From positions 1 through 64,000 of the forward strand of contig NZ_PYGJ01000003.1 of the NCBI RefSeq assembly GCF_003014475.1: 64,000 nucleotides of DNA, written 5' to 3'. Position 1 is the stretch's first letter. Every line of letters begins with the position of its first letter. This DNA comes from Shimia abyssi (GTDB taxonomy: Bacteria > Pseudomonadota > Alphaproteobacteria > Rhodobacterales > Rhodobacteraceae). Below are positions 1 through 64,000 of this stretch, piece by piece. The translations under genes were made by a program, and so were the position numbers. The notes beneath the pieces were generated by a model. The model saw nothing but the letters and a program-made list of their open reading frames with translations. It was not told the origin of the DNA and did not search any database.

Positions 1-295
1 GACCCTCGATAAATTGCGTCATCAACAACCTCCGTACCAAATACAGAAATTATACCATCAGTCCGGTCAGAATGGGGGAGTTTTCACACAGCCTCTCCGC
101 CTAATAGTCTTCTGTGACAAGTGCGACGAATGGCAGGACTGAGCGCATAATGACGGATGCTGTAAAGCGCACTAATTGGCAGCTGTGGGCGGACAGCAGA
201 CCTCCGGTGCAATCTGACTGAATGGCCAAGTGCATCCTTGTTGGTCGCCAACATCCAAGCCTAAACTCTCACAGTAATCTTGAAGGATAGAATGG
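1..295. other. Intergenic left edge, no gene seen
   Basis: No convincing coding frame, RNA gene or terminator is visible. It lies downstream of the leftward AraC gene, so it is 3' flank of that gene plus whatever precedes the window. Confidence 0.5.
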
Positions 296-1252
296 CTATT
301 CACCGCTGATCCGCATCGTTGTTGATGGCAACTCTCCGAACATATTGTGGTAGTCTTGAGCGAATTGTCCTAGGTGCCAAAAACCCCAGCGGTTGGCGAT
401 GTCGGAAATATTGTAGTGATTGGCTTTATGGATCAGATCGGAGCGCACCCGATTTAGGCGTAATCGATGGTAGTATTTCTTTGGTCCGATACCAAACTTT
501 TCGAGAAAGGAACGATCTAAAGTGCGCCATGAAACACCGACCTCCTTGCAAATTTTGCTGATCGGAACATTTTCGCCCAAGAGCGCAAGCATCAATTCTG
601 TAGTCTTCGACACGGTCCGAGACCGGATCAAAGGTGTGCTTTTGTCTTCGTGTTGATCATATGAATTTGCTACCAATAGGAGGTTAGCAACAATCTCCTC
701 TTGGACGTTTTCAGTCATTGGCTGATCGTGACCGTCCGTAAGCTGTTCAGAGAGTTGCCGTATTGCAGCCAGACGTTTGTGATGCACATAAATTGCGGGC
801 GTCGCGGAAGTGCGCAAGCTTTCGGGTATGTTCAGGCCCAACGCGTCAGCCAAATGCTCGATATCGTGCTCTCTGATGGAAACTGTTGTTCCGCAAAAGC
901 GCGTGGCGCTCACGCCGTCAAACGGATCAGAACTACCAAAAGACAGCAGTTCTGATGCCGATGTGTCCTGGCCTTGCCAGACTTGAACTTCGTTTCGCCG
1001 AATGATCCCAAACGTAAGCAACCCCTTTGGCGAAACACCGGTTTGATGTACTGCGCGGGACATTGAAATGTTCAACAGTGTTAGGATGCTTCCGGCCCTG
1101 ACTGTTACCTTGGTTTCCATTGGACCAGCCTCGATCTGTCGGAAATCGATTTCCCACGGAGAGAAGCTGTTTATGTCATTTGGCTCAGGCAACATCATCA
1201 CAACCGGTGGTTCAGACCCGGGCAAGTTTGGCGAATTTTTGATGTGGTCCAT
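296..1252 (-). CDS. AraC-family transcriptional regulator
   Basis: This is a DNA-binding regulator. The C-terminal 100 residues form the double helix-turn-helix of the AraC/XylS family: the first around ISKICKEVGVSWRTLDRSF, then the FGIGPKKYYHRLRLNRVR linker helix, then a second around ISDIANRWGFWHLGQFAQDY. The N-terminal two thirds match no ligand domain I recognise. I place the start at the ATG at 1252 because GAGG lies six bases upstream; a TTG at 1279 behind a G-rich stretch is possible. It is divergent from the sulfatase gene, and two 12-bp direct repeats lie between them, so control of the sulfatase is a reasonable inference. Effector unknown. Confidence 0.88.
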   Translation of the reverse strand: MDHIKNSPNLPGSEPPVVMMLPEPNDINSFSPWEIDFRQIEAGPMETKVTVRAGSILTLLNISMSRAVHQTGVSPKGLLTFGIIRRNEVQVWQGQDTSASELLSFGSSDPFDGVSATRFCGTTVSIREHDIEHLADALGLNIPESLRTSATPAIYVHHKRLAAIRQLSEQLTDGHDQPMTENVQEEIVANLLLVANSYDQHEDKSTPLIRSRTVSKTTELMLALLGENVPISKICKEVGVSWRTLDRSFLEKFGIGPKKYYHRLRLNRVRSDLIHKANHYNISDIANRWGFWHLGQFAQDYHNMFGELPSTTMRISGE

Positions 1253-1379
1253 TTCCGGCCTCAAGTAGTTTGCTGGCAATGTTAACCCCCAGATGAGTGT
1301 CTGAGCAAGTTGACCCTCGTGGCACGAAGAGAATGTAAATCGGCTTCAACGGGACACCCGCCGCTCCCAAAGGGCGAAC

Positions 1380-1430
1380 AACGTTCAGAACGCATAGGCA
1401 CGCTTCTGACGCAGGAAGAACGTTTAGAAC
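1380..1430. promoter_or_regulatory. Direct repeats, putative AraC operator
   Basis: Two 12-bp direct repeats of the form AACGTTYAGAAC lie at 1380-1391 and 1419-1430, start to start 39 bp apart. They sit upstream of the sulfatase start at 1537 and beside the divergent AraC gene. Tandem direct repeats are the usual architecture of AraC-family sites. Function is inferred. Confidence 0.45.
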
Positions 1431-1536
1431 TGGCTCAGCCGCCTGTCGCTACTTCTCAATCACTATCTGCTTAGATCCATCGGCTGATCTCTGATGGCCT
1501 GAAGAACCAAACCGACTCAAACAAGGAAGCCAGACC

Positions 1537-3267
1537 ATGAAACAACAACGAACGGCGGGCGCAATTGCGACCCTTGCGGCGCTCGCGACAAGTGCAATTT
1601 CGCAGGAAAACACAATCGTTCATGATGCCGAGTATTACATTCTGGAAGCGCAGTACGGTAAGGTCTGGGCCGTTGAGGACGGCGAGTTGGATGGGAAGCT
1701 GGCGGCCCTGAGAGAGCAATACGATGCGCCTCCAAATATCGTTCATTATATGTGGGATGACCAGCCCCCAATGGCTTTCGGTGATCCGATTTATCAGCAA
1801 ATACGAGGCTATTCGACACCGAATCTGAACCGGCTTGCCGAAGAAGGAATGCAGTTTTCGCGCATGTATACCGAGCCAGGATGTACACCAAGCCGTGCCG
1901 CTGTGCTAACAGGCCAGAACGCAATCCGCACAGGTACTTGGGAAATCGGGTTTCCAATTGAATATACTGGACTGGCTGCCGAAAATGTAACCTTGGCCGA
2001 AGTGCTGTCTGCCCAAGGCTATGCAACCGGGTTCTTCGGAAAGCAGCATCTGGGGGATACGGAGGAATCCTATCCGATCAACCAGGGTTTTGATGTAGCG
2101 TTCTGGGCGCTCTACAATCAGGTCACAAGCCTATACAATGCAACGGGCGAGGGTGCCAACGCGATTGTTGGGATGAAAGAGGAGCTGCTTGCTGACAATC
2201 CCTATCAGCGCGACCACAGTTTCGTTCAGGACGAAGGGTTTGTCTTTTACATGGAAGGCAACAAAGGGGAACAGGCAGCCGAATGGCGCAACGGCTCACA
2301 AGAGGTTCAGGACTACAATGATTTCGACATTGAGAGCCGGAAGCGTGCGATCGACTTCATTCGCCAAAGCGCCGAAGCGGACAAGCCATTCTACGTCGCA
2401 TGGTGGCCGCTCTGGATGTCTTTCATTCCTAATCCTCAGAAAGTGACCTTGCAGCGCGGCATGGTGGGCGAAAGTTATCAGCGCGTCATTGAACCTGACA
2501 TAGCCCTTCTTCGGGAAACTCTGGCAGAATTGGGAATTGCAGAAAACACGCTGATTGTTGCCATGGCCGACAATGGCCCGATGACACACAACCCACCTGC
2601 CGGTGCCGGCCTGGGTGAAGGCTTGTTTCGTGGTGGCAAAGGTGACTTTACAGAAGGTGGTGTTCGGGTGCCTGCAGCAGCTCTTTGGCCGGGTGTGATA
2701 GAGCCAGGCACTTATGCTGCTGATATGATCCACGAAACCGATCTGTTCACGACATTTGCACGGTTGGCAGGAGCCACCCAACATATTCCCACCGACCGTA
2801 TCATCGACGGCATTGATCAAACGGCGCTGCTGCTTAACGGGGATACCCATGGTCGGCGCGACCATGTGTTCATCTATCAAGGGCCTGACCTGGCAGCTAC
2901 AGTCAAAGATCACTACAAAATCCACTGGACATCAGATGATCCGGGGCAAGCCAAGTCCGGGCTTACTGCGGTCTATGACCTTTACAACGACCATCGTGAA
3001 GCCAATCCAATCGTCGTCGGTGGTTTCCACTTCAAAGAGCCGTTCAAGCGGATGCGTGCTCGGCATGAATTGTGGAAGCAGAAATATCCGGATCGCGAAC
3101 ACAACCGTGGGCGAGCATATACAAACCTGTCCAATGCACGAACGGCCACCTTGGCCATCTCAAACCCGCCAGCAGATTTTGATGATCTTCCGTTTGATCC
3201 ACTGGAATTCATAGAGCATCTCGATCAATTGCCGTACGAATTGGGTGAACCGGGATACGGTGAATAG
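1537..3267 (+). CDS. Secreted sulfatase (arylsulfatase family)
   Basis: It hydrolyses a sulfate ester, probably in the periplasm; residues 1-23 form a signal peptide ending near AIS-QE. Metal-binding aspartates appear in WDDQ (73-76). The sulfatase signature CTPSR begins at Cys116, the residue that formylglycine-generating enzyme oxidises in this family; a further active-site segment MADNGP follows the central region. At 576 residues it is normal length for a single-domain bacterial sulfatase. No formylglycine-generating enzyme or second sulfatase is in the window, so maturation depends on a gene elsewhere. AGGAAG sits a suitable distance before the start. Substrate cannot be told from sequence. 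Confidence 0.9.
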   Translation: MKQQRTAGAIATLAALATSAISQENTIVHDAEYYILEAQYGKVWAVEDGELDGKLAALREQYDAPPNIVHYMWDDQPPMAFGDPIYQQIRGYSTPNLNRLAEEGMQFSRMYTEPGCTPSRAAVLTGQNAIRTGTWEIGFPIEYTGLAAENVTLAEVLSAQGYATGFFGKQHLGDTEESYPINQGFDVAFWALYNQVTSLYNATGEGANAIVGMKEELLADNPYQRDHSFVQDEGFVFYMEGNKGEQAAEWRNGSQEVQDYNDFDIESRKRAIDFIRQSAEADKPFYVAWWPLWMSFIPNPQKVTLQRGMVGESYQRVIEPDIALLRETLAELGIAENTLIVAMADNGPMTHNPPAGAGLGEGLFRGGKGDFTEGGVRVPAAALWPGVIEPGTYAADMIHETDLFTTFARLAGATQHIPTDRIIDGIDQTALLLNGDTHGRRDHVFIYQGPDLAATVKDHYKIHWTSDDPGQAKSGLTAVYDLYNDHREANPIVVGGFHFKEPFKRMRARHELWKQKYPDREHNRGRAYTNLSNARTATLAISNPPADFDDLPFDPLEFIEHLDQLPYELGEPGYGE

Positions 3268-3651
3268 CGGTATCTGAGAATTGCCGTCCCGGCGGCGGTT
3301 CTCCTACTATATCACGACGACCAGCTGAAACGGATTGTTTGAAGTCCGGCTAACTTGACCGGTCTTTCGCTGCAATGGCGGTGATTGACCGGTTTGGTGC
3401 GCAAAATCGCCGGGCAGGATCGCGACCGGGTCTGGACGATGGCAATGGGATGAGTCGCAAAATTTCTTTTCGAAAAATAGCGTCCCTTCCGGAACTGACC
3501 TTTGATGCTAAGGACCGCAAAACCAGCCTTAGAATCGATCAGATTGACGCTTACAATTGTAAGACTGACGGTGTTTCAGATCGGAAGAATAACAAAATTC
3601 TACTTTTTAGCGTTTTCAAAATTTGCAGCGCATCCACTTTGCGACACGACC
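3268..3651. other. Intergenic region, no gene supported
   Basis: This lies between convergent genes (sulfatase rightward, GntR leftward). An imperfect 10-bp hairpin with G-U pairs occurs at about 3278-3305, just after the sulfatase stop, but no T-tract follows. Short open frames here have no recognisable protein signature and no good ribosome binding site. Confidence 0.45.
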
Positions 3652-4329
3652 CTAAATTTTGTTGAGCCTGTGCTTTTCCAGCAGGCCAACAATCAGTTTC
3701 TTGGCGTTTTGGCGGTGCCTTTTGTGAATCAAGGACGCACGCTCACCGTCACCTGATTTGATGGCTTCAAAGACTTGTCTGTGATCTTCATTAGATTTCA
3801 AAGGCAGGGGGCGCATAAAAAGTGTGATAGAGCGCGCGCGGCGGACCTGATCATTCATCATCGAGACAATGGACTTAATGCGTGAATTTCCAGCCAGATT
3901 GACCAGTTCCTGATGAAAAAGATCATCAGCATTGGCCCAGTCTTCCAATGCGCCCGAGACAAGTGCATTTTCCATGTCTTCAATCGATTTGGCCAATGGT
4001 GTCAGGGCGATCGAATTCAGGTTTCTTTCTGCGGCGCGCCGGGCTGAAAGACTCTCCAGTTCCGTAAGTACGTCGTATATTTCGACCATATCCTCGACTG
4101 AGACCGGCAAGATCCGGACACCTTTTCGCGGGCGCAGTTCCAGTAATCCCTGGCCCTCAAGTGTGAGGGCCGCTTCACGAATGGGGGTGCGGGACATGTT
4201 CAGGCGCGTCGCTAACTCACTTTCCAAGTGATCCGAACCTGCCGGCAAATCTCCGGAGAAAATCAGTTCGCGCAACTCATGAATGGCGCGTTGCGTGTTT
4301 GAAAGAGGCTTGGCGGTCTGATGTTTCAA
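3652..4329 (-). CDS. GntR-family regulator, FCD-type ligand domain
   Basis: This 225-residue repressor-like protein has an N-terminal winged helix-turn-helix (about 10-75, with the typical LATRLNMSRTPIREAALTLEGQGLL) and an all-helical FCD ligand domain (about 85-215), a family that often senses small carboxylates. The start is TTG at 4329, with GGAG five bases upstream; only two bases separate it from the preceding stop, so it is the last gene of a three-gene operon with the oxidoreductase and LeuB-like dehydrogenase. It most likely controls the divergent transporter operon through the palindrome at 6507-6524. The inducer is presumably a substrate or intermediate of this locus. Confidence 0.9.
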   Translation of the reverse strand: MKHQTAKPLSNTQRAIHELRELIFSGDLPAGSDHLESELATRLNMSRTPIREAALTLEGQGLLELRPRKGVRILPVSVEDMVEIYDVLTELESLSARRAAERNLNSIALTPLAKSIEDMENALVSGALEDWANADDLFHQELVNLAGNSRIKSIVSMMNDQVRRARSITLFMRPLPLKSNEDHRQVFEAIKSGDGERASLIHKRHRQNAKKLIVGLLEKHRLNKI

Positions 4330-4331
4330 AG

Positions 4332-5351
4332 CTACTCCAAAGATACTTTTTGTCCCGTTGCCGCCGAGGAATATATCGCGTCTTCGATATCAATCACTCT
4401 TAAGTACTCCCGCGCGGAGTTTTCTAGTGGCGTATTGTCCAAAAGGCCCGAAATTACATGCTTTTGCAACCCATGGACACAGTCGCCACCAAACCCGTTC
4501 CAGGTATCCGGCGCCAACAGGTTGGTTTCTTCGGTTGCCCCGAATTGCCTGAGCCGGAGTGAACCATCGCCACGCAGGGTAATTGTTCCGCTTGTACCTT
4601 CCACCAGTGCTTCGCCCATTGTGCGGCGGTGATTGTCCGAGGCGTGATCCAGGTGGCGGTTTCCATCAAAAACTGATCGCCTCCCGTTGGCGTGATCAAA
4701 CAGAATATATCCGGCGTCTTCACCCGAAATCACCGGATTCATTTTGCGAAGGTCTGCATATACGGCGATGGGGTTCCCCAGCAAATACCGAAATGTATCC
4801 ACCCAATGCACGGCGGTTTCATGCACCAAGAACCGATCCATCTTTTGAAAATAGGGCTGCCGGTCAAGATAGGCATCTGGTCCCTGGCCGTCTCCGGGGC
4901 GCAATCGGAACGTCAGCTGGTGCACATCCCCAATCCGCTGCGCCTCTATTGCGGACTTCAGGGCCCTGTACCATGGCTGGAAGCGAAAGTTTTCATGAAC
5001 AATGATCCGGGCGCCCGCAGCTTCCGCCTCGGTAGTCACGGCCTCGGCCTCGGCCTTGTTCTGGCAAAAGGGTTTTTGGCAGATTAGTGTCTTGATGCCC
5101 GCATCCAAGGCGACTCGGATCATCTGTGCATGCACAATTGGCGGCAGAATGATGTCCAACAAGTCGGGCTGTGTATGTTCGATCATCTTGCGCAGGTCAT
5201 CAAAGGCGGGCAGGCCAGTCGCCTGCGCTCTGCTGATATCGCGATTGCAGGACCCGACAAGCTCTACACGTTCAATACGTGACCAGCTTTCATAGTGAAA
5301 CTGGCTGAAATATCCCGCCCCAACACAGGCGACCCGAACCAGAGAGGTCAT
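4332..5351 (-). CDS. Gfo/Idh/MocA-family oxidoreductase
   Basis: This is an NAD(P)-dependent dehydrogenase of 339 residues. The N-terminal Rossmann fold starts VACVGAGYFSQFHYES. The family motif appears as CQKPFCQNKAEAE (an E-to-Q change in the usual EKP), followed by the C-terminal alpha/beta substrate domain with a VHETAVHWVDTFRYLLG segment. Members oxidise sugars, inositols or sugar acids. Its ATG overlaps the stop of the upstream LeuB-like gene (ATGA), so translation is coupled. The context with a sugar-acid kinase and decarboxylase across the divergent promoter suggests oxidation of a hydroxy acid or sugar acid. The exact substrate is unknown. Confidence 0.88.
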   Translation of the reverse strand: MTSLVRVACVGAGYFSQFHYESWSRIERVELVGSCNRDISRAQATGLPAFDDLRKMIEHTQPDLLDIILPPIVHAQMIRVALDAGIKTLICQKPFCQNKAEAEAVTTEAEAAGARIIVHENFRFQPWYRALKSAIEAQRIGDVHQLTFRLRPGDGQGPDAYLDRQPYFQKMDRFLVHETAVHWVDTFRYLLGNPIAVYADLRKMNPVISGEDAGYILFDHANGRRSVFDGNRHLDHASDNHRRTMGEALVEGTSGTITLRGDGSLRLRQFGATEETNLLAPDTWNGFGGDCVHGLQKHVISGLLDNTPLENSAREYLRVIDIEDAIYSSAATGQKVSLE

Positions 5352-6439
5352 AGGGTTTCCAATGCCTTTGCGACAGCCTCTGCTGCCTGGGCTGTTCCGG
5401 CGCGCCCGCCAAGATCCTGTGTGAGGACGCGGCCCTCGGAAACAACGGTTTCGACGGCGTGTCGCAAGCGCGCTCCGTCCGCCGCCAGGGCGTCATTGCC
5501 GTGTTTGATACCCAGCCAGTCAAGCATCATCGCGGCTGAGAGGATCATTGCAAACGGGTTGGCAATACCTTGTCCGGCGATGTCCGGTGCAGAGCCGTGA
5601 CAGGGTTGGAACACGGCATGCTCAAGCCCGATGTCCGCAGAGGGCGCGAGCCCCAGCCCGCCCATCAGCCCCGCGCCGAGGTCTGAGAGAATGTCGCCAA
5701 ACATATTCTCGGTGACCAAAACATCAAACTCCCACGGTTTCTGCACCATCAAAAGTGCAGCCGCGTCGACATAGGCGTGATCCGCCGTCAGGTCGGGGTG
5801 TTTTTTTGCTTCTGCGTCGAAAATCTCGCGGAAAAAGGCAAATGCCCGGAACACATTGGCCTTGTCGACACAGGTGACCTGCCCCGGGCCACGTTTGGAC
5901 TTCTTTCGATTGGCGGCCAGCTCAAAGGTGAACCGAAACAGCTTTTCAGAGATTTCGCGCGTAATCAGAAGAGTTTCGCGGGCCTCATCCTTTGTCAGCT
6001 CACCGCACCCTTGCGTATGAAACAACCCTTCGGTGCTTTCCCGTATCAGAACAAAGTCGATTTCTTTGCCCGCCGGAATTTTTAAGGGGCTTTCCTGGCC
6101 CGCGCGGACCGTGACAGGGCGTACGCCGGCAAAGAGTGTAAGGGCTTTTCGCAGATCAATTTGCGGCGAAATTTCGGTCCCGTCGGCGTAACGAACATCT
6201 GGCAATCCCATCGCAGATAACAGAATCGCATCCGCGTTTCGGGCAATTTCCATGGAGCTGGGGGGTAGGGCTTCGCCCGTGCTTGCGTAATGGGCGGCAC
6301 CGGCTGGAGCAACACCAAATGAGAGTGCGTACTCGTCTGAGGCCGAAGACAGGCTCTGTAGGATTTTCAACGTTGGATCAGTGATTTCCGGCCCGATGCC
6401 ATCCCCTCCAAACACCGCAATATTAAGATTCAGCGTCAT
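5348..6439 (-). CDS. LeuB/tartrate dehydrogenase-like decarboxylating dehydrogenase
   Basis: It belongs to the isocitrate/isopropylmalate dehydrogenase superfamily (363 residues), which oxidises 2-hydroxy acids at C3 and usually decarboxylates. Visible signatures are VFGGDGIGPEI at the N terminus, the substrate-binding LRKALTLFAGVRP, IRESTEGLFHTQG, and ENMFGDILSDLGAGLMGGLGLAPS for metal and NAD binding. The active-site segments differ from canonical LeuB, so leucine synthesis is unlikely; D-malate, tartrate or a related acid is more probable. I chose the ATG at 6439 (RBS AAAGGGGC) because upstream codons are not protein-like. It is first in the operon with the Gfo/Idh and GntR genes. Confidence 0.85.
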   Translation of the reverse strand: MTLNLNIAVFGGDGIGPEITDPTLKILQSLSSASDEYALSFGVAPAGAAHYASTGEALPPSSMEIARNADAILLSAMGLPDVRYADGTEISPQIDLRKALTLFAGVRPVTVRAGQESPLKIPAGKEIDFVLIRESTEGLFHTQGCGELTKDEARETLLITREISEKLFRFTFELAANRKKSKRGPGQVTCVDKANVFRAFAFFREIFDAEAKKHPDLTADHAYVDAAALLMVQKPWEFDVLVTENMFGDILSDLGAGLMGGLGLAPSADIGLEHAVFQPCHGSAPDIAGQGIANPFAMILSAAMMLDWLGIKHGNDALAADGARLRHAVETVVSEGRVLTQDLGGRAGTAQAAEAVAKALETL

Positions 6440-6500
6440 TTCCGGTGCCCCTTTCGCGTTTCTTTGATGGCATGTTCTGTCCCGCTCTGCAGTAAAAATG

Positions 6501-6529
6501 TTGACAATGCATTCATTAATGCATACGCA
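6501..6529 (+). promoter_or_regulatory. Promoter and GntR-type operator of the TTT operon
   Basis: A consensus -35 TTGACA (6501-6506) is followed at once by the inverted repeat ATGCATT-CATT-AATGCAT (6507-6524), which fills the spacer; a weak -10 TACGCA lies at 6524-6529. A repressor bound there would block the promoter. The adjacent GntR protein is the obvious candidate. The inverted repeat is seen; the role is inferred. Confidence 0.55.
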
Positions 6530-6573
6530 AATAAATGCAACAATAAACGCACAGTCTGGGAGGACGACACAAA

Positions 6574-7581
6574 ATGAAATTTGGCATTGCAAAACTTGCA
6601 GGCGCCGCAGTGGTGATCACAGGATTGGCAACCAGCGCGTTCGCGCAGGAGTATCCATACCGCGACATCACAACCGCTGTTGTGTGGGGCGCTGGTGGAG
6701 GAACAGATTCGATCAACCGCATGATTATGGCCGAAATGGAAAAGCATCTGCCGGTGTCCATCAACGTGACCAACCAGACTGGTGGTGTCGCGGGGTCCAA
6801 CGGCATGGTTTACGTGATGAATCAGCCAGATGACGGTTACACGCTTGTTGGATTGTCGGAATCCAATGTGACCGCAGCGGTTCAGGGTGGTTGGGACAAA
6901 AAATTCGACTATTGGTACCCGTTTATCGTGGGTGGCTCGCCGGATCTGATCTCGGTGCCGGCCAACAGCCCATACAATTCCCTGCAAGACCTCGTAGATG
7001 CGGCCAAAGCAGCGCCGGGCACCATTCCGGCGGCGGCATCAGGCGCGGGTTCTATCCATCACCTCAACCTTCTAGCCATTCAAAACGGGGCAGGGGCCGA
7101 GTTTAAGTTTATCCCTTACAAAGGCTCTGCCCCCGGACAGGAGGCCGCCATCGCCGGTGAAGTCGCTCTTGTCGTGACCTCTCTGGCTGAACAAGCCGCA
7201 CTTATCGAAGGTGGTATGCTCAAACCTCTGGCCATGCTGACACCGGATGCGGTTGAGATTGGTGGCAACGCTGTGCCATCTGCGTTTTCGATTTATGATG
7301 GTCTGGACAAGTATCTGCCGCTCAAACAGGCGATTGGCTTTGCGGTGCACAACTCGGCATCCGACGATGTGAAAGCAGCCCTTGGCGGTGCCTTTGAAAA
7401 AGCGATTGCTTCGGACATCGTGGCCGAATGGGCGACGGCCAATAACTATGATGTCGGCGGCCAGTATGGCGTTGAGGCACAGGCGTTGTTCGCAACTCTG
7501 GAAAGCACCTTTGCCTACACGCTGAAAGAACTTGGCGCGACAACGGTTGATCCGATTTCGCTGGGTATCGAAAAGCCCTGA
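6574..7581 (+). CDS. Tripartite tricarboxylate transporter substrate-binding protein (TctC family)
   Basis: This periplasmic binding protein captures a carboxylate for the TctA/TctB membrane pair. Residues 1-24 form a signal peptide ending SAFA-Q. The mature chain carries the TctC features: VVWGAGGGTDSINRMI for the first substrate loop, VTNQTGGVAGSNGMVYVMNQPDDGYTL, and a KGSAPGQEAAIAGEVALVV segment. At 335 residues it has normal length. GGGAGGA just upstream is a strong ribosome binding site. It heads an operon of seven genes, in which all genes after tctB abut or overlap. Ligand not predictable; context suggests a sugar acid or dicarboxylate. Confidence 0.92.
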   Translation: MKFGIAKLAGAAVVITGLATSAFAQEYPYRDITTAVVWGAGGGTDSINRMIMAEMEKHLPVSINVTNQTGGVAGSNGMVYVMNQPDDGYTLVGLSESNVTAAVQGGWDKKFDYWYPFIVGGSPDLISVPANSPYNSLQDLVDAAKAAPGTIPAAASGAGSIHHLNLLAIQNGAGAEFKFIPYKGSAPGQEAAIAGEVALVVTSLAEQAALIEGGMLKPLAMLTPDAVEIGGNAVPSAFSIYDGLDKYLPLKQAIGFAVHNSASDDVKAALGGAFEKAIASDIVAEWATANNYDVGGQYGVEAQALFATLESTFAYTLKELGATTVDPISLGIEKP

Positions 7582-7652
7582 TCCGCAATTTCAGATAAAC
7601 CTGAAGGGCGCGAGAGGTTCGCGCTCTTTGACTGCATGGTGGAGAGTTCACA

Positions 7653-8402
7653 GTGAACAATTCTGACGAGCTGGTCATTCTGAGGGCCCGTGATTTCTGG
7701 ACCTCACTGGTCCTGATGGCCGCATCGGTGTTTTTCATCTGGCGCAGCTCATTCATTCCTTTGTTTGGTGGAAATCGAGCAGGTGTCAGTGGCGCAGACT
7801 GGTACAATTCCGCAGCCATTGTCCCGCTTGGGATATTCGGCTGCCTTTTAGTTCTGTCATTTGTGTTGTTGTTCATTGCCGTGCGTTCCGGAGGAGCGAA
7901 AACAGCGTTGTCCGCCGCAGGTGTCGGCTGGAACAGGGCCGAGGCACGGCGGTTCTCAACCATCGGGGTAATCTTGTTTTTCTATGTCGCGGGCCTGGTG
8001 CCACGCGTGGACTTTGTCATTTGTTCCGGCCTGCTGATCACTGCCTTGATCTATGGGTTTCATCTGGGCAAACCGCAGCGGATGTTGTTGTCAGCCGCAA
8101 TTGTGGCCGTTGCTGGCGCCTATGCGATGGCGGCGCACCTGCCACGATCAGAGTGGGCGCAGCATGATGATGATCTGCTGGCGCTGGTCCTTTGGATTTC
8201 ATTTACGGTCTGGGTGGTTCTACAAAACCGTGGCACCCGTCTGGCCTGGGTTATTCCCACAATTGCGCTGACCGCGCCATTGGTTCTGGTCTGCGCGATG
8301 GCCTTTGGCTTTCGCCAGAACGTACCGAACCGTGGTGGGCTGATCTTTAAGCAGATCGAATACCACTATTTCGTCTCGTTAAAGCCGCTCTGGAGCCGCT
8401 GA
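7653..8402 (+). CDS. TctB-family small permease subunit
   Basis: This is the small membrane subunit of the tripartite tricarboxylate transporter, 249 residues (larger than many TctB proteins). Hydrophobic segments occur near 22-45, 60-85, 105-155 (two or three helices) and 170-220. The N-terminal ARDFWTSLVLMAASVFFIWRS is typical of TctB, and a hydrophilic stretch separates the second and third helices. The start is GTG at 7653 preceded by GGAGAG. It lies 71 bp after tctC and ends one base before tctA, in the usual C-B-A order. Confidence 0.87.
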   Translation: MNNSDELVILRARDFWTSLVLMAASVFFIWRSSFIPLFGGNRAGVSGADWYNSAAIVPLGIFGCLLVLSFVLLFIAVRSGGAKTALSAAGVGWNRAEARRFSTIGVILFFYVAGLVPRVDFVICSGLLITALIYGFHLGKPQRMLLSAAIVAVAGAYAMAAHLPRSEWAQHDDDLLALVLWISFTVWVVLQNRGTRLAWVIPTIALTAPLVLVCAMAFGFRQNVPNRGGLIFKQIEYHYFVSLKPLWSR

Positions 8403-8403
8403 C

Positions 8404-9915
8404 ATGGAATTCGTTTTTTCCCAACTTTCCGGCTTTGGCGAGGCCTTTGTCGCGCTGGTCGTTGATCCGCTGACCTATGTCTATCTGATCACTTCGGTCT
8501 TTCTGGGCATCACTTTCGGCGCGCTGCCAGGGCTGACGGCCACTCTGGCGGTGACCATCCTGACCGGGTTTTTTGGCAATAAGATCCCGCTGGATTACTC
8601 GCTCATTGCGCTGCTCGGAGCTTACGTTGGTGCCATTTACGGCGGCTCTTATCCTTCGATCCTCCTCAACATCCCCGGCACCGCGGCAAGTGCGGCGACC
8701 GCGATGGATGGCTATCCGTTGGCCAGGTCCGGCCGCGGCGGCGAGGCCTTGGGCCTTACAACAACTGCCAGCTTTATTGGCACGCTGATTGGCACCGTTG
8801 CGTTGCTGATTTTTGTCTGGGTGCTGTTGCTGATCTCCAAAAATATTGCCAGCCCGGAAAAGGCGCTGTTGGCGCTCTTTGGGATTCTCCTGTCCGGTAC
8901 TCTGATGAGCGAGGATCTGGTGATTAAAGGCTGGATCGCCGGGCTGATCGGACTGGCTATGGCGATGGTCGGCATGGATCCCCTGTTGTCTGAGCCACGC
9001 TACACCTTTGGCTGGTCTTACATGCTGTCCGGCTTTCAGGTGGTTCCGGTGCTGATGGGGGCCTTTGCGGTGCCGCAGATCATCGAAGGGCTGCGCCATG
9101 TTGAGGCTGCCAAAATGCTGAAGCTTCAGGGTCGGATATTGCCAAACATGATAGCCATCCGGCGTCACATGCCAACAATCACACGATCCGGTGTCATTGG
9201 CACAGGCGTCGGTGCTTTGCCAGGCGTTGGCGAAGACGTGGCCGGTTGGGTCAGCTACGGTGTTGGAAAATCCGTCTCTAAAGACGGCAAAAACTTTGGC
9301 AAAGGCTCAATCGAAGGGCTGCTGTCGTCGGAAACCGCCAACAACGCCTGTATTGGTGGCGCGCTCATTCCGCTGCTGGTTCTGGGGATTCCGGGCTCAC
9401 CCCCTGCGGCGGCACTGATGGGGGCGTTCAAGATCAACAATGTTATTCCCGGGCCAACGATTGATCCGGAAATCATTCTGCGTGTCGTCGCCATCATGGT
9501 GCTGGCATCCTTCACCATGTTCGTCCTTGGCCTGTTCACCGCCAGGGTCTTCATCCACATTCTGCGCATTCCACAGACTGTCTTTCTGCCCGTTGTCATG
9601 GTTCTGACCACCATTGGATCCTTCAGCGTCGGGGGCGGTATCAACGATCTCTATCTGATGTTGGGTGTGGGGTTCGTCGCCTATTTCATGACATTGCTGA
9701 AGTATCCGATTGCTCCGCTTGTCATTGGTGTCATTCTGGGCGGGTTGTTCGACGAAACCTTCCGTCGTTCGTTGCTGATTTCGGATGGTGATCTTTCGGT
9801 CTTTGTTTCCCGCCCCGGCGCTGCCATTCTGCTGACGTTGAATGTGACACTGATCCTTGCGCAGGTGCCGGCTGTTCGCCGGACTTTCCAGGCTCTGAAA
9901 CAGAGAGTTATCTGA
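8404..9915 (+). CDS. TctA-family large permease subunit
   Basis: This is the transport channel of the tripartite tricarboxylate transporter, 503 residues with about 11-12 membrane helices. Family hallmarks are GALPGLTATLAVTIL near the N terminus and the repeated GVGALPGVGEDVAGWVSYG motif around residue 265, plus YGGSYPSILLNIPGTAAS. It forms a complex with TctB in the inner membrane and takes ligand from TctC, driven by an ion gradient. Its stop overlaps the start of the next gene by one base (TGATG), showing translational coupling with the catabolic genes. Confidence 0.93.
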   Translation: MEFVFSQLSGFGEAFVALVVDPLTYVYLITSVFLGITFGALPGLTATLAVTILTGFFGNKIPLDYSLIALLGAYVGAIYGGSYPSILLNIPGTAASAATAMDGYPLARSGRGGEALGLTTTASFIGTLIGTVALLIFVWVLLLISKNIASPEKALLALFGILLSGTLMSEDLVIKGWIAGLIGLAMAMVGMDPLLSEPRYTFGWSYMLSGFQVVPVLMGAFAVPQIIEGLRHVEAAKMLKLQGRILPNMIAIRRHMPTITRSGVIGTGVGALPGVGEDVAGWVSYGVGKSVSKDGKNFGKGSIEGLLSSETANNACIGGALIPLLVLGIPGSPPAAALMGAFKINNVIPGPTIDPEIILRVVAIMVLASFTMFVLGLFTARVFIHILRIPQTVFLPVVMVLTTIGSFSVGGGINDLYLMLGVGFVAYFMTLLKYPIAPLVIGVILGGLFDETFRRSLLISDGDLSVFVSRPGAAILLTLNVTLILAQVPAVRRTFQALKQRVI

Positions 9916-10196
9916 TGTATGCCGTAACCGTAACTTTTGTGGTCAAGCCAGAAATGATGCCGTCCTTCCTGCCGCTGATGGCCCGGAATGCGCGCATTTC
10001 GCGCAAGGTTGAAACGGGCTGTCAGCATTTCGATGTGTGCCGGGATGGAGACATCGTATTTCTCTACGAGGTCTACGATGATCGCACGGCCTTTGATGCA
10101 CATCTGGCCAGCGCCCATTTTCAAGAATTCGATGCCGCCGTGTCCAGTATGATCCAGGAAAAACAGGTCCGGCTTTTTAACGAGGTGATCCGATGA
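9915..10196 (+). CDS. Antibiotic-biosynthesis monooxygenase (ABM)-fold small protein
   Basis: This 93-residue ferredoxin-like ABM/YgiN-family protein begins MYAVTVTFVVKPEM and carries the ETGCQHFDVCRDGDIVFLYEVYDD pattern and a SAHFQEFD helix. Members include quinol monooxygenases, heme-degrading enzymes and proteins with no shown activity. It is embedded between the transporter and the lactonase-like gene, overlapping both. It may act on a pathway intermediate or as a tautomerase-like or protective factor; nothing in the sequence settles this. Confidence 0.8.
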   Translation: MYAVTVTFVVKPEMMPSFLPLMARNARISRKVETGCQHFDVCRDGDIVFLYEVYDDRTAFDAHLASAHFQEFDAAVSSMIQEKQVRLFNEVIR

Positions 10197-10990
10197 GCGA
10201 CTGGGAAGTTCATGCGGTCAAATACGCGGATCGCAATGCGCGTACACGCGCGGACAGTTTTATCTTTGACGACAATCACGACGCCCCGCATGCCATGGAT
10301 TATTACATGTGGTTGCTGCGAAATGGCGATCGGGTCATTCTGGTTGACACTGGATATGATGAGGACGAGGCCAGCTCTCGCGGACGCCCTATTCGTCTTA
10401 ATCCGGTTGAAGCGCTTGCGCCGCTGGGGCTCACTCCAGAAAATGTGACCGAGGTGATCGTGACCCACCTCCACTATGACCACGCTGGTGGACTGGCCTT
10501 GTTCCCGAGTGCTCACCTGCATCTACAGGCTGCTGAATTGGCTTTTGCCACGGGGCCATGCATGTGTCACGACACACTTCGGATGCCGTTTACGGCGGGC
10601 CATGTCTGTGAAGCGATCAAACGGCTCTATCAGGGCAAATTGACGTTTCATGACGGCGATGCCGAGATTGCGGATGGTGTGACAGTGCACTGCATTGGCG
10701 GACACTCGCGGGGCCTCCAGGCTGTTCGTATTCGAACGCAGGCAGGGTGGATGGTTCTGGCCTCGGATGCGGCACATTTCTATGAAAACCTGTGGTTGCG
10801 AAAACCCTTTCCAATCGTGGTCGATCTGGAGAACATGTTGACGGGATTTGATCGTCTTGAAACGTTAGCCACGCGGCGCGAGTTAATTGTGCCAGGTCAC
10901 GACCCGATTGTGCGTCGCGCATTTGCCCAAGGGGCTTCGGATCACATTTTCAGGCTGGATACCGGCCCCATTGCAGAGATCAACTTATGA
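10193..10990 (+). CDS. Metallo-beta-lactamase-fold hydrolase, AHL-lactonase-like
   Basis: This 265-residue MBL-fold enzyme has the metal-binding motif THLHYDHAGG (His92, His94, Asp96, His97), a further histidine in CIGGHSRG, an aspartate in LASDAAHFYENL and a last histidine in VPGHDP, complete for a two-metal site. The arrangement resembles N-acyl-homoserine lactonases (AiiA/AttM type), but the gene is buried in a sugar-acid operon with ATGA overlaps on both sides. Opening of a sugar lactone before kinase action is the more likely role. Quorum quenching remains possible and cannot be excluded from sequence. Confidence 0.85.
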   Translation: MSDWEVHAVKYADRNARTRADSFIFDDNHDAPHAMDYYMWLLRNGDRVILVDTGYDEDEASSRGRPIRLNPVEALAPLGLTPENVTEVIVTHLHYDHAGGLALFPSAHLHLQAAELAFATGPCMCHDTLRMPFTAGHVCEAIKRLYQGKLTFHDGDAEIADGVTVHCIGGHSRGLQAVRIRTQAGWMVLASDAAHFYENLWLRKPFPIVVDLENMLTGFDRLETLATRRELIVPGHDPIVRRAFAQGASDHIFRLDTGPIAEINL

Positions 10991-12216
10991 AAATTGGTGT
11001 CATCGCGGATGATTTTACCGGGGCTTCAGATATTGCCCTGACGTTGGCCGAAGGCGGAATGTCCGTCGCGCAGTTTATAGGCGTTCCGGACCGTCCGGCT
11101 GACGCCACGCTTGAGGCGGGTGTTGTTGCGTTGAAATCCCGGACGGCGCGGGTTGGTCAGGCCGTTCACGACAGTCTGGCGGCCTGTGACTGGTTATTGG
11201 CGCAGGGCGCGGAACAGATCGTTTTCAAAGTGTGCTCGACGTTTGATAGCACTGCCGAGGGCAATATCGGCCCCGTTTTGGAGGCCTTGGCCGCCAAACT
11301 TGGCGCGCAGCACGTGATCACTTGCCCTGCATTTCCTGAGAATGGCCGCAGCGTGTATCAGGGGCATCTTTTTGTCTCAGACAGGCTGCTGAACGAAAGC
11401 GGTATGCAAAACCATCCGCTGACACCGATGACCGACCCCGACCTGCGGCGGGTTCTGGGTGAGCAGACCAGCTGGCCGGTGTCGCACATAAACGCCCAGA
11501 CAGTGACCCATGGGCCAGACGCCGTGCGTGCCGCCTTACCAGACGGTCCCGCCATGGTGATCGTTGACGCCATTCACGACGCCGATCTTTTGACGATTGG
11601 CCAAGCGGCGAAAGGGGAGGTTCTTTTGTGCGGCGGCTCCGGGATTGCGATTGGCTTGCCCGCAAATTTTGGTGCGCAGGCGGCAACACCCCATTGGGAA
11701 TCTGTTACAGGAAGGGCCGTGGTCATTTCCGGGTCCTGTTCAATTGCAACTCGGGGGCAGGTGGATCAATATCGTAAGATCGCCCCGTCGAAAGAGATTT
11801 CGGCTGAAGACGCTGTTTCCGGGGCCGTTACGGCCAGTACTTTGGCTGACTGGGTTCAGGCCCAACCGGGCAGCCCGTTGGTTTTTTCGTCCGCCGATCC
11901 GAAAGTCGTTCAAGAAGCCCAGCTCAGATTCGGCCGCGATACAGCTGCAAGGGCCATTGAAACCTTGTTTTCTGATCTGGCTGCTTGTCTTGTCCAACGC
12001 GGCTTTGCGCGGTTCGTCATTGCCGGTGGCGAAACGTCTGGGTCGGTGGTGTCGGGTCTGAAGGCGACGGAACTCACCATCGGGCCGCGGATTGCACCGG
12101 GTGTTCCTGTGGTGCGCATTGGCGGTACAGATGTGGGATTGGCCCTGAAGTCGGGTAATTTTGGCGACCGGGATTTCTTTGAAACATCCCTGAAAGTGAT
12201 GGAGACGAGTTCTTGA
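10987..12216 (+). CDS. otnK: Four-carbon acid sugar kinase family protein (OtnK-like)
   Basis: It is an ATP-dependent kinase of the DUF1537 family, 409 residues. The N-terminal domain begins IGVIADDFTGASDIALTLAEGGM, the family signature; the C-terminal nucleotide-binding domain contains GGETSGSVVSGL and RIGGTDVGLALKSGNFG. Characterised members phosphorylate 3-oxo-tetronates or 3-oxo-isoapionate, and the gene directly downstream encodes the matching class II aldolase-type decarboxylase, so a kinase/decarboxylase pair producing dihydroxyacetone phosphate is likely. The start overlaps the lactonase-like gene (ATGA). The gene symbol is by family; substrate not proven. Confidence 0.87.
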   Translation: MKIGVIADDFTGASDIALTLAEGGMSVAQFIGVPDRPADATLEAGVVALKSRTARVGQAVHDSLAACDWLLAQGAEQIVFKVCSTFDSTAEGNIGPVLEALAAKLGAQHVITCPAFPENGRSVYQGHLFVSDRLLNESGMQNHPLTPMTDPDLRRVLGEQTSWPVSHINAQTVTHGPDAVRAALPDGPAMVIVDAIHDADLLTIGQAAKGEVLLCGGSGIAIGLPANFGAQAATPHWESVTGRAVVISGSCSIATRGQVDQYRKIAPSKEISAEDAVSGAVTASTLADWVQAQPGSPLVFSSADPKVVQEAQLRFGRDTAARAIETLFSDLAACLVQRGFARFVIAGGETSGSVVSGLKATELTIGPRIAPGVPVVRIGGTDVGLALKSGNFGDRDFFETSLKVMETSS

Positions 12217-12857
12217 GTGAGCAGGCCCGGGCGCGAGAGGATATCTGCAGAATCGCGAAATCCATGTTTGACCGTGGACTGACCTGTGGCGCATCCGGCA
12301 ACATCTCGGTGCGCTTGTCTGATGGTACTTTGCTGGTGACCCCAACAGGCAGCTCGATGGGGTTCCTTGATCCGGCAAAGATCAGTCAGCTGGATCAAAA
12401 CCTGCGACATTTAAGCGGCGACAAGCCCACCAAAGAAATCCCGCTTCACAGTGCGTTCTATGACACCCGTGCCCAAACCGGCGCTGTCGTTCATTTGCAT
12501 TCCACACATTCTGTTGCCCTGTCGATGCTGCCTGATACGGACCCTGAGAATATCCTTCCAAATCTGACACCCTATTCGATCATGCGACTGGGGCGCGTTA
12601 AACTGCTGCCTTTCTTTCTCCCTGGCGATGCGGGCATGAGCACAGCTGTCCGGGGTTTAGCCGGCAAAAGGTCTGCTGTTTTGCTTGCAAATCATGGACC
12701 TGTCGTGGCTGGTAAGGATGTGTGGGCCGCGACCTATGCTATTGAGGAATTAGAAGAAACAGCAAAGCTAGCACTGCTGACCCGTGGGATGTCTCCGACA
12801 GCGTTATCGCCTGAACAGGTCCAAAGTATCATCAGAACATTTGATGTGGACTGGTAG
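12213..12857 (+). CDS. otnC: Class II aldolase/adducin-type decarboxylase (OtnC-like)
   Basis: This zinc enzyme of the fuculose-aldolase fold has 214 residues. Visible features are GLTCGASGNISVRL, the TPTGSSMGFLDPAKI segment, the zinc-binding VVHLHSTHSVAL, and LANHGPVVAGKDVWAATYAIEELEETAKLAL with the third histidine. The pairing with the OtnK-like kinase implies decarboxylation of a 3-oxo-tetronate 4-phosphate (or a related branched acid phosphate) to dihydroxyacetone phosphate and carbon dioxide. The start is TTG, overlapping the kinase stop (TTGA), the last gene of the operon. No terminator is seen after it. Confidence 0.87.
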   Translation: MSEQARAREDICRIAKSMFDRGLTCGASGNISVRLSDGTLLVTPTGSSMGFLDPAKISQLDQNLRHLSGDKPTKEIPLHSAFYDTRAQTGAVVHLHSTHSVALSMLPDTDPENILPNLTPYSIMRLGRVKLLPFFLPGDAGMSTAVRGLAGKRSAVLLANHGPVVAGKDVWAATYAIEELEETAKLALLTRGMSPTALSPEQVQSIIRTFDVDW

Positions 12858-13393
12858 CAACCTGGGTGGCGAAGGCAAAGGTTAGTCCGCGAAGATTTTG
12901 ATTTGCTTGTTGTGGGTTGCGACAATGCGCAATGTGATCCTTGCCGATAAATCGAGTGCGTTTCAGATCGATTTCCTTCAAAAGTAGCCAAATTCCTAAG
13001 GATATTACTTTGCACGCCATGTATTTCTATTTGCGTTATGGCGTTTTCTTACGCGATCTAGAAGAAATTTTGGCTGAATGAGGTGTCGTTGTTTACCACG
13101 CGGCATTGAACAGGTGGGGCGTCAAACACTCACCTCAGGTCGCGTTGAGAGCGCAACCATCCAAATGCACGTCGAACCGATGGTGGCGTTTGGATGAGAC
13201 TTATAGCCGCGACCGCACAGGCCGCTTTGTCCCGCAATGTGTGAACTAGTTCGACGTGCCGCGAAGGTCTGAAGAGCGGGACGATACGGACATTCGCTAC
13301 GTGAGGTTCCAATGACCACTTTGCGGTCGTTCGCTGTGCCGTGCCTGGATGACCGCTCTGCAGAACAGAGCGACCACTTAGAAAGCCATCAGG
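12858..13393. other. Intergenic region with degenerate repeat-like sequence
   Basis: This stretch has no supported gene. The second half (about 13,130-13,375) is rich in short repeated words such as GACATTCGCT, GTCGTTCGCTG and GAGCGGGAC. Some of these recur in altered form at 14,090-14,140. Open frames here on the minus strand have no recognisable domains. It looks like decayed repeat or mobile-element sequence. Confidence 0.4.
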
Positions 13394-13813
13394 TCAGCGC
13401 GAAAAGCCGCTGATCTGAGGAAAATACGTTGGTGAGAACGGTGCTAGCCCTTCCTTCAGATCGTCGCCTGCCGGCCCATAAACCACGACTGACGTTATAG
13501 TGAAGGTTCCGAGGAACTCTTCAGCGAAATTAGCACCAAAATTCCCCATGTGCGTCATCGCCGCAGCGTTGTCAGCATAGCGTTCGTAAATGTGCACTTG
13601 GTCGCCTTCACCCATGTAATCGTAGGTTAATGCGCCCGGCTCGTTGGCCTGCGTAGCGGAGACCATCCGGTCTAGAAGCGGTTTAACTGCATCTGCCTTC
13701 CCGGAGTTGACTGTCATCGTAATGTGCCAGTGGACATCATCTGCGCTATGACCGTCAGCCAGGGCGGATCCTGCGAAAAGAAAGGTGGCTCCAATAAGTT
13801 GCAAATATTTCAT
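13394..13813 (-). CDS. Exported ABM-domain protein
   Basis: This 139-residue protein has an N-terminal signal peptide (MKYLQLIGATFLFAGSALA-DG) followed by one antibiotic-biosynthesis monooxygenase domain: VHWHITMTVNSGKADAVKPLLDRMV, then ANEPGALTYDYMGEGDQVHIYERYADNAAAMTHM. AGGAG lies eight bases before the ATG. ABM proteins are usually cytoplasmic, so export is notable. The gene stands alone between two repeat-rich intergenic regions; its link to neighbouring loci is unclear. A role in a periplasmic detoxification or signalling reaction is speculation. Confidence 0.82.
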   Translation of the reverse strand: MKYLQLIGATFLFAGSALADGHSADDVHWHITMTVNSGKADAVKPLLDRMVSATQANEPGALTYDYMGEGDQVHIYERYADNAAAMTHMGNFGANFAEEFLGTFTITSVVVYGPAGDDLKEGLAPFSPTYFPQISGFSR

Positions 13814-14228
13814 GGTTTTAATCTCCTGTTAGAATTTACATCTGCTCAAGCTAGCACAATCTCGTCTTCGACATTGAATTTTCTGAAGCCAAGTATGTCC
13901 CTGCTAACCTAACAGTGCATGGGAAGTCCTGAGAAATGGATCAACGTGAGCATTTCCAAATTCTTTTCCACCATTACCAATGCTGAGGCCTTGACGATGT
14001 CTGCTTCGGGCTCCGACCCGTCATACGCCGCAGGGCTCTTAAAGGTCTGCTATGGGCTCGTTCCAGCCGTTCGCCGTAATTTGAACTAAGGTCCGTTGAG
14101 CGGGACCGAACTGTCATTGGTGACCGCTTGGCAGATGGCCGCCTCCGGCAGCTATCTGCACTGCGGATGATTTTTGGGAAGCGGTCCATGGGGTCCTGTA
14201 TCATCAACGTTATTGGCGACGAACATAT
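13814..14228. other. Intergenic region, repeat-like, no gene
   Basis: This lies upstream of the exported ABM gene and downstream of the LysR gene. Its AT-rich right-hand flank of the ABM gene probably holds that promoter. From about 14,030 to 14,210 it shares short words (AAGGTC, GAGCGGGAC, CATT-G-TGACCGC) with 13,260-13,350, suggesting the same decayed repeat family. Confidence 0.4.
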
Positions 14229-15113
14229 TTAGTCACCGGTGGTCCCGACGACTTCTAAAAACCTTTCAATAGCGGCAGAGTTTCCGGTTTTCCGAAATGC
14301 AACGTACAAGTCGATTGGGTTGCTGCATGGTTCAAATGGAACGAAGGTGACCCCTGGGGGAGCAATGTTCCGGACCCAAGCTGGTGCCAGTGCGATCCCG
14401 AGCTCTTGAGCTACGAATTGCAATAGTGTGGACTTGTCGATGATCTCGCAAACAATGTTCGGCTGTGCACCAATCTGTCGGAAACCGCTCCAAAGTACCT
14501 CATGCAAAATTGGTCGCGCGTGTTTTGGATAACCTACGATCGGTTGGTTTGCGATTTCAGATGCGGAAAGGGACGCAGAACCAGAAAGAGGGTTGGTATC
14601 GGCAAGGACCACCACGACAGGCTGACTGTGCAGCAGCTTACTGGTTATAAAGTTTTCTTCCAGAGGCGTTCGTACGAAAGCCACATCGGTGCGATGGCTG
14701 ATCAACTCTTGAGCATGCTGCTCGGAGGACGAAATTTCCAGAACCTGGACATGGACGTTTGGATCGGTTTCGCGGAATGAGAGTAGCACTTTGGGCAACA
14801 GCATCGAGATCGCCTCATCAACACCGCTCACGCGAATGTGGCGCAGGTCGGACTCGGCGGTGTGGCGAACATTGGAGACCGACCTTTCGATATCGGCAAG
14901 AATCCTTTTGGCATCCTGAGGGAACTCCGACCCGGCTTGGGTCATGCTGACTTGTCGGGTCGTCCTGAAGAACAGCCGGACTCCAAGTTCGTGCTCCAAC
15001 GCCGCAATCCGTTCAGAGAGGGCGGATTGGCTCAGCCCCAAACGTTCGCCCGCGCGTCGGAAGTGAAGTTCTTCCGCGACGGCGACGAAGCATTCCAGTT
15101 GTCTGATGTTCAA
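14229..15113 (-). CDS. LysR-family transcriptional regulator
   Basis: The N-terminal helix-turn-helix is typical (LNIRQLECFVAVAEELHFRRAGERLGLSQSALSERIAALE), followed by a periplasmic-binding-like effector domain to residue 294. I prefer a TTG start at 15113: AAAGGA sits seven bases upstream and the protein then begins exactly at the conserved helix. An ATG at 15161 would overlap leuD by 29 bases. It is the last gene of the operon with the hydro-lyase subunits and the hydrolase, and most likely acts on the divergent promoter region at about 18,060-18,125. The effector is presumably the transported carboxylate or a product of it. Confidence 0.88.
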   Translation of the reverse strand: MNIRQLECFVAVAEELHFRRAGERLGLSQSALSERIAALEHELGVRLFFRTTRQVSMTQAGSEFPQDAKRILADIERSVSNVRHTAESDLRHIRVSGVDEAISMLLPKVLLSFRETDPNVHVQVLEISSSEQHAQELISHRTDVAFVRTPLEENFITSKLLHSQPVVVVLADTNPLSGSASLSASEIANQPIVGYPKHARPILHEVLWSGFRQIGAQPNIVCEIIDKSTLLQFVAQELGIALAPAWVRNIAPPGVTFVPFEPCSNPIDLYVAFRKTGNSAAIERFLEVVGTTGD

Positions 15114-15132
15114 TCCGTATTCCTTTGATCGT

Positions 15133-15738
15133 TTACTTGATGACGCTAATTCGCATTCCATCGCTTAATCCGGCCTCGAAATCGCGGATTGCGCCTGCAT
15201 ATTCGAGCGAGTCCAACGTATCATCGCGGCCTCGGATCAGCGATGTTCGTGTGGCATCGTCCATCTCGAAAGGTACGGAGGTTTCGCCCGCCGTTATTGT
15301 ACGGCTATTTAGGTCAATCGATATCTCGGCGCCGCTAGGGTTGCTGGCGAATTGCAAGAGGGCGTCCCGTGCTGCGGGGGAAACAACCGGCAGTGCAAGA
15401 CCATTTTTCCGGGCATTGTCGTAGAAAATCCCGGCAAAACCTGTCCCGATGCAGGCGCTGATCCCCAACTGCCTCATACCCCAGACAGCATGTTCCCGGC
15501 TAGACCCACACCCAAAATTGTCGCCGACAACCAATATCGTCGCTTTAGTCCAAGGCGCTTGGTTCAGAGTGAATTCCGGGCGGTGTTGCCCCGCGTTGTC
15601 AAAGCGCAGATCGGCAAAAGTACCGTCTGCCAACCCTTCGCGGGTGATCGTGATCAAAAATCGTTTGGGCATGATCACATCGGTATCGACATTGGCCAGC
15701 GGCAAGGGGGCGGCGATCCCTTTGATCGTCTTGGTCAT
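15133..15738 (-). CDS. leuD: LeuD-type aconitase-family small subunit (paralogue)
   Basis: This is the swivel-domain subunit of an isopropylmalate-dehydratase-type hydro-lyase, 201 residues. It shows AAPLPLANVDTDVIMPKRFL at the N terminus, then VGDNFGCGSSREHAVW and GTGFAGIFYDNARKNGLALP, all diagnostic. The ATG at 15738 follows AAAGG; an ATG at 15753 overlaps the leuC stop. It forms a heterodimer with the adjacent large subunit. Placement in an operon with a hydrolase, a LysR regulator and opposite a TRAP transporter suggests catabolism of a carboxylate rather than leucine synthesis. The symbol marks the family only. Confidence 0.85.
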   Translation of the reverse strand: MTKTIKGIAAPLPLANVDTDVIMPKRFLITITREGLADGTFADLRFDNAGQHRPEFTLNQAPWTKATILVVGDNFGCGSSREHAVWGMRQLGISACIGTGFAGIFYDNARKNGLALPVVSPAARDALLQFASNPSGAEISIDLNSRTITAGETSVPFEMDDATRTSLIRGRDDTLDSLEYAGAIRDFEAGLSDGMRISVIK

Positions 15739-15749
15739 CAGTTTGCCTT

Positions 15750-17129
15750 TCATTTGAAATCACGCACGTCAACGAGGTGCCCAGACACGGCGGCTGCCGC
15801 GACCATTGCAGGGGACATTAAATGGGTGCGCGCGCCACGGCCCTGACGTCCTTCGAAATTTCTGTTGGTTGATGAAGCGACCCGCTCGCCATCCATGGCA
15901 ATGTCGTCATTCATCGCCAGACACATCGAACAACCAGCTTCAGGCCGCCATTCAAATCCGGCGGTCTCGAAGATTGCGCGAAGGCCTTCGGCTTCGGCCT
16001 TAAGACGTGTCATGGCAGAGCCGGGCACTACGATTGCTTCGACGCCTGTCGCCACATGCCGACCTTCCAGTATTTTGGCCGCCTCTCGTAAATCTTCGAT
16101 ACGGCTATTCGTACAAGAGCCGATGAATGCTGTGTCGATTTCTATCGACTGGGCTGATTGCCCCTCGGACAATCCCATGTACTGCAATGAACGTTCCAAA
16201 GCCGCCTTGGCCTTGGGAGAGACGTAGTCTGCCGCGACCGGCACATTTGCAGTGATTGGTATGGATTGATCCGGGCTGGTACCCCAGGTGATCAAGGGTT
16301 CGATGTCGGCGCCTGAGATCACAAATTCCTTGTCAAATTCGGCTTCGGGGTCGCTGACCCAGCTTTCACCTTTGAATTCAAAACGACCACTATGAGGGTG
16401 CCCCAGCAACGCGGCATCGGTGATGTCATCTGCCGCAATCAATGCTGCACGAGCGCCCAGCTCGACCGCCATATTGCAGACGGTCATACGTCCGGCCATA
16501 TCAAGCCCGCGAATGGCAGAGCCAGAAAATTCTACGGCATGCCCATTCGCACCACCCGCCCCGACGACCTGCACGATCTTCATGATAATGTCCTTTGCTG
16601 TCACGCCGGGGGCAGTGCCGCCTTCGACGGTGACGCGCATGGTTTTCATACGCTTGTAGCGCAGCGTCTGGGTGGCCAGCACATGTTCCACCTCCGAAGT
16701 GCCGATGCCAAACCCTAACGCGCCAAAGGCGCCATAGGTGGTGGTATGGCTGTCACCGCAAGCGATCAGCATGCCGGGCGCGACCAACCCCTGTTCCGGC
16801 ACCACGACGTGTTCGATGCCCTGCCGTGGGTCGCCCAAACCATAAAACGCGATACCGTGTTTGGTGCAGTTTGCCTCTAGATTGTCGATAAGCAGTTTTG
16901 ATGCTGCATCATGCGGCTCGCTGCTTCGGGTTGCGTTCACATGGTCGACCACCGCCAAATGCGCCTCGGGTCGCCAAACGCCCAATTGCTTTGTATCGAG
17001 CCCGGAAAAGGCCTGCGGGCTGGTGTATTCGTTCATGATGTGGAAATCGACATAGATAAGCATGTCGCCATCGGGCAGATCGCAGACCTTATGGGCGTCG
17101 ACCAACTTGTCATAAAGGGTCCGGTTCAT
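15750..17129 (-). CDS. leuC: LeuC-type aconitase-family large subunit (paralogue)
   Basis: This is the iron-sulfur catalytic subunit of a hydro-lyase, 459 residues. The three cluster cysteines are present: Cys339 in GSCTNSRIEDL and Cys400/Cys403 in CSMCLAMN. GDSHTTTYGAFGALGFGIGTSEVEHVLATQT and NRNFEGRQGRG are conserved. The N-terminal substrate-region segment reads YVDFHIMNEYTSPQAF where biosynthetic LeuC has DRHLVHEVTSPQAF, hinting at a different substrate such as a citraconate, maleate or methylmalate-type acid. Its ATG overlaps the hydrolase stop (ATGA), and its stop overlaps the leuD region. Confidence 0.87.
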   Translation of the reverse strand: MNRTLYDKLVDAHKVCDLPDGDMLIYVDFHIMNEYTSPQAFSGLDTKQLGVWRPEAHLAVVDHVNATRSSEPHDAASKLLIDNLEANCTKHGIAFYGLGDPRQGIEHVVVPEQGLVAPGMLIACGDSHTTTYGAFGALGFGIGTSEVEHVLATQTLRYKRMKTMRVTVEGGTAPGVTAKDIIMKIVQVVGAGGANGHAVEFSGSAIRGLDMAGRMTVCNMAVELGARAALIAADDITDAALLGHPHSGRFEFKGESWVSDPEAEFDKEFVISGADIEPLITWGTSPDQSIPITANVPVAADYVSPKAKAALERSLQYMGLSEGQSAQSIEIDTAFIGSCTNSRIEDLREAAKILEGRHVATGVEAIVVPGSAMTRLKAEAEGLRAIFETAGFEWRPEAGCSMCLAMNDDIAMDGERVASSTNRNFEGRQGRGARTHLMSPAMVAAAAVSGHLVDVRDFK

Positions 17130-18031
17130 TTGGATGCCTCTGCGTGGATAGGGTTGCGGGCAAAGTAACCGGACATACGCGCGGCTATTTTGTTGGGGAT
17201 TTCTTCAGCCATGTAATGCGTCGCATCAAGCGCTTCACCTTCGACCATTTCGGCACGCTGGCGCCAAAGCGAAAGTGCATCGAAACAGGTCTCGATCACA
17301 CCATGTTTGGCCCAAAGGACCTGGACCGGCACGGGCAGCTTGCGACCTTGATCAGCGTCATCATGCTCAATGTCGATGGTGGCGGCGGCGCGGTAGTCTT
17401 CACAACTTGCGTGAATGGCGTCGGGGCACGAAAAGGCATTCAGGTATTCGTCCAGCGCCGCATCGGCAAACGGATTGTCACCACGGGCTTGATTGAAGCA
17501 CTTCAATTTCCAGAACCCTTCGGGGTCGGCACCGATCAAATGTTCAGGCAACGGGTACTTCTGGATCAGAAAAAACCAATGCCAATACATCTCGGCAAAT
17601 CTGGCAGATGTATTGGCATACATCTCTCGCGTCGGCGCGATATCCAGCAAAGACATGGCGGCAACATGTTTCGGATGATCAAGCCCCAGACGATGCGCTA
17701 CGCGAGCGCCCCGATCATGGGCACCGACCAGATACCGGTCATGCCCGAGCCGCGCCATCACCGCGTGGATATCCCTTGCCATTGACCGCTTGGAATACGG
17801 GAAATGCGAAACGCTGGAGGGCGGTTTGTCGGATCGCCCATAGCCCCGCAGGTCCGGGCAAATCACCTGAAAGTCCCGTGCCAGAACCGGCGCCACCCTA
17901 TGCCACATGGCCGAGGTCTGCGGGTAGCCGTGTATCAGAACGACCGGTGGCGCGCCCACAGGACCTGCGCGACGGACAAACAAGGTTGCACCATCTCCTT
18001 CGATCCGTTCCTCCACGAATTCCTCAAACAT
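17126..18031 (-). CDS. Alpha/beta hydrolase, haloacetate dehalogenase-like
   Basis: This 301-residue hydrolase has the oxyanion motif HGYPQTSAMWHRV and, in place of a nucleophilic serine, an aspartate: GAHDRGARVAHRLGLDHP gives Asp106, Arg107 and Arg110, matching the fluoroacetate dehalogenase family. YWHWFFLIQKYPLPE and the general base His272 (DATHYMAEEIP) also fit that family. Members release halide from haloacetates, but epoxide hydrolases and unassigned enzymes share these features. First gene of the operon with LeuC/LeuD-like and LysR. In context it may supply or process a carboxylate. Halogenated substrates are possible but not demonstrated. Confidence 0.85.
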   Translation of the reverse strand: MFEEFVEERIEGDGATLFVRRAGPVGAPPVVLIHGYPQTSAMWHRVAPVLARDFQVICPDLRGYGRSDKPPSSVSHFPYSKRSMARDIHAVMARLGHDRYLVGAHDRGARVAHRLGLDHPKHVAAMSLLDIAPTREMYANTSARFAEMYWHWFFLIQKYPLPEHLIGADPEGFWKLKCFNQARGDNPFADAALDEYLNAFSCPDAIHASCEDYRAAATIDIEHDDADQGRKLPVPVQVLWAKHGVIETCFDALSLWRQRAEMVEGEALDATHYMAEEIPNKIAARMSGYFARNPIHAEASK

Positions 18032-18086
18032 TTCGACCTCCTCGGGAAGTTTTCTTTCCCTCGTTATCTCAGATTAATTGGGAATT

Positions 18087-18122
18087 ACTAATCGGAAAAA
18101 CTAATTAGTTTTGCCAACTAAT
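18087..18122. promoter_or_regulatory. ACTAAT-box cluster, putative LysR operator
   Basis: Between the divergent hydrolase and dctP genes, ACTAAT occurs at 18087-18092, 18100-18105 and 18117-18122. The central copy extends to a 14-bp perfect palindrome, AAACTAATTAGTTT. The region is much more AT-rich than its surroundings. LysR regulators commonly bind such interrupted dyads in divergent promoters. Binding is inferred. Confidence 0.5.
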
Positions 18123-18216
18123 TCTCCCTCAAATCGTCTCTATGGTCGAACGCCATGAGGGGCGCTTGGGTGAAGGAGATCCGGACACAGGGCCCTGCAA
18201 ATCAATGGAGGATACA

Positions 18217-19218
18217 ATGAAATTTCTGCTGAGCACTGCTTTTACAATGACCATGGCCTTGGGTGCATCTACTGCAATCGCGGCCTGTGATGACGGAGAG
18301 GTCGTTATTAAATTCAGCCATGTCACTAACACGGACAAACACCCAAAAGGCATCGCTGCAACCTTGTTGGCCAACCGTGTGAACGACGAGATGAACGGCA
18401 AAGCCTGCATGGAAGTCTTCCCGAACTCGACACTATACAATGACAACAAGGTTCTGGAAGCCATGTTGCAGGGTGACGTGCATCTGGCGGCACCTTCGCT
18501 GTCGAAATTCGAGAAGTTTACCAAGCAATTCCGTATCTTCGACCTGCCATTCATGTTTGAGGATATCGAGGCCGTCGACGCCTTTCAGGCCTCTGATTCT
18601 GGCCAGGCCCTGCTCGACAGCATGCAGCGTCGTGGTCTTCAAGGGCTGACATTCTGGCACAATGGCATGAAGCAGATGTCAGCTAATGTGCCGTTAATGT
18701 CACCTGCGGACGCTGAAGGGCTGAAATTCCGAGTGATGTCTTCTGACGTGCTGGTGGCGCAAATGGAGGCGATCGGGGGCACCCCACAGAAGATGGCTTT
18801 CTCTGAAGTATATGGCGCATTACAGCAAGGCGTGGTCGACGGTCAGGAAAACGTTTGGTCCAATATTTACGGCAAGAAATTCTTCGAAGTGCAGGACGGC
18901 ATCACCGAGACCAACCACGGGGTGATCGACTATCTGGTCGTAACATCAGTTGACTGGCTCGACAGCCTGGATGCCGATGTGCGCGATCAGTTCCTGACCA
19001 TCCTTGGCGAGGTCACTGCGCTTCGGAACTCCGAATCCTTTGCCGTCAACCAGGCCAACCGTCAGGCCATCATCGACGCCGGTGCCGAGGTGCGCACGCT
19101 GACGACTGACGAGCGACAAGCCTGGGTAGACGCCATGAAACCGGTTTGGGATCAGTTCTCTGACGATGTTGGTCAGGACATGATCGACGCAGCACAAGCG
19201 ATCAACGAAGGCAGCTAA
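18217..19218 (+). CDS. dctP: TRAP transporter substrate-binding protein DctP
   Basis: This periplasmic binding protein of a TRAP carboxylate transporter is 333 residues long, with a signal peptide ending near AIAA. FSHVTNTDKHPKG is the typical start of the mature domain. LKFRVMSSDVLVAQMEAIGGTPQKMAFSEVYGALQQGVVDGQENVWSNIY contains the conserved arginine that salt-bridges the ligand carboxylate and the hinge region. ATG at 18217 follows GGAGG. It is first in the dctPQM operon and is divergent from the hydrolase-leuC-leuD-LysR operon. The ligand is a carboxylate; identity unknown. Confidence 0.93.
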   Translation: MKFLLSTAFTMTMALGASTAIAACDDGEVVIKFSHVTNTDKHPKGIAATLLANRVNDEMNGKACMEVFPNSTLYNDNKVLEAMLQGDVHLAAPSLSKFEKFTKQFRIFDLPFMFEDIEAVDAFQASDSGQALLDSMQRRGLQGLTFWHNGMKQMSANVPLMSPADAEGLKFRVMSSDVLVAQMEAIGGTPQKMAFSEVYGALQQGVVDGQENVWSNIYGKKFFEVQDGITETNHGVIDYLVVTSVDWLDSLDADVRDQFLTILGEVTALRNSESFAVNQANRQAIIDAGAEVRTLTTDERQAWVDAMKPVWDQFSDDVGQDMIDAAQAINEGS

Positions 19219-19310
19219 TCGCCTGAGGCTATTTAGAGAAACACGCGCGGGTCATTACACGAATGGCCCGCCCGTTTTCTTAAGCGGTGAAAACACCGCA
19301 GGAGGGAACA

Positions 19311-19976
19311 ATGCAAACGAAGCATAGCTTTGTGGACCAGATCGAGGAGACGCTGATTGCGCTTCTCTTGGGGCTGATGACGGTGGTGACCTTTGCCAAC
19401 GTGATTGCCCGGTTCGGGTTCAACTCTAATATTTTATGGGCGCTGGAACTGACAGTGTTCATGTTTGGCTGGCTGGTGCTGCTTGGCGCCTCTTATGCGG
19501 TCAAGAAACACAGCCATCTGGGGGTCGATGCGATCCTGAACATGGTGTCACCGGGCGCGGCGCGGGTGATGGGGATCATCTCGGTCGGGTGCTGTCTGGT
19601 GTTTTCGCTGCTGCTGCTGAAGGGCGCGTATGATTACTGGGCGGTGTTTGCCGATCTGCCGCCCACATCGGGGCGCTGGTTCCCGACCGGATTTGCCGAC
19701 AAGTTCCGCAGCCAGAGTTTCTATGAGGTACAGGATGTGCCGATGGTTGGTTTTTTGCGGTTTTTGGAAGACCTGATCAACTACGGAGACGAATACGAGA
19801 AGCTGCCCAAGGTGGTGCCATATCTGGTGTTGCCGGTGTCGATGCTGTTGCTGGTATTGCGCTTTGCGCAGGCGGCGATGCAGATCTGGCGCGGTGAAAC
19901 CGACCGTCTGGTGGCCAGCCACGAGGTGGAAGACGAGATCGAAGAAGTACGTGCACAGCAGGGGGAGCAGGGCTGA
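19311..19976 (+). CDS. dctQ: TRAP transporter small permease DctQ
   Basis: This is the four-helix small membrane subunit that joins DctM, 221 residues. The hydrophobic segments are near 14-35, 45-65, 85-110 and 150-185. FANVIARFGFNSNILWALELTVFMFGWLVLLGASYAVKKHSHLGVDAI is the typical DctQ pattern. A hydrophilic insertion between helices three and four makes it longer than the usual 160-180 residues. The start follows AGGAGGG. Its stop overlaps the dctM start by one base. Confidence 0.9.
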   Translation: MQTKHSFVDQIEETLIALLLGLMTVVTFANVIARFGFNSNILWALELTVFMFGWLVLLGASYAVKKHSHLGVDAILNMVSPGAARVMGIISVGCCLVFSLLLLKGAYDYWAVFADLPPTSGRWFPTGFADKFRSQSFYEVQDVPMVGFLRFLEDLINYGDEYEKLPKVVPYLVLPVSMLLLVLRFAQAAMQIWRGETDRLVASHEVEDEIEEVRAQQGEQG

Positions 19977-21355
19977 TGGAAGTTGTTCTTCTCTTTGCGA
20001 TGGTGATTGGTTTGTTGCTGATCGGGGTGCCGATTGCAGTGTCTCTGGGCCTCAGTTCAATCATGTTCCTGCTGTTGTTCTCGGACGCCACGCTGGCGTC
20101 GGTCGCGGGCACATTGTTCGAGGCCTTTGAGGGGCATTTCACCCTTTTGGCGATCCCGTTCTTTATCCTTGCGTCGTCGTTCATGACAACGGGTGGTGTG
20201 GCGCGGCGGATTATCCGGTTCTCGATTGCTTGCGTGGGGCATTTGCCCGGTGGTCTGGCAATTGCCGGTGTGTTTGCCTGTATGATGTTTGCGGCCCTGT
20301 CCGGGTCGTCGCCTGCGACGGTTGTGGCGATTGGGTCTATCGTGATCGCGGGCATGCGTCAGGTAGGGTATTCCAAGGAATTTGCCGCTGGTGTGATCTG
20401 TAACGCGGGCACGCTGGGTATTCTCATTCCGCCCTCAATTGTGATGGTGGTCTATGCCGCCGCTGTTGAGGTGTCGGTTGGTCGTATGTTCCTTGCCGGG
20501 GTCATTCCGGGCCTGATGGCGGGCATCATGTTGATGGTGACGATCTATGTCATGGCCAAGGTTAAGAACCTGCCCAAAGGCGACTGGCAGGGGTGGGGAG
20601 AGATCTTTACCGCCGGGCGCGAAGCCGGGTGGGGCCTGTTCCTGATCGTGATCATTCTGGGCGGGATTTATGGGGGTATCTTTACCCCAACCGAAGCCGC
20701 CGCTGTGGCCGCTGTCTATTCGTTCCTGATTGCGTCGTTCATCTACAAGGACATGGGGCCACTCTCGGAGGAGGCCAATGGCGGCACCAAGAGCAGCCTG
20801 TTGAAAAAGCCTCTGTCGATTGTGACGGCGTTCTTTCACGGTGATACCAAACACACGTTGTTTGAGGCCGGTAAGCTAACGGTCACACTGTTGTTTGTGA
20901 TCGCCAATGCGTTGATCCTGAAGCATGTTTTGACGGAACAGCAGGTGCCACAGCATATCGCAGGCGCAATGCTGGATGCCGGGTTTGGTCCGATCATGTT
21001 CCTGGTGGTGGTCAATGTGATCCTGTTGATCGGTGGTCAGTTCATGGAGCCATCGGGCCTGTTGGTGATTGTTGCACCGCTGGTGTTCCCAATTGCTATT
21101 CAGCTGGGTATTGATCCGATCCATCTGGGCATCATCATGGTGGTGAACATGGAAATCGGGATGATCACGCCGCCTGTGGGTCTCAACCTGTTTGTGACTT
21201 CGGGCGTGGCCGGAATGCCGATGATGAGCGTCGTGCGCGCGGCGCTGCCGTTCCTCGCGGTGCTGTTCGTGTTCCTGATCATGATTACCTATATTCCGGC
21301 AATTTCAACCTTCTTGCCCAATACATTTATGGGGCCGGAGATCATTACAAATTGA
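19976..21355 (+). CDS. dctM: TRAP transporter large permease DctM
   Basis: This is the main transport subunit, 459 residues and about 12 membrane helices in two inverted repeats. Signatures include LAIPFFILASSFMTTGGVARRI, AALSGSSPATVVAIGSIV and the second-repeat QFMEPSGLLVIVAPLVFP, followed by MEIGMITPPVGLNLFV. There is an extended cytoplasmic stretch around residues 255-300 (about GPLSEEANGGTKSS). It works with DctP and DctQ for sodium-driven uptake. It ends the operon; a strong terminator follows 20 bp later. Confidence 0.94.
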   Translation: MEVVLLFAMVIGLLLIGVPIAVSLGLSSIMFLLLFSDATLASVAGTLFEAFEGHFTLLAIPFFILASSFMTTGGVARRIIRFSIACVGHLPGGLAIAGVFACMMFAALSGSSPATVVAIGSIVIAGMRQVGYSKEFAAGVICNAGTLGILIPPSIVMVVYAAAVEVSVGRMFLAGVIPGLMAGIMLMVTIYVMAKVKNLPKGDWQGWGEIFTAGREAGWGLFLIVIILGGIYGGIFTPTEAAAVAAVYSFLIASFIYKDMGPLSEEANGGTKSSLLKKPLSIVTAFFHGDTKHTLFEAGKLTVTLLFVIANALILKHVLTEQQVPQHIAGAMLDAGFGPIMFLVVVNVILLIGGQFMEPSGLLVIVAPLVFPIAIQLGIDPIHLGIIMVVNMEIGMITPPVGLNLFVTSGVAGMPMMSVVRAALPFLAVLFVFLIMITYIPAISTFLPNTFMGPEIITN

Positions 21356-21370
21356 TCCGAGTGAATTGAG

Positions 21371-21406
21371 AAAAAACGGCCCCGTACCAAGGTGCGGGGC
21401 CGTTTT
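21371..21406 (+). terminator. Rho-independent terminator of dctPQM
   Basis: An A-tract, a G/C stem of nine pairs (ACGGCCCCG ... CGGGGCCGT) with a nine-base loop, and a T-rich tail lie just after dctM. This is a textbook intrinsic terminator. Confidence 0.9.
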
Positions 21407-21425
21407 GCGTTTCTGATATGAGTCA

Positions 21426-21623
21426 ATGTGTGAGTTTGGAGTGAATGGTAAAACGTTCCGAATTGAAATCTTGCCGCTCGCCTGGTTGGCCCCAGATATA
21501 TCGACGGCCATTCTGGAAGGTCGCCCGCCAGAGCATCTTACGGCAAAGCTTCTTCGTAACCTTCCAGAGCTGCCACTGGATTGGGAACAACAGCGGGAGG
21601 TTCTTGGGTTCCAACAGACCTGA
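21426..21623 (+). pseudogene. C-terminal remnant of a site-specific recombinase
   Basis: The frame ends with LAPDISTAILEGRPPEHLT, then a segment ending LPLDWEQQREVLGF, which I recognise as the extreme C terminus of large serine recombinase-like proteins of Alphaproteobacteria, where LAPDIVEAILxGRQP and a W-EQR-xLGF ending recur. Only about 55 residues survive; no catalytic domain or good start is present upstream, where the dctM terminator lies. It is thus a decayed fragment. It sits about 190 bp from the 3' end of the tRNA-Tyr gene, consistent with an old integration there. Confidence 0.6.
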
Positions 21624-21808
21624 AGCCACCGTTAGGCCTCAAGACCTCACGCGAACCTTGCTCACTGAGACTTTCTCCGAAAACACCCGCAAAATGCTCT
21701 GATCGGAACTAAAACTTGAGGCCTCTGATGTCTGAATTGCCTGTAAACTATTGAAATTAAATCGCTATTGGTTGCGCTTGGAATAGTTCAGGTTCGAGGG
21801 AAAGAAAG

Positions 21809-21892
21809 TGGTGGGCGACCCTGGAATCGAACCAGGCGTGCGTCTCCGCGAGGGAGTTACAGTCCCCTGCCACACCTTGCGGCCTGTCGCCC
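21809..21892 (-). tRNA. tRNA-Tyr (GTA)
   Basis: On the minus strand the 84-nt sequence folds as a class II tRNA. The acceptor stem GGGCGAC/GTCGCCC is fully paired, the anticodon loop CTGTAAC gives anticodon GTA, there is a long variable arm of about 14 nt, and the T-arm is CCTGG-TTCGATT-CCAGG; CCA is encoded. The D-arm is unusual: position 8 is A and the conserved A14 is not evident. The gene is divergent from rlmB. Confidence 0.88.
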
Positions 21893-22027
21893 ACTTTCCT
21901 CGGTCATTCGACCGTGGTGTGAGGCGCTGATTACTGTGCCTTGTCTGGGGCGTCAACAAGAAAATCTCTTGCACCTCGTGCTTTGGCGGCGCATTGGTAA
22001 ACCCTCGTGAATTCGTGGGGTTCGAAG

Positions 22028-22807
22028 ATGAAAAAGCCCAAGTGGGTCGTTGAAAAAGAACAGGCTAAACGCAAGGCTGCTGCGGAAACGTTGTGGTTGT
22101 TTGGTTTGCACGCTGTACGCGATGCGCTGGACAATCCGGCGCGCGAAAAACTGCGGCTGATGGTGACAAAAAACGCCGCTGACAAGCTGTCGGAAGCCAT
22201 TGATATGTCTGATATCGAGCCTGAAATCATTGACCCACGCAAATTCAACCCACCGATTGATTCTCAGTCTGTGCATCAGGGCGCAGCCCTTGAAGTGAAG
22301 CCGTTGAACTGGGGGCGCCTTGAGGATTGCGCGTTGGGTGACGGCGAACGACCGCCGCGCCTGTTGTTGCTTGATAAGGTGACGGACCCACATAACGTCG
22401 GTGCGATTTTGCGCTCGGCTGAGGTGTTTGGTGCGCAAGCGGTGATTGGCACGCGCCACGGATCAGCACCCGAAACCGGGGCGCTGGCCAAGACAGCCAG
22501 CGGAGCCTTAGAACGCCAACCGTATCTGCGTGAACGCAATTTGGCTGACACCATCGTCGCGTTGCAGGGCATGGGGTATATCGTGCTGGGGCTGGATGGC
22601 GAGGCAGACGAGACCATCGAAACAGTGCTGGACGGCAAACGCGATCGCGCCGTGGCACTGGTTTTGGGGGCCGAGGGGCCGGGGCTGCGCCAAAAAACCA
22701 AAGAGACGGTGGACCACCTGGTGAAGATCGATTTTGCTGGCGCCTTTGGTTCACTCAATGTCTCAAATGCCGCTGCGGTGGCGCTTTACGCATCCCAGCT
22801 GCGCTGA
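22028..22807 (+). CDS. rlmB: 23S rRNA 2'-O-methyltransferase RlmB (TrmH family)
   Basis: This SPOUT methyltransferase modifies a guanosine of 23S rRNA (G2251 in E. coli). Its N-terminal substrate-binding domain begins WLFGLHAVRDALDNPAREKLRLMV. The knotted SAM-binding domain holds LLLLDKVTDPHNVGAILRSAEVFGAQAVI, then VALVLGAEGPGLRQKTKETVDHLVKI and FGSLNVSNAAAVALY. At 259 residues it is normal length. I use the ATG at 22028 behind GGGG; a GTG at 22007 is possible. The neighbouring tRNA-Tyr is a frequent companion in this family of bacteria. Confidence 0.93.
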   Translation: MKKPKWVVEKEQAKRKAAAETLWLFGLHAVRDALDNPAREKLRLMVTKNAADKLSEAIDMSDIEPEIIDPRKFNPPIDSQSVHQGAALEVKPLNWGRLEDCALGDGERPPRLLLLDKVTDPHNVGAILRSAEVFGAQAVIGTRHGSAPETGALAKTASGALERQPYLRERNLADTIVALQGMGYIVLGLDGEADETIETVLDGKRDRAVALVLGAEGPGLRQKTKETVDHLVKIDFAGAFGSLNVSNAAAVALYASQLR

Positions 22808-22925
22808 CACTTCTTCATTTCGCCAAAAATACTTCCGCCGGAGGCTCCCGAAGTTGGGTCATGCGCCCTACATTACAGGCTAGATCCAGTCAGACCGGAG
22901 CAGACCAATTCCACAGACGTCAAAA

Positions 22926-23210
22926 ATTGCCACGTGTTGTTACTGCGGCACCCGCGCCGCGCTGATTTTGCGCGGCCGCGAACGCCACGAGTTGGCCTGT
23001 TCCTCCTGTGGTGCTCCGCTGCATAATCTTAAACACATGCCGGTTGACGCCAAACGATCAGATCGGCGCGTTCAGGATCGCCCGAGGGCGACAGGGTATA
23101 TTCCCGAGGTACACGGGAAACCCAGAAAGTCGCACAAGAAAAAACGCAAATCCAAGCGCAAGGATTGGTTTGAGGACATCTTTGAAGTGATTGAAGATAT
23201 CTTTGATTGA
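22926..23210 (+). CDS. Small zinc-ribbon protein with lysine-rich tail, unusual start
   Basis: The reading frame encodes a two-CxxC-like zinc ribbon (CCYCGTRAALILRGRERHELACSSCGAPLH), a middle segment, a very basic stretch (KPRKSHKKKRKSKRK) and an acidic tail ending WFEDIFEVIEDIFD. The first cysteine pair lies upstream of the TTG at 22968 that automated start choice would use. The frame is open only back to a TAG at 22881, and no ATG or GTG precedes the cysteines. An ATT at 22926 is the most plausible candidate, or the upstream part has lost its start. Function unknown; nucleic-acid binding is conceivable. Confidence 0.6.
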   Translation: MATCCYCGTRAALILRGRERHELACSSCGAPLHNLKHMPVDAKRSDRRVQDRPRATGYIPEVHGKPRKSHKKKRKSKRKDWFEDIFEVIEDIFD

Positions 23211-23358
23211 CCACGGCGGGCTGATCGCGCGGTTGTAACGTGGTGTTCACATGTTTTTGACATCCTCTTTTATTATGGTGGTGCATAACTACATCAATCG
23301 GGCAAGCACGGAGCTGGAACTTCTGTGTTTGACTTCACTGTCCCTCGTTCCGTACCTG

Positions 23359-23387
23359 GCGCCCAAGATTTCTTGGGCGCTTTTTTC
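23359..23387 (+). terminator. Rho-independent terminator
   Basis: A perfect GCGCCCAAG/CTTGGGCGC stem with a four-base loop is followed by six T. It lies about 150 bp after the zinc-ribbon gene and before the CoA-binding gene, so it ends either the former transcript or a separate short RNA. Confidence 0.8.
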
Positions 23388-23438
23388 TTGGATACGATCA
23401 GGGGTGTTCAAGAGGGGCAATATCAGTAGCGTGTCGGT

Positions 23439-23906
23439 ATGAGCTATTCAGACGATGTCTTAAAAACGATTCTGCGCCGTACCAAGGTGGTTGCCGTCGT
23501 GGGTGTTTCGATGAACCCGGTACGTCCCAGTTATTACGTGGCGCGCTATTTAAACCTCAAAGGGTATCAGGTGATTCCGGTCAATCCGGGCCATGCGGGC
23601 AAGACGTTATTTGGGGAAACGGTTCGGGCCGATTTGAGTGAAATCGACGTTCCTGTTGATATGGTGGATGTTTTTCGCCGCTCCGAGGCTGTGCCGCCGA
23701 TCGTAGAAGCGGCACTGGCGCAGTTTCCAAAGCTCCAGACGATCTGGATGCAGATTGGGGTGGAGCACGCAGAGGCTGCGGCAAAAGCTGAGGCGCGCGG
23801 CGTAGATGTGATTATGAACCGTTGTCCCAAAATCGAATACCAGCGCCTGTTTGGCGAACTACGCATGGGTGGGTTTGCGACTGGAGTGATTTCATCAAAG
23901 CTCTAG
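23439..23906 (+). CDS. CoA-binding domain protein (YccU-like)
   Basis: This single Rossmann-fold CoA-binding protein of 155 residues has KVVAVVGVSMNPVRPSYYVARYLNLKGYQVIPVNPGHAGKTLFGE for the nucleotide site, DMVDVFRRSEAVPPIVEAAL, and a C-terminal NRCPKIEYQRLF. It corresponds to the first domain of acyl-CoA synthetase (NDP-forming) and succinyl-CoA synthetase alpha subunits. The stand-alone form is widespread and its biochemical role is unclear. The ribosome binding site is weak. It is convergent with the lipoprotein gene after a 16-bp gap. Confidence 0.87.
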   Translation: MSYSDDVLKTILRRTKVVAVVGVSMNPVRPSYYVARYLNLKGYQVIPVNPGHAGKTLFGETVRADLSEIDVPVDMVDVFRRSEAVPPIVEAALAQFPKLQTIWMQIGVEHAEAAAKAEARGVDVIMNRCPKIEYQRLFGELRMGGFATGVISSKL

Positions 23907-23922
23907 CTGCATTCGCCTAGGC

Positions 23923-24465
23923 TTAGCGGTTTTGCCGCTGACGTCGCTCTTCAAAAACCGTTTGGCGCGCGACCCAGTCATAGCGCTCGTCCTGCAATGT
24001 CGGGGACCAGAATAGGTAGCCGCCATAGCGCCAAGGATCGAGTACGACGCCGTCATTCATCCCTTTGCCCTTGGCAGCAATAATGACGGTTGAGTGTTGG
24101 ATGCGGATATTGGTGGCGTTGGCGATGGCGCGGTGAAAGGTAAGGGTCTGAAAGTTTTCCTGCCAGAGTCGCGCCTCGAGGTCATCGGCCCAGTGCCAGC
24201 ACAGCCCTCGCGGGCGCAGGCCCTGATTAACCTTGGCATTGTGAACCAGCGGGGAGTCGGTGACGTTGTAGGTGCGTTTCAGCTCGAGCGGATACGTGTA
24301 AGCTATACGCGCCGCGCGCGCGGCTTCCTCTGGGTCGACATCAGGATTGAGCGCCGTGATCTGGGCTGTGAGGCCGGGAACATCGGCGCGCGTGACCTCT
24401 TCGGGAACGCTGGCGCAGGCGGCGAGTGTGAGGGCCGTGAAGACGGCGGCGAGAAAGCGCAACAT
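23923..24465 (-). CDS. Conserved lipoprotein, function unknown
   Basis: This 180-residue protein has a lipoprotein signal (MLRFLAAVFTALTLAAC, Cys17), so it is anchored in a membrane on the periplasmic side. The mature part has a helix-rich N-terminal half and CWHWADDLEARL, FHRAIANATNIRIQHSTVII and DPWRYGGYLFW segments that I do not assign to a named family. The start at 24465 is chosen because CCGGAG lies five bases upstream. It follows hisE on the same strand with a gap of 77 bp, so it could be at the end of that transcript. Confidence 0.8.
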   Translation of the reverse strand: MLRFLAAVFTALTLAACASVPEEVTRADVPGLTAQITALNPDVDPEEAARAARIAYTYPLELKRTYNVTDSPLVHNAKVNQGLRPRGLCWHWADDLEARLWQENFQTLTFHRAIANATNIRIQHSTVIIAAKGKGMNDGVVLDPWRYGGYLFWSPTLQDERYDWVARQTVFEERRQRQNR

Positions 24466-24542
24466 GAAAACTCCGGTGCCGGTGGGCAAATCGGGTTTAC
24501 TATAGGCATTGCGACGGGCAGGAAAAGGCGGATTTGTTAACC

Positions 24543-24851
24543 TTATCGCGAGGCTTTTTCGGCAATGCCGCTGGTGCCTTGGCGGCGGTCAAGTTCGGCC
24601 AGCACATCATCGAGCGCGACGCCACGCGATTGCAGCATGACCAGCAAGTGAAACAGCACATCTGCCGCCTCGTAGGTGAGCTGTTCGCGGTCGCCCTTGA
24701 CCGCTTCTATCACGGCCTCGATCGCTTCTTCGCCGAATTTTTCGGCACATTTCTCAGGGCCTTTGGCGAGCAGTTTTGCCGTCCAGCTGCTGTCGGGATC
24801 AGCGCTGGCACGCATGGCAATGGTAGAGGCGAGAGTGGAAAGCGTGGTCAT
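24543..24851 (-). CDS. hisE: Phosphoribosyl-ATP pyrophosphatase HisE
   Basis: The second step of histidine synthesis: hydrolyses phosphoribosyl-ATP to phosphoribosyl-AMP and pyrophosphate. At 102 residues it is a stand-alone HisE of the MazG-like fold, with [40 protein letters not shown] carrying the metal-binding acidic residues. Its start overlaps the hisF stop by four bases, so the two are co-translated. HisI is not in the window. Confidence 0.95.
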
Positions 24852-25609
24852 ACGATCCTCATGGGGATACCTGCGGCGATCATGTGTTGCTTGGCTTCCT
24901 GCACAGTGAATTCGCCAAAATGGAAGATCGAGGCGGCGAGCACAGCGCTGGCGCCGCCTTTGGTGACGCCTTCGACGAGGTGGTCAAGTGTGCCGACCCC
25001 GCCTGATGCGATCACCGGAACGTCGACCGCATCCGAGATGGCGCGGGTGAGCGGCAGGTTAAAGCCGGATTTGGTGCCGTCGCGGTCCATCGAGGTAAGC
25101 AGGATTTCACCAGCACCTTTGGCGACAACCAGTTTGGCAAACTCGACCGCGTCGATGCCGGTGGATTTGCGCCCGCCATGAGTGAAGATTTCCCATTTGC
25201 CGGGTGAGACGGTTTTGGCGTCGATGGCGACCACGATACACTGGCTGCCAAACTGGGCGGACGCCTCTGCCACGACGTCGGGGTTGGCCACGGCGGCGGA
25301 ATTGAACGAAACCTTATCGGCACCGGCAAGCAGCAAGCGGCGCACATCGTGCACGGTACGCACACCACCGCCAACAGTGAGTGGGACAAAACATTGCTCG
25401 GCGCACCGGCGCACCATGTCGATCATCACGCCGCGATTGTCATGGGTCGCATGGATGTCGAGGAAACAGATTTCGTCAGCGCCCGCTGCATCATAAGCGC
25501 GGGCAGCCTCAACCGGGTCGCCCGCATCGCGCAGGCCGACAAAGTTGACACCTTTGACCACGCGGCCATCGGCGACATCGAGACAGGGGATCAGGCGGGT
25601 TTTTAACAT
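24848..25609 (-). CDS. hisF: Imidazole glycerol phosphate synthase subunit HisF
   Basis: This is the cyclase subunit that uses ammonia from HisH to close the imidazole ring. It is a TIM barrel of 253 residues beginning [23 protein letters not shown] (catalytic Asp11). It has [17 protein letters not shown], a [14 protein letters not shown] segment, [16 protein letters not shown] (catalytic Asp near 130) and [16 protein letters not shown] phosphate loops. The start at 25609 is conserved in the family; longer upstream frame is not protein-like. A hairpin-rich repeat separates it from hisA. Confidence 0.96.
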
Positions 25610-25641
25610 GGGCGTGTTATGGGCTTTTTTGTTGGGTTGGG

Positions 25642-25706
25642 GAAGGGGGCTTTGCCCCCTCTTGGCCGATGGCCAATTCACCCCCAGGATATTTTGAGCG
25701 AAAGGA
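25642..25706 (-). repeat. Hairpin-rich intergenic repeat copy between hisA and hisF
   Basis: It reads on the minus strand as a CAAAATATCCTGGGGG block, a short palindrome (TTGGCC-ATC-GGCCAA), then GGGGGCAAAGCCCCC. The same architecture occurs at 28355-28420 and 49141-49206. It can form two stable hairpins within the his transcript. Confidence 0.55.
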
Positions 25707-25709
25707 AAA

Positions 25710-26432
25710 TCAGGATTTCAGGACCGTAAGCGCGTCTGTCAGATTGATGGCCCCGTCATAAAGCGCGCGGCCAGAGATGGCGCCATTGAGCGGTGCGCCG
25801 CAGGATTTGAGCGCCTTGAGGTCGTCAATCGAAGAGACGCCGCCCGAGGCAATGACGGGGATGGAAACAGCGTTGGCAAGATCGGCGGTGGCGGTCACAT
25901 TGGGCCCCTTCATCGCGCCGTCGCGCAGGATGTCGGTGTAGATAATGGCGGCAACACCGACATCTTCGAAGGATTTAGCGAGATCGGTGACACGCACGTC
26001 GGTCTCTTCGGCCCAGCCCTTGGTGGCGACAAAGCCGTTACGGGCGTCAATCCCTACGGCGACCTTGCCGGGAAAGGCGCGGGCGGCGTCGCGTACGAGA
26101 TCGGGGTTTTCCACGGCAACGGTGCCAAGGATCACACGGGCGAGCCCCTTGTCGATCCAGCGTTCAATGGTAGCCATGTCACGGATACCGCCGCCGAGCT
26201 GAGCAGGGACGTTGGTTTGTTTGAGAATTTCTTCAACTGGGGCGGCGTTTACGGGTTCACCTGCAAAGGCGCCGTTGAGGTCAACGAGGTGCAACCATTC
26301 GCACCCAGCATGGACGAACTCCATCGCCTGAGCGGCGGGGTTTTCATTGAACACGGTTTCCTGGTCCATGTCGCCATGCACGAGGCGCACGGCGTTGCCG
26401 TCCTTGAGGTCGATGGCGGGATAGAGGATCAT
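25710..26432 (-). CDS. hisA: Phosphoribosylformimino-AICAR ribotide isomerase HisA
   Basis: This TIM barrel of 240 residues catalyses the Amadori rearrangement of ProFAR to PRFAR before HisFH. It begins [24 protein letters not shown] (catalytic Asp8), and shows [37 protein letters not shown] (second catalytic Asp) and [13 protein letters not shown]. The start at 26432 matches the family N terminus. It is first of the hisA-hisF-hisE group and is divergent from the DUF2147 gene. Confidence 0.96.
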
Positions 26433-26574
26433 GGGCGGCACCTGCGGCAAAGGGAATTTTGAGCGCGGTTTGGCATGACGCCCGGTGAATTGCAACGTTA
26501 CGGGGGGTCATTCTTGATTGCTTAAGGTTGCTGGCTCAGTCTTGGGCGCAACAGAAGATCAGGGAGGATTTGGT

Positions 26575-26970
26575 ATGAAACAGATGATGATGGCAGCGGC
26601 GATGGTTTTGGCGGGCGGTGCCGCGATGGCCGATCCCGCAGAGGGCGTATGGAAGACAGCGCCAGGTGACAGCGGCGGATATCTGCATGTGGCGATTTCT
26701 GCCTGTGGTGCAGCACTGTGTGGAACCATAAAGGAGGCGATTGCCGCGGATGGCGCGAACACCGGCGACTATGAGCACCTCGGCAAAAAGATGCTGTGGG
26801 ACATGAAGGCCAATGGCGGTGGGAAATATAGCGGCGGCAAAATCTGGGCGCCGGATACAGACAAGACCTATAAGTCGAAAATGACGCTGAACGGCAATAC
26901 GTTAAGTGTTCGCGGGTTTGTGGGTGTTTCGGCCTTTGGGAGAAGTCAGGATTGGACCCGCATTCAATAG
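26575..26970 (+). CDS. DUF2147 family secreted protein
   Basis: This 131-residue exported protein has a signal peptide ending GAAMA-DP. Its domain opens EGVWKTAPGDSGGYLHVAISACGAALCGTIKEA and continues with GKKMLWDMKANGGGKYSGGKIWAPDTDKTYKSKMTLNGNTLSVRGFVG, the DUF2147 pattern of a lipocalin-like beta barrel. AGGGAGGA precedes the ATG at 26575. The molecular function of this family is not established. It lies between hisA (divergent) and the peroxiredoxin gene (convergent). Confidence 0.88.
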   Translation: MKQMMMAAAMVLAGGAAMADPAEGVWKTAPGDSGGYLHVAISACGAALCGTIKEAIAADGANTGDYEHLGKKMLWDMKANGGGKYSGGKIWAPDTDKTYKSKMTLNGNTLSVRGFVGVSAFGRSQDWTRIQ

Positions 26971-27008
26971 CCTTTTTGGCGCCCCGCTTGAGCAGGGCGC
27001 CTGACGTC

Positions 27009-27545
27009 TCAGACCGCGCCGGTATATTCGCCGCGCGCCGGGTAGCTGTTGGCAATCGCAAAATCAAGCGCTCCCACCAGTTCCGAGAAATGTGGGCGGA
27101 CAAACGGCATGGTCTGGACCGAGCCGTAATAGAGTGACTGGTCCGGGCTAACCATAAATAGGCCGGGTTCTGAGAACAGAGCGGGTTCTTCGATGCCAAT
27201 GGACGTCTTGCCACGCGAGGTTGAGATATAGAGACCCCATTCCTTGGCAACGGCCAGTGGCAGATCATAGCCAAACCGAAGGCTTTTGGCTTCGATCTTG
27301 TCCGCCATGGCCCGAGTGCGCTCTTCTCCGTCCGAGGATATGGCGATGCAGTTCACGCCGCGCTCGGCAAAATCGGCAACGCGCTTTTCCAGCTCTTTGA
27401 GGTAGTTAGCGCAGATCGGGCAGTGCAGGCCGCGATAGAAACAGATGACGGTGCCGCGCTCAGAGGTCTCAGAGGCGAGATCAAAGGGGCCATTGTCCAA
27501 GGTGGAGACCGAGAGGTTCGGAGTTTTTTGACGGGGAATCAGCAT
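27009..27545 (-). CDS. Peroxiredoxin-like protein (AhpC/TSA fold)
   Basis: This thioredoxin-fold protein of 178 residues has an N-terminal ICFYRGLHCPICANYLKELEKR in which Cys-Pro-Ile-Cys replaces the usual peroxiredoxin Thr-x-x-Cys context, and a following CIAISSDGEERTRAMADKI. The CxxC layout favours a disulfide or peroxide-linked redox role. ATG at 27545 is preceded by AAAGGA; a TTG at 27560 would be too close to that site. The gene is divergent from an AraC-type regulator 69 bp away, so the pair probably forms a small redox-response unit. Confidence 0.85.
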   Translation of the reverse strand: MLIPRQKTPNLSVSTLDNGPFDLASETSERGTVICFYRGLHCPICANYLKELEKRVADFAERGVNCIAISSDGEERTRAMADKIEAKSLRFGYDLPLAVAKEWGLYISTSRGKTSIGIEEPALFSEPGLFMVSPDQSLYYGSVQTMPFVRPHFSELVGALDFAIANSYPARGEYTGAV

Positions 27546-27614
27546 TGCATGTCCTTTCAATTGTGCTTGATTGCACTGATACAGGGGTTTAATGTCAAAT
27601 AATTCCGATTAACC

Positions 27615-28355
27615 ATGCAGAAAGACCGATTTCCCATGGATCGCCTCACGACGCTTGTTGAACGTTTTCGCTTGGAAGTGCGCCTAGCTAAACAGGATGA
27701 TGCGAACCTTTTGGTTTTGGGGGGCGTGAATTTGCCGGAAAAAGTGCTGTTTTTCACACGCGGTCAAGGTGTGCAGGAGCAGGCCGGCGCGTTGCTTTTG
27801 GTGCATGTATCGTGGGCGGGACAGAATAATCCGTTGCTTGCCGCTTTGCCGGACGTGGTAGATTTCGATTTGGCGGGACAGGCCGATACTCAGGCACTGG
27901 TCAGAGTGATGCTGGCCGAAGTTCGGGGCAATCGCTGTGGCGCGCAATCTGTGGCAAACCGGTTGGGCGAAGCGCTGATGGTGCGGTTGCTGCGGGACCA
28001 GATCGAGCGTGGCGCAACCGAGGCCGGTCTGTTGGCGGGCATGGCCGATCCGCGCATCAGCCGAGCGATTGTGTCGATGCATGACCATCCGGGGCGGGTT
28101 TGGAAAAATTCAGATCTGGCAATGGTTGCCGGGTTGTCGCTGTCGCGGTTTGTGGAACTGTTCGGCACAATCGTAGGTGAAACGCCAATGGGTTATCTCA
28201 GGCGCTGGCGGTTAATTCTCGCACGGCAGGACGCCGAACAGGGCGACCGGATCGACGCCATCGCGCGCCGATATGCCTATGGCAGCACCGAGAGCTTTAC
28301 CCGTGCCTTTCGCCGCGCACATGGTGTAGCACCATCCTCGCTACGCACGCCCTGA
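27615..28355 (+). CDS. AraC-family regulator with cupin-type sensor domain
   Basis: This 246-residue protein has an N-terminal half typical of the AraC cupin group (residues 8-130: DRLTTLVERFRLEVRLAK, then the LLLVHVSWAGQNNPLLAALPDVV segment). The C-terminal double helix-turn-helix covers about 150-245 (NSDLAMVAGLSLSRFVELFGTIVGETPMGYLRRWRL, then IARRYAYGSTESFTRAFRRAHGVAP). An internal ATG at 27636 is an alternative start. Divergence from the peroxiredoxin suggests control of that gene. A hairpin repeat follows its stop. Confidence 0.88.
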   Translation: MQKDRFPMDRLTTLVERFRLEVRLAKQDDANLLVLGGVNLPEKVLFFTRGQGVQEQAGALLLVHVSWAGQNNPLLAALPDVVDFDLAGQADTQALVRVMLAEVRGNRCGAQSVANRLGEALMVRLLRDQIERGATEAGLLAGMADPRISRAIVSMHDHPGRVWKNSDLAMVAGLSLSRFVELFGTIVGETPMGYLRRWRLILARQDAEQGDRIDAIARRYAYGSTESFTRAFRRAHGVAPSSLRTP

Positions 28356-28420
28356 TCTTCATCTTGCCAAAAATACTTTGGGGGAATCGCAGCTTAGCTG
28401 TGAAGGGGGCAAAGCCCCCC
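28355..28420 (+). repeat. Hairpin-rich intergenic repeat, copy 1
   Basis: This about 66-bp element lies between convergent araC and hisH. It has an ATCTTCATCTTGCC start, AATACTTTGGGGGAATCGC, a CAGCTTAGCTG palindrome, then GGGGGCAAAGCCCCC. A near-identical copy lies inverted at 49141-49206. Confidence 0.75.
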
Positions 28421-28425
28421 TCTGC

Positions 28426-29064
28426 TCAGGGTCGCCAGCGCAGGAAATTGCCAATCATGCGCAACCCAACGTCCTGGCTTTTCTCAGGGTGGAACTGCAT
28501 CCCCAGCATTGTATCGCGCCCAATGATGGCCGTTACATCTCCGGCATAATCGACATGGGCGATGCGTTCGGCTGGGTTTGTCACGTGGAATTGATAGGAG
28601 TGCACAAAATAGGTGTGATCGCCGGTCTGCACACCGTCCAGCACCGGGTGAGGGTGGTCGATGACAAGGTCATTCCATCCCATGTGCGGCACTTTCAGAA
28701 CGGGATCAGTCGGGGTGATCTTCTCTACATCGCCAGCGATCCAGTTGAGACCAGCGGTCTCTTGGTATTCGTGGCCGGTTGTGGCCATAAGCTGCATGCC
28801 AACACAAATTCCGAGAAAGGGACGGCCCCTTTGCTCGACCGCTTCGACCATGGCGTCATAGATGCCTTTGTGGCCACGCAATTCGCTTGCACAAGCAGGA
28901 AATGCACCGTCACCGGGTAAAACGAGACGGTCCGCGCAAGCCACTATTTCAGCGTCATAGGTGACAACCACCTCGCCGCCGTCAACTTCGCGGGCCATGC
29001 GCTGAAACGCCTTTTCGGCGGAGTGAAGATTGCCGGATTCGTAGTCTATAATGGCGGTCAACAT
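28426..29064 (-). CDS. hisH: Imidazole glycerol phosphate synthase glutaminase subunit HisH
   Basis: This class I glutamine amidotransferase of 212 residues feeds ammonia to HisF. It starts MLTAIIDYESGNLHSAEKAF; PFLGICVGMQLMAT contains the nucleophilic cysteine, and the catalytic His and Glu are in MLGMQFHPEKS. I start at 29064, matching the family, rather than at an upstream ATG. It is separated from hisA by four unrelated genes, though all his genes here run the same way. Confidence 0.95.
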   Translation of the reverse strand: MLTAIIDYESGNLHSAEKAFQRMAREVDGGEVVVTYDAEIVACADRLVLPGDGAFPACASELRGHKGIYDAMVEAVEQRGRPFLGICVGMQLMATTGHEYQETAGLNWIAGDVEKITPTDPVLKVPHMGWNDLVIDHPHPVLDGVQTGDHTYFVHSYQFHVTNPAERIAHVDYAGDVTAIIGRDTMLGMQFHPEKSQDVGLRMIGNFLRWRP

Positions 29065-29125
29065 TGGAGCGTCCTGAAACAGCGGTGTTCTGGTCCAGTT
29101 CAAGTGGCCTTAATTGCGCACGGGG

Positions 29126-29737
29126 TCAAGAGGATGACGTGTCGCCGATCCGATCGAGAAGTGCCATGACCTGATCAAAGGGGCCATCCCCAAGGTTTTT
29201 TGGATGCAGACAGCCAAGTCGCCCGGAGACAAAGAGCATGGTGTAGCCATGCACAAGGGACCAGACTTGAAATTCGATGACTTCTTTTTGGGTGTCGGGC
29301 GGCACAAACGGCGCACAGGTGTCGCGCAGGATTTGGTAAGCATCGGAATCGCCCGGATCAATCCGCTCGCGCAGCAAGCTTTCTGCGTCCAAGCCAAACA
29401 TGGTTTCCAAGAGCGCGCGGTGGGTAAGGCCGAATTGAACATAGCCCCGGCAGATACCACGCAAACGGTCACGTGGTGACGGGCCTTCCGCGTTTGCGGC
29501 ATCCATCATGTGGCGCGAAAACAATCGGAACGCCTCTTGGGCGACGGCGCTCTTGAGACCAGCCAGCCCGTCGAAATGATGCGCAGGAGCGGCGTGGGAG
29601 ACTCCGGCGCGTGCGGCGCATTTGCGCAGTGTAAGGGCGGCAATGCCACCTTCATCAAGCAGGGAAATTCCTGCCTTTATCAACGCGTTGCGCAAATCGC
29701 CGTGATGATGGGCGGGTTTGGTCGGAGTTTGGGTCAT
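29126..29737 (-). CDS. TetR-family transcriptional regulator
   Basis: This 203-residue repressor has an N-terminal helix-turn-helix (HHHGDLRNALIKAGISLLDEGGIAALTLRKCAARAGVSHAAPAHHF) and a helical C-terminal ligand domain (TetR_C type with FGLTHRALLETMFGLDA). It is divergent from a DUF2306 membrane protein. Two 15-bp palindromic sites lie in the 93-bp gap, each overlapping a TTGACA element, so it very probably represses both genes. The ligand is unknown. Confidence 0.9.
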   Translation of the reverse strand: MTQTPTKPAHHHGDLRNALIKAGISLLDEGGIAALTLRKCAARAGVSHAAPAHHFDGLAGLKSAVAQEAFRLFSRHMMDAANAEGPSPRDRLRGICRGYVQFGLTHRALLETMFGLDAESLLRERIDPGDSDAYQILRDTCAPFVPPDTQKEVIEFQVWSLVHGYTMLFVSGRLGCLHPKNLGDGPFDQVMALLDRIGDTSSS

Positions 29738-29758
29738 GCAGGGATGATCCAATGGTAT

Positions 29759-29810
29759 CTTGACAGTGTCAAGAAGCGCCCTATGTTGCTTGCAACTTTA
29801 CAGTGTCAAG
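29759..29810. promoter_or_regulatory. Two TetR-type palindromic operators with divergent promoters
   Basis: CTTGACAGTGTCAAG (29759-29773) is a perfect 15-bp palindrome and CTTTACAGTGTCAAG (29796-29810) is a one-mismatch copy. Rightward, TTGACA (29760-29765) is 16 bp from TATGTT, a promoter for the DUF2306 gene. Leftward, TTGACA on the minus strand lies in the second site, so a promoter for the TetR gene is plausible. Sites are seen; binding is inferred. Confidence 0.7.
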
Positions 29811-29830
29811 TTCGATGATGAAGGAGTGAC

Positions 29831-30448
29831 ATGGCTGCGATTGCATGGAGAATTTGGATTTGGGTTTTTTGGGTTCTGAGCGTTAGCGTTGCGCTGGTAT
29901 CGCTACGCTTTATGCCGCTGGGTGTGGCGGAGTCGATGACATTCATGTTGCATCATGCGCTCGAACGCGAGGTTGCCTTTTACGCGCATGTGACACTTGC
30001 ACCCCTAGCGCTATTGCTGTCCCCATTTCAGTTCAGTGCCAGGTTGCGCAGCGCGCGGCCGGGTTTGCATCGCTGGATGGGACGATTCTATGTGGTGTCG
30101 ATCCTGCTGTCCGGGCTCGCCGGGCTGAAACTTGCGTTGAATTCTGACGCGGGTCCTGTGGCGGCTTGGGGGTTTGGACTTCTTGCTGTGATTTGGATTG
30201 GTGTAACGGCCTATGCGGTGGCGTTGGCCATGCGCGGAGAGATCGCACATCATCGGCTTTGGATGATCCGCAGCGCGGCGCTGACTTGGGCGGCCGTGAC
30301 CTTGAGGCTCGAGTTGCCAATACTTACGGCTATGCTTGGCTTTGAAACAGGCTATCCGCTGGTTGCGTGGACATGTTGGGTGCCCAACCTGCTAATCGCG
30401 GAGTGGCTTGTGCGCCGCCGGGCCATGCCAGCGGCGCAAGTCGCTTAG
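29831..30448 (+). CDS. DUF2306 family integral membrane protein
   Basis: This 205-residue protein has about five to six hydrophobic helices (residues 5-27, 45-75, 85-115, 120-140, 155-190). The histidine-rich [20 protein letters not shown] and [22 protein letters not shown] segments are family marks, suggesting heme or quinone interaction as in cytochrome b561-like folds; this is inference. GAAGGAG precedes the ATG. It is the probable target of the divergent TetR regulator and is convergent with hisB, overlapping its stop by four bases. Confidence 0.85.
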
Positions 30449-31032
30449 AGCGCGCCTTTTGTGGATGGGATCGCGTCAGCTTTGCGCGGGTCGGTTTCGA
30501 TTGCTTCGCGCAGTGCGCGGGCCACGGCCTTAAAGGTGGCCTCGGCGATGTGGTGGCTGTTAAACCCGTGCAGCTGATCCACATGCAGGGTGATGCCGCC
30601 ATGTGTTGCAAAGCCCTGAAAGAACTCGCGCACCAGTTCTGTGTCAAATGTGCCAATTTTCTGGGTGGGCATGTCCACGTTCCAGATCAGATAGGGGCGT
30701 GCGGAAAGATCCAGTGCGGCGCGCACCTGTGCATCATCCATGGGCAAGTGACAGGAGGCGTAACGGCGGATGCCCTTTTTGTCGCCAAGGGCCTGCGTGA
30801 GTGCCTGACCCAGCGAGATGCCGGTGTCTTCGACTGTGTGGTGATCATCGATATGATAGTCACCTTTGGCGCGGATGGTCATATCGATTAGCGAATGGCG
30901 CGACAGTTGGTCCAGCATGTGGTCAAAGAATCCGACGCCCGTCTGGTTGTCGTAGATACCTGTGCCATCGAGGTTGATCTCGACGGTGATTTCGGTCTCG
31001 GCGGTTTGCCGCGTGATGGTTGCCGTGCGCAT
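30445..31032 (-). CDS. hisB: Imidazoleglycerol-phosphate dehydratase HisB
   Basis: It converts imidazole glycerol phosphate to imidazole acetol phosphate. This is the monofunctional 195-residue form, with no phosphatase domain. [20 protein letters not shown] and [21 protein letters not shown] carry the metal-binding histidines; a second half repeats this with [41 protein letters not shown] at 31032 fits the family. Divergent from the Lrp-type gene. Confidence 0.96.
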
Positions 31033-31166
31033 GGGGGCTGGTCCTTTGCCTCTGATTGCGAGCTCCTTATAGGGAGCGGTGGGGCGAGGGGGAAGGGGCG
31101 GGTTTTTGAGATTGTGTCTCGGGTGGCTTTTGTGCCAGCTTTGGATGGCATATTGTGAGGGCAACC

Positions 31167-31406
31167 ATGACCACCTGCGTCTTTATCCAGATCCGCTGCA
31201 AACCCGGCACCACCTATCGCGTAGCCGAAGAAATTGCGCTGAAAGAAATCCATTCGGAGCTGCATTCGACAAGTGGCGAATATGATCTGTTGATGAAGCT
31301 CTATGTGCCGTCGGGCGAGGATGTGGGTAAGTATATTAATGACCGATTGCTGGATATTCCCGAGATTGAACGCACGTTGACGACGCTGACGTTCAAGGCG
31401 TTTTGA
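31167..31406 (+). CDS. Lrp/AsnC ligand-binding (RAM) domain protein
   Basis: This 79-residue protein consists only of the regulatory RAM domain found in Lrp/AsnC regulators: [66 protein letters not shown]. It has no DNA-binding helix-turn-helix. Such stand-alone proteins form octamers that bind amino acids in related archaeal and bacterial cases. Start at 31167 follows GAGGG. It precedes birA by 113 bp that contain a hairpin-rich repeat. Confidence 0.85.
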
Positions 31407-31420
31407 GGGGTTTGACCTGA

Positions 31421-31512
31421 TGGCGCACGCCTTCGGTGCGCACAGGATATCTCGGGTTTGGCTGATGGCCAAACCTTCGGGATTTGCGCCTGCGGCGCGG
31501 GTATTTGGAGAA
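31421..31512 (+). repeat. Hairpin cluster upstream of birA
   Basis: Three short hairpins follow one another: GCGCACGCCTTCGGTGCGC, a GGTTTGGC/GGCCAAACC stem and GCGCCTGCGGCGC. GGATAT and TATTTGGAG blocks recall the repeat family at 25642 and 28355. It lies in the transcript leader of birA and may only be repeat sequence, or affect processing. Confidence 0.45.
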
Positions 31513-31519
31513 CATTGAG

Positions 31520-32272
31520 ATGCAGGAATGGCCAGCTGGATATGGACGGCGCGTGTTGGCTGAGGTGGACAGTACCAATGCAGAAGCTGCGCGGATTGCG
31601 CCTGAGCTACCAGGGCCTGAGTGGATATTGGGATTGCGCCAGACGGCGGGGCGTGGGCGCCGCGGCCGAGCATGGGCTGATCCGGAGGGGAATTTTGCCG
31701 CAACTTTGATAATGCGTCCGACCGAGAGCCCGGACAGGGTGGCGCTGCGGTCGTTTGTGGCTGCATTGGCGTTGTTTGAGGCGTTTGTCGCGGTGACCGG
31801 GCGGTCGCAGGGGTTGTCCTTGAAGTGGCCAAATGACGTGTTGCTGAATGGCGGCAAAGTTGCGGGTATTTTGCTGGAAAGCGCGGGTATGGTTGGTGGC
31901 GGTGTGAGCCATATTGCCATTGGTATTGGTGTGAACCTGCGCCATGCGCCGGGAGTGGAGCAGGTTGAAGAGGGGGCAATGCGGCCTGTTTCGCTTTTGT
32001 CGGAGACGGGCGCGTTGGTCACGCCTGAGGAGTTTCTGGACGCGCTGGCGGCGGCCTATGCGCAGGCTGAGGCGCAGTTTACCGCCTATGGGTTCGAACC
32101 GATCCGCACGGCATGGTTGGACCGGGCGGCGCGGCTGGGGCAAGTGATCACGGCGCGTACGGCGCGTCACGAGACCACGGGCACGTTTGAAACGGTGGAC
32201 TTACAGGGCAATCTGGTGTTGAAGACCGCGAAGGGCCGTGTCGCCATCCCGGCGGCAGATATCTTTTTCTGA
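31520..32272 (+). CDS. birA: Biotin-[acetyl-CoA-carboxylase] ligase BirA
   Basis: This attaches biotin to carrier proteins such as AccB. It is 250 residues, the ligase-only form without the N-terminal DNA-binding domain. VLAEVDSTNAEAARI and TAGRGRRGRAWADPEGNFAATL form the biotinyl-AMP site, with LKWPNDVLLNGGKVAGILLES downstream and an SH3-like C terminus (GTFETVDLQGNLVLKT). Start at 31520 has GGAG upstream. It leads a compact birA-coaX-rnj group, an order common in Rhodobacterales. Confidence 0.94.
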   Translation: MQEWPAGYGRRVLAEVDSTNAEAARIAPELPGPEWILGLRQTAGRGRRGRAWADPEGNFAATLIMRPTESPDRVALRSFVAALALFEAFVAVTGRSQGLSLKWPNDVLLNGGKVAGILLESAGMVGGGVSHIAIGIGVNLRHAPGVEQVEEGAMRPVSLLSETGALVTPEEFLDALAAAYAQAEAQFTAYGFEPIRTAWLDRAARLGQVITARTARHETTGTFETVDLQGNLVLKTAKGRVAIPAADIFF

Positions 32273-32294
32273 ACCAGCCGGGGGGGGACCTCTC

Positions 32295-33071
32295 ATGCTA
32301 TTGGCAATTGATTGCGGGAACACTAACACTGTGTTCTCGATCTGGGACGGTAAAACGTTCCTGTGCACGCTACGCACGTCGACCCATCATGCACGCACGG
32401 CGGATGCGTATTTTACGTGGTTTTCGACGTTGATCCAGCATTATCAGATCGAACTGAACATAACGGACGTGATCATCAGCTCGACTGTGCCGCGGGTTGT
32501 CTTCAATTTGCGGGTCTTCGCGGATCGCTTTTTTGGCTGTCGCCCTTTGGTCGTGGGCAAGCCTGACTGTCGCTTGCCGACTGATGCGCGGGTGGATGAG
32601 GGCACAAGCGTGGGGCCCGACCGGCTTGTCAATGCGGCGGGCGCGTTTGATCGCCATGGTGGTGACCTGATTGTTGTGGATTTTGGCACGGCGACAACAT
32701 TTGATGTTGTCGCGCCGGATGGGGCCTATATTGGTGGGGTTATTGCGCCGGGCGTGAACCTGAGCCTTGAGGCGCTGCACAATGCAGCCGCCGCGTTGCC
32801 GCATGTGGATGTTGCAAAGCCGCAAGGGGTTATCGGAACGAATACAGTGGCTTGTATCCAGTCGGGCGTGTTTTGGGGCTATGTCGGATTGGTGCGCGAG
32901 ATATGCGCACGCATCAAGGCAGAGCGGGATCGGCCAATGAAGATAATTTCAACGGGCGGACTTGCCCCGTTGTTCCAGCAATCCGGACAGCTGTTTGATG
33001 TGTTCGAAGACGATCTGACGATGCACGGGTTGACCGTGATTCATGAATTTAACAAGGATAATGCCGCGTGA
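32295..33071 (+). CDS. coaX: Type III pantothenate kinase CoaX
   Basis: The first step of coenzyme A synthesis. The 258-residue protein has the ASKHA fold: MLLAIDCGNTNTVFSIW (phosphate loop with Asp6), GTSVGPDRLVNAAGAFDRHGGDLIVVDFGTATTFDVVAPDGAYIGGVIAPGVNLSLEALHNAAAALPHV covers the pantothenate and catalytic site. A run of seven Gs lies just upstream of the ATG at 32295 as the probable ribosome site. Its stop overlaps the GTG of rnj. Confidence 0.95.
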   Translation: MLLAIDCGNTNTVFSIWDGKTFLCTLRTSTHHARTADAYFTWFSTLIQHYQIELNITDVIISSTVPRVVFNLRVFADRFFGCRPLVVGKPDCRLPTDARVDEGTSVGPDRLVNAAGAFDRHGGDLIVVDFGTATTFDVVAPDGAYIGGVIAPGVNLSLEALHNAAAALPHVDVAKPQGVIGTNTVACIQSGVFWGYVGLVREICARIKAERDRPMKIISTGGLAPLFQQSGQLFDVFEDDLTMHGLTVIHEFNKDNAA

Positions 33072-34735
33072 GCCGTGAGAGATTGATTTACCTGCCATTG
33101 GGCGGGTCAGGTGAAATTGGCATGAACGCCTATGTCTATGGATATGGGCCGGAGGATCGCGAACGTTTGATTCTGGTCGATCTGGGTGTCGCGTTTTCGG
33201 ATATGGACACCAGTCCGGGTGTGGATCTGATTTTTGCCGATATCAGCTGGCTGGCTGAGAATAAGGATCGACTAGAAGCGGTGTTTATCACCCATGGTCA
33301 CGAGGACCACGTCGGCGCGGTTGGGCATTATTGGGAGCGTCTTGGCGTGCCGGTTTACGCACGCACATTTACTGCGAACCTGGCTCGGCACAAGATGGCC
33401 GATCGGGGTCAACCCGAAGAAATGGTGCGCACGGTTTCCGCTTGGCCAGAGATGACCGAAGCGGGGCCATTCAAAGTGGGGTTCTTGCCGGTGAGCCACT
33501 CGATCCCGGAGAGTGCGGCACTGGTGATCGACAGCCCGGCAGGGCGGGTGATCCATTCGGGCGATTTCAAACTGGATGAGACCCCGTTGGTGGGGGAACC
33601 GTTTGATCCGGAGCTTTGGACGGATGTGTCCAAGGACGGTGTGCAGGCGCTGATCTGTGACAGTACAAACGTGTTCTCGCCACATGCCGGACGGTCGGAA
33701 GCCAGCGTTGGCCCGGAGATCGAAGCGCTGGTGAGTGGGGCGCCCAATATGGTTGTCGCCACGACATTTGCGTCCAACGTGGCACGGGTCAAGACACTGG
33801 CGGAGGCGGGCGAGCGCGCTGGCCGCTCGATCTGCCTGATGGGGCGGGCCATGCGCCGGATGGTCGAAGCGGCCACAACGACAGGTGTGTTGACCAGCTT
33901 TCCCAAGGTGGTGAGCCCGGAAGAAGCAGCCATGATACCGCGTGAAAACCTGATGTTGCTGGTAACGGGCAGTCAGGGAGAGCGGCGTGCGGCCAGTGCG
34001 CAGCTGGCAAATGGCAAATATAACGGCATAACCCTCAAGGAAGGGGATATGTTCCTGTTTTCCTCAAAGACCATTCCGGGTAACGAGCGTGGCGTGATCC
34101 GGATTATCAACCAGTTCTCGGAAATGGGCGTGGATGTAGTGGATGACAGCACCGGCAAATATCACGTGTCTGGCCACGCGAACCGACCTGATTTGCAACG
34201 GTTGCATGAGATTGTGAACCCGGCGATGGTCATCCCAAATCATGGCGAACATCGGCATTTGCGCGAGCATGCAAAGCTGGCAGGCGAGAGCGGGCGGGCG
34301 TCTATTGTGGCTGTCAACGGAACGATGCTGGACTTGAGTGGCAAAGCCCCGCGCGTGGTGCAGCATGTGGAAACCGGGCGCACGTATCTTGATGGATCCG
34401 TGCAGATTGGCGCGCTTGACGGTATCGTGCGTGATCGGATTCGCATGGCGCTGAATGGTAAGGTCGTGGTGACGGTGATCCTGGACGAAGATGACGAACC
34501 GCTGGGTGAAGCATGGTGCGAGACCATGGGTTTGCCCGAACTTGGGCGGTCGGATGCGCCGCTGTTGGATGTCATCGAAGAGGATCTGACACAGTTTCTG
34601 CGGCGTGCCGGTGCCAAGACGTTGGCCAATGACGACAAGCTGGAAAACGAGCTGCGCCGGATTGCGCGCAATACTTGCCGCGAAGAAATTGGCAAGAAAC
34701 CGGAAACGACAGTGATTATTAGTCGTTTGCGCTAA
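33068..34735 (+). CDS. rnj: Ribonuclease J
   Basis: This metallo-beta-lactamase/beta-CASP ribonuclease with 5'-exonuclease and endonuclease activity processes mRNA and rRNA. The 555-residue chain shows FITHGHEDHVGAVGHYW (zinc ligands), HSGDFKLDE, CDSTNVFSPHAGRSE, and beta-CASP motifs including HVSGHANRPDLQRL and PNHGEHRHLREHAKLA. The start is GTG overlapping the coaX stop (GTGA). A long palindromic terminator follows. Confidence 0.95.
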   Translation: MSRERLIYLPLGGSGEIGMNAYVYGYGPEDRERLILVDLGVAFSDMDTSPGVDLIFADISWLAENKDRLEAVFITHGHEDHVGAVGHYWERLGVPVYARTFTANLARHKMADRGQPEEMVRTVSAWPEMTEAGPFKVGFLPVSHSIPESAALVIDSPAGRVIHSGDFKLDETPLVGEPFDPELWTDVSKDGVQALICDSTNVFSPHAGRSEASVGPEIEALVSGAPNMVVATTFASNVARVKTLAEAGERAGRSICLMGRAMRRMVEAATTTGVLTSFPKVVSPEEAAMIPRENLMLLVTGSQGERRAASAQLANGKYNGITLKEGDMFLFSSKTIPGNERGVIRIINQFSEMGVDVVDDSTGKYHVSGHANRPDLQRLHEIVNPAMVIPNHGEHRHLREHAKLAGESGRASIVAVNGTMLDLSGKAPRVVQHVETGRTYLDGSVQIGALDGIVRDRIRMALNGKVVVTVILDEDDEPLGEAWCETMGLPELGRSDAPLLDVIEEDLTQFLRRAGAKTLANDDKLENELRRIARNTCREEIGKKPETTVIISRLR

Positions 34736-34753
34736 GGGTTTCAGACATTTGGG

Positions 34754-34796
34754 CAAAAAAAGGGTCGGACAATTTTGTCCGACCTACTTTTTTGCG
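34754..34796. terminator. Bidirectional palindromic terminator between rnj and rhlE
   Basis: A GGTCGGACAA/TTGTCCGACC stem with a two-base loop (34763-34784) is flanked by seven A on the left and six T on the right. It sits between convergent genes and can end both transcripts. A sister palindrome occurs at 61769-61796. Confidence 0.85.
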
Positions 34797-34809
34797 TAAG
34801 CGAGCGCTG

Positions 34810-36240
34810 TTAGCTGGCTTTACGTTCTTCGAAGCTGAGCGCGATGAACGAGGGCATGTGATCGCCCATGCCAACAACTTTCTTGTCGTCGCGACCATAG
34901 TCCCGTCCGGAATTGCGCCCACGCGAACGGCCACGGTTACCAGATTTTTCAGACGGCCGGTTGGGTGTCTCTTTTTCCGGAGCGACAAATGGCGCGGGTT
35001 CTGGTGCTGCCTCGGTCTTGGCGCGGCGGTCTTTGCGCTCAGAAGATTTGGACTGTGAGGATTTGGTCTCTGATTGTTTGCGTTCTTCGGGTTTGGAAGG
35101 GTATTCGACGCGCGTGATCTCTTTCTGGATCAGCTTTTCGACCGCATCAAATGCCTTTTCGTCCCGCGGTGTGCAGATGGTAAACGCTTTGCCCTCGCGG
35201 CCCGCACGCCCGGTGCGGCCAATACGGTGCACGTAATCTTCGGCATGGCCGGGGACGTCAAAGTTGAACACGTGGCTGACAGAGGGCACATCAAGGCCGC
35301 GTGCCGCTACATCCGAAGCCACAAGAATGCGCAGCTCGTTATTGCGGAACGATTCCAAAGTGCGCGTGCGCTGGGACTGATCCAGATCGCCGTGGATTGG
35401 TGCAGCGTCGTAGCCGTATTTCTTAAGCGATTTCGCGGTAATATCCACATCCGTCTTGCGGTTGCAGAAGATGATCGCGTTGGTGCAGGCGTCGCCCTCG
35501 CTGTCGATGATCGCGCGCAGGACACGGCGTTTTTCACTGCCTTCGCGGTCGCGGCGCGATGCTTTGAACATGACAACGCCTTGCTCAATGGTTTCGGACG
35601 CAGTGGCCTGACGGGCCACTTCGACACGGGCCGGAGCGGAGAGGAATTCGGATGTGATCCGTTCGATCTCGGGTGCCATCGTTGCAGAGAAGAAGAAAGT
35701 CTGACGCGTAAAGGGCGTAAGTTTGAAGATGCGCTCGATATCGGGGATGAAACCCATGTCGAGCATCCGGTCAGCCTCGTCCACAACCATGACCTGAACG
35801 CCGGTCAGCAACAGCTTGCCGCGCTCGAAATGGTCGAGCAGGCGACCCGGTGTGGCAATCAGCACGTCGACGCCACGGTCAATCAGGATGTCCTGTTCCT
35901 TGAAGCTGACGCCACCGATCAAAAGCGCCTTGGTCAGTTTCAGATGTTTGGAATAGGTGTCGAAATTCTCGGCCACCTGTGCCGCCAATTCGCGGGTTGG
36001 GCAGAGCACAAGGCTGCGCGGCATACGTGCGCGGGCACGGCCTCGGGCCAGAAGCGACAGCATCGGCAGCGTAAAACTGGCCGTTTTGCCGGTGCCGGTC
36101 TGAGCGATGCCCAACACGTCACGCCCCTCGAGCGCTGGAGGAATGGCTCCTGCCTGAATCGGTGTTGGTGTTTCATAGCCCGCTTCGCTGATCGCTTTCA
36201 GCACCTTCGGGTTGAGGTTCAAATCGGAAAATTTGGTCAT
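34810..36240 (-). CDS. rhlE: DEAD-box ATP-dependent RNA helicase, RhlE-like
   Basis: This 476-residue RNA helicase has the Q motif (FSDLNLNPKVLKAISEAGYETPTPIQ), Walker A AQTGTGKTA, PTRELAAQ, VVDEADRMLDMGF (DEAD), FSATMA, and motifs V and VI (ARGLDVPSVSHVFNFDVP, HRIGRTGRAG). The C-terminal 100 residues are low-complexity and basic with an RGRSRGRNSGRDYGRDD tract, typical of RNA binding in RhlE proteins. It lies opposite RNase J. Likely role in RNA turnover or ribosome assembly. Confidence 0.94.
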   Translation of the reverse strand: MTKFSDLNLNPKVLKAISEAGYETPTPIQAGAIPPALEGRDVLGIAQTGTGKTASFTLPMLSLLARGRARARMPRSLVLCPTRELAAQVAENFDTYSKHLKLTKALLIGGVSFKEQDILIDRGVDVLIATPGRLLDHFERGKLLLTGVQVMVVDEADRMLDMGFIPDIERIFKLTPFTRQTFFFSATMAPEIERITSEFLSAPARVEVARQATASETIEQGVVMFKASRRDREGSEKRRVLRAIIDSEGDACTNAIIFCNRKTDVDITAKSLKKYGYDAAPIHGDLDQSQRTRTLESFRNNELRILVASDVAARGLDVPSVSHVFNFDVPGHAEDYVHRIGRTGRAGREGKAFTICTPRDEKAFDAVEKLIQKEITRVEYPSKPEERKQSETKSSQSKSSERKDRRAKTEAAPEPAPFVAPEKETPNRPSEKSGNRGRSRGRNSGRDYGRDDKKVVGMGDHMPSFIALSFEERKAS

Positions 36241-36372
36241 GTGTATCCGTTGCTTACGGACACTTTCCCGGCCCGTACATATGGTGTGGTGTCAGGCCCG
36301 TTTGGCCTCGCTTGGCAGCGTGAGAGCGACCCACGCGCGCCTTGTATCTGAAGGTGGCGTTCGGGTCAACAA

Positions 36373-36389
36373 AGGCGCCTTGGGCGCCT
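36373..36389 (-). terminator. Possible terminator after the glycosyltransferase gene
   Basis: On the minus strand a perfect AGGCGCC/GGCGCCT 7-bp stem with three-base loop is followed by TTTGTT, 27 bp after the glycosyltransferase stop. It is short; the T-tract is imperfect. Confidence 0.4.
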
Positions 36390-36415
36390 AAGATTGTTGC
36401 TTACTCTACCACAAT

Positions 36416-37372
36416 TTACGAAAATTCGGGGAAATGTTTCCGTCTTTTTGTGTCAAGATCGAGATGAAAGACGCTAAGCAGGTCGTGGTGGCGCAACTGT
36501 TTGATTAGCTCAGGGCGCGCGAGGCAAACTTCTTCGAAGAAGTTGCGCAAGGCAGCTTCGCCGCCATCGTCGATCAGAAATGTGAAAAGGTCATGCAGCG
36601 ACATGCCACCAAGTCCGAGTTTGCGATCGGACTTAAGCGAGCTGCGGTACGACCCTTTGGTCAAGCGATAGTCGAAGATCTTTTGCCAGTCGTCCCAGCT
36701 TTTGATGTGCATGTGACAAAGTTCGATGTGTTCAAGGACTTGGCGGGGCCCGATTTCGACGTTGTCCTGTGTGCCGCGATGTATGCGAAAACGCAGATTG
36801 GGCAGGCCAGCGCGGATAAAGATTTTGCCGACACTATGGCTGACAAAGCCGCTGCGGCGGATACCGCCAAAATTTGGATAGAAGGTGCGCTCAAGCTCGA
36901 TACGACTGTGTTCGGTGCCGATCCAGCGCTTGCAATATGTGGCAGTTGGGTCCAGTCCGTCGACTCCGTCGGTGCTCAGCGCCTCGGCTGGGCGCACGCG
37001 TGCACAGACGACATCCGTTGGCAAGGCACTCAGAAGGTCGCGGACGGGTTGGGTTGGGCAGAGATATTCGTCGACATCTATGTGCGCCAGCCAATCGAGA
37101 CCATGATCCAAAGCATAGGCATGGCTGGCGTTGATGGTTTGGCGGGGTTGATGGGCGTCGGGTTTCTTTTTGCCGATACTGCGCCAATAATCGCCATTTG
37201 TGCGTGTGACGGTGACTTGAGGGTGGTCGCGTAAGGCACTGAGGGCCTTTTTGTTTTCGTTGTCGAGATAGATGAAAATGTGGTCCGCGCCCAGATCGAG
37301 GTGATAGGCGACAAAGGCGAGGACGTCGCGGGCGGGTGCCTTGATGGTTGAAGCAATGCCCCAGCGCGTCAT
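36416..37372 (-). CDS. Glycosyltransferase family 2-like protein
   Basis: This 318-residue protein begins TRWGIASTIKAPARDVLAFVAYHLDLGADHIFIYLDNEN, the start of a Glyco_tranf_2_4-type GT-A fold, with the DxD-type motif in WLAHIDVDEYL near residue 110. No membrane helix is visible, so it is cytosolic. Sugar donor and acceptor unknown. It overlaps the upstream gene by four bases, so both are translated together. There is no polysaccharide cluster nearby. Confidence 0.82.
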   Translation of the reverse strand: MTRWGIASTIKAPARDVLAFVAYHLDLGADHIFIYLDNENKKALSALRDHPQVTVTRTNGDYWRSIGKKKPDAHQPRQTINASHAYALDHGLDWLAHIDVDEYLCPTQPVRDLLSALPTDVVCARVRPAEALSTDGVDGLDPTATYCKRWIGTEHSRIELERTFYPNFGGIRRSGFVSHSVGKIFIRAGLPNLRFRIHRGTQDNVEIGPRQVLEHIELCHMHIKSWDDWQKIFDYRLTKGSYRSSLKSDRKLGLGGMSLHDLFTFLIDDGGEAALRNFFEEVCLARPELIKQLRHHDLLSVFHLDLDTKRRKHFPEFS

Positions 37373-38124
37373 TTATCGGCCCGTCGGCGTTCGAGTTTAT
37401 CGCGCATAATCTTGAGCCGACGGAACACACCGCCGCTTTCGCTATTGAGTTCGTTCAAAAGATGGCAGGCCAGCGGTCCGACAACTGGTTCCTGTTCCGC
37501 CATTTCCCAAATCGGTGCAATAAGATTGATGTCTAAGCCCCCGTTTCGCAACGCAAATGGCTGCATATCAAGTGGCAAGCGGGCTTTAGTGCGGCCCCCA
37601 AGGCCAAAGTCCTTGCCTGGCTTGTGGCCACTATAGGTGCGTTCGAATTCGTAGAGCTTCATAACGCCAAACAACATGCGCAGGGCGTGGCCAATTTCGC
37701 GTTGTTGGAGAGTGTCGCCATGATCGGCAAAGGTTTGAACGGACGAAACGAGCCAGCGCAAGTTTAGATTCGGGATCAGATGATTGGCTTCTTCGGCCCA
37801 GAGGCGCCGGAACAGCGCTGGGGTTTGGCGCGGGAAGTCGCGTTTGCGCAGGTTAGAAATCAGCTGCGCGTTGAGAAAGGTGAGCTCTGTATTGCCGACA
37901 AATTCGCGCGCGATTTCGCGGCGTTTCCTTGACCATGACGTATTAGGCTCGCCCTTTTGTCTTTCTGTTGCGCTCTCAGAGACTTGGGAGTCCTTCATCA
38001 TGTGAAGATCGCAGTCGAGCGCTGGGAGATCCTCTGGGCCGAAATCGAAAGGTGCGCGCCGCCCTTCGTAGCGGTCCAATAGGGCTGGCAAGCCGCCGGG
38101 ATAGGTCAGGTTCTGGTTCGTCAT
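37369..38124 (-). CDS. Conserved protein of unknown function, paired with glycosyltransferase
   Basis: I do not recognise this 251-residue protein. It begins MTNQNLTYPGGLPALLDRYEGRRAPFDFGPEDLPALDCDLHMMKDS and is predicted mostly helical, with a charged central segment (REFVGNTELTFLNAQLISNLRKRDFPRQTPALFRRLWAEE) and a basic C terminus. No signal or membrane segment. Start at 38124 is chosen because residues upstream are proline- and arginine-rich noise. Its stop overlaps the glycosyltransferase start (ATGA), implying a shared task. Confidence 0.75.
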   Translation of the reverse strand: MTNQNLTYPGGLPALLDRYEGRRAPFDFGPEDLPALDCDLHMMKDSQVSESATERQKGEPNTSWSRKRREIAREFVGNTELTFLNAQLISNLRKRDFPRQTPALFRRLWAEEANHLIPNLNLRWLVSSVQTFADHGDTLQQREIGHALRMLFGVMKLYEFERTYSGHKPGKDFGLGGRTKARLPLDMQPFALRNGGLDINLIAPIWEMAEQEPVVGPLACHLLNELNSESGGVFRRLKIMRDKLERRRADK

Positions 38125-38171
38125 GGGCGCATGATTGCATGGGGGTCTACCCCATGCAATTGCTGTTCTGA

Positions 38172-39779
38172 TCAGACCATCATTTCCTTGGTTGCGGTGA
38201 GTTTTACGTCCGGGTAATCCCGGTCGACCCGGTCGATGTCCCATTGCAAGCGGGTAAGGAACACAACGTCGCCGTCATGGTCGTACGAGATATGCTGTTT
38301 GTTGGTATTCACAAACTTATCAATGGCTTGCTGGTCGCCGTTCACCCATCGTGCCGAGGTGAATTGCGACTGCTCAAAGCGCACAGGCAGACCGTATTCC
38401 ATCTCGATCCGGCTGGCGAGCACCTCGAACTGAAGCTGGCCGACAACGCCGACGATAAAGCCAGACCCGATCATCGGTTTGAACACCTTGGCCGCGCCTT
38501 CTTCGGCGAATTGCATCAGCGCTTTTTCGAGGTGCTTAGCCTTCATCGGATCACCTGCGCGGATGCCTTGCAGCAATTCGGGCGCAAAGCTGGGGATGCC
38601 TGAGACGCGCAGGGCCTCGCCTTCGGTCAATGTGTCACCGATGCGCAATTGCCCATGGTTGGGAATGCCGATGATATCGCCCGCCCAGGCCTCTTCTGCC
38701 AGTTCGCGATCAGACGCGAGGAAGAGGACAGGGTTGGAGATGGCCATGGGTTTCTTGGTGCGTACATGGGTCAGCTTCATGCCGCGTTTGAAATGCCCTG
38801 ACGCCATACGCACAAAGGCAACTCGATCGCGGTGTTTCGGATCCATGTTCGCCTGAACCTTGAAGACAAAGCCGGAAACTTTTGTTTCCTCTGGTGAAAT
38901 CTCGCGTGGCAGGGCCTTTTGCACCTGTGGTTCCGGGCCGAAATCGCCGATGCCGTCCATCAACTCCTTGACGCCAAACGAGTTGATCGCTGAGCCGAAC
39001 CAGATTGGGGTCATGTGCCCTTCGAGTACGGATTGCGTGTTGAGCGTTGGCAAAAGCTCGCGGGCCATCTCGATCTCTTCGAGCAGTTTCTCGAGCAGAT
39101 GCTCGGGGACGTGCTCGGCCAGCTTGGGATCGTCAAGGCCCTGAATTTGCACGGTTTCTGCTATGACGTTCCGATCGGCACGATCCATCAGTTCAAGGCG
39201 GTCGTTCAATAGGTCGTAGCACCCCATGAATTCGCGCCCGACACCGATGGGCCAACTGGCGGGGGTGACATCAATGGCGAGGTTTTCTTGGATTTCGTCA
39301 ATGATATCAAATGTGTCCCGACTCTCGCGGTCCATTTTGTTACAGAAAGTCAGAATCGGAAGGTCGCGTAGGCGGCAGACTTCGAACAGTTTCTGGGTTT
39401 GGCTTTCCACACCTTTGGCGCCGTCGATCACCATGACAGCTGCATCAACTGCGGTCAGCGTGCGATAGGTATCCTCGGAAAAATCCGAGTGGCCCGGCGT
39501 GTCGACCAGATTGTAGCGAAATTTGCCAAAATCAAAGGACATGGCGGAGGCTGAGACCGAGATACCGCGATCTTTTTCCATCTGCATGAAATCTGAGCGG
39601 GTGCGGCGGGCTTCGCCTTTGGCGCGCACCTGACCGGCCATCTGAATGGCACCGCCATAAAGAAGGAATTTTTCGGTCAATGTCGTCTTGCCAGCGTCGG
39701 GGTGCGAAATGATCGCAAAGGTCCGGCGACGGGCGATTTCAGGCGGCAATTCCGGGCGGTTTGATGCAGTGTCCAACAT
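38172..39779 (-). CDS. prfC: Peptide chain release factor 3
   Basis: This GTPase recycles release factors 1 and 2 after termination. It has 535 residues. RRRTFAIISHPDAGKTTLTEKFLLYGG holds the G1 P-loop, followed by DRGISV switch I, LVDTPGHSDFSEDT (G3) and FCNKMDRE (G4). Domains II and III follow, with the RF3-specific FVRMASGHFKRGMKLTHVRTKKP. ATG at 39779 fits; the 106 extra upstream codons are not homologous. It stands alone. Confidence 0.95.
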   Translation of the reverse strand: MLDTASNRPELPPEIARRRTFAIISHPDAGKTTLTEKFLLYGGAIQMAGQVRAKGEARRTRSDFMQMEKDRGISVSASAMSFDFGKFRYNLVDTPGHSDFSEDTYRTLTAVDAAVMVIDGAKGVESQTQKLFEVCRLRDLPILTFCNKMDRESRDTFDIIDEIQENLAIDVTPASWPIGVGREFMGCYDLLNDRLELMDRADRNVIAETVQIQGLDDPKLAEHVPEHLLEKLLEEIEMARELLPTLNTQSVLEGHMTPIWFGSAINSFGVKELMDGIGDFGPEPQVQKALPREISPEETKVSGFVFKVQANMDPKHRDRVAFVRMASGHFKRGMKLTHVRTKKPMAISNPVLFLASDRELAEEAWAGDIIGIPNHGQLRIGDTLTEGEALRVSGIPSFAPELLQGIRAGDPMKAKHLEKALMQFAEEGAAKVFKPMIGSGFIVGVVGQLQFEVLASRIEMEYGLPVRFEQSQFTSARWVNGDQQAIDKFVNTNKQHISYDHDGDVVFLTRLQWDIDRVDRDYPDVKLTATKEMMV

Positions 39780-39879
39780 GAGCGCGCGTATAGGGTGCGG
39801 AACGCGAATTCGCAAGGAAAAGCGGGTCAGGTGATTGGACGCAATTGCACCGAGAATTGCCAGTTGCCGTTCGGTTCGC

Positions 39880-40899
39880 TTATTTGGAGGAGGCCCGCTT
39901 GAGCAATGCGGCGGCGTCTGGTCGATCAAGCAGGCTCTTGTGCACTTCGTATTCATGGTGACGACGGCGTTGATGACCGGGCATGGGCTCTGACATTCTT
40001 TTCTGAAGATCTGCTGGCAAGACGGCCTGTGTGCGCATGTCAATTTGCATGGTTTCGGCAGAGATACCTTCGGCAAAAATAATCTGGTGACTGTCAAACA
40101 TCAGCTGGAAATAATCGACAAAGCCGCCGTCTTGCACTTGGACGGTGTCGTCATTCACAAGGTGGCGCGCCTTGACCATCAGCTCAGAGCGCCCTGCACC
40201 GATGTGATCGTGGCGTTGGTAGATGAACAGGCGGTGGTCCGGGCTGACCATAAGGTCGCCCGCATTGTTCAGGGTTCCGGCGGAGATCCGGATGGGGGCA
40301 AACACACCTACGGCGCGTTGGGTCGACGTACCAATCCAACGAATTTCCTGTGGTCCGTCATCACGGGTCAGGACAAGATCACCGGCAGAAAGGGACTCGA
40401 CCGGCTTTTGTTCACCGGTTGCCATCGTGATACAGGTGCCGCGTGTAAAGCTGACGCAGGCCAGTTGCGCCAGCCGGTGCTTAGCGGTTTGTTGATCAGT
40501 GCCAACAAGGACGTAGTTGGTTTTTGGATAAAGCGGGGCCAGCGGGGCGCCGAAGATATTGGCAACATTGCCGTCCTCGTCCACCTCGACCAGAATAAGC
40601 ACTTCGATTGTGTCGCCAGACGGGGGCATAAAGGTTGCCACGCAATCCAGAAACACCCGTGCGCCGGGTGTTCCTACTGCCGACTCGCTGGCGGTGTGAA
40701 GCTGGCCATTTTTGTCGGCGCTAAAGGAAAATGGCACGACATCCGCATCGACTGTCAGTGAATAAATGTCGTCAGGGACCATATCGTCTGCAAAGGAAAG
40801 CTCATCACCCAGGTTGGCGCCATCGGTCACTTTGAGCATCGACGCCGGATATACCGGTAGGCTCTGGGAGGGATTTGAATTGGTTTGTTGCGTAGACAT
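39880..40899 (-). CDS. Hint-domain protein
   Basis: This 339-residue protein has an N-terminal region without known fold (1-150) followed by a Hint domain (about 155-300). It opens with CVSFTRGTCITMATGEQKPVESLSAGDLVLTRDDGPQEIRWIG, where the cysteine begins the self-processing Hint fold seen in inteins and hedgehog-type proteins. VSPDHRLFIYQ and YFQLMFDSHQIIFAEGISAETMQ complete it. Such Hint_2-type proteins are frequent in Rhodobacteraceae, often linked to calcium-binding exported proteins. The AAGAGAG upstream of 40899 decides the start. Whether it self-cleaves cannot be told. Confidence 0.85.
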   Translation of the reverse strand: MSTQQTNSNPSQSLPVYPASMLKVTDGANLGDELSFADDMVPDDIYSLTVDADVVPFSFSADKNGQLHTASESAVGTPGARVFLDCVATFMPPSGDTIEVLILVEVDEDGNVANIFGAPLAPLYPKTNYVLVGTDQQTAKHRLAQLACVSFTRGTCITMATGEQKPVESLSAGDLVLTRDDGPQEIRWIGTSTQRAVGVFAPIRISAGTLNNAGDLMVSPDHRLFIYQRHDHIGAGRSELMVKARHLVNDDTVQVQDGGFVDYFQLMFDSHQIIFAEGISAETMQIDMRTQAVLPADLQKRMSEPMPGHQRRRHHEYEVHKSLLDRPDAAALLKRASSK

Positions 40900-41037
40900 T
40901 TGAATAAGCTCTCTTGCTCGTATCAAGTATGCAAGACCTAGCACCAGAATATGGCAGCATCGCGCCCGCTCACAGGCAATATGCTGGCATCGGATGTGGT
41001 TTTCGGGTTTTGTTCGAGCAAGGAAAAGGGGAATCGC

Positions 41038-41817
41038 ATGGATTTTGGAATCAAAGGTAAGCGCGCGCTGGTTTGCGCCTCGTCCAAGGGGCTTGGATTG
41101 GGATGCGCACGGGCGCTAGCGGGTGAGGGCGTAGATCTGGTAATGAACGCTCGTGGTACAGACGCGCTTGAGGCCAGTGCTGCGGCTATTCGGGACGAGT
41201 TTGGTGTAAACGTGACGACTGTGGCCTGTGATGGAACCTCGCCCGAGGGGCAGAATAAGTTGATCGAGGCGGCGCAGGGCGTTGATATCCTTGTGAATAA
41301 TGCTGGGGGGCCGCCTCCAGGCATGTGGACTGATTGGGAGCGGGATGATTTTATCAAGGCGCTGGATGCCAATATGTTGACGCCCATTGCGCTGATCAAA
41401 GCGCTGGTGCCGGATATGATGGACCGCGGTTGGGGTCGCGTGGTTAACATCACATCGCAATCTGTAAAAGCACCGATTGCCATTTTGGGCCTGTCCAATT
41501 CGGCGCGGGCGGGTTTGACCGGCTATGTCGCGGGCACGTCGCGGCAGGTGGCTGGGTCTGGCGTGACCATCAACAACCTGCTGCCGGGCATTCACGCCAC
41601 TGATCGTGCGATTGCACTGGACACAGGCGTGGCGACGCAAAATGATATCTCTCTGGAAGAGGCACGTGATCGGCGGTTTGCCACAATCCCGGCAGGGCGG
41701 TACGGCACCATTGACGAATTTGGCGCGGCCTGCGCATTTTTGTGCTCGCAATACGCCGGGTTTATCGTGGGTCAGAACCTGTTGCTGGATGGCGGCGGGA
41801 TCAACGCGACGATGTAG
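41038..41817 (+). CDS. SDR-family oxidoreductase lacking the usual catalytic tyrosine
   Basis: This Rossmann-fold protein has 259 residues. ALVCASSKGLGLGCARALAGEGV replaces the standard TGxxxGIG, VNNAGGPPPG is present, and the region of the catalytic triad reads NITSQSVKAPIAILGLSNSARAGLTGYVA: the serine is there, but YxxxK is replaced by SNSAR. This matches a 3-oxoacyl-ACP reductase-like SDR subgroup that departs from the catalytic tetrad. ATG at 41038 follows AAGGGGA. It is three bases from the alkC gene and may be cotranscribed. Confidence 0.85.
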   Translation: MDFGIKGKRALVCASSKGLGLGCARALAGEGVDLVMNARGTDALEASAAAIRDEFGVNVTTVACDGTSPEGQNKLIEAAQGVDILVNNAGGPPPGMWTDWERDDFIKALDANMLTPIALIKALVPDMMDRGWGRVVNITSQSVKAPIAILGLSNSARAGLTGYVAGTSRQVAGSGVTINNLLPGIHATDRAIALDTGVATQNDISLEEARDRRFATIPAGRYGTIDEFGAACAFLCSQYAGFIVGQNLLLDGGGINATM

Positions 41818-41820
41818 CGC

Positions 41821-42951
41821 ATGAGCTCATTTTCACTGAAGGATCAGCTGTTTAACGCAGATAGTTTGGGTGACTTGGCGGCGGAATTTGCTGCTGGGGT
41901 GCCTGATTTTGACGGCGCGGATTTTCTGGCCGAAGTGGTGCCGGGACTGCAAGGGCGCGAGTTGCTGGAGCGGCTTGAATGGATTGCGGATTGCGTTGCC
42001 GCGCGGCTGTCTGGCGATTTTGCCCAGATGGCGGATCAGATTGAGGCGGTGATGCCCGCGCCGCTGGACCCGTCGCTGCGGGACGATGATTTTGGCCGGT
42101 TCATTCACGCGGTTCCGGGTATTCTAGCGGTGCGGCATGGCTTGGAGGATCACCGCGAGCGGGCGCTGGATTTGCTGTATGAAGCCACGCAACGTTTCTC
42201 GATGGAGTTTTACATTCGCCCGTTCCTGAACCGATGGCCCCAAGAGACATTTGCGCGGCTTGAGACATGGGCGGGCGATGAGAATTACCATGTGCGCCGC
42301 TTGGTCAGCGAGGGCACACGGCCAAAACTACCCTGGGCCAAGAAGGTGGAGATTGATCCGCTTTCACCATTGCCGCTATTGGACCGGTTGCACGGCGACA
42401 AGACACGTTATGTCACTCGGTCGGTGGCAAACCACCTGAATGACATTGCCAAAATTGCTCCGGACGTGGTCACGGATCGGTTGCAGGCATGGCATGGCGC
42501 AGGCGTTCAGGCGGCGAAAGAGCTGGACTGGATGACGCGCCATTCCTTGCGCACATTGGTCAAGACTGGCGATGCGAAGGCGCTGGCGTTACTGGGGTTT
42601 CACGCGGATGCGCCGGTGACTTTGGCCAGTTTGTCGGTAGTTTCGCCGCAAGTGGCGATTGGCGATGCACTGGAGTTTGACGTGATCTTGGAAACGGACG
42701 CTAATGCAGATGTGCCTGTTGTGGTGGATTACGTTTTAACATTTGCGCGACCGGGTGGGCGCTCCGGTCAAAAGGTATTCAAGCTGAAACAGGCCAAGGT
42801 GCCTGTTGGCGGGCGATTGGCGTTGCAGAAGCGGCATGTGTTGAAGGCGAATGCCACAACGTTCACCTGGCATCCCGGCGCGCATCGGGTGGCGGTGCAG
42901 GTCAATGGACGCGTTTTAGGTGATGTCGAGGTTGAGGTGGTCGCGGGCTGA
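41821..42951 (+). CDS. alkC: DNA alkylation repair glycosylase, AlkC-type
   Basis: This 376-residue HEAT-repeat DNA glycosylase of the AlkC/AlkD superfamily removes cationic alkylated bases such as 3-methyladenine without base flipping. The helical repeat part (about 1-265) contains FSMEFYIRPFLNRWPQETFARLETWAGDENYHVRRLVSEGTRPKLPWAKKVE, then HLNDIAKIAPDVV. A C-terminal Ig-like beta domain (about 268-376) distinguishes AlkC from AlkD. Start at 41821 lies three bases after the SDR stop. Inducible repair is a usual role, though no Ada-box is seen here. Confidence 0.87.
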   Translation: MSSFSLKDQLFNADSLGDLAAEFAAGVPDFDGADFLAEVVPGLQGRELLERLEWIADCVAARLSGDFAQMADQIEAVMPAPLDPSLRDDDFGRFIHAVPGILAVRHGLEDHRERALDLLYEATQRFSMEFYIRPFLNRWPQETFARLETWAGDENYHVRRLVSEGTRPKLPWAKKVEIDPLSPLPLLDRLHGDKTRYVTRSVANHLNDIAKIAPDVVTDRLQAWHGAGVQAAKELDWMTRHSLRTLVKTGDAKALALLGFHADAPVTLASLSVVSPQVAIGDALEFDVILETDANADVPVVVDYVLTFARPGGRSGQKVFKLKQAKVPVGGRLALQKRHVLKANATTFTWHPGAHRVAVQVNGRVLGDVEVEVVAG

Positions 42952-43060
42952 GCAGCTGTTGCAAAGCTTTGACATTCCTTCACGATTGCGTTGAGCGCGT
43001 GGTGCGTGCGCTCAACTATTGCTAACCCCGTGAGACAGATTTTGCATCTTGGGGACAGTT

Positions 43061-44446
43061 ATGCAGACAACCGTTGTAATTGCGGCATTCGCGTTGATTG
43101 TGGCGCTGAGCGTTGCCGTGGCACCACGTCGGGGTACCGTTGAAGGGTTTTTTGGCGGGACGGGCGAGAGCGGCGGTCAACCGGGTTTGTGGACGCTGAT
43201 CCTTAGCCAGGTGACGACGTGGATTTTTGCCCGCTCGCTGATGAACGCGGCAATTCTGGGGTTCTATTATGGGATCGCGGGTGTTCTGGCCTATGCAGCC
43301 TATTACGGGTCGTTTCTGACTGGCGGTTATATCGTCGGGCGAATGCGTGCGGATGGCGCGATGTCGGTGCAGGACTGGCTGGGCGCGCGGTTCGGGGCGG
43401 TTGGCAACACTTGTTACAATGTGGTGATCGGGTTGCGGCTGCTGTCAGAAGTGTTTGCCAATCTGCTGGTTGTGGGCCTGATCTTTGCCGCCGCCTTACC
43501 TGAGTTCGGTATGGCGCGAGAGGCGTCAATCCTATTGGTGGGTTCGCTGGCGCTGGCCTATTCGGCGTGGGGTGGGCTGTCGGCAGCACTGCGTACGGAT
43601 GTGGCGCAGATGCTGGTGTTTCTGGCGGTGTTTGGCGTTGCCTTTGTCGCCCTGTTGACACGGCCCGGATTTGATTTGGGCGCGGTGCTGACGGCCGGGG
43701 GTGCGTCGGGGGCGTATAATGGTTGGGTTTTATTGATCGTCGCATTTTTGCAGGTGTTTTCCTATCCAGTGCATGATCCAGTAATGATGGATCGCGGGTT
43801 CCTGAGTGACCGGGATACAACGCGCAAAAGCTTTCTCCACGCGTTCTGGATTTCTAGTCTGTGCATTATCGGGTTTGGGTTCTTCGGCATTCAGGCGGCC
43901 TTGGAAGGCGCGGCTGTCGAAGGTCAGTTGATTGGGACATGGGCGGCGATGCTGCCCGGTTGGGTCTATGTCGCGTTGTTGTTGTCGCTGTTGGTGTCCG
44001 CGCTGTCGACGCTGGATTCGGCGTTGAGTTCGTCAGCGAGGCTGGCTGTTGAAGAGCTGGAGCTGGCGCCGCGCACGTTGGCGGGGGGGCGATTGGCAAT
44101 GCTAGTCTTTGCATTGGCGGGCGGGGCTTTGACGCTTTGGGGGAACCAAACGCTTTTTGACGCGGTGGCCGTGTCGGGAACGGCATCGATGTTCCTGACA
44201 CCTGTGCTGGTGGCGGGGTTGATTGGGCGGCGTAAAGTGCCGTTGTGGGTGTTTCTGGCGAGCTTTGTGGCCGCAATTACTGGCGCGGCGGTTTATGCGT
44301 TGCGGGATCACGCGATATTCAAGGCGGTGCTTTTCGAGGGGCACAAATACGAGCAGCTGTTGCAGATCTGTATTTTGGTGCTGTTGGTCGGCTTTGCCGC
44401 TGTCTGGATTGGAACACGCAGGGTTGAAGAGGTGCGGGGGGGCTGA
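43061..44446 (+). CDS. Sodium:solute symporter family protein
   Basis: This 461-residue membrane protein has about 13 hydrophobic helices. It fits the SSS (solute/sodium symporter) family in LeuT-like architecture: an N-terminal VEGFFGG motif after the first helix, WTLILSQVTTWIFARSLMNAAILGFYYGIAGVLAYA, and LVSALSTLDSALSSSARLAVEE near helix eight that carries sodium-site serines. ATG at 43061 follows GGGGACAGTT. Substrate is not predictable. It is 51 bp upstream of an ABC ATPase gene. Confidence 0.85.
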   Translation: MQTTVVIAAFALIVALSVAVAPRRGTVEGFFGGTGESGGQPGLWTLILSQVTTWIFARSLMNAAILGFYYGIAGVLAYAAYYGSFLTGGYIVGRMRADGAMSVQDWLGARFGAVGNTCYNVVIGLRLLSEVFANLLVVGLIFAAALPEFGMAREASILLVGSLALAYSAWGGLSAALRTDVAQMLVFLAVFGVAFVALLTRPGFDLGAVLTAGGASGAYNGWVLLIVAFLQVFSYPVHDPVMMDRGFLSDRDTTRKSFLHAFWISSLCIIGFGFFGIQAALEGAAVEGQLIGTWAAMLPGWVYVALLLSLLVSALSTLDSALSSSARLAVEELELAPRTLAGGRLAMLVFALAGGALTLWGNQTLFDAVAVSGTASMFLTPVLVAGLIGRRKVPLWVFLASFVAAITGAAVYALRDHAIFKAVLFEGHKYEQLLQICILVLLVGFAAVWIGTRRVEEVRGG

Positions 44447-44497
44447 TACATCTCGGCGAAATCCGATGGTTTCTCTCGGAGATTGCAAGAGGCTTAG

Positions 44498-45598
44498 GTG
44501 CAGTCGCAGACCATAGACATTCCCACGCCGCGTTTGGAAATCCGCAACATGCGTCGCAGTTTTGGCGATAGGCGGGTGGTGGACGACGTTTCGTTGACGA
44601 TCCAGCCCGGTCAGGTGCTGTGCCTGCTGGGGCCGTCGGGCTGCGGCAAGTCGACGACATTGCGCATGATTGCGGGCGTGGACATGCAGGACAGCGGCGA
44701 GATCTATGTCGATGGCGCCCTGATTTGTGACACGGTGTTTCGCATCCCGCCAGAACGTCGCCAGATCGGGTTGATGTTTCAGGATTTTGCGCTGTTTCCG
44801 CATCTGAGTGTGGCTGACAATGTGGCCTTTGGCCTGAAGGGCAGCAAGGACGAAAAGCGTGCGCGAGTGGTCGAATTGCTGGACAAGGTGAACTTGTCCT
44901 GGGCGATTGACCAATTTCCGCATCGATTGTCCGGCGGTGAGCAGCAACGGATCGCACTTGCGCGTGCCCTTGCGCCGAGGCCACGGATCATGCTGATGGA
45001 TGAGCCGTTTTCGGGGTTGGACAACCGGTTGCGCGACGAGATTCGCGACCATACGCTGAGCTTGCTTAAGGAAGAAGATACAGCTGTGATGCTGGTCACG
45101 CATGAACCGGAAGAGGCCATGCGGATGGCCGATGAAATTGCGCTCATGCGCGATGGCCGCATTGTGCAACAGGGCGCGCCTTATAATGTTTATAACAAGC
45201 CGGTTGACCGAGAGGCCGTGGCGTTTTTCAGCGACGTCAACGTGATCAAGGGCGTCAGCAACGGTGCGCTGACGGACACGCCTTTCGGACAGTTTCTGAC
45301 GCCGGGATTGGCGGATGGCGCAGCGGTGGATATCGTGATCCGCCCACAGCATCTGAAACTGGATTTTGACCGAAAGGGCAAGGGACCACTGCCCACGGCC
45401 AGCGATGGCGTGGCGGCACGAGGCCGGGTCAAACGAGCGCGTTTTATGGGCAATGAGAGCCTTGTTGAATTTGTCATGTATTATGACGGGTCAGAGCTGA
45501 AGGTGACAGTTCCAAACGTGTTCTTGCCCAAAGAAGGCACGACCTTGTGGCTGACCATGCGACGGGATCGGTGTTTCGTTTTTCCGGCAAAAGGGTAA
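44498..45598 (+). CDS. ABC transporter ATPase of the FbpC/PotA-type, orphan
   Basis: This 366-residue ATPase has Walker A GPSGCGKSTT, Q-loop MFQDFALFPHLSVADN, signature LSGGEQQRIALARAL, Walker B ILMDEPFSGLD and the H-loop VTHEPEEAMRMADE. A C-terminal TOBE-like domain (about 265-366) suggests iron(III), sulfate or polyamine import. No permease or binding-protein gene is adjacent, only a symporter upstream and a WYL regulator downstream. The GTG start is preceded by AAGAGGC. Its partner complex must be elsewhere, or it is a remnant. Confidence 0.87.
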   Translation: MQSQTIDIPTPRLEIRNMRRSFGDRRVVDDVSLTIQPGQVLCLLGPSGCGKSTTLRMIAGVDMQDSGEIYVDGALICDTVFRIPPERRQIGLMFQDFALFPHLSVADNVAFGLKGSKDEKRARVVELLDKVNLSWAIDQFPHRLSGGEQQRIALARALAPRPRIMLMDEPFSGLDNRLRDEIRDHTLSLLKEEDTAVMLVTHEPEEAMRMADEIALMRDGRIVQQGAPYNVYNKPVDREAVAFFSDVNVIKGVSNGALTDTPFGQFLTPGLADGAAVDIVIRPQHLKLDFDRKGKGPLPTASDGVAARGRVKRARFMGNESLVEFVMYYDGSELKVTVPNVFLPKEGTTLWLTMRRDRCFVFPAKG

Positions 45599-45645
45599 GC
45601 CTAAGCTGTTTTTTTGGAAGAGAATTCAGGCTATTTTCCAGCATT

Positions 45646-46305
45646 TTAATCCCGGTTCTTAAAGTCCTTTAGCCGCTTTCCCGGCTCATCAACAAACAAA
45701 CCCGGCAAAATCGAAACTTCGTCAATCTGATCCACACGCAGGTTTTCGAAATCGCCCAGTGTCTCGTTCCAGACAATACAGGTCCAGACGCGGCCCCAGT
45801 AATCCATTTTGAGCGGTCGCACGTCGCTGGTTTGCGCATTTGCCATTTTCAGGCGCAGCTTTTGGCGTGCGCGGATGGCCGTGCGCAATGGGGTCAGATG
45901 GCGAAACCCGTGGGCGGCATCGGCAAAGGGGTAGACGGCAAATCCAAAGCTTTTGGGGGCCTCGCGGCTGTCTTCGGGCAGGACCGCGTCAATCTTGGCC
46001 GAAAGGGTTTCAGCTGCGTCGCGCAACTCGCCCTCCATACCCATGCCCACCGCAGCAAGGCCCACATGCAGAGCCTCAAGCTCGGTCTCGGTCAGGTTCA
46101 GCGGGGGCAGGGTGATCGCTGCGCGCGCGGAATAGCCATGGCCGCGCTCACCCTCGACTGGAATGCCGCTGGCGGCGAGCGTTTCCATGTCGCGGTAGAT
46201 GGTGCGCATAGAGACTTCTAATCGCTTTGCCATGTCTTCGGCCCGGTGCAGGCGACCGTCCTTGAGAATCTCGATGAGGGCATAGAGCCGGTCGGCGCGT
46301 TTCAT
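45646..46305 (-). CDS. YafY-type HTH/WYL-domain transcriptional regulator
   Basis: This 219-residue regulator has an N-terminal HTH_11 winged helix (RADRLYALIEILKDGRLHRAEDMAKRLEVSMRTIYRDMETLAASGIPVEGERGHGYSA) and a WYL domain (about 135-205), which senses ligands in related proteins. Start at 46305; an upstream codon at 46332 is possible. Direct repeats of CAACTGACA lie in the leader next to it (46323-46349), probably its own sites. It is divergent from tatABC, but a link to the Tat system is not implied. Confidence 0.88.
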   Translation of the reverse strand: MKRADRLYALIEILKDGRLHRAEDMAKRLEVSMRTIYRDMETLAASGIPVEGERGHGYSARAAITLPPLNLTETELEALHVGLAAVGMGMEGELRDAAETLSAKIDAVLPEDSREAPKSFGFAVYPFADAAHGFRHLTPLRTAIRARQKLRLKMANAQTSDVRPLKMDYWGRVWTCIVWNETLGDFENLRVDQIDEVSILPGLFVDEPGKRLKDFKNRD

Positions 46306-46322
46306 GGGGGTGATTCTCTGCT

Positions 46323-46349
46323 CAACTGACAAAAAACTGGCAACTGACA
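46323..46349. promoter_or_regulatory. CAACTGACA direct repeats, putative WYL-regulator site
   Basis: CAACTGACA occurs at 46323-46331 and 46341-46349, an 18-bp period, in the gap between the WYL regulator and tatA. GTCA recurs 6 bp beyond. This layout is consistent with autoregulation; binding is inferred. Confidence 0.4.
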
Positions 46350-46490
46350 GAATAATGTCAAAATGTGGCGAGAAACAGCCCCGATCAACGCATTATTGAG
46401 TGGTTTGGTGCTTTTGTGTCCGCAGGCAAACCGCTAGGAATTAAGCCAATGGTTAAGGGGCGCATGCCGTCCGATGTTAGGAGAAACATC

Positions 46491-46709
46491 ATGGGAATTG
46501 GAAATATTGGTTTGCCAGGCATTCTGTTGATTGCGGTTGTTGTTCTGGTTCTGTTTGGCCGGGGCAAGATCAGCGGCCTGATGGGCGAAGTGGGTAAGGG
46601 CATCACATCGTTCAAAAAGGGCATCAACGAAGGCGAAAAAGAGCTGGAAGAAGAAGTGGCAGAGACGGCCAAAGACGTCACGCCCGAAGACGACAAAGAC
46701 AAAGTCTGA
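46491..46709 (+). CDS. tatA: Twin-arginine translocase subunit TatA
   Basis: This 72-residue pore-forming subunit of the Tat export system has one N-terminal membrane helix ([38 protein letters not shown]) with the FGRGK turn and amphipathic helix, then an acidic tail (EKELEEEV). ATG at 46491 follows TAGGAGAAA. First of tatABC, 17 bp before tatB. Confidence 0.95.
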
Positions 46710-46726
46710 TCTGGGGCTGACGGTTT

Positions 46727-47218
46727 ATGTTTGATCTGGGATTACCGGAACTTCTCGTGATTGGGATCGTGGCATTGATTGTTGTCGGTCCCAAGGATTT
46801 GCCGGTTATGTTCCGGACAGTGGGCCGGTTCGTTGGCAAAGCCAAGGGGATGGCCCGCGAGTTTTCGTCGGCAATGAACCAGGCAGCGGATCAGGCAGGT
46901 GTCAAAGATGTGACCGACACGCTGAAAGGGGCTACGGACGGGTTGAACAAGGTGTCCAACCCGATGAAGGCGGCCTCGGACGCGGTTAAAGACACCGCAA
47001 AGTCGATGACAGATCTGAACCTGAACCCCGATAGTGAAACCGCGAAACTGGCCGCAAAACGGGCCGAAGACGCCCAGAAGATCCGCGACGCGCACGCCGC
47101 CAAGGCGCAGGACCGGCTGGAAGCAGAGGCAGACGCGGCCGAAGCGGCGGCGGTGGAAGCGCGGGCCAAGGCGGATGCTGTGCGCGCAGCACATGATGCT
47201 TCGGGGGATAAAACATGA
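46727..47218 (+). CDS. tatB: Twin-arginine translocase subunit TatB
   Basis: This 163-residue protein binds Tat signal peptides with TatC. It has a membrane helix ([46 protein letters not shown]), the GPK hinge and amphipathic helix, then a long alanine- and lysine-rich coiled-coil tail. It overlaps tatC (ATGA). Length is normal for alphaproteobacterial TatB. Confidence 0.95.
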
Positions 47219-48171
47219 GCAGTTCAGACGATATTGAAGAAAGCTCTGCCCCGCTGATTGAACATTTGGCGGAGTTGCGCACCCGACTTATCCGGTCGGT
47301 GCTGGCGCTGTTTGTCGGGATATGTATCTGTTTCATCCCGATTAGTGGCGATTTTATAGCGGTTCATATTTTGAACTTCCTGTTGCAGCCGATCGAGGAA
47401 TCGTTGCGTGCGCTGGGAGATCCATCTCCGACACTGCAATACACGTCACCACAGGAATACCTGTTCACGCTGTTCCGTATTTCGATGGTGTTCGGGTTCG
47501 CGATGGCGTTTCCGGTGATCGCATTTCAGATGTGGCGGTTTGTGGCGCCCGGCCTGTACAAAAACGAAAAGGGCGCGTTCCTGCCGTTTATGTTGGCCTC
47601 GCCGTTTATGTTTCTGTTGGGGGCGACATTTGCACATCTGGTTGTGACACCGCTGGCGATGGCGTTTTTCCTTGGGTTTGCGGATGTCAGTTCGATCTTT
47701 GCCAATCTGATGTCGGGTGCGACACCAGATGTGCCGGGCGAGGTGGTTGCCGTGCCTGAAACCAACGAAGGAATTAGGGTCACGTTTTTTGGTAAAGTTA
47801 ACGAGAGCCTTGATATCACGTTGAAATTTATCATGGCCTTTGGGCTGTGTTTTCAGCTTCCGGTGCTTTTGACGTTGATGGGCAAGGCTGGTCTGGTCAG
47901 CGCCGAGGGGTTGGGCGCGGTGCGGAAATACGCGATGGTAGGCATTCTGGTGCTGGCCGCCGTGGTGACACCACCCGATGTTGTAACCCAGTTGATCCTG
48001 TTCACGGTCGTATATGGCCTATATGAGATTTCGATCTTCCTTGTGCGCCGCGTCGAGAAAAAACGCGAAGCCAAGCTGCGCGCCGAAGGTGTGTGGTTTG
48101 ACGATGACGAGGAAGCGGCGGATGATCCAGTGGCCGAAGAGTTCGGTGGGGACGAGGCTAAGGATAAGTAA
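47215..48171 (+). CDS. tatC: Twin-arginine translocase subunit TatC
   Basis: This is the receptor subunit with six membrane helices, 318 residues. [26 protein letters not shown] is the conserved N terminus; the first cytoplasmic loop carries the twin-arginine recognition glutamate in LEHL-type sequence. [23 protein letters not shown] and [18 protein letters not shown] fit. An acidic C-terminal tail ([11 protein letters not shown]) is longer than in E. coli. A terminator follows within 20 bp. Confidence 0.95.
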
Positions 48172-48192
48172 GCAGGTTTGCTTGAATTGAGA

Positions 48193-48226
48193 AAGGCGCG
48201 TCAGCAGAGGGTGGCGCGCCTTTTTC
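48193..48226 (+). terminator. Rho-independent terminator of tatABC
   Basis: AAAGGCGCG with CGCGCCTTTTT across a 14-base loop lies 22 bp after tatC, followed by five T. It can end the tat transcript before the DUF815 gene. Confidence 0.75.
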
Positions 48227-48297
48227 ACATGGCGAGGGCTCTTGTCGTTTTGGGCGTAACGTGGTCTCTGAGCGTGTCGAAACGGAAGAGGCCCGCC

Positions 48298-49137
48298 ATG
48301 GATAACGCAACCCTGACCCGAATTGCCGATGCGCTGGAGCGCATGTCACCAGCCCCGTTGGCGGCGCCGGATTTTGACGCGGCAGATGGATTCGTGTGGC
48401 ATGTAGAGCCAGATCGGCTGGAGCCGGTGTTGGCGATCAACCGGGTTGATATTGGGCTTTTGATCGGTGTGGATCGCTCGCGCAATACGCTGCTGGAGAA
48501 TACCGTTCAGTTTGCGCGTGGGTTGCCTGCGAACAACGCGTTGTTGTGGGGCGCACGTGGGATGGGCAAATCATCGCTGGTTAAAGCGGTGCATGCCGAA
48601 GTGCTGGCGCAGGGGTTGCCGCTCAAGATCGTGGAACTGCAACGAGAAGATTTGCCGAGTGTGTCGCGGTTGCTGAACCTGCTGCGCGGGCGCAAGGAGC
48701 GGTTCCTGCTGTTTTGCGATGACCTGTCGTTTAGCCATGACGACCAGCATTACAAGTCTTTGAAGGCGGTTCTGGATGGCGGGATCGAGGGACGGCCTGA
48801 AAACGTGGTATTTTATGCAACGTCAAACCGGCGTCATCTGATGCCGCGAGACATGATTGAGAACGAACGTTCCAGTGCGATCAACCCTTCGGAAGCGGTG
48901 GAGGAAAAAGTATCGCTGTCAGATCGGTTTGGATTGTGGCTGGGCTTTCACCCCTGTTCGCAGGATGAGTATCTGGACATGATCCGCGGCTATTGCGACG
49001 CGCATGGTGTTGAGATTGATGCCGAGACCCTGAGGGCCGAAGCCATTGAGTGGCAAGCCACCCGCGGCGCGCGCTCTGGCAGGGTGGCGTGGCAGTATTT
49101 CACCGATCTGGCGGGGCGGCGCGGCATTCAGGTTTGA
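48298..49137 (+). CDS. DUF815 family AAA ATPase
   Basis: This 279-residue ATPase has VFARG-type N-terminal regions, Walker A GARGMGKSSLVKAV, Walker B-like FLLFCDDLSFSHDD and YATSNRRHLMPRDMIEN (sensor). The family was noted as a DUF815 P-loop protein of unknown function, related to DnaA/IstB-like ATPases. Start at 48298 follows GGAAGAGG. It lies between tatC and the divergently oriented lytM-type gene, where a hairpin repeat sits. Confidence 0.85.
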   Translation: MDNATLTRIADALERMSPAPLAAPDFDAADGFVWHVEPDRLEPVLAINRVDIGLLIGVDRSRNTLLENTVQFARGLPANNALLWGARGMGKSSLVKAVHAEVLAQGLPLKIVELQREDLPSVSRLLNLLRGRKERFLLFCDDLSFSHDDQHYKSLKAVLDGGIEGRPENVVFYATSNRRHLMPRDMIENERSSAINPSEAVEEKVSLSDRFGLWLGFHPCSQDEYLDMIRGYCDAHGVEIDAETLRAEAIEWQATRGARSGRVAWQYFTDLAGRRGIQV

Positions 49138-49140
49138 CCC

Positions 49141-49206
49141 GAGGGCGTTGCCCCCAATCGCAGCTAAGCTGCGATTCCCCCAAAGTATATCTGGCAAGAT
49201 GAAGAT
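49141..49206 (-). repeat. Hairpin-rich intergenic repeat, copy 2 (inverted)
   Basis: Read on the minus strand this element matches 28355-28420 at most positions: ATCTTCATCTTGCC, ATACTTTGGGGGAATCGC, CAGCTTAGCTG, then GGGGGCAACGCC. It lies between convergent genes (DUF815 rightward, NlpD-like leftward), like copy 1. Confidence 0.75.
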
Positions 49207-49224
49207 ATGGGCCGGGCTGATAGG

Positions 49225-50442
49225 TTATTTCAGGTAGGGTGTGGGATCGACGCTGTCGAACCCTTTGCGGACCTCAAAATGCACAAAGCTGTCTTTGGCG
49301 GGCAGCTTGGCAATTTTCTGGCCGCGTTTGACGCTGGCGCCTTTTTTCACGCTAACCGCGTCGACGTTATAGTAGACAGTCATCAGGTTGTCGGCGTGGC
49401 GCACGACGAGGATTTTGATGTCGTCGGCATCTGTGGTGATCGCGGCCACTTTGCCGTCGGCGGCGGCCTGAACCGGTGCGCCGGCGGGGGCGGAAATGTC
49501 GATGCCGTTGTTTTTGCCCTTGGAGTAGGGGCGGATGATTTTGCCATCCACCGGGTAGGACATTTGCGCGGTTGAGGCGCTTTGGGATTTTCCCAAATCG
49601 GGGGATTCAGGCGTTTCGACTTTGACGACGCTGTCATCTTCGGGGAGCGGCTGGGACGCGCTGGGAGGGGTTGGGGTCGGCGAGCCTTCGCCGGGCAGGG
49701 TGGTGGCAGCGGCTCCTGTCGCGGCGGCTGCTGCGGGCGCGCGGCTTGAGGATTTCGCGGCTTCGGGATCGGCTGGCGGGATCAGGAGGATCTGGTTCTC
49801 GCGGATTGTGAAATCGCTACCCAGCCCATTCCAGTCGGCCAAAGCGCGTACAGAAACGTTATAAAGCCGCGAGATGGTAAAGGCGGTTTCACCACGTTTC
49901 ACTTTGTGTCGGATAGGTTCAAATCCGGTCTGGGTATTTGATTTGGCCGCAGGTTTTGGAGCAGGTTGCAATGTTTCGGTTGTGACGGCAGGTTCGGCAT
50001 TGTCGATTGCGCTGCCTGCGATGGCGGTAATGTCGACATCACTTTGGGGGGGCTGGATCACGCCGGTGCCTCCAGTGGCGGCGGAGGGTTCTGCGACCTT
50101 GTAGGGCAGGGCGACAATCTCGCCGTCCCGAAGGCTCGCGGTTTCTTCTATGCCGTTGTATTTGGCCAGTTCGGATGCAGGCACGCCGACACGGCCAGAG
50201 ACATCTGCCAATGTGTCGCCGCGCTTGGCCACGGCCACCTGATAGCCGGGATAAGAGATAATGCCACGGTTGTCAGGTTTGGGACGCTGCGCGGTGGCGG
50301 TTTTGGCAGCGGTGGTCGTGTCCAGACCGCCACCGAGGCCGCCGCGCAGGTCGACGTCAAACCCGTCTTCACAGGCCGCGCCCAAAGCGAGGGCGGAAAT
50401 CGCCATCACGATACGGGCCGAAGGGATCGGAAAAACTGCCAT
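49225..50442 (-). CDS. NlpD-like LysM/M23 divisome-associated protein
   Basis: This 405-residue exported protein has an N-terminal hydrophobic segment, a LysM domain around 64-118 (YQVAVAKRGDTLADVSGRVGVPASELAKYNGI), a second around 180-230 (RHKVKRGETAFTISRLYNVSVRALADWNGL), a Ser/Pro/Ala linker, and a LytM/M23 domain (about 300-405). The domain lacks the usual metal residues: NNGIDI has Asn for His, and FVHFEV has lost the first His of HxH. This fits activators of cell-wall amidases such as NlpD rather than active peptidases. It overlaps no gene and follows pcm. Confidence 0.87.
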   Translation of the reverse strand: MAVFPIPSARIVMAISALALGAACEDGFDVDLRGGLGGGLDTTTAAKTATAQRPKPDNRGIISYPGYQVAVAKRGDTLADVSGRVGVPASELAKYNGIEETASLRDGEIVALPYKVAEPSAATGGTGVIQPPQSDVDITAIAGSAIDNAEPAVTTETLQPAPKPAAKSNTQTGFEPIRHKVKRGETAFTISRLYNVSVRALADWNGLGSDFTIRENQILLIPPADPEAAKSSSRAPAAAAATGAAATTLPGEGSPTPTPPSASQPLPEDDSVVKVETPESPDLGKSQSASTAQMSYPVDGKIIRPYSKGKNNGIDISAPAGAPVQAAADGKVAAITTDADDIKILVVRHADNLMTVYYNVDAVSVKKGASVKRGQKIAKLPAKDSFVHFEVRKGFDSVDPTPYLK

Positions 50443-50553
50443 CTCGATGTCCTCTCGCGGTGCCGATTGTTATTTCTTTTGGCGGCAACGCCGTTTGCTC
50501 TTTTTTACTCTTTATTGTCGACAACCCCTGGAATGGGCCGTCGACGTCTTACT

Positions 50554-51210
50554 TTAAATGTCGCGGGCGATGCCTTCGATCAAGGGCACGAAACGCACCG
50601 GGCGCAATTCGTCATAGTCAAAACCGGTCTCTGTGCGCCGGACACGGATCAGGCTTTGAACCGTGTCCGACTGGCCAACCGGTAACACCATGATACCGCC
50701 GATCTTGAGTTGCGCCAAGAGGGGGCCGGGTGGGTCCTCGGCGGCAGCTGTCACGATGATGCGATCAAAGGGCGCCTGATCGGGCAAGCCAAAGCTGCCA
50801 TCGGAGGTAAAGGCGGTTATATTCACAAGATCCATCGCCTCAAAAACTTCGCGTGCTTCGCGCACGAGGCGCTTGTGGCGGTCGACCGTATAGACCCGGC
50901 GCGCCAACTGGGACAGGATCGCGGCCTGATAACCAGAACCTGTGCCGACCTCGAGCACTTTGTCGCGTGGGCTGACCTCGAGCGCCTGTGTCATCAGGCC
51001 GACAACAGAAGGCTGCGAGATGGTCTGGCCGCAGGCAATGGGCAGAGGGGTGTCTTCGTAGGCGCGTTCGGAAAACAAGCCTTTGACAAACTGGCCGCGA
51101 TCGACGCGCTCCATCGCCGTGAGGACAGTGCTGTCCATCACGCCTTTGGAGCGCAGGGCAAAGAGGAACTGCATTTTGCGTTCGGCGAGGGCGTCTTCAG
51201 AGTCGGTCAT
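50554..51210 (-). CDS. pcm: Protein-L-isoaspartate O-methyltransferase
   Basis: This repair enzyme methylates L-isoaspartyl residues in aged proteins using SAM. It has 218 residues; [16 protein letters not shown] is diagnostic, [18 protein letters not shown] is the SAM site, and [14 protein letters not shown] and LVLP-type segments follow. Its start overlaps the surE stop by four bases. The surE-pcm-nlpD order is conserved in many Proteobacteria as a stationary-phase survival cluster. Confidence 0.93.
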
Positions 51211-51989
51211 TCGATGGACTTTAGTGCCTCTAGCGTGTCGTGGGCGGTCAGGTCGGCGCGCATAGGTGTGACCGAAATATAGCCGTCGAGATTGGCCCCG
51301 GCATCGCTGCCAGGGGAGGTGTCAATTTTCTGGTCGCCACCACGCGCCCACAAAAAATTGCGACCGGTGGGGGAGAGTTGGGGTTCAACCGTAAAATATG
51401 TGTTCGGCCGGCGCCCCTGGACGGCGACGCGGGTGCCTTTTACCGCGTCGGCGGTGACGGGGGGGAAGTTAATATTGTAAAACAGGTGATAGGCATCGGT
51501 GTTGGCTGGTGCCGCAGCGAGGATTTTCTGGACCACCTCTGCGCCATAGCGGGCGGCACCTTCGAATGGGTTTTCGGCATTGGCATTGCCGGGACCGTAA
51601 TACTGGGACAAAGCCATTGAGGGAATACCCTGAAGCGCGCCTTCCATTGCGGCGCCCAAAGTGCCGGAATAGAGCGCGTTTTCGGCTGAGTTGTTGCCAC
51701 GGTTTACACCTGAAAGGATTAGGTCTGGACGGTTGTCTTTCATCACATGATGCACCCCGGCCAGCACACAATCGGCAGGCGATCCTTCGGCGGCAAAGCG
51801 GCGTTCGCTCATTTTGGCGATCATTGTGGGGTGTGTATAGCTGATGCAGTGGGCAACACCAGATTGCTCAAACGCAGGCGCAACTGTCCACACTTCGCCA
51901 TCGGGCCCAGCAACCCTTGCCGCGATTTCGCTGAGAACGGCCAATCCGGGCGCATTAATACCGTCGTCATTGGTGATGAGAATACGCAT
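51207..51989 (-). CDS. surE: 5'/3'-nucleotidase SurE
   Basis: This metal-dependent nucleotidase dephosphorylates nucleoside monophosphates and exopolyphosphate. The 260-residue sequence begins [19 protein letters not shown] with the metal-binding NDD. It has [18 protein letters not shown] and [27 protein letters not shown], conserved SurE motifs. The start is at 51989, with a conserved N terminus; the additional upstream frame is discarded. It precedes pcm with a four-base overlap. Confidence 0.94.
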
Positions 51990-52057
51990 GTTGGCCCCTT
52001 TACTGCTCGGCACCTGAATAGGATGTCATACCGGTTTGAGCAAGAACTCAAAGGGGA

Positions 52058-52705
52058 TTAGGGGCGTCGTGCCGTGTATCCGCAACTCGTGCGGGCTGGT
52101 GGGCCCTTGGCATGAGGGTGGGTGTTGACGTTTGTGAAGCCGGCTTGCGATAGAAGGCCGCTTACAGCGTCAGGTCGGTACGCGGCGTTGCCCCAGCGCA
52201 AGCGCAGTATTGCGGTGCACCAATGAGGGCGCGAGACGGCCAGTATCAGCTGACCGCCCGGACGGAGACGGTCAAAAAGCCACTCAATCTGAGCCAGCGG
52301 GTCAGGTCCGTGTTCGATGACATGCCCGCAAAGGACGCGATCATAGGCGTTTGCAGGTATGTCTGCTCCTCCTATCGGGCCCAGATAGGATGTTCTGGCG
52401 CGCGGCACGGCCTGGCGCGCGGCGCGCAGCATTTCAGCAGAAAGATCCATCAGGTCGATTTGTGAATCGCAGAACACAGATTTTTGCATTGCAAGCGCCA
52501 TCGCCCCTGAACCGGTGCCGACATCCAGAATGGCTTCGCCAGACGATGCAGGCAGTTCGGTTGTCGCGCAACGGGCCAATGCGTTGTAAGCGGCTGGATA
52601 GCCAAGCGCGTTCAGCCCGTCTTGCCAGCGGTCAGCGGCCGCGTCGTAGGCGCGTTGCAACCGGTCGGTGCCGGTGATCCTTCGATAAAACGCAAAGTGA
52701 CGCAT
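52058..52705 (-). CDS. Class I SAM-dependent methyltransferase
   Basis: This 215-residue methyltransferase has AILDVGTGSGAMALAMQKSV for the SAM loop, DLMDLSAEMLRAARQAV (motif II), VLCGHVIEHGPDPLAQIEWLFDRLRPGGQLIL and a last strand. No substrate domain is obvious, so the target is unknown (small molecule or lipid are typical). It is leftward like surE but 68 bp upstream of it, without obvious coupling. Confidence 0.83.
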   Translation of the reverse strand: MRHFAFYRRITGTDRLQRAYDAAADRWQDGLNALGYPAAYNALARCATTELPASSGEAILDVGTGSGAMALAMQKSVFCDSQIDLMDLSAEMLRAARQAVPRARTSYLGPIGGADIPANAYDRVLCGHVIEHGPDPLAQIEWLFDRLRPGGQLILAVSRPHWCTAILRLRWGNAAYRPDAVSGLLSQAGFTNVNTHPHAKGPPARTSCGYTARRP

Positions 52706-52755
52706 GTTGGTCGCCCCGATAACTGCAGTGAGGCTATGCCAGCGTCAAGTGGCGG

Positions 52756-53412
52756 TCAAACGATCTGGTTGAGCAGGCGTGCGGCCTCATCATGGGGATT
52801 GGCAAGCGCGTCGCGATCCTGCCCTGGATGAAAGCGCGCGCGCATTCCGGTGGGCATAGCGCGTGGTTCCAGAATGGAAACCCTCGGACCAGTGTTGGTG
52901 GTTTCCGCCTGCCAGCTACGCGCCAAAGCAATCTGGCCTGTTTTGGTCGCACCGTAGCTACCGTAAAATTTTTCGCCGCCATGTGGATCGTCAAAGAAGA
53001 CCGCATGTCCGGTATCGCCGAGCAGGGGTTTGAGGAAAGGGATCAATTGGCCGGTGGCTTCGAGATTGATGGCGATGGAGCGGGACCAGTCTTTGGCGTC
53101 GATGTGATCAGCCGGTGAGAGTGGTGCACCGTGAATAGCGGTATGCACCCACAGGTCGACCTTGCCCCAGCGATCATGGATTGAGCGGCAGAGCTGGGCC
53201 ATGGCGTCAACATTGGTGATGTCCATCGGGGCGAGAGTGCTTTTGCCGCCTCTGGCCTGAATGCGATCATCGAGATCCTCTAGCCCGCCAGTGGTGCGCG
53301 CGACGGCGACGACATGGTAGGCGGGCGTCAACGCTTCGGCCAGCGCCGCACCTAGGCCTCGGGATGCGCCGGTCACGAGCGCGATTTTTTCGGATGTGGT
53401 CGTGTTGGTCAT
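52756..53412 (-). CDS. Short-chain dehydrogenase/reductase
   Basis: This 218-residue SDR has the complete motifs: IALVTGASRGLGAALAEAL (NAD(P) site), a divergent VHTAIHG at the NNAG place, and YGSYGATKTGQIALA (YxxxK). It follows purF-region genes in many Roseobacters as a poorly characterised SDR. ATG at 53412 is preferred over 53421; neither has a clear ribosome site. Substrate unknown. Confidence 0.85.
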   Translation of the reverse strand: MTNTTTSEKIALVTGASRGLGAALAEALTPAYHVVAVARTTGGLEDLDDRIQARGGKSTLAPMDITNVDAMAQLCRSIHDRWGKVDLWVHTAIHGAPLSPADHIDAKDWSRSIAINLEATGQLIPFLKPLLGDTGHAVFFDDPHGGEKFYGSYGATKTGQIALARSWQAETTNTGPRVSILEPRAMPTGMRARFHPGQDRDALANPHDEAARLLNQIV

Positions 53413-53490
53413 GGAGATCATCTGCGACCATTCGGGGCAGAGGTCAAGAGTGAAGGCGCGGCTGTGGCAAACCGGCCCACATGGGGGTGG

Positions 53491-53748
53491 TTAATCAGGC
53501 ATGGTAAGGCGGGTGTTTTTCTGGCCCGATTGCAACACAATCGAGACCTGATCGATACCAACAACCCGTCCACCTGGCGTCTTGTCGCCAAGGGTGACTT
53601 TGATCGTGCGCCCTGATGTGGTCATCAACAAGGCCGAGGGGGCTTCGGCGGTGCCCATCAACCCGATCAGTGTGACACGACCACGGTTCTTCAACGCGCC
53701 AGAGCGCGTGGCCTTGGCGGCCACGGCGGCAGGTGTTTCGCTATTCAT
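53491..53748 (-). CDS. Small conserved protein, GspC/PilP-like beta domain
   Basis: This 85-residue protein starts MNSETPAAVAAKATRSGALKNRGRVTLIGLMGTAEAPSALLMTTSGRTIKVTLGDKTPGGRVVGIDQVSIVLQSGQKNTRL. The VTLIGLMGT- and GRTIKVTLGDKTPGGRV- stretch resembles the small beta-domain of type II secretion GspC and type IV pilus PilP (HR domain), but there is no signal or membrane helix and no secretion genes nearby. Function unknown. Located between the SDR and purF on the same strand. Confidence 0.65.
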   Translation of the reverse strand: MNSETPAAVAAKATRSGALKNRGRVTLIGLMGTAEAPSALLMTTSGRTIKVTLGDKTPGGRVVGIDQVSIVLQSGQKNTRLTMPD

Positions 53749-53883
53749 GGATAATCTCGTAAGGCAGCTATGGTGCACCAGATATGGGGTGCAGCAGGCC
53801 AGCTACCAGAGCGATTACCAAGAGAAAAGGCCCATGCGGGGCTGGATCGGCGGAAAAATGCCGCAGTGCGGCAACAGGGCCGT

Positions 53884-55350
53884 TTATTCCGCCGCCTTCA
53901 TCTCAAAACCCTTTTCCAGCATGTCACTGGGGATTACCGGGTATTCGCCAGAGAAACACGCATCGCAATATTGCGGACAGTCCTTGTCGCGCCCTTTGTC
54001 CTCGCCAACGGCGCGGTAAAGGCCATCGAGCGAGATGAACTTGAGGCTGTCCACTGCCAGATGCGCGGCCATTTCGTCTTCGGACATGGTTGCGGCAAGC
54101 AGTTTCTCGCGTTGGGGTGTGTCGACGCCATAAAAGCAGGGCCATGCCGTGGGCGGCGAGGCGATGCGGAAGTGTACTTCCTTGGCACCGGCATCAAGTA
54201 TCATCTCCTTGATCTTGCGGCTGGTGGTGCCGCGCACAACCGAGTCATCCACGAGGATCACACGTTTGCCTTTGATCAGCGAACGGTTCACATTGAGCTT
54301 GAGACGGACGCCCATATTTCGGATCTGTTCGGTCGGTTCAATAAATGTGCGGCCCATATATTGGTTGCGGATGATGCCCATTGCAAAGGGAATGCCGCTT
54401 TCCTGACTGAAACCAATGGCCGCTGGCGTGCCGCTGTCGGGCACAGCGCAGACGAGATCTGCGTCGACCGGGTTTTCGCGGGCCAGTTCCACGCCGATCT
54501 GGCGGCGGGTTTCATAGACCGAGCGCCCGCCAATGATGCTGTCAGGGCGTGAGAAGTAGACGTGTTCGAACACGCAGAATTTAGACGGTTGCGGGCGGAA
54601 CGGGAAGGACGATTCAACACCGTTTTCCTCGGTGATGACCACCATTTCGCCCGGCTCAATCTCACGTACATATTCGGCGCCGATGATGTCGAGGCCGCAG
54701 GTCTCTGACGACAGTGCCCAGCCATCGCCAAGACGACCAAGAACCAACGGGCGCACACCCAGCGGGTCGCGAACTCCGATCAGTTTGGTCCGGGTCATGG
54801 CGACAATCGAAAACGCACCTTCGACACGACGCAGAGCGTCTTCCATACGTTCGGGGATGTTGCGTTGCAGCGATCGCGCCATCAGATGGATGATGCATTC
54901 GCTGTCCGAAGAAGACTGAAAGATCGAGCCGCGCTCGATCAGCTCTTTGCGCAGAGCGTCGGCGTTGGTGATGTTGCCGTTATGGGCAATGGCCGCACCG
55001 CCCATAGAAAATTCGCCAAAGAACGGCTGAACATCGCGGATCACGGCACCTTTGGACCCAGCTGTGGAATAGCGTACGTGTCCGATCGAGAGCGGGCCAG
55101 GCAGTGTTTCCATCAGCGACGCTTTGGTAAAGTTGTCGCGAACATAGCCAAATCGGCGGGCCGAATTGAACCCGTGTTCCGGATGATGACAGACGATGCC
55201 ACCGGCCTCTTGGCCGCGGTGTTGCAGTGCGTGAAGGCCGAGGGCGACAAAATTAGCTGCATCGGTTACACCGACAACGCCGAATACGCCGCACTCCTCT
55301 CGCAGTTTGTCATCGTCAAAGGGGTGGGCGGCTGGCATTGGCTTGGACAA
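53884..55350 (-). CDS. purF: Amidophosphoribosyltransferase PurF
   Basis: The first committed step of purine synthesis: PRPP plus glutamine to phosphoribosylamine. The 488-residue enzyme has a short propeptide followed by CGVFGVVG, where the cysteine is the nucleophile after processing. The glutaminase domain is followed by a PRPP domain with ILVDDSVVRGTTS. The start appears to be TTG at 55350 (GGAG nine bases away), with an ATG at 55338 as alternative. Cysteines near the C terminus suggest the iron-sulfur-containing Bacillus-type enzyme. Confidence 0.95.
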   Translation of the reverse strand: MSKPMPAAHPFDDDKLREECGVFGVVGVTDAANFVALGLHALQHRGQEAGGIVCHHPEHGFNSARRFGYVRDNFTKASLMETLPGPLSIGHVRYSTAGSKGAVIRDVQPFFGEFSMGGAAIAHNGNITNADALRKELIERGSIFQSSSDSECIIHLMARSLQRNIPERMEDALRRVEGAFSIVAMTRTKLIGVRDPLGVRPLVLGRLGDGWALSSETCGLDIIGAEYVREIEPGEMVVITEENGVESSFPFRPQPSKFCVFEHVYFSRPDSIIGGRSVYETRRQIGVELARENPVDADLVCAVPDSGTPAAIGFSQESGIPFAMGIIRNQYMGRTFIEPTEQIRNMGVRLKLNVNRSLIKGKRVILVDDSVVRGTTSRKIKEMILDAGAKEVHFRIASPPTAWPCFYGVDTPQREKLLAATMSEDEMAAHLAVDSLKFISLDGLYRAVGEDKGRDKDCPQYCDACFSGEYPVIPSDMLEKGFEMKAAE

Positions 55351-55436
55351 GGCGAGGGGCTCCGAATCCGTGTGAGCAGGCTTGCGCCCCTCTTAAGGGG
55401 TCGCGCGCCGTATGTCACGAAAGGATCACAATCGTA

Positions 55437-55462
55437 AACCCACAACTCGCAATGTGTGGGTG
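55437..55462 (-). terminator. Possible terminator after the TAXI gene
   Basis: On the minus strand CCCACA/TGTGGG pairs across a ten-base loop (55439-55460) and is followed by TTTACG, about 43 bp after the TAXI stop. The stem is short, so confidence is limited. Confidence 0.35.
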
Positions 55463-55502
55463 AAAATAGACGTGAATACCTGGTTGGAAATGGCTGTGCC
55501 CA

Positions 55503-56765
55503 TCAACGCCCGGTCTGACGGCGCGCGTTGATTCGACTGCGTACAAGGTCGATGTGCAAACGCGCCTGATATGCGGCCTGACGATAAGCGGCGGGCAGGC
55601 GCAGGCGCGAAATGCGTTCGTCCATCTCGACCAGTTCACGATCCATTTCCATGAGGTTCTCATCGTCCTGCTGGCGTTCCAGGTCGTCTTCGATATCGCG
55701 GATCTGGGGATAATGCTGCCAGACCCGCCAGCCCATAAAATAGGCATAAAGGGACGGAAGGATGCGGAATAAGGGCACAAAGATAAGAAGAACCGGGAGT
55801 ATCAGCAACAGCATCCGGTTTAGCTGGGCGGCAAGCCAATAGGGCAACCATTGATTCCACGTCGAAGGACCAACCTCGATCAGCTGACGCGCAACAGTGT
55901 TGATGTCCATGTCGGTGCCATCAACCGTTGGAAACGTGTCCCGCTCGGTGATGATGTCGCGTTGGGTGTGCAGTTCTTTGGCGGCAAGGGTCAGGCGGTT
56001 GATCAACGCAGGGTGCAGGTCCGGTTCTATCGCCAGACGTGCCTCAAGCGCGAGCACTTCAAGCGGGCGGGCGGGAATCACCGGGTGCAGCGAAATGGCC
56101 CCGCTGGGCACGGTGGTGACTGTGGCGTAAGACAGGCGGCGGGAAATGGCGTCGACGTAGTCGAGCGGCAAAAGGCTGATCTCGGGCGAGGCATAAGCCT
56201 GTTCGAGATAAGGTGAATCCACCGTTGTGATAAAAGCCGCGACGTGCACATCGCCTTGCAACAGCGCGTCGATGGCTTCGCTATATGGCAGGCCAAGGTG
56301 GAAATTGCGTTCCGGGTCCAGGCCAACGGCCTGCTGGAAATCCTCAAAAGCGGCGGCAGTGCCGGAGCCGGGTGTGCCGCTGGTGATGCGCAGATTGCGC
56401 CAGTGTGCAGGGTTTTTAGGAATGTTTTCGGCGGTGCGCACCATGAACATCATCGGCTCAAAAAAGATACCGCCAATCGCCTCGGCGGTGCCGCCGGGAA
56501 CGTCGATCCCACCCTGAAGGATAGCCACATCTGCCTCCCCGGACGCGAGCAACCGGGCGTTGTCGCCCGACCCATTGGTGTGAATGATTTCGACCTCGAT
56601 ATCGTCACGCGCCAATATTTCGCGATACCTGTCGGCAAAGGCGGCATAAGCGCCACCCTGTGGACCAGCGGCAAAGGTTAATTCCTTGGGGGGCACCAAC
56701 AGGACAAACACCGAGATGACGAAGGCCACCAGCAAGGCCGTGGTCAGCCCAATCCACATCCGCAT
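55503..56765 (-). CDS. TAXI-family solute-binding protein with extra membrane anchor
   Basis: This 420-residue protein carries a TAXI-type binding domain (about 25-315): LTFAAGPQGGAYAAFADRYREIL, GSGDNARLLASGEADVAILQGG, and GTPGSGTAAAFEDFQQAVG. The N terminus (RMWIGLTTALLVAFVISVFVLLV) looks like a membrane helix or signal, with no clear cleavage site. After the domain a second helix (MLLLILPVLLIFVPLFRILPSLYAYF) leads to a charged coiled-coil tail (about 350-420). It is therefore membrane-held, not a free binding protein. No TAXI permease is near. It faces a PafA-type phosphatase gene. Sensor or anchored receptor are possible roles. Confidence 0.82.
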   Translation of the reverse strand: MRMWIGLTTALLVAFVISVFVLLVPPKELTFAAGPQGGAYAAFADRYREILARDDIEVEIIHTNGSGDNARLLASGEADVAILQGGIDVPGGTAEAIGGIFFEPMMFMVRTAENIPKNPAHWRNLRITSGTPGSGTAAAFEDFQQAVGLDPERNFHLGLPYSEAIDALLQGDVHVAAFITTVDSPYLEQAYASPEISLLPLDYVDAISRRLSYATVTTVPSGAISLHPVIPARPLEVLALEARLAIEPDLHPALINRLTLAAKELHTQRDIITERDTFPTVDGTDMDINTVARQLIEVGPSTWNQWLPYWLAAQLNRMLLLILPVLLIFVPLFRILPSLYAYFMGWRVWQHYPQIRDIEDDLERQQDDENLMEMDRELVEMDERISRLRLPAAYRQAAYQARLHIDLVRSRINARRQTGR

Positions 56766-56909
56766 GTCCAGAGTTCCCGTTTGCCGCCTATCTCTGCAAT
56801 ACGCTAGCCGTGGATGATACCCCGGACAAGGGCGCAATTTGGTGTTGGAAAAATTGGTGACAACAGATTGCATCGTCGTAAGCTTGTCTGGCGAGAGAGG
56901 GAGCATGAC

Positions 56910-58574
56910 ATGAGATTTATGAAACTGTCGGGCCTGCTGCTGGTCATGACCTGCGCGGCAAATGCGGGCTTGTCCGAAACACCAAGGTTGATTGTTCAGA
57001 TCACAGTGGATGGGTTGCGCGGGGATCTGATCAGCCGGTACATGGACAGCTTTGGCGATGATGGGTTTCGCCGATTGATCGCCAATGGGGTGTGGTACCG
57101 CGATGCACACCATGCCCACGCCAACACGGAAACCATTGTCGGGCACGCCACCTTGGCGACCGGCGCGCATCCGTCCGAGCATGGTATGATCGGCAACGCA
57201 TGGTTTGATCGGGTTGATGGGCGTTTGGTCTATAATATCGAAGACCCGGACTATCCGCTGTTACCCGTGCCGGGGTTCGGCGGAGAGGTTGAACAGTTAG
57301 ACCCCACGCAAGAGGCGGCGGTCTCGGACGGGCGTTCGCCGCTCAACATTTTGGCGTCGACTTTTGGAGATGAACTCTTCAAGTCCAGCAACGGGCGTTC
57401 CAAGGTGATTGGCATATCAGGCAAGGACCGCTCGGCGGTGGCGATGGCGGGGCATGCGGGCAAAGCTTATTGGTTCTCGGCCTCTACCGGCGCGTTTGAG
57501 ACCAGCGCGTTTTATCATGATGACTATCCTGCGTGGGTTCAGGAATGGAACAAGGCACGGCCTGCGGATGCGCTTGTGGGAAAGGCGTGGGAACTGAACG
57601 CGCCAATCGAGAGCTATTTATTTGGAGCGCAGGATGATCGGCATTTCGAGACGGACCTAAAGGGATTTGGACGCACCTTTCCGCACGCCTATGGGCGACC
57701 CGAGCATGGGCTGTATTACACGCAGGTTTTGCTGAGTCCCTATGGCGACGAGCTGACAGCCGGGTTCGCTATGGCGGCGATCACGGCCGAGGGGCTGGGG
57801 CAGGATGCTGCGCCTGACTTGCTGTCGGTCAGTTTTTCAGGTGTAGACGCGACCAACCATTTCTTTGGCCCGTCCAGTCTGGAAAGCGAAGAAATGGTGC
57901 GGACGTTGGACGTAACATTGGCCGAGTTCATGGCGTTCACGGACGAAACTGTTGGGGCAGAACGCGTGCTTTATGTCCTGAGTGCGGATCACGGGATGCC
58001 GGAGGCGGTGGAGTTGATGCACGAGCACGGCCGCGCGGTGGAGCGAAATTACAATGAAGCACTGCAAGACGAACTGAACGAACTCGTGGTCAATGCGCTG
58101 GGGGTGACCGGGGCGATCAAAGCGTTTTTCCGACCTTATATTTATCTCGACCATCAGGCGATTGGCGATGCTGGCGTCGATGCACGTGACGTCGAGCGTT
58201 TGATTGTGGATGACCTGAACGGGCGGATCGGGATTGCAATGGCCATGCCCAAAGTGCCGTTTGGCGAACAGCGCGGTGATTTCCTTGAAAAACCGATCCG
58301 CCGTAATTTTCACCCGGAAAGATCAGGTGATATCTATGTCGCGCAAGCGCCGTATTCATTTCTAATGGACGAGGGGCCAATTGCCATCATGCATGGCTCT
58401 CCTTGGCGCTATGACACACATGTGCCGATCATTTTTGCCGGGTCCGGGATTGAACCGGCGCAGGTGATGCGGTCGGTGGAAACCGTGGATGTGGCGCGGA
58501 CGTTGGCCTTGATGTTCGGGACAACAATGCCCAGCGGAGCGTCAGGGGAGGCATTATACGAGGTGTTTGAGTGA
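56910..58574 (+). CDS. Alkaline phosphatase, PafA/type I phosphodiesterase family
   Basis: This exported 554-residue phosphatase has a signal peptide (MRFMKLSGLLLVMTCAANAGL). LIVQITVDGLRGDLISRYM provides the first metal Asp. NTETIVGHATLATGAHPSEHGMIGN has the threonine nucleophile typical of PafA-type monoesterases. SVSFSGVDATNHFFG and VLSADHGMPEAVELMHEHGR supply the remaining metal ligands. Start at 56910 is preceded by GAGGGAG. A strong terminator follows. It probably releases phosphate from organic phosphates in the periplasm. Confidence 0.88.
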   Translation: MRFMKLSGLLLVMTCAANAGLSETPRLIVQITVDGLRGDLISRYMDSFGDDGFRRLIANGVWYRDAHHAHANTETIVGHATLATGAHPSEHGMIGNAWFDRVDGRLVYNIEDPDYPLLPVPGFGGEVEQLDPTQEAAVSDGRSPLNILASTFGDELFKSSNGRSKVIGISGKDRSAVAMAGHAGKAYWFSASTGAFETSAFYHDDYPAWVQEWNKARPADALVGKAWELNAPIESYLFGAQDDRHFETDLKGFGRTFPHAYGRPEHGLYYTQVLLSPYGDELTAGFAMAAITAEGLGQDAAPDLLSVSFSGVDATNHFFGPSSLESEEMVRTLDVTLAEFMAFTDETVGAERVLYVLSADHGMPEAVELMHEHGRAVERNYNEALQDELNELVVNALGVTGAIKAFFRPYIYLDHQAIGDAGVDARDVERLIVDDLNGRIGIAMAMPKVPFGEQRGDFLEKPIRRNFHPERSGDIYVAQAPYSFLMDEGPIAIMHGSPWRYDTHVPIIFAGSGIEPAQVMRSVETVDVARTLALMFGTTMPSGASGEALYEVFE

Positions 58575-58594
58575 TGGTGCAGGGATCAAAAACG

Positions 58595-58626
58595 GAAAAA
58601 GCCCGCGAGGATGTCGCGGGCTTTTG
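58595..58626. terminator. Bidirectional terminator between phosphatase gene and cvpA
   Basis: AAAAAGCCCGCGA and TCGCGGGCTTTT pair across a short GGATG loop, with an A-tract on one side and T-tract on the other. It can stop both the phosphatase (rightward) and cvpA (leftward) transcripts. Confidence 0.9.
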
Positions 58627-58645
58627 TGTGTGACGTATCAGTCGT

Positions 58646-59200
58646 TTACTCGCCGCAGGTGCCAACCAGCTCTTCGTACTGAGTGGTGATCCACCCCAGC
58701 GCAGCCTCTGGGTCACGATCCTCGATCTGTTGCGTCATGCGCGAGAACACCTGCGCCGAACGGCTGTCATCCACCATGGCAATGCTTTGGCTGGTGATGA
58801 CAGTTTCGTAGACAAAAAAGGCGATTGCCACGAGCAAAATGCCGCGCAGGACACCAAAGATAAAGCCAAGCCCCTGATCCAGCCCGCCAAGGGCAGAACG
58901 CTGCACCAGCGACGAAAACAGGGGAGTAAACAATGAGACAATCACCAGCGACAGCGCAAACACAACCGCAAAGGCGGCGATGATGGCCAATTCGCAACTG
59001 TCGGCGAGGTATTCACCCACAACCGGAATTTCGCGCACGAGCGGTTCGACCTGTGGGGCAAACATAAAGGCAAGGATCGCGGCAGCAATCCAACCTGCGA
59101 TGGCCATGGCTTCGCGCACGAAACCGCGGCTATAGGCCAGCAGCGCCGAGATGATGATGACGCCCGCAACGACGCCGTCGATGATGGTGAAACCTTCCAT
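58646..59200 (-). CDS. cvpA: CvpA family membrane protein
   Basis: This 184-residue inner-membrane protein has four hydrophobic helices (about 5-20, 28-48, 65-90, 100-125). FTIIDGVVAGVIIISALLAYSRGFVREAMAIAGWIAAA is the typical CvpA start. GLDQGLGFIFGVLRGILLVAIAFFVYE follows. It is linked to colicin V production in E. coli and to envelope stress. It lies between radA and purF as in many Rhodobacteraceae. AGAGGGA precedes the start. Confidence 0.92.
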   Translation of the reverse strand: MEGFTIIDGVVAGVIIISALLAYSRGFVREAMAIAGWIAAAILAFMFAPQVEPLVREIPVVGEYLADSCELAIIAAFAVVFALSLVIVSLFTPLFSSLVQRSALGGLDQGLGFIFGVLRGILLVAIAFFVYETVITSQSIAMVDDSRSAQVFSRMTQQIEDRDPEAALGWITTQYEELVGTCGE

Positions 59201-59244
59201 GTATTTCCGTTCCCTCTGGCCCGTTTCCGGCGGCTATGGGCAGG

Positions 59245-60612
59245 TTAACCTGCTCCGAATGTCTCTGCCACAAAGCTGGCCAGGTCGGTCTGACGTTTGA
59301 GCGTAATGCCCTCTACCGTCAGCGCCTTGCCGCCCTTCGGAGCAATTGCGGATGAGAAACCAAGTTTTTGGGCTTCTTTCAACCTGTTTTCTGTCTGACC
59401 GACGGTTCTAAGGGCCCCTGAGAGGGCGATTTCGCCAAAAACCACCGTATCAGCGGGCAAAGCAGCGTCTTCGCGGGCGGAAAGCAAGGCGGTGGCGACG
59501 GCGAGGTCGGCGGCGGGTTCGGAGATTTTCATGCCACCGGCGACGTTGAGATAGACGTCGAGGCCCGTAAAGGGGATGCCGACACGTGCTTCGAGCACGG
59601 CGAGAATCATTGCCAGACGTCCACTATCCCAGCCCACGACCGTGCGGCGCGGCTGGCTGTGGGGCGAGGGTGCAACGAGGGCTTGAAGTTCGATCAAAAC
59701 CGGGCGGGTGCCTTCGATCCCGGCAAAAACTACGCTGCCGGGGCTGGGCTGGCCGCGATCCGAAAGGAACAGCGCCGAGGGGTTGCTAACCTCGGCCAAG
59801 CCTTTGCCGGTCATCTCGAAAACGCCGATTTCGTCCGCTGGACCGAAACGGTTTTTGACGGCGCGCAGGATGCGGAACTGGTGGCCGCGCTCGCCCTCGA
59901 AATAGAGCACGGTGTCGACCATGTGTTCCACCACTCGGGGACCGGCGATCTGGCCCTCTTTGGTGACGTGACCCACGAGGATCACTGCGATGCCGTTGCG
60001 CTTGGCAAATGCCGTCAGCTCATGGGCGGCGGCGCGTACCTGAGAGACCGAACCGGGCGCAGAGCCGACACTGTCGGACCACATGGTCTGGATCGAATCG
60101 ATGATCACAAGCTGGGGTTTTTCGGCGTCCAACGTGGTAAGGATGTCGCGCAGATTTGTCTCTGCGGCAAGCTGGACCGGGCTGTGGGTGAGCCCAAGGC
60201 GTTGAGCGCGCATCCGCACCTGAGCGTTGGCTTCTTCGCCGGAAACATAGATTGTTTTCAGTCCCATACGGGAAAATCGTGCGGCGGCTTGCAAGAGAAG
60301 TGTGGACTTACCAATGCCCGGATCGCCGCCCACAAGTGTGGCCGAGGCAGGCACAAGACCACCGCCCAGAACGCGATCAAGTTCAGCCACGCCCGAGACG
60401 GTACGCGGCGGTGGGGCCTCTTCGGTGGTGAGGTCCGTTAGTTCGATCCGGCGACCGCGCGCAGTGCCCAGTGAGGCAGCGGAGGGGCCGGTGGAGATCG
60501 GCTTATCCTCGACGATGGTGTTCCATTCGCCGCAGGCTTCGCAGCGCCCCGCCCATTTGGTGGAAACATCACCGCAGGCGGTGCAGGAGAACTGGGTTTT
60601 TGACTTTGCCAT
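59245..60612 (-). CDS. radA: DNA repair protein RadA
   Basis: This RecA-like branch migration helicase has 455 residues. It has the N-terminal zinc finger (FSCTACGDVSTKWAGRCEACGEW), Walker A GGDPGIGKSTLLLQ, the diagnostic VKNRFGPADEIGVFEM, and a C-terminal Lon-like domain (GRLAMILAVLEARVGIPFTGLDVYLNVAGGMKI). The start at 60612 fits the conserved N terminus. It is 44 bp from cvpA, probably in one operon with pqiA. Confidence 0.95.
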   Translation of the reverse strand: MAKSKTQFSCTACGDVSTKWAGRCEACGEWNTIVEDKPISTGPSAASLGTARGRRIELTDLTTEEAPPPRTVSGVAELDRVLGGGLVPASATLVGGDPGIGKSTLLLQAAARFSRMGLKTIYVSGEEANAQVRMRAQRLGLTHSPVQLAAETNLRDILTTLDAEKPQLVIIDSIQTMWSDSVGSAPGSVSQVRAAAHELTAFAKRNGIAVILVGHVTKEGQIAGPRVVEHMVDTVLYFEGERGHQFRILRAVKNRFGPADEIGVFEMTGKGLAEVSNPSALFLSDRGQPSPGSVVFAGIEGTRPVLIELQALVAPSPHSQPRRTVVGWDSGRLAMILAVLEARVGIPFTGLDVYLNVAGGMKISEPAADLAVATALLSAREDAALPADTVVFGEIALSGALRTVGQTENRLKEAQKLGFSSAIAPKGGKALTVEGITLKRQTDLASFVAETFGAG

Positions 60613-60629
60613 GTTCTCGTTTTGGACCA

Positions 60630-61058
60630 CTAACGGCGGCGCGTCAAATGGCTAATCACAAGAGAGGCAAGAATACAGGCGGTAAAGAGATAAAGACCCC
60701 AACCGGTTTCAACGGTCACATAACCCGCGCCTTTCACGACGACCACGTAAAGCGCGATGAGAAACACGTCAGCCATGGCGAGTTTTCCCAGAATTTCCAA
60801 TGCTGGCAATACCTTGCGCCGCATTTGTCCGAACTGGATCAAAGCAATCCCGATGACCTTCATGTAGGGCGCGAAGATCGCAAGGAATGTCACGAGCAGG
60901 GCAAGGGCTACGTCACTGGACCAAAGTGATTGCAGGCCAGAAACGATGGAAATTTCCGACAGACCAAAGATGGGCAGGACACCGGCCCGCAGGAGCGGGG
61001 CAAACCATGCGATGGGAAAAAGGACCAGCAGGGTGAGATTTGCGAGGCGTAAAATCAT
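60630..61058 (-). CDS. PqiA-family (paraquat-inducible protein A) membrane protein
   Basis: This 142-residue protein has three to four hydrophobic helices. ILRLANLTLLVLFPIAWFAPLL opens it; SLWSSDVALALLVTFLAIFAPYMKVIGIALIQFGQMRRKVLPALEILGKLAMADVFLIALYVVVVKG matches the single PqiA unit. Full-length PqiA has two such units and zinc ribbons, so this is the short form. 17 bp upstream of radA, likely one operon. Role in lipid transport or envelope stress is inferred from the family. Confidence 0.87.
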   Translation of the reverse strand: MILRLANLTLLVLFPIAWFAPLLRAGVLPIFGLSEISIVSGLQSLWSSDVALALLVTFLAIFAPYMKVIGIALIQFGQMRRKVLPALEILGKLAMADVFLIALYVVVVKGAGYVTVETGWGLYLFTACILASLVISHLTRRR

Positions 61059-61138
61059 GGAAAGAGAGCTAGGCGCGGGGCGGTTCCGGCGCAACCCCTG
61101 TAGTGTTGGTTAACGGGGGGGAGCTGCGAAAAGGCGAC

Positions 61139-61177
61139 GTCGGTATCACGTCGGTATTCTGTCGGTATTGCGTCGGT
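61139..61177. repeat. Four GTCGGT(AT) boxes at exact 11-bp spacing
   Basis: GTCGGTAT starts at 61139, 61150 and 61161, and GTCGGT at 61172, all exactly 11 bp apart with variable three-base spacers. The period is not a multiple of three, so it is not coding. It lies upstream of the broken thioesterase gene and of pqiA. It resembles a phased binding-site array; function unknown. Confidence 0.75.
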
Positions 61178-61349
61178 GCGAATGTTTGGGCGCGCGATTA
61201 TCGGCATCATAAATACCGCGCGCGATGTTACGGCACAAGGCGCAACACATTCGACGGCAGAATCACCGGACACCTGCGCGGGGTTACAGGCGAGGTGAAA
61301 GTATGTGGTAGGGTTACCAGGAGACAGTCATGTTTGAAGGGGAAGGAAG

Positions 61350-61772
61350 ATGGCATTTGTTTCATATCGCGGAGTAGTTGACCCGGCAGATTGTGATTTT
61401 CTGGGGCACATGAATGTATCACGATATTTCGCTGCCTGTTCGGACGCTGTTTTTGCCATTCAGGCCGAAATGGGGCTGACGGCGTAAGACATGCGGCAGG
61501 GGCGCCGCCTGTCATTTGCGGTTGTACATGCGGAGAGCGATTTCCTGTCGGAACTGGCGGCTGGTGATGCCGTTTTTATGGAAACGGAAGTGCTTGGGAT
61601 TGGTCGCAAGTCCATGACATTCCGACATCGGCTTTTTCGCAGCGCGGACGGAATGAAAACGTTTGAAACGATGTTCAAATGCGTTCTGTTGGGACTGGAG
61701 GCGCGACGGGCGGAAATGGTACCGGAAGATGTCCGCGAAAAGGCCGAGGCGTTTGTGGCGGATGTTTCGTAG
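61350..61772 (+). pseudogene. 4HBT-type acyl-CoA thioesterase gene with an in-frame stop
   Basis: The frame begins at 61350 behind GGAAGGAAG: MAFVSYRGVVDPADCDFLGHMNVSRYFAACSDAVFAIQAEMGLTA, then TAA at 61485-61487 (codon 46). It resumes without a shift as DMRQGRRLSFAVVHAESDFLSELAAGDAVFMETEVLGIGRKSMTFRH to a normal end (about 140 residues in all). D-LGHMNVSRY is the hot-dog thioesterase active-site motif, lost if translation restarts at the internal ATG (61491). One nonsense change has therefore broken an otherwise intact gene, unless the base is a sequencing error. Confidence 0.85.
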
Positions 61773-61796
61773 GTCGGACAAATTTGTCCGACCTAC
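61769..61796. repeat. Perfect 28-bp palindrome, sister of the rnj/rhlE terminator
   Basis: Each half is GTAGGTCGGACAAA or its reverse complement, a perfect palindrome. The thioesterase stop codon lies inside it. The core matches 34763-34784. It sits between convergent thioesterase and pyrE and may stop transcription, though no T-tract follows. Confidence 0.8.
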
Positions 61797-61804
61797 CAGA
61801 CGGC

Positions 61805-62485
61805 TCAGGACTTGGCGCGGGCGTCTTGCCAGGCGCGCGGGTCATTGAGGAAGGTTTCAACTTCGGCCAATGTTTCGGCTGAAAACGCGTTTTGGGCGCG
61901 GGCCTCGGCCAGAACATCCCACCATGTGCAGAGATAGTGCAACGCGACCCCGTGATCGCCTAGAGTTTTGGTGGTCTCGGGGAAGATGTCGTAATAGAAG
62001 ATTACAGCCGTATGTCCGCAGGTTGCGCCGGTTTCACGGATGGCATCCACAAAAGACAGTTTAGAGCCGCCATCGGTGGTCAGGTCCTCGACCAGAAGGA
62101 CGCGCTCACCTTCCGACATCGCGCCTTCTATGCGGGCGTTTTTGCCGTAGCCTTTGGGTTTTTTGCGCACATAGGTCATGGGCAATGCCATGCGTTCGGC
62201 CACCAGCGCGGCAAAGGGGATACCGGCGGTTTCGCCGCCTGCGATATTGTCGAACGCCTCAAAACCTGCATCGCGCATCACGGTGACGGTCATGAAATCC
62301 ATGAGCGTCGCCCGGATGCGCGGGAAAGATATCAGCTTGCGGCAGTCGATGTAGCTGGGAGACGGCAGGCCGGAGGCCAGCGTATAGGGCTCGTCCGTGT
62401 TGAAGTTTACCGCGCCGATTTCCAGCAACATGCGAGCGGTCAGGCGGGCGATTTCCTCTTTTGGGGGGAAGGCAGTAGGGATCAT
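61805..62485 (-). CDS. pyrE: Orotate phosphoribosyltransferase
   Basis: This transfers ribose phosphate from PRPP to orotate in pyrimidine synthesis. It has 226 residues; [20 protein letters not shown] is the orotate-binding segment, and [26 protein letters not shown] is the PRPP motif. ATG at 62485 follows AAAGGATAA. Upstream residues in the long frame are not homologous. It follows pyrC by 85 bp. Confidence 0.95.
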
Positions 62486-62570
62486 GTCTTTATCCTTTGG
62501 GCGCGGCGCCGAGGGCAGTTTCGGTATGCCCCCGGGCGGAAGTGTTTGGAGAACAAGGAAAAACAGCGGC

Positions 62571-63614
62571 CTAGCGGGCCACCGACCAATGTATCGGGAA
62601 GCCGGGATCAAACACGGTCACAGTGTCTTCTCCTGCTTCGAGTTTTGTTGGGAATTCGGTAACGGCGTCCGATTTGGTGAGGGTCAGCGTGTCGGAATTG
62701 ACCGGAAGGCGGTAAAAGGCGGGGCCGTGGCGAGAGGCGAAGCCTTCGAGCTTGTCCAACGCGTTTTCTTCCTCAAAGACATGCGCGAGTAGGGGCATGG
62801 TGTTGGTTGCGGTAAAACAACCGGCACAGCCACAGGGGTGTTCTTTTAGAGCATCTGTGTGTGGGGCACTGTCTGTGCCAAGGAAGAAACGCGCATCGCC
62901 CGAGGTGGCCGCAGCGCGCAGGGCGAGACGGTGTTCTTCGCGTTTGGCGACTGGCAGGCAATAATAATGCGGCTTGATCCCGCCCGCGAGAATGTGGTTG
63001 CGGTTGATGATCAGGTGGTGGGTTGTGATCGTCGCGCCCAGATCGGTGTCGTTGGCTTTGACATAGTCGACGCCGTTTGACGTCGTGATGTGTTCCATGA
63101 TCACGCGCAGTCCCGGAGTTGCACGGCGGATCGGATCAAGCACGCGGTCGATAAAGACGGCTTCGCGATCGAAGATGTCGATGTCGTGGTCGGTGACTTC
63201 GCCATGGACACACATCGGCAGGCCAATCTCTGCCATTTTTTCAAGGCAGGCGCGGACATTGCTGAAGTTGGAGACACCGGAGGAGGAGTTGGTGGTGGCC
63301 CCGGCCGGGTAGAGTTTGACCGCGTTGATCAAGCCGCTGGCATGGGCGGCCTCCATATCGGCTGGGTCGGTGTCTTCGGTCAGGTAGAGGGTCATCAGCG
63401 GTGTGAAGTCCATACCTTCGGGCAGGGCGGCGAGGATGCGGTCGCGATAGGCGGTGGCCTGCGCGCCGGTGACAACGGGCGGCACGAGGTTGGGCATGAT
63501 GATCGCGCGAGCAAAATCGCGGGCGGTTTCAGGCAGGACGGCGTTCAGCATTGCGCCGTCGCGCAAATGCAGGTGCCAGTCATCGGGGCGGGCGATTGTG
63601 AGGCTTTGGGTCAT
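62571..63614 (-). CDS. pyrC: Dihydroorotase (class II, PyrC)
   Basis: This zinc enzyme closes carbamoyl aspartate to dihydroorotate. The 347-residue protein begins [19 protein letters not shown] (HxH zinc site). [18 protein letters not shown] contains the carbamylated lysine. [35 protein letters not shown] and [16 protein letters not shown] (catalytic Asp) complete the site. It is the monofunctional class II type. Confidence 0.96.
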
Positions 63615-63926
63615 GGGCGCGGCTTACACAAAAGCGGAGCTGCAATCCAGTGCGGAGTGAACGGGAAACGGGTTTGATGGATGGGGCGCGGCGTGTGATG
63701 GCCCTGTGGCAAGAGATGTGGCGAACAGATGCCTGGGATGGGTGGGAAATGCGGGCTTGCAGATTGTAACTTTATTACATAACAATTTCGAGAATGGTGA
63801 GTCGCAAGCCGAGGCTTGTAGTGCTGCTTGCGCCAAATGGGGACCGGTCCGGACACCACAATTTTGAATTGCATGATCATGTCGCCATATCTGCGGCGTG
63901 ACATTTCTTTGAACCTGAGAAAAGGT
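63615..63926. other. Intergenic region upstream of the last gene
   Basis: No gene or RNA is convincing in this 312-bp span between divergent genes. TTGCAG, 17 bp, TAACAA at 63757-63785 is a weak promoter-like pair pointing right. The AT-rich part near 63,760-63,790 stands out from the G/C-rich flanks. Confidence 0.4.
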
Positions 63927-64000
63927 ATGACAATGAAACATTCGCTTCCGATACTTTTGACCATGATGGCGGTCCCTGCGTTGGCCGAAGAGACGCGAGA
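63927..64000 (+). CDS. Secreted protein, start only (cut by window end)
   Basis: The frame opens MTMKHSLPILLTMMAVPALAEETRE with a classical signal peptide (cleavage after ALA). AAAAGG just upstream of the ATG at 63927 supports the start; a second ATG at 63933 is also possible. Only 24 codons are in view, so product unknown. Confidence 0.7.
   Translation, partial: MTMKHSLPILLTMMAVPALAEETR

Follow-up and report, generated by a model that had tools for sequence, protein, structure and literature searches.

A hot-dog thioesterase gene with a single in-frame TAA in Shimia abyssi, probably a recent nonsense loss

Closest described systems and the thioesterase locus

In bacterial genes, in-frame stops have been described as widespread and mostly short-lived, with readthrough suggested for some (PMC7918605, available part). 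The nonsense pseudogenes treated there have one in-frame stop in a conserved frame, as here. In the same part of that study orthologous stops were required in at least two species to reduce artefacts, whereas the stop described below was seen in one genome only. Nonsense pseudogenes are a known and ordinary kind of sequence. Reinitiation near stop codons is treated in the available part of PMC6728339. The papers among the matches listed were general ones, and none of them dealt with the thioesterase gene itself.

The closest relatives at the same kind of locus were orthologues in Ruegeria (e.g. L081, L082, L092), 72–75% identical to the window copy, with the same divergent pqiA-like neighbour and radA nearby; in the tree they fell into one clade with it (support 94/86). 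These were intact, with no internal stop, whereas the Shimia abyssi copy contains a TAA. The window was the stretch of 64,000 nucleotides formed by bases 1–64000 of contig C3, taken from an assembly of 4.73 Mb in 48 contigs. Gene order was radA, the divergent pqiA-like gene, the thioesterase frame and convergent pyrE (Table 1); the genes named radA and pyrE are presumed to be such from their translations.

Table 1. Features of the thioesterase locus, in window coordinates
Feature	Position	Strand	Remarks
radA, neighbour kept with pqiA	59245..60630	-	putative, from translation
pqiA-like gene, divergent neighbour	60630..61094	-	Pfam PqiA (PF04403), E 4.2e-17
Purine-rich, ribosome-site-like stretch GAAGGGGAAGGAAG	61336..61349	+	putative, judged by eye; abuts ATG 61350
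Hot-dog (4HBT_2) thioesterase frame with one internal stop	61350..61772	+	140 codons plus terminal TAG
In-frame TAA, codon 46	61485..61487	+	within predicted short helix 45–50, after central helix 23–40
93-codon frame from ATG at codon 48	61491..61772	+	candidate restart, 3 bases past stop
Palindrome overlapping terminal TAG of thioesterase frame	61770..61795		20-base core, 13 copies in genome
pyrE, convergent neighbour	61805..62485	-	putative, from translation

Translation of the frame gave 45 residues, the only internal TAA, 94 residues from D47 and the terminal TAG. The chance of one stop or fewer in 140 codons is 0.026 per frame, so that openness of the frame alone is weak evidence and the claim of a gene is carried by family matches. 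With X at the stop, the full frame matched Pfam 4HBT_2 (PF13279) at E 5.8e-21 and 75.6 bits, above the gathering score of 25.5. Each piece also matched this profile when searched alone, and in order: the 45-residue piece at profile positions 1–34 (E 4.3e-6, 27.6 bits) and the 93-residue piece from Met48 at positions 41–121 (E 1.9e-10, 41.7 bits). One gene with one break, rather than two chance frames, accounts for these separate and ordered matches, and a preliminary description of the sequence as a thioesterase gene interrupted by a single TAA was borne out. The good ribosome site claimed there corresponds to GAAGGGGAAGGAAG; it lies directly before the ATG, and by eye it is a putative site.

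A model of the read-through protein (pLDDT 95.4) had a strand at 3–9, a central helix at 23–40, a short helix at 45–50, four long strands and a last helix at 126–135. Together with matches to solved thioesterases, it predicts a hot-dog fold, which is common to the YbgC/FadM-type thioesterases (PDB 3ck1, 5v10); Foldseek matched the model to 3ck1 at E 2.1e-10, with a TM score of 0.90 by query length. Against the YbgC/FadM family TIGR00051 the window protein scored 33.2 bits, below the cut-off of 68.7, which makes it a distant relative and not a curated member. The best NCBIfam match (E 4.2e-10) was to the C-terminal part of the carnitine 3-dehydrogenase fusions NF005716; it spanned only profile positions 351–473 of 495, at 38.9 bits against a cut-off of 592, and the window protein is stand-alone, unlike these fusions. 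The frame is predicted to encode a protein of acyl-CoA-thioesterase type (hot-dog, 4HBT_2), with D16 as its putative catalytic residue.

The stop, its relatives and recent loss

The stop is most simply explained by a single nonsense mutation that would recently have inactivated a dispensable hot-dog 4HBT_2 thioesterase gene in Shimia abyssi. Translation would begin at 61350 and end after 45 residues. The resulting fragment would hold the first strand, the D16-GHMN motif and the central helix, would lack most of the sheet, and is expected to be inactive. The locus is likely to be a recent single-lesion pseudogene or an unfixed nonsense allele; we infer the dispensability, the lack of a functional product and the recency. 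The stop, seen in one strain, could be fixed in the species or be an allele of that strain. Of the three readings offered in the preliminary description, very recent loss is the best supported, as judged from intact columns, from other breaks in three relatives and from patchy presence in Shimia.

The stop was compared across a named collection of 48 thioesterase loci. Codon 46 is covered by 47 of them (L127 breaks off upstream of it), and none of the 47 carries a stop at this codon, so the inactivating lesion is absent from relatives. Codon 46 is a variable column among 20 aligned rows. Breaks were found at other places in three relatives. L017, in genome G125 (1501–1905), has a TGA at residue 15; L110 has a stop at residue 111, on a metagenome contig that could itself hold errors; and L126 (3001–3404) is frameshifted near residue 53. 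These suggest repeated loss. Two strains labelled Ruegeria arenilitoris differ, L126 carrying the frameshift and L122 (3001–3405) being intact.

Conservation was scored on 15 rows of the 20-row alignment, without the five that were most distant; eight weaker matches (L023–L030) had been left out of the alignment. Thirteen intact relatives share 43 invariant columns, and the window copy departed at none of these (0/43). The motifs on both sides of codon 46 are intact and in frame, as had been described, and no further decay beyond the stop was found. With all 43 columns kept the lesion looks young; on sequence, the gene may be young as a pseudogene or may not be dead. By this count, neutral change amounts to no more than about 0.07 amino-acid changes per codon (95% limit), and the age of the lesion is roughly limited accordingly. 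Values of dN/dS were low where computable (dN 0.17–0.34), with synonymous sites saturated or undefined in many pairs; they do not date the lesion because they average over time before the stop.

L017 departed at 7 of 43 columns, its stop counted as one, and intact rows at 0 to 7. The highest intact row, L015 (7 of 50), is about as distant as L017, and at that distance the column test separates broken from intact copies poorly. L017 was considered as a yardstick of decay and is only partly useful, since the intact L015 has as many departures. Besides its TGA, L017 differs at six columns that do not vary in the other 14 rows, including two in the GHMN...Y motif region; by its sequence it would be a pseudogene of older appearance within the family.

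Presence of the gene is patchy. Matches at E<=1e-5 were found in 3/25 Shimia genomes, S. abyssi included. The two others were S. aestuarii DSM 15283, with a copy of 72% identity on a contig different from its pqiA, and a genome with a distant copy (29% identity). In a family sample, 26/394 genomes, again including S. abyssi, matched at E<=1e-20. pqiA and radA occur together in all 24 other Shimia; no thioesterase was found beside pqiA in any of these 24 (flank <=1.5 kb, about 370 bases in G013), and the sole weak match in these flanks was L067 (E 0.31). In the named collection 14 of the 48 loci have a pqiA-like gene in the flank, 12 of which also have radA. Three family-sample loci (L005, L006, L012) show the same gene order.

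A tree was built from 47 rows (45 of the 48 named loci, leaving out L126, L127 and L128, with L017 and the window gene). The window gene grouped with 11 pqiA-linked copies at support 94/86, slightly too low for the program's star, and two pqiA-linked Maritimibacter copies fell elsewhere. Recent horizontal arrival was considered and is not supported, since the tree places the gene among pqiA-linked copies from Ruegeria, with the reservations that this fork is unstarred and the Maritimibacter copies lie apart. The simplest history would be vertical inheritance at the pqiA site in the Ruegeria–Shimia line, with loss in other Shimia.

Some points stand against loss. There is no decay besides the stop, so that nothing apart from it marks the gene as dead, and a base-call error in a working gene would give the same picture; the window branch is also long (0.31, against a median of 0.15). 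If loss is accepted, the locus is an ordinary snapshot of it: a patchily kept thioesterase gene, broken variously in relatives, here caught before visible decay.

Error, restart and readthrough as alternatives

The second reading in the preliminary description was a sequencing error. A one-base sequencing or assembly error, with the gene intact in the organism, would account for the stop and for the otherwise intact columns (0/43 changed), and this is possible for a single base, if unlikely. Error over the contig was assessed by searching contig C3 with frames taken from another Shimia (G021), over a stretch of 320 kb. From 86 non-overlapping best frames, 20 were dropped (coverage <80% or identity <50%). 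The 66 genes that remained for comparison, all conserved (23,397 query residues), gave 64 clean and 2 flagged cases with no true break; both flags lay upstream of likely true starts, just before the conserved start region. The listed completeness of the assembly is 100%, and its contamination 0.05. Widespread error on the contig is thus unlikely, with no sign of poor assembly. A first control had flagged 26/98 frames, but overlapping shadow frames were counted in it; contig-wide error was set aside on the non-overlapping set (2/66).

After terminating at codon 46, ribosomes could restart at ATG 61491, and the two products (45 and 93 residues) could associate into a working hot-dog enzyme. The ATG lies only three bases past the stop, a short distance that is expected to favour reinitiation (PMC6728339, available part), the break is placed after the central helix in the model, and both pieces are conserved (0/43 departures). 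But Met48 is present in unbroken relatives, in 10/10 rows of a 10-row alignment and in <90% of 40 rows (39 of the 48 named loci and the window), so the position needs no selection for restart. By eye, no clear ribosome site stands at the usual spacing within the 20 bases before ATG 61491. The break also falls inside the modelled short helix 45–50, no split at the place of codon 46 occurs among the 48 named loci, and neither piece is a complete domain; a Met48 product would have the sheet without the central helix. A working two-piece enzyme is very improbable. We give slightly less credence still to a newborn split gene, in which the stop and the pre-existing Met codon three bases on would have made a two-piece enzyme before any sequence decay. 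Were it true, it would show how one stop can turn a gene into two in a single step; it is not the reading that the evidence favours.

Programmed or tolerated readthrough, yielding a low level of full-length enzyme, is hardly to be expected. Conservation on both sides of the stop (0/43 departures) would fit it, as would the argument, in the available part of PMC7918605, that short-lived in-frame stops are partly read through. The stop is private to the window genome (0/47 covering loci), and is not a conserved one. An unusual stop context and a downstream structure were looked for and not found: TAA ends 26/66 genes here and TAAG, the context of codon 46, ends 8/66 (one of the 66 genes gave no stop within the reach scanned), and RNA folding of 121 bases around the stop was unremarkable (z -0.49). 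Programmed readthrough, the third reading in the preliminary description, is thus not supported. As far as their available parts go, PMC7918605 and PMC6728339 leave readthrough and reinitiation possible in principle, and nothing here favours either. A non-standard genetic code was rejected, since TAA ends 26 of the 66 genes.

A palindromic repeat at the gene end

The terminal TAG of the thioesterase frame overlaps a palindrome whose 20-base core, GTCGGACAAATTTGTCCGAC, has 13 exact copies in the genome, against 0 for a reversed control. No exact match was found in the 24 other Shimia or in 294 other genomes of a family sample, two sets that share at least one genome. TAG or TAA stands before 13/13 copies, and CTA or TTA after 12/13. 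The element is a species-specific palindromic repeat, perhaps terminator-like or mobile. At 6/13 copies a frame open over about 240 bases ends at the adjoining stop, as the thioesterase frame does.
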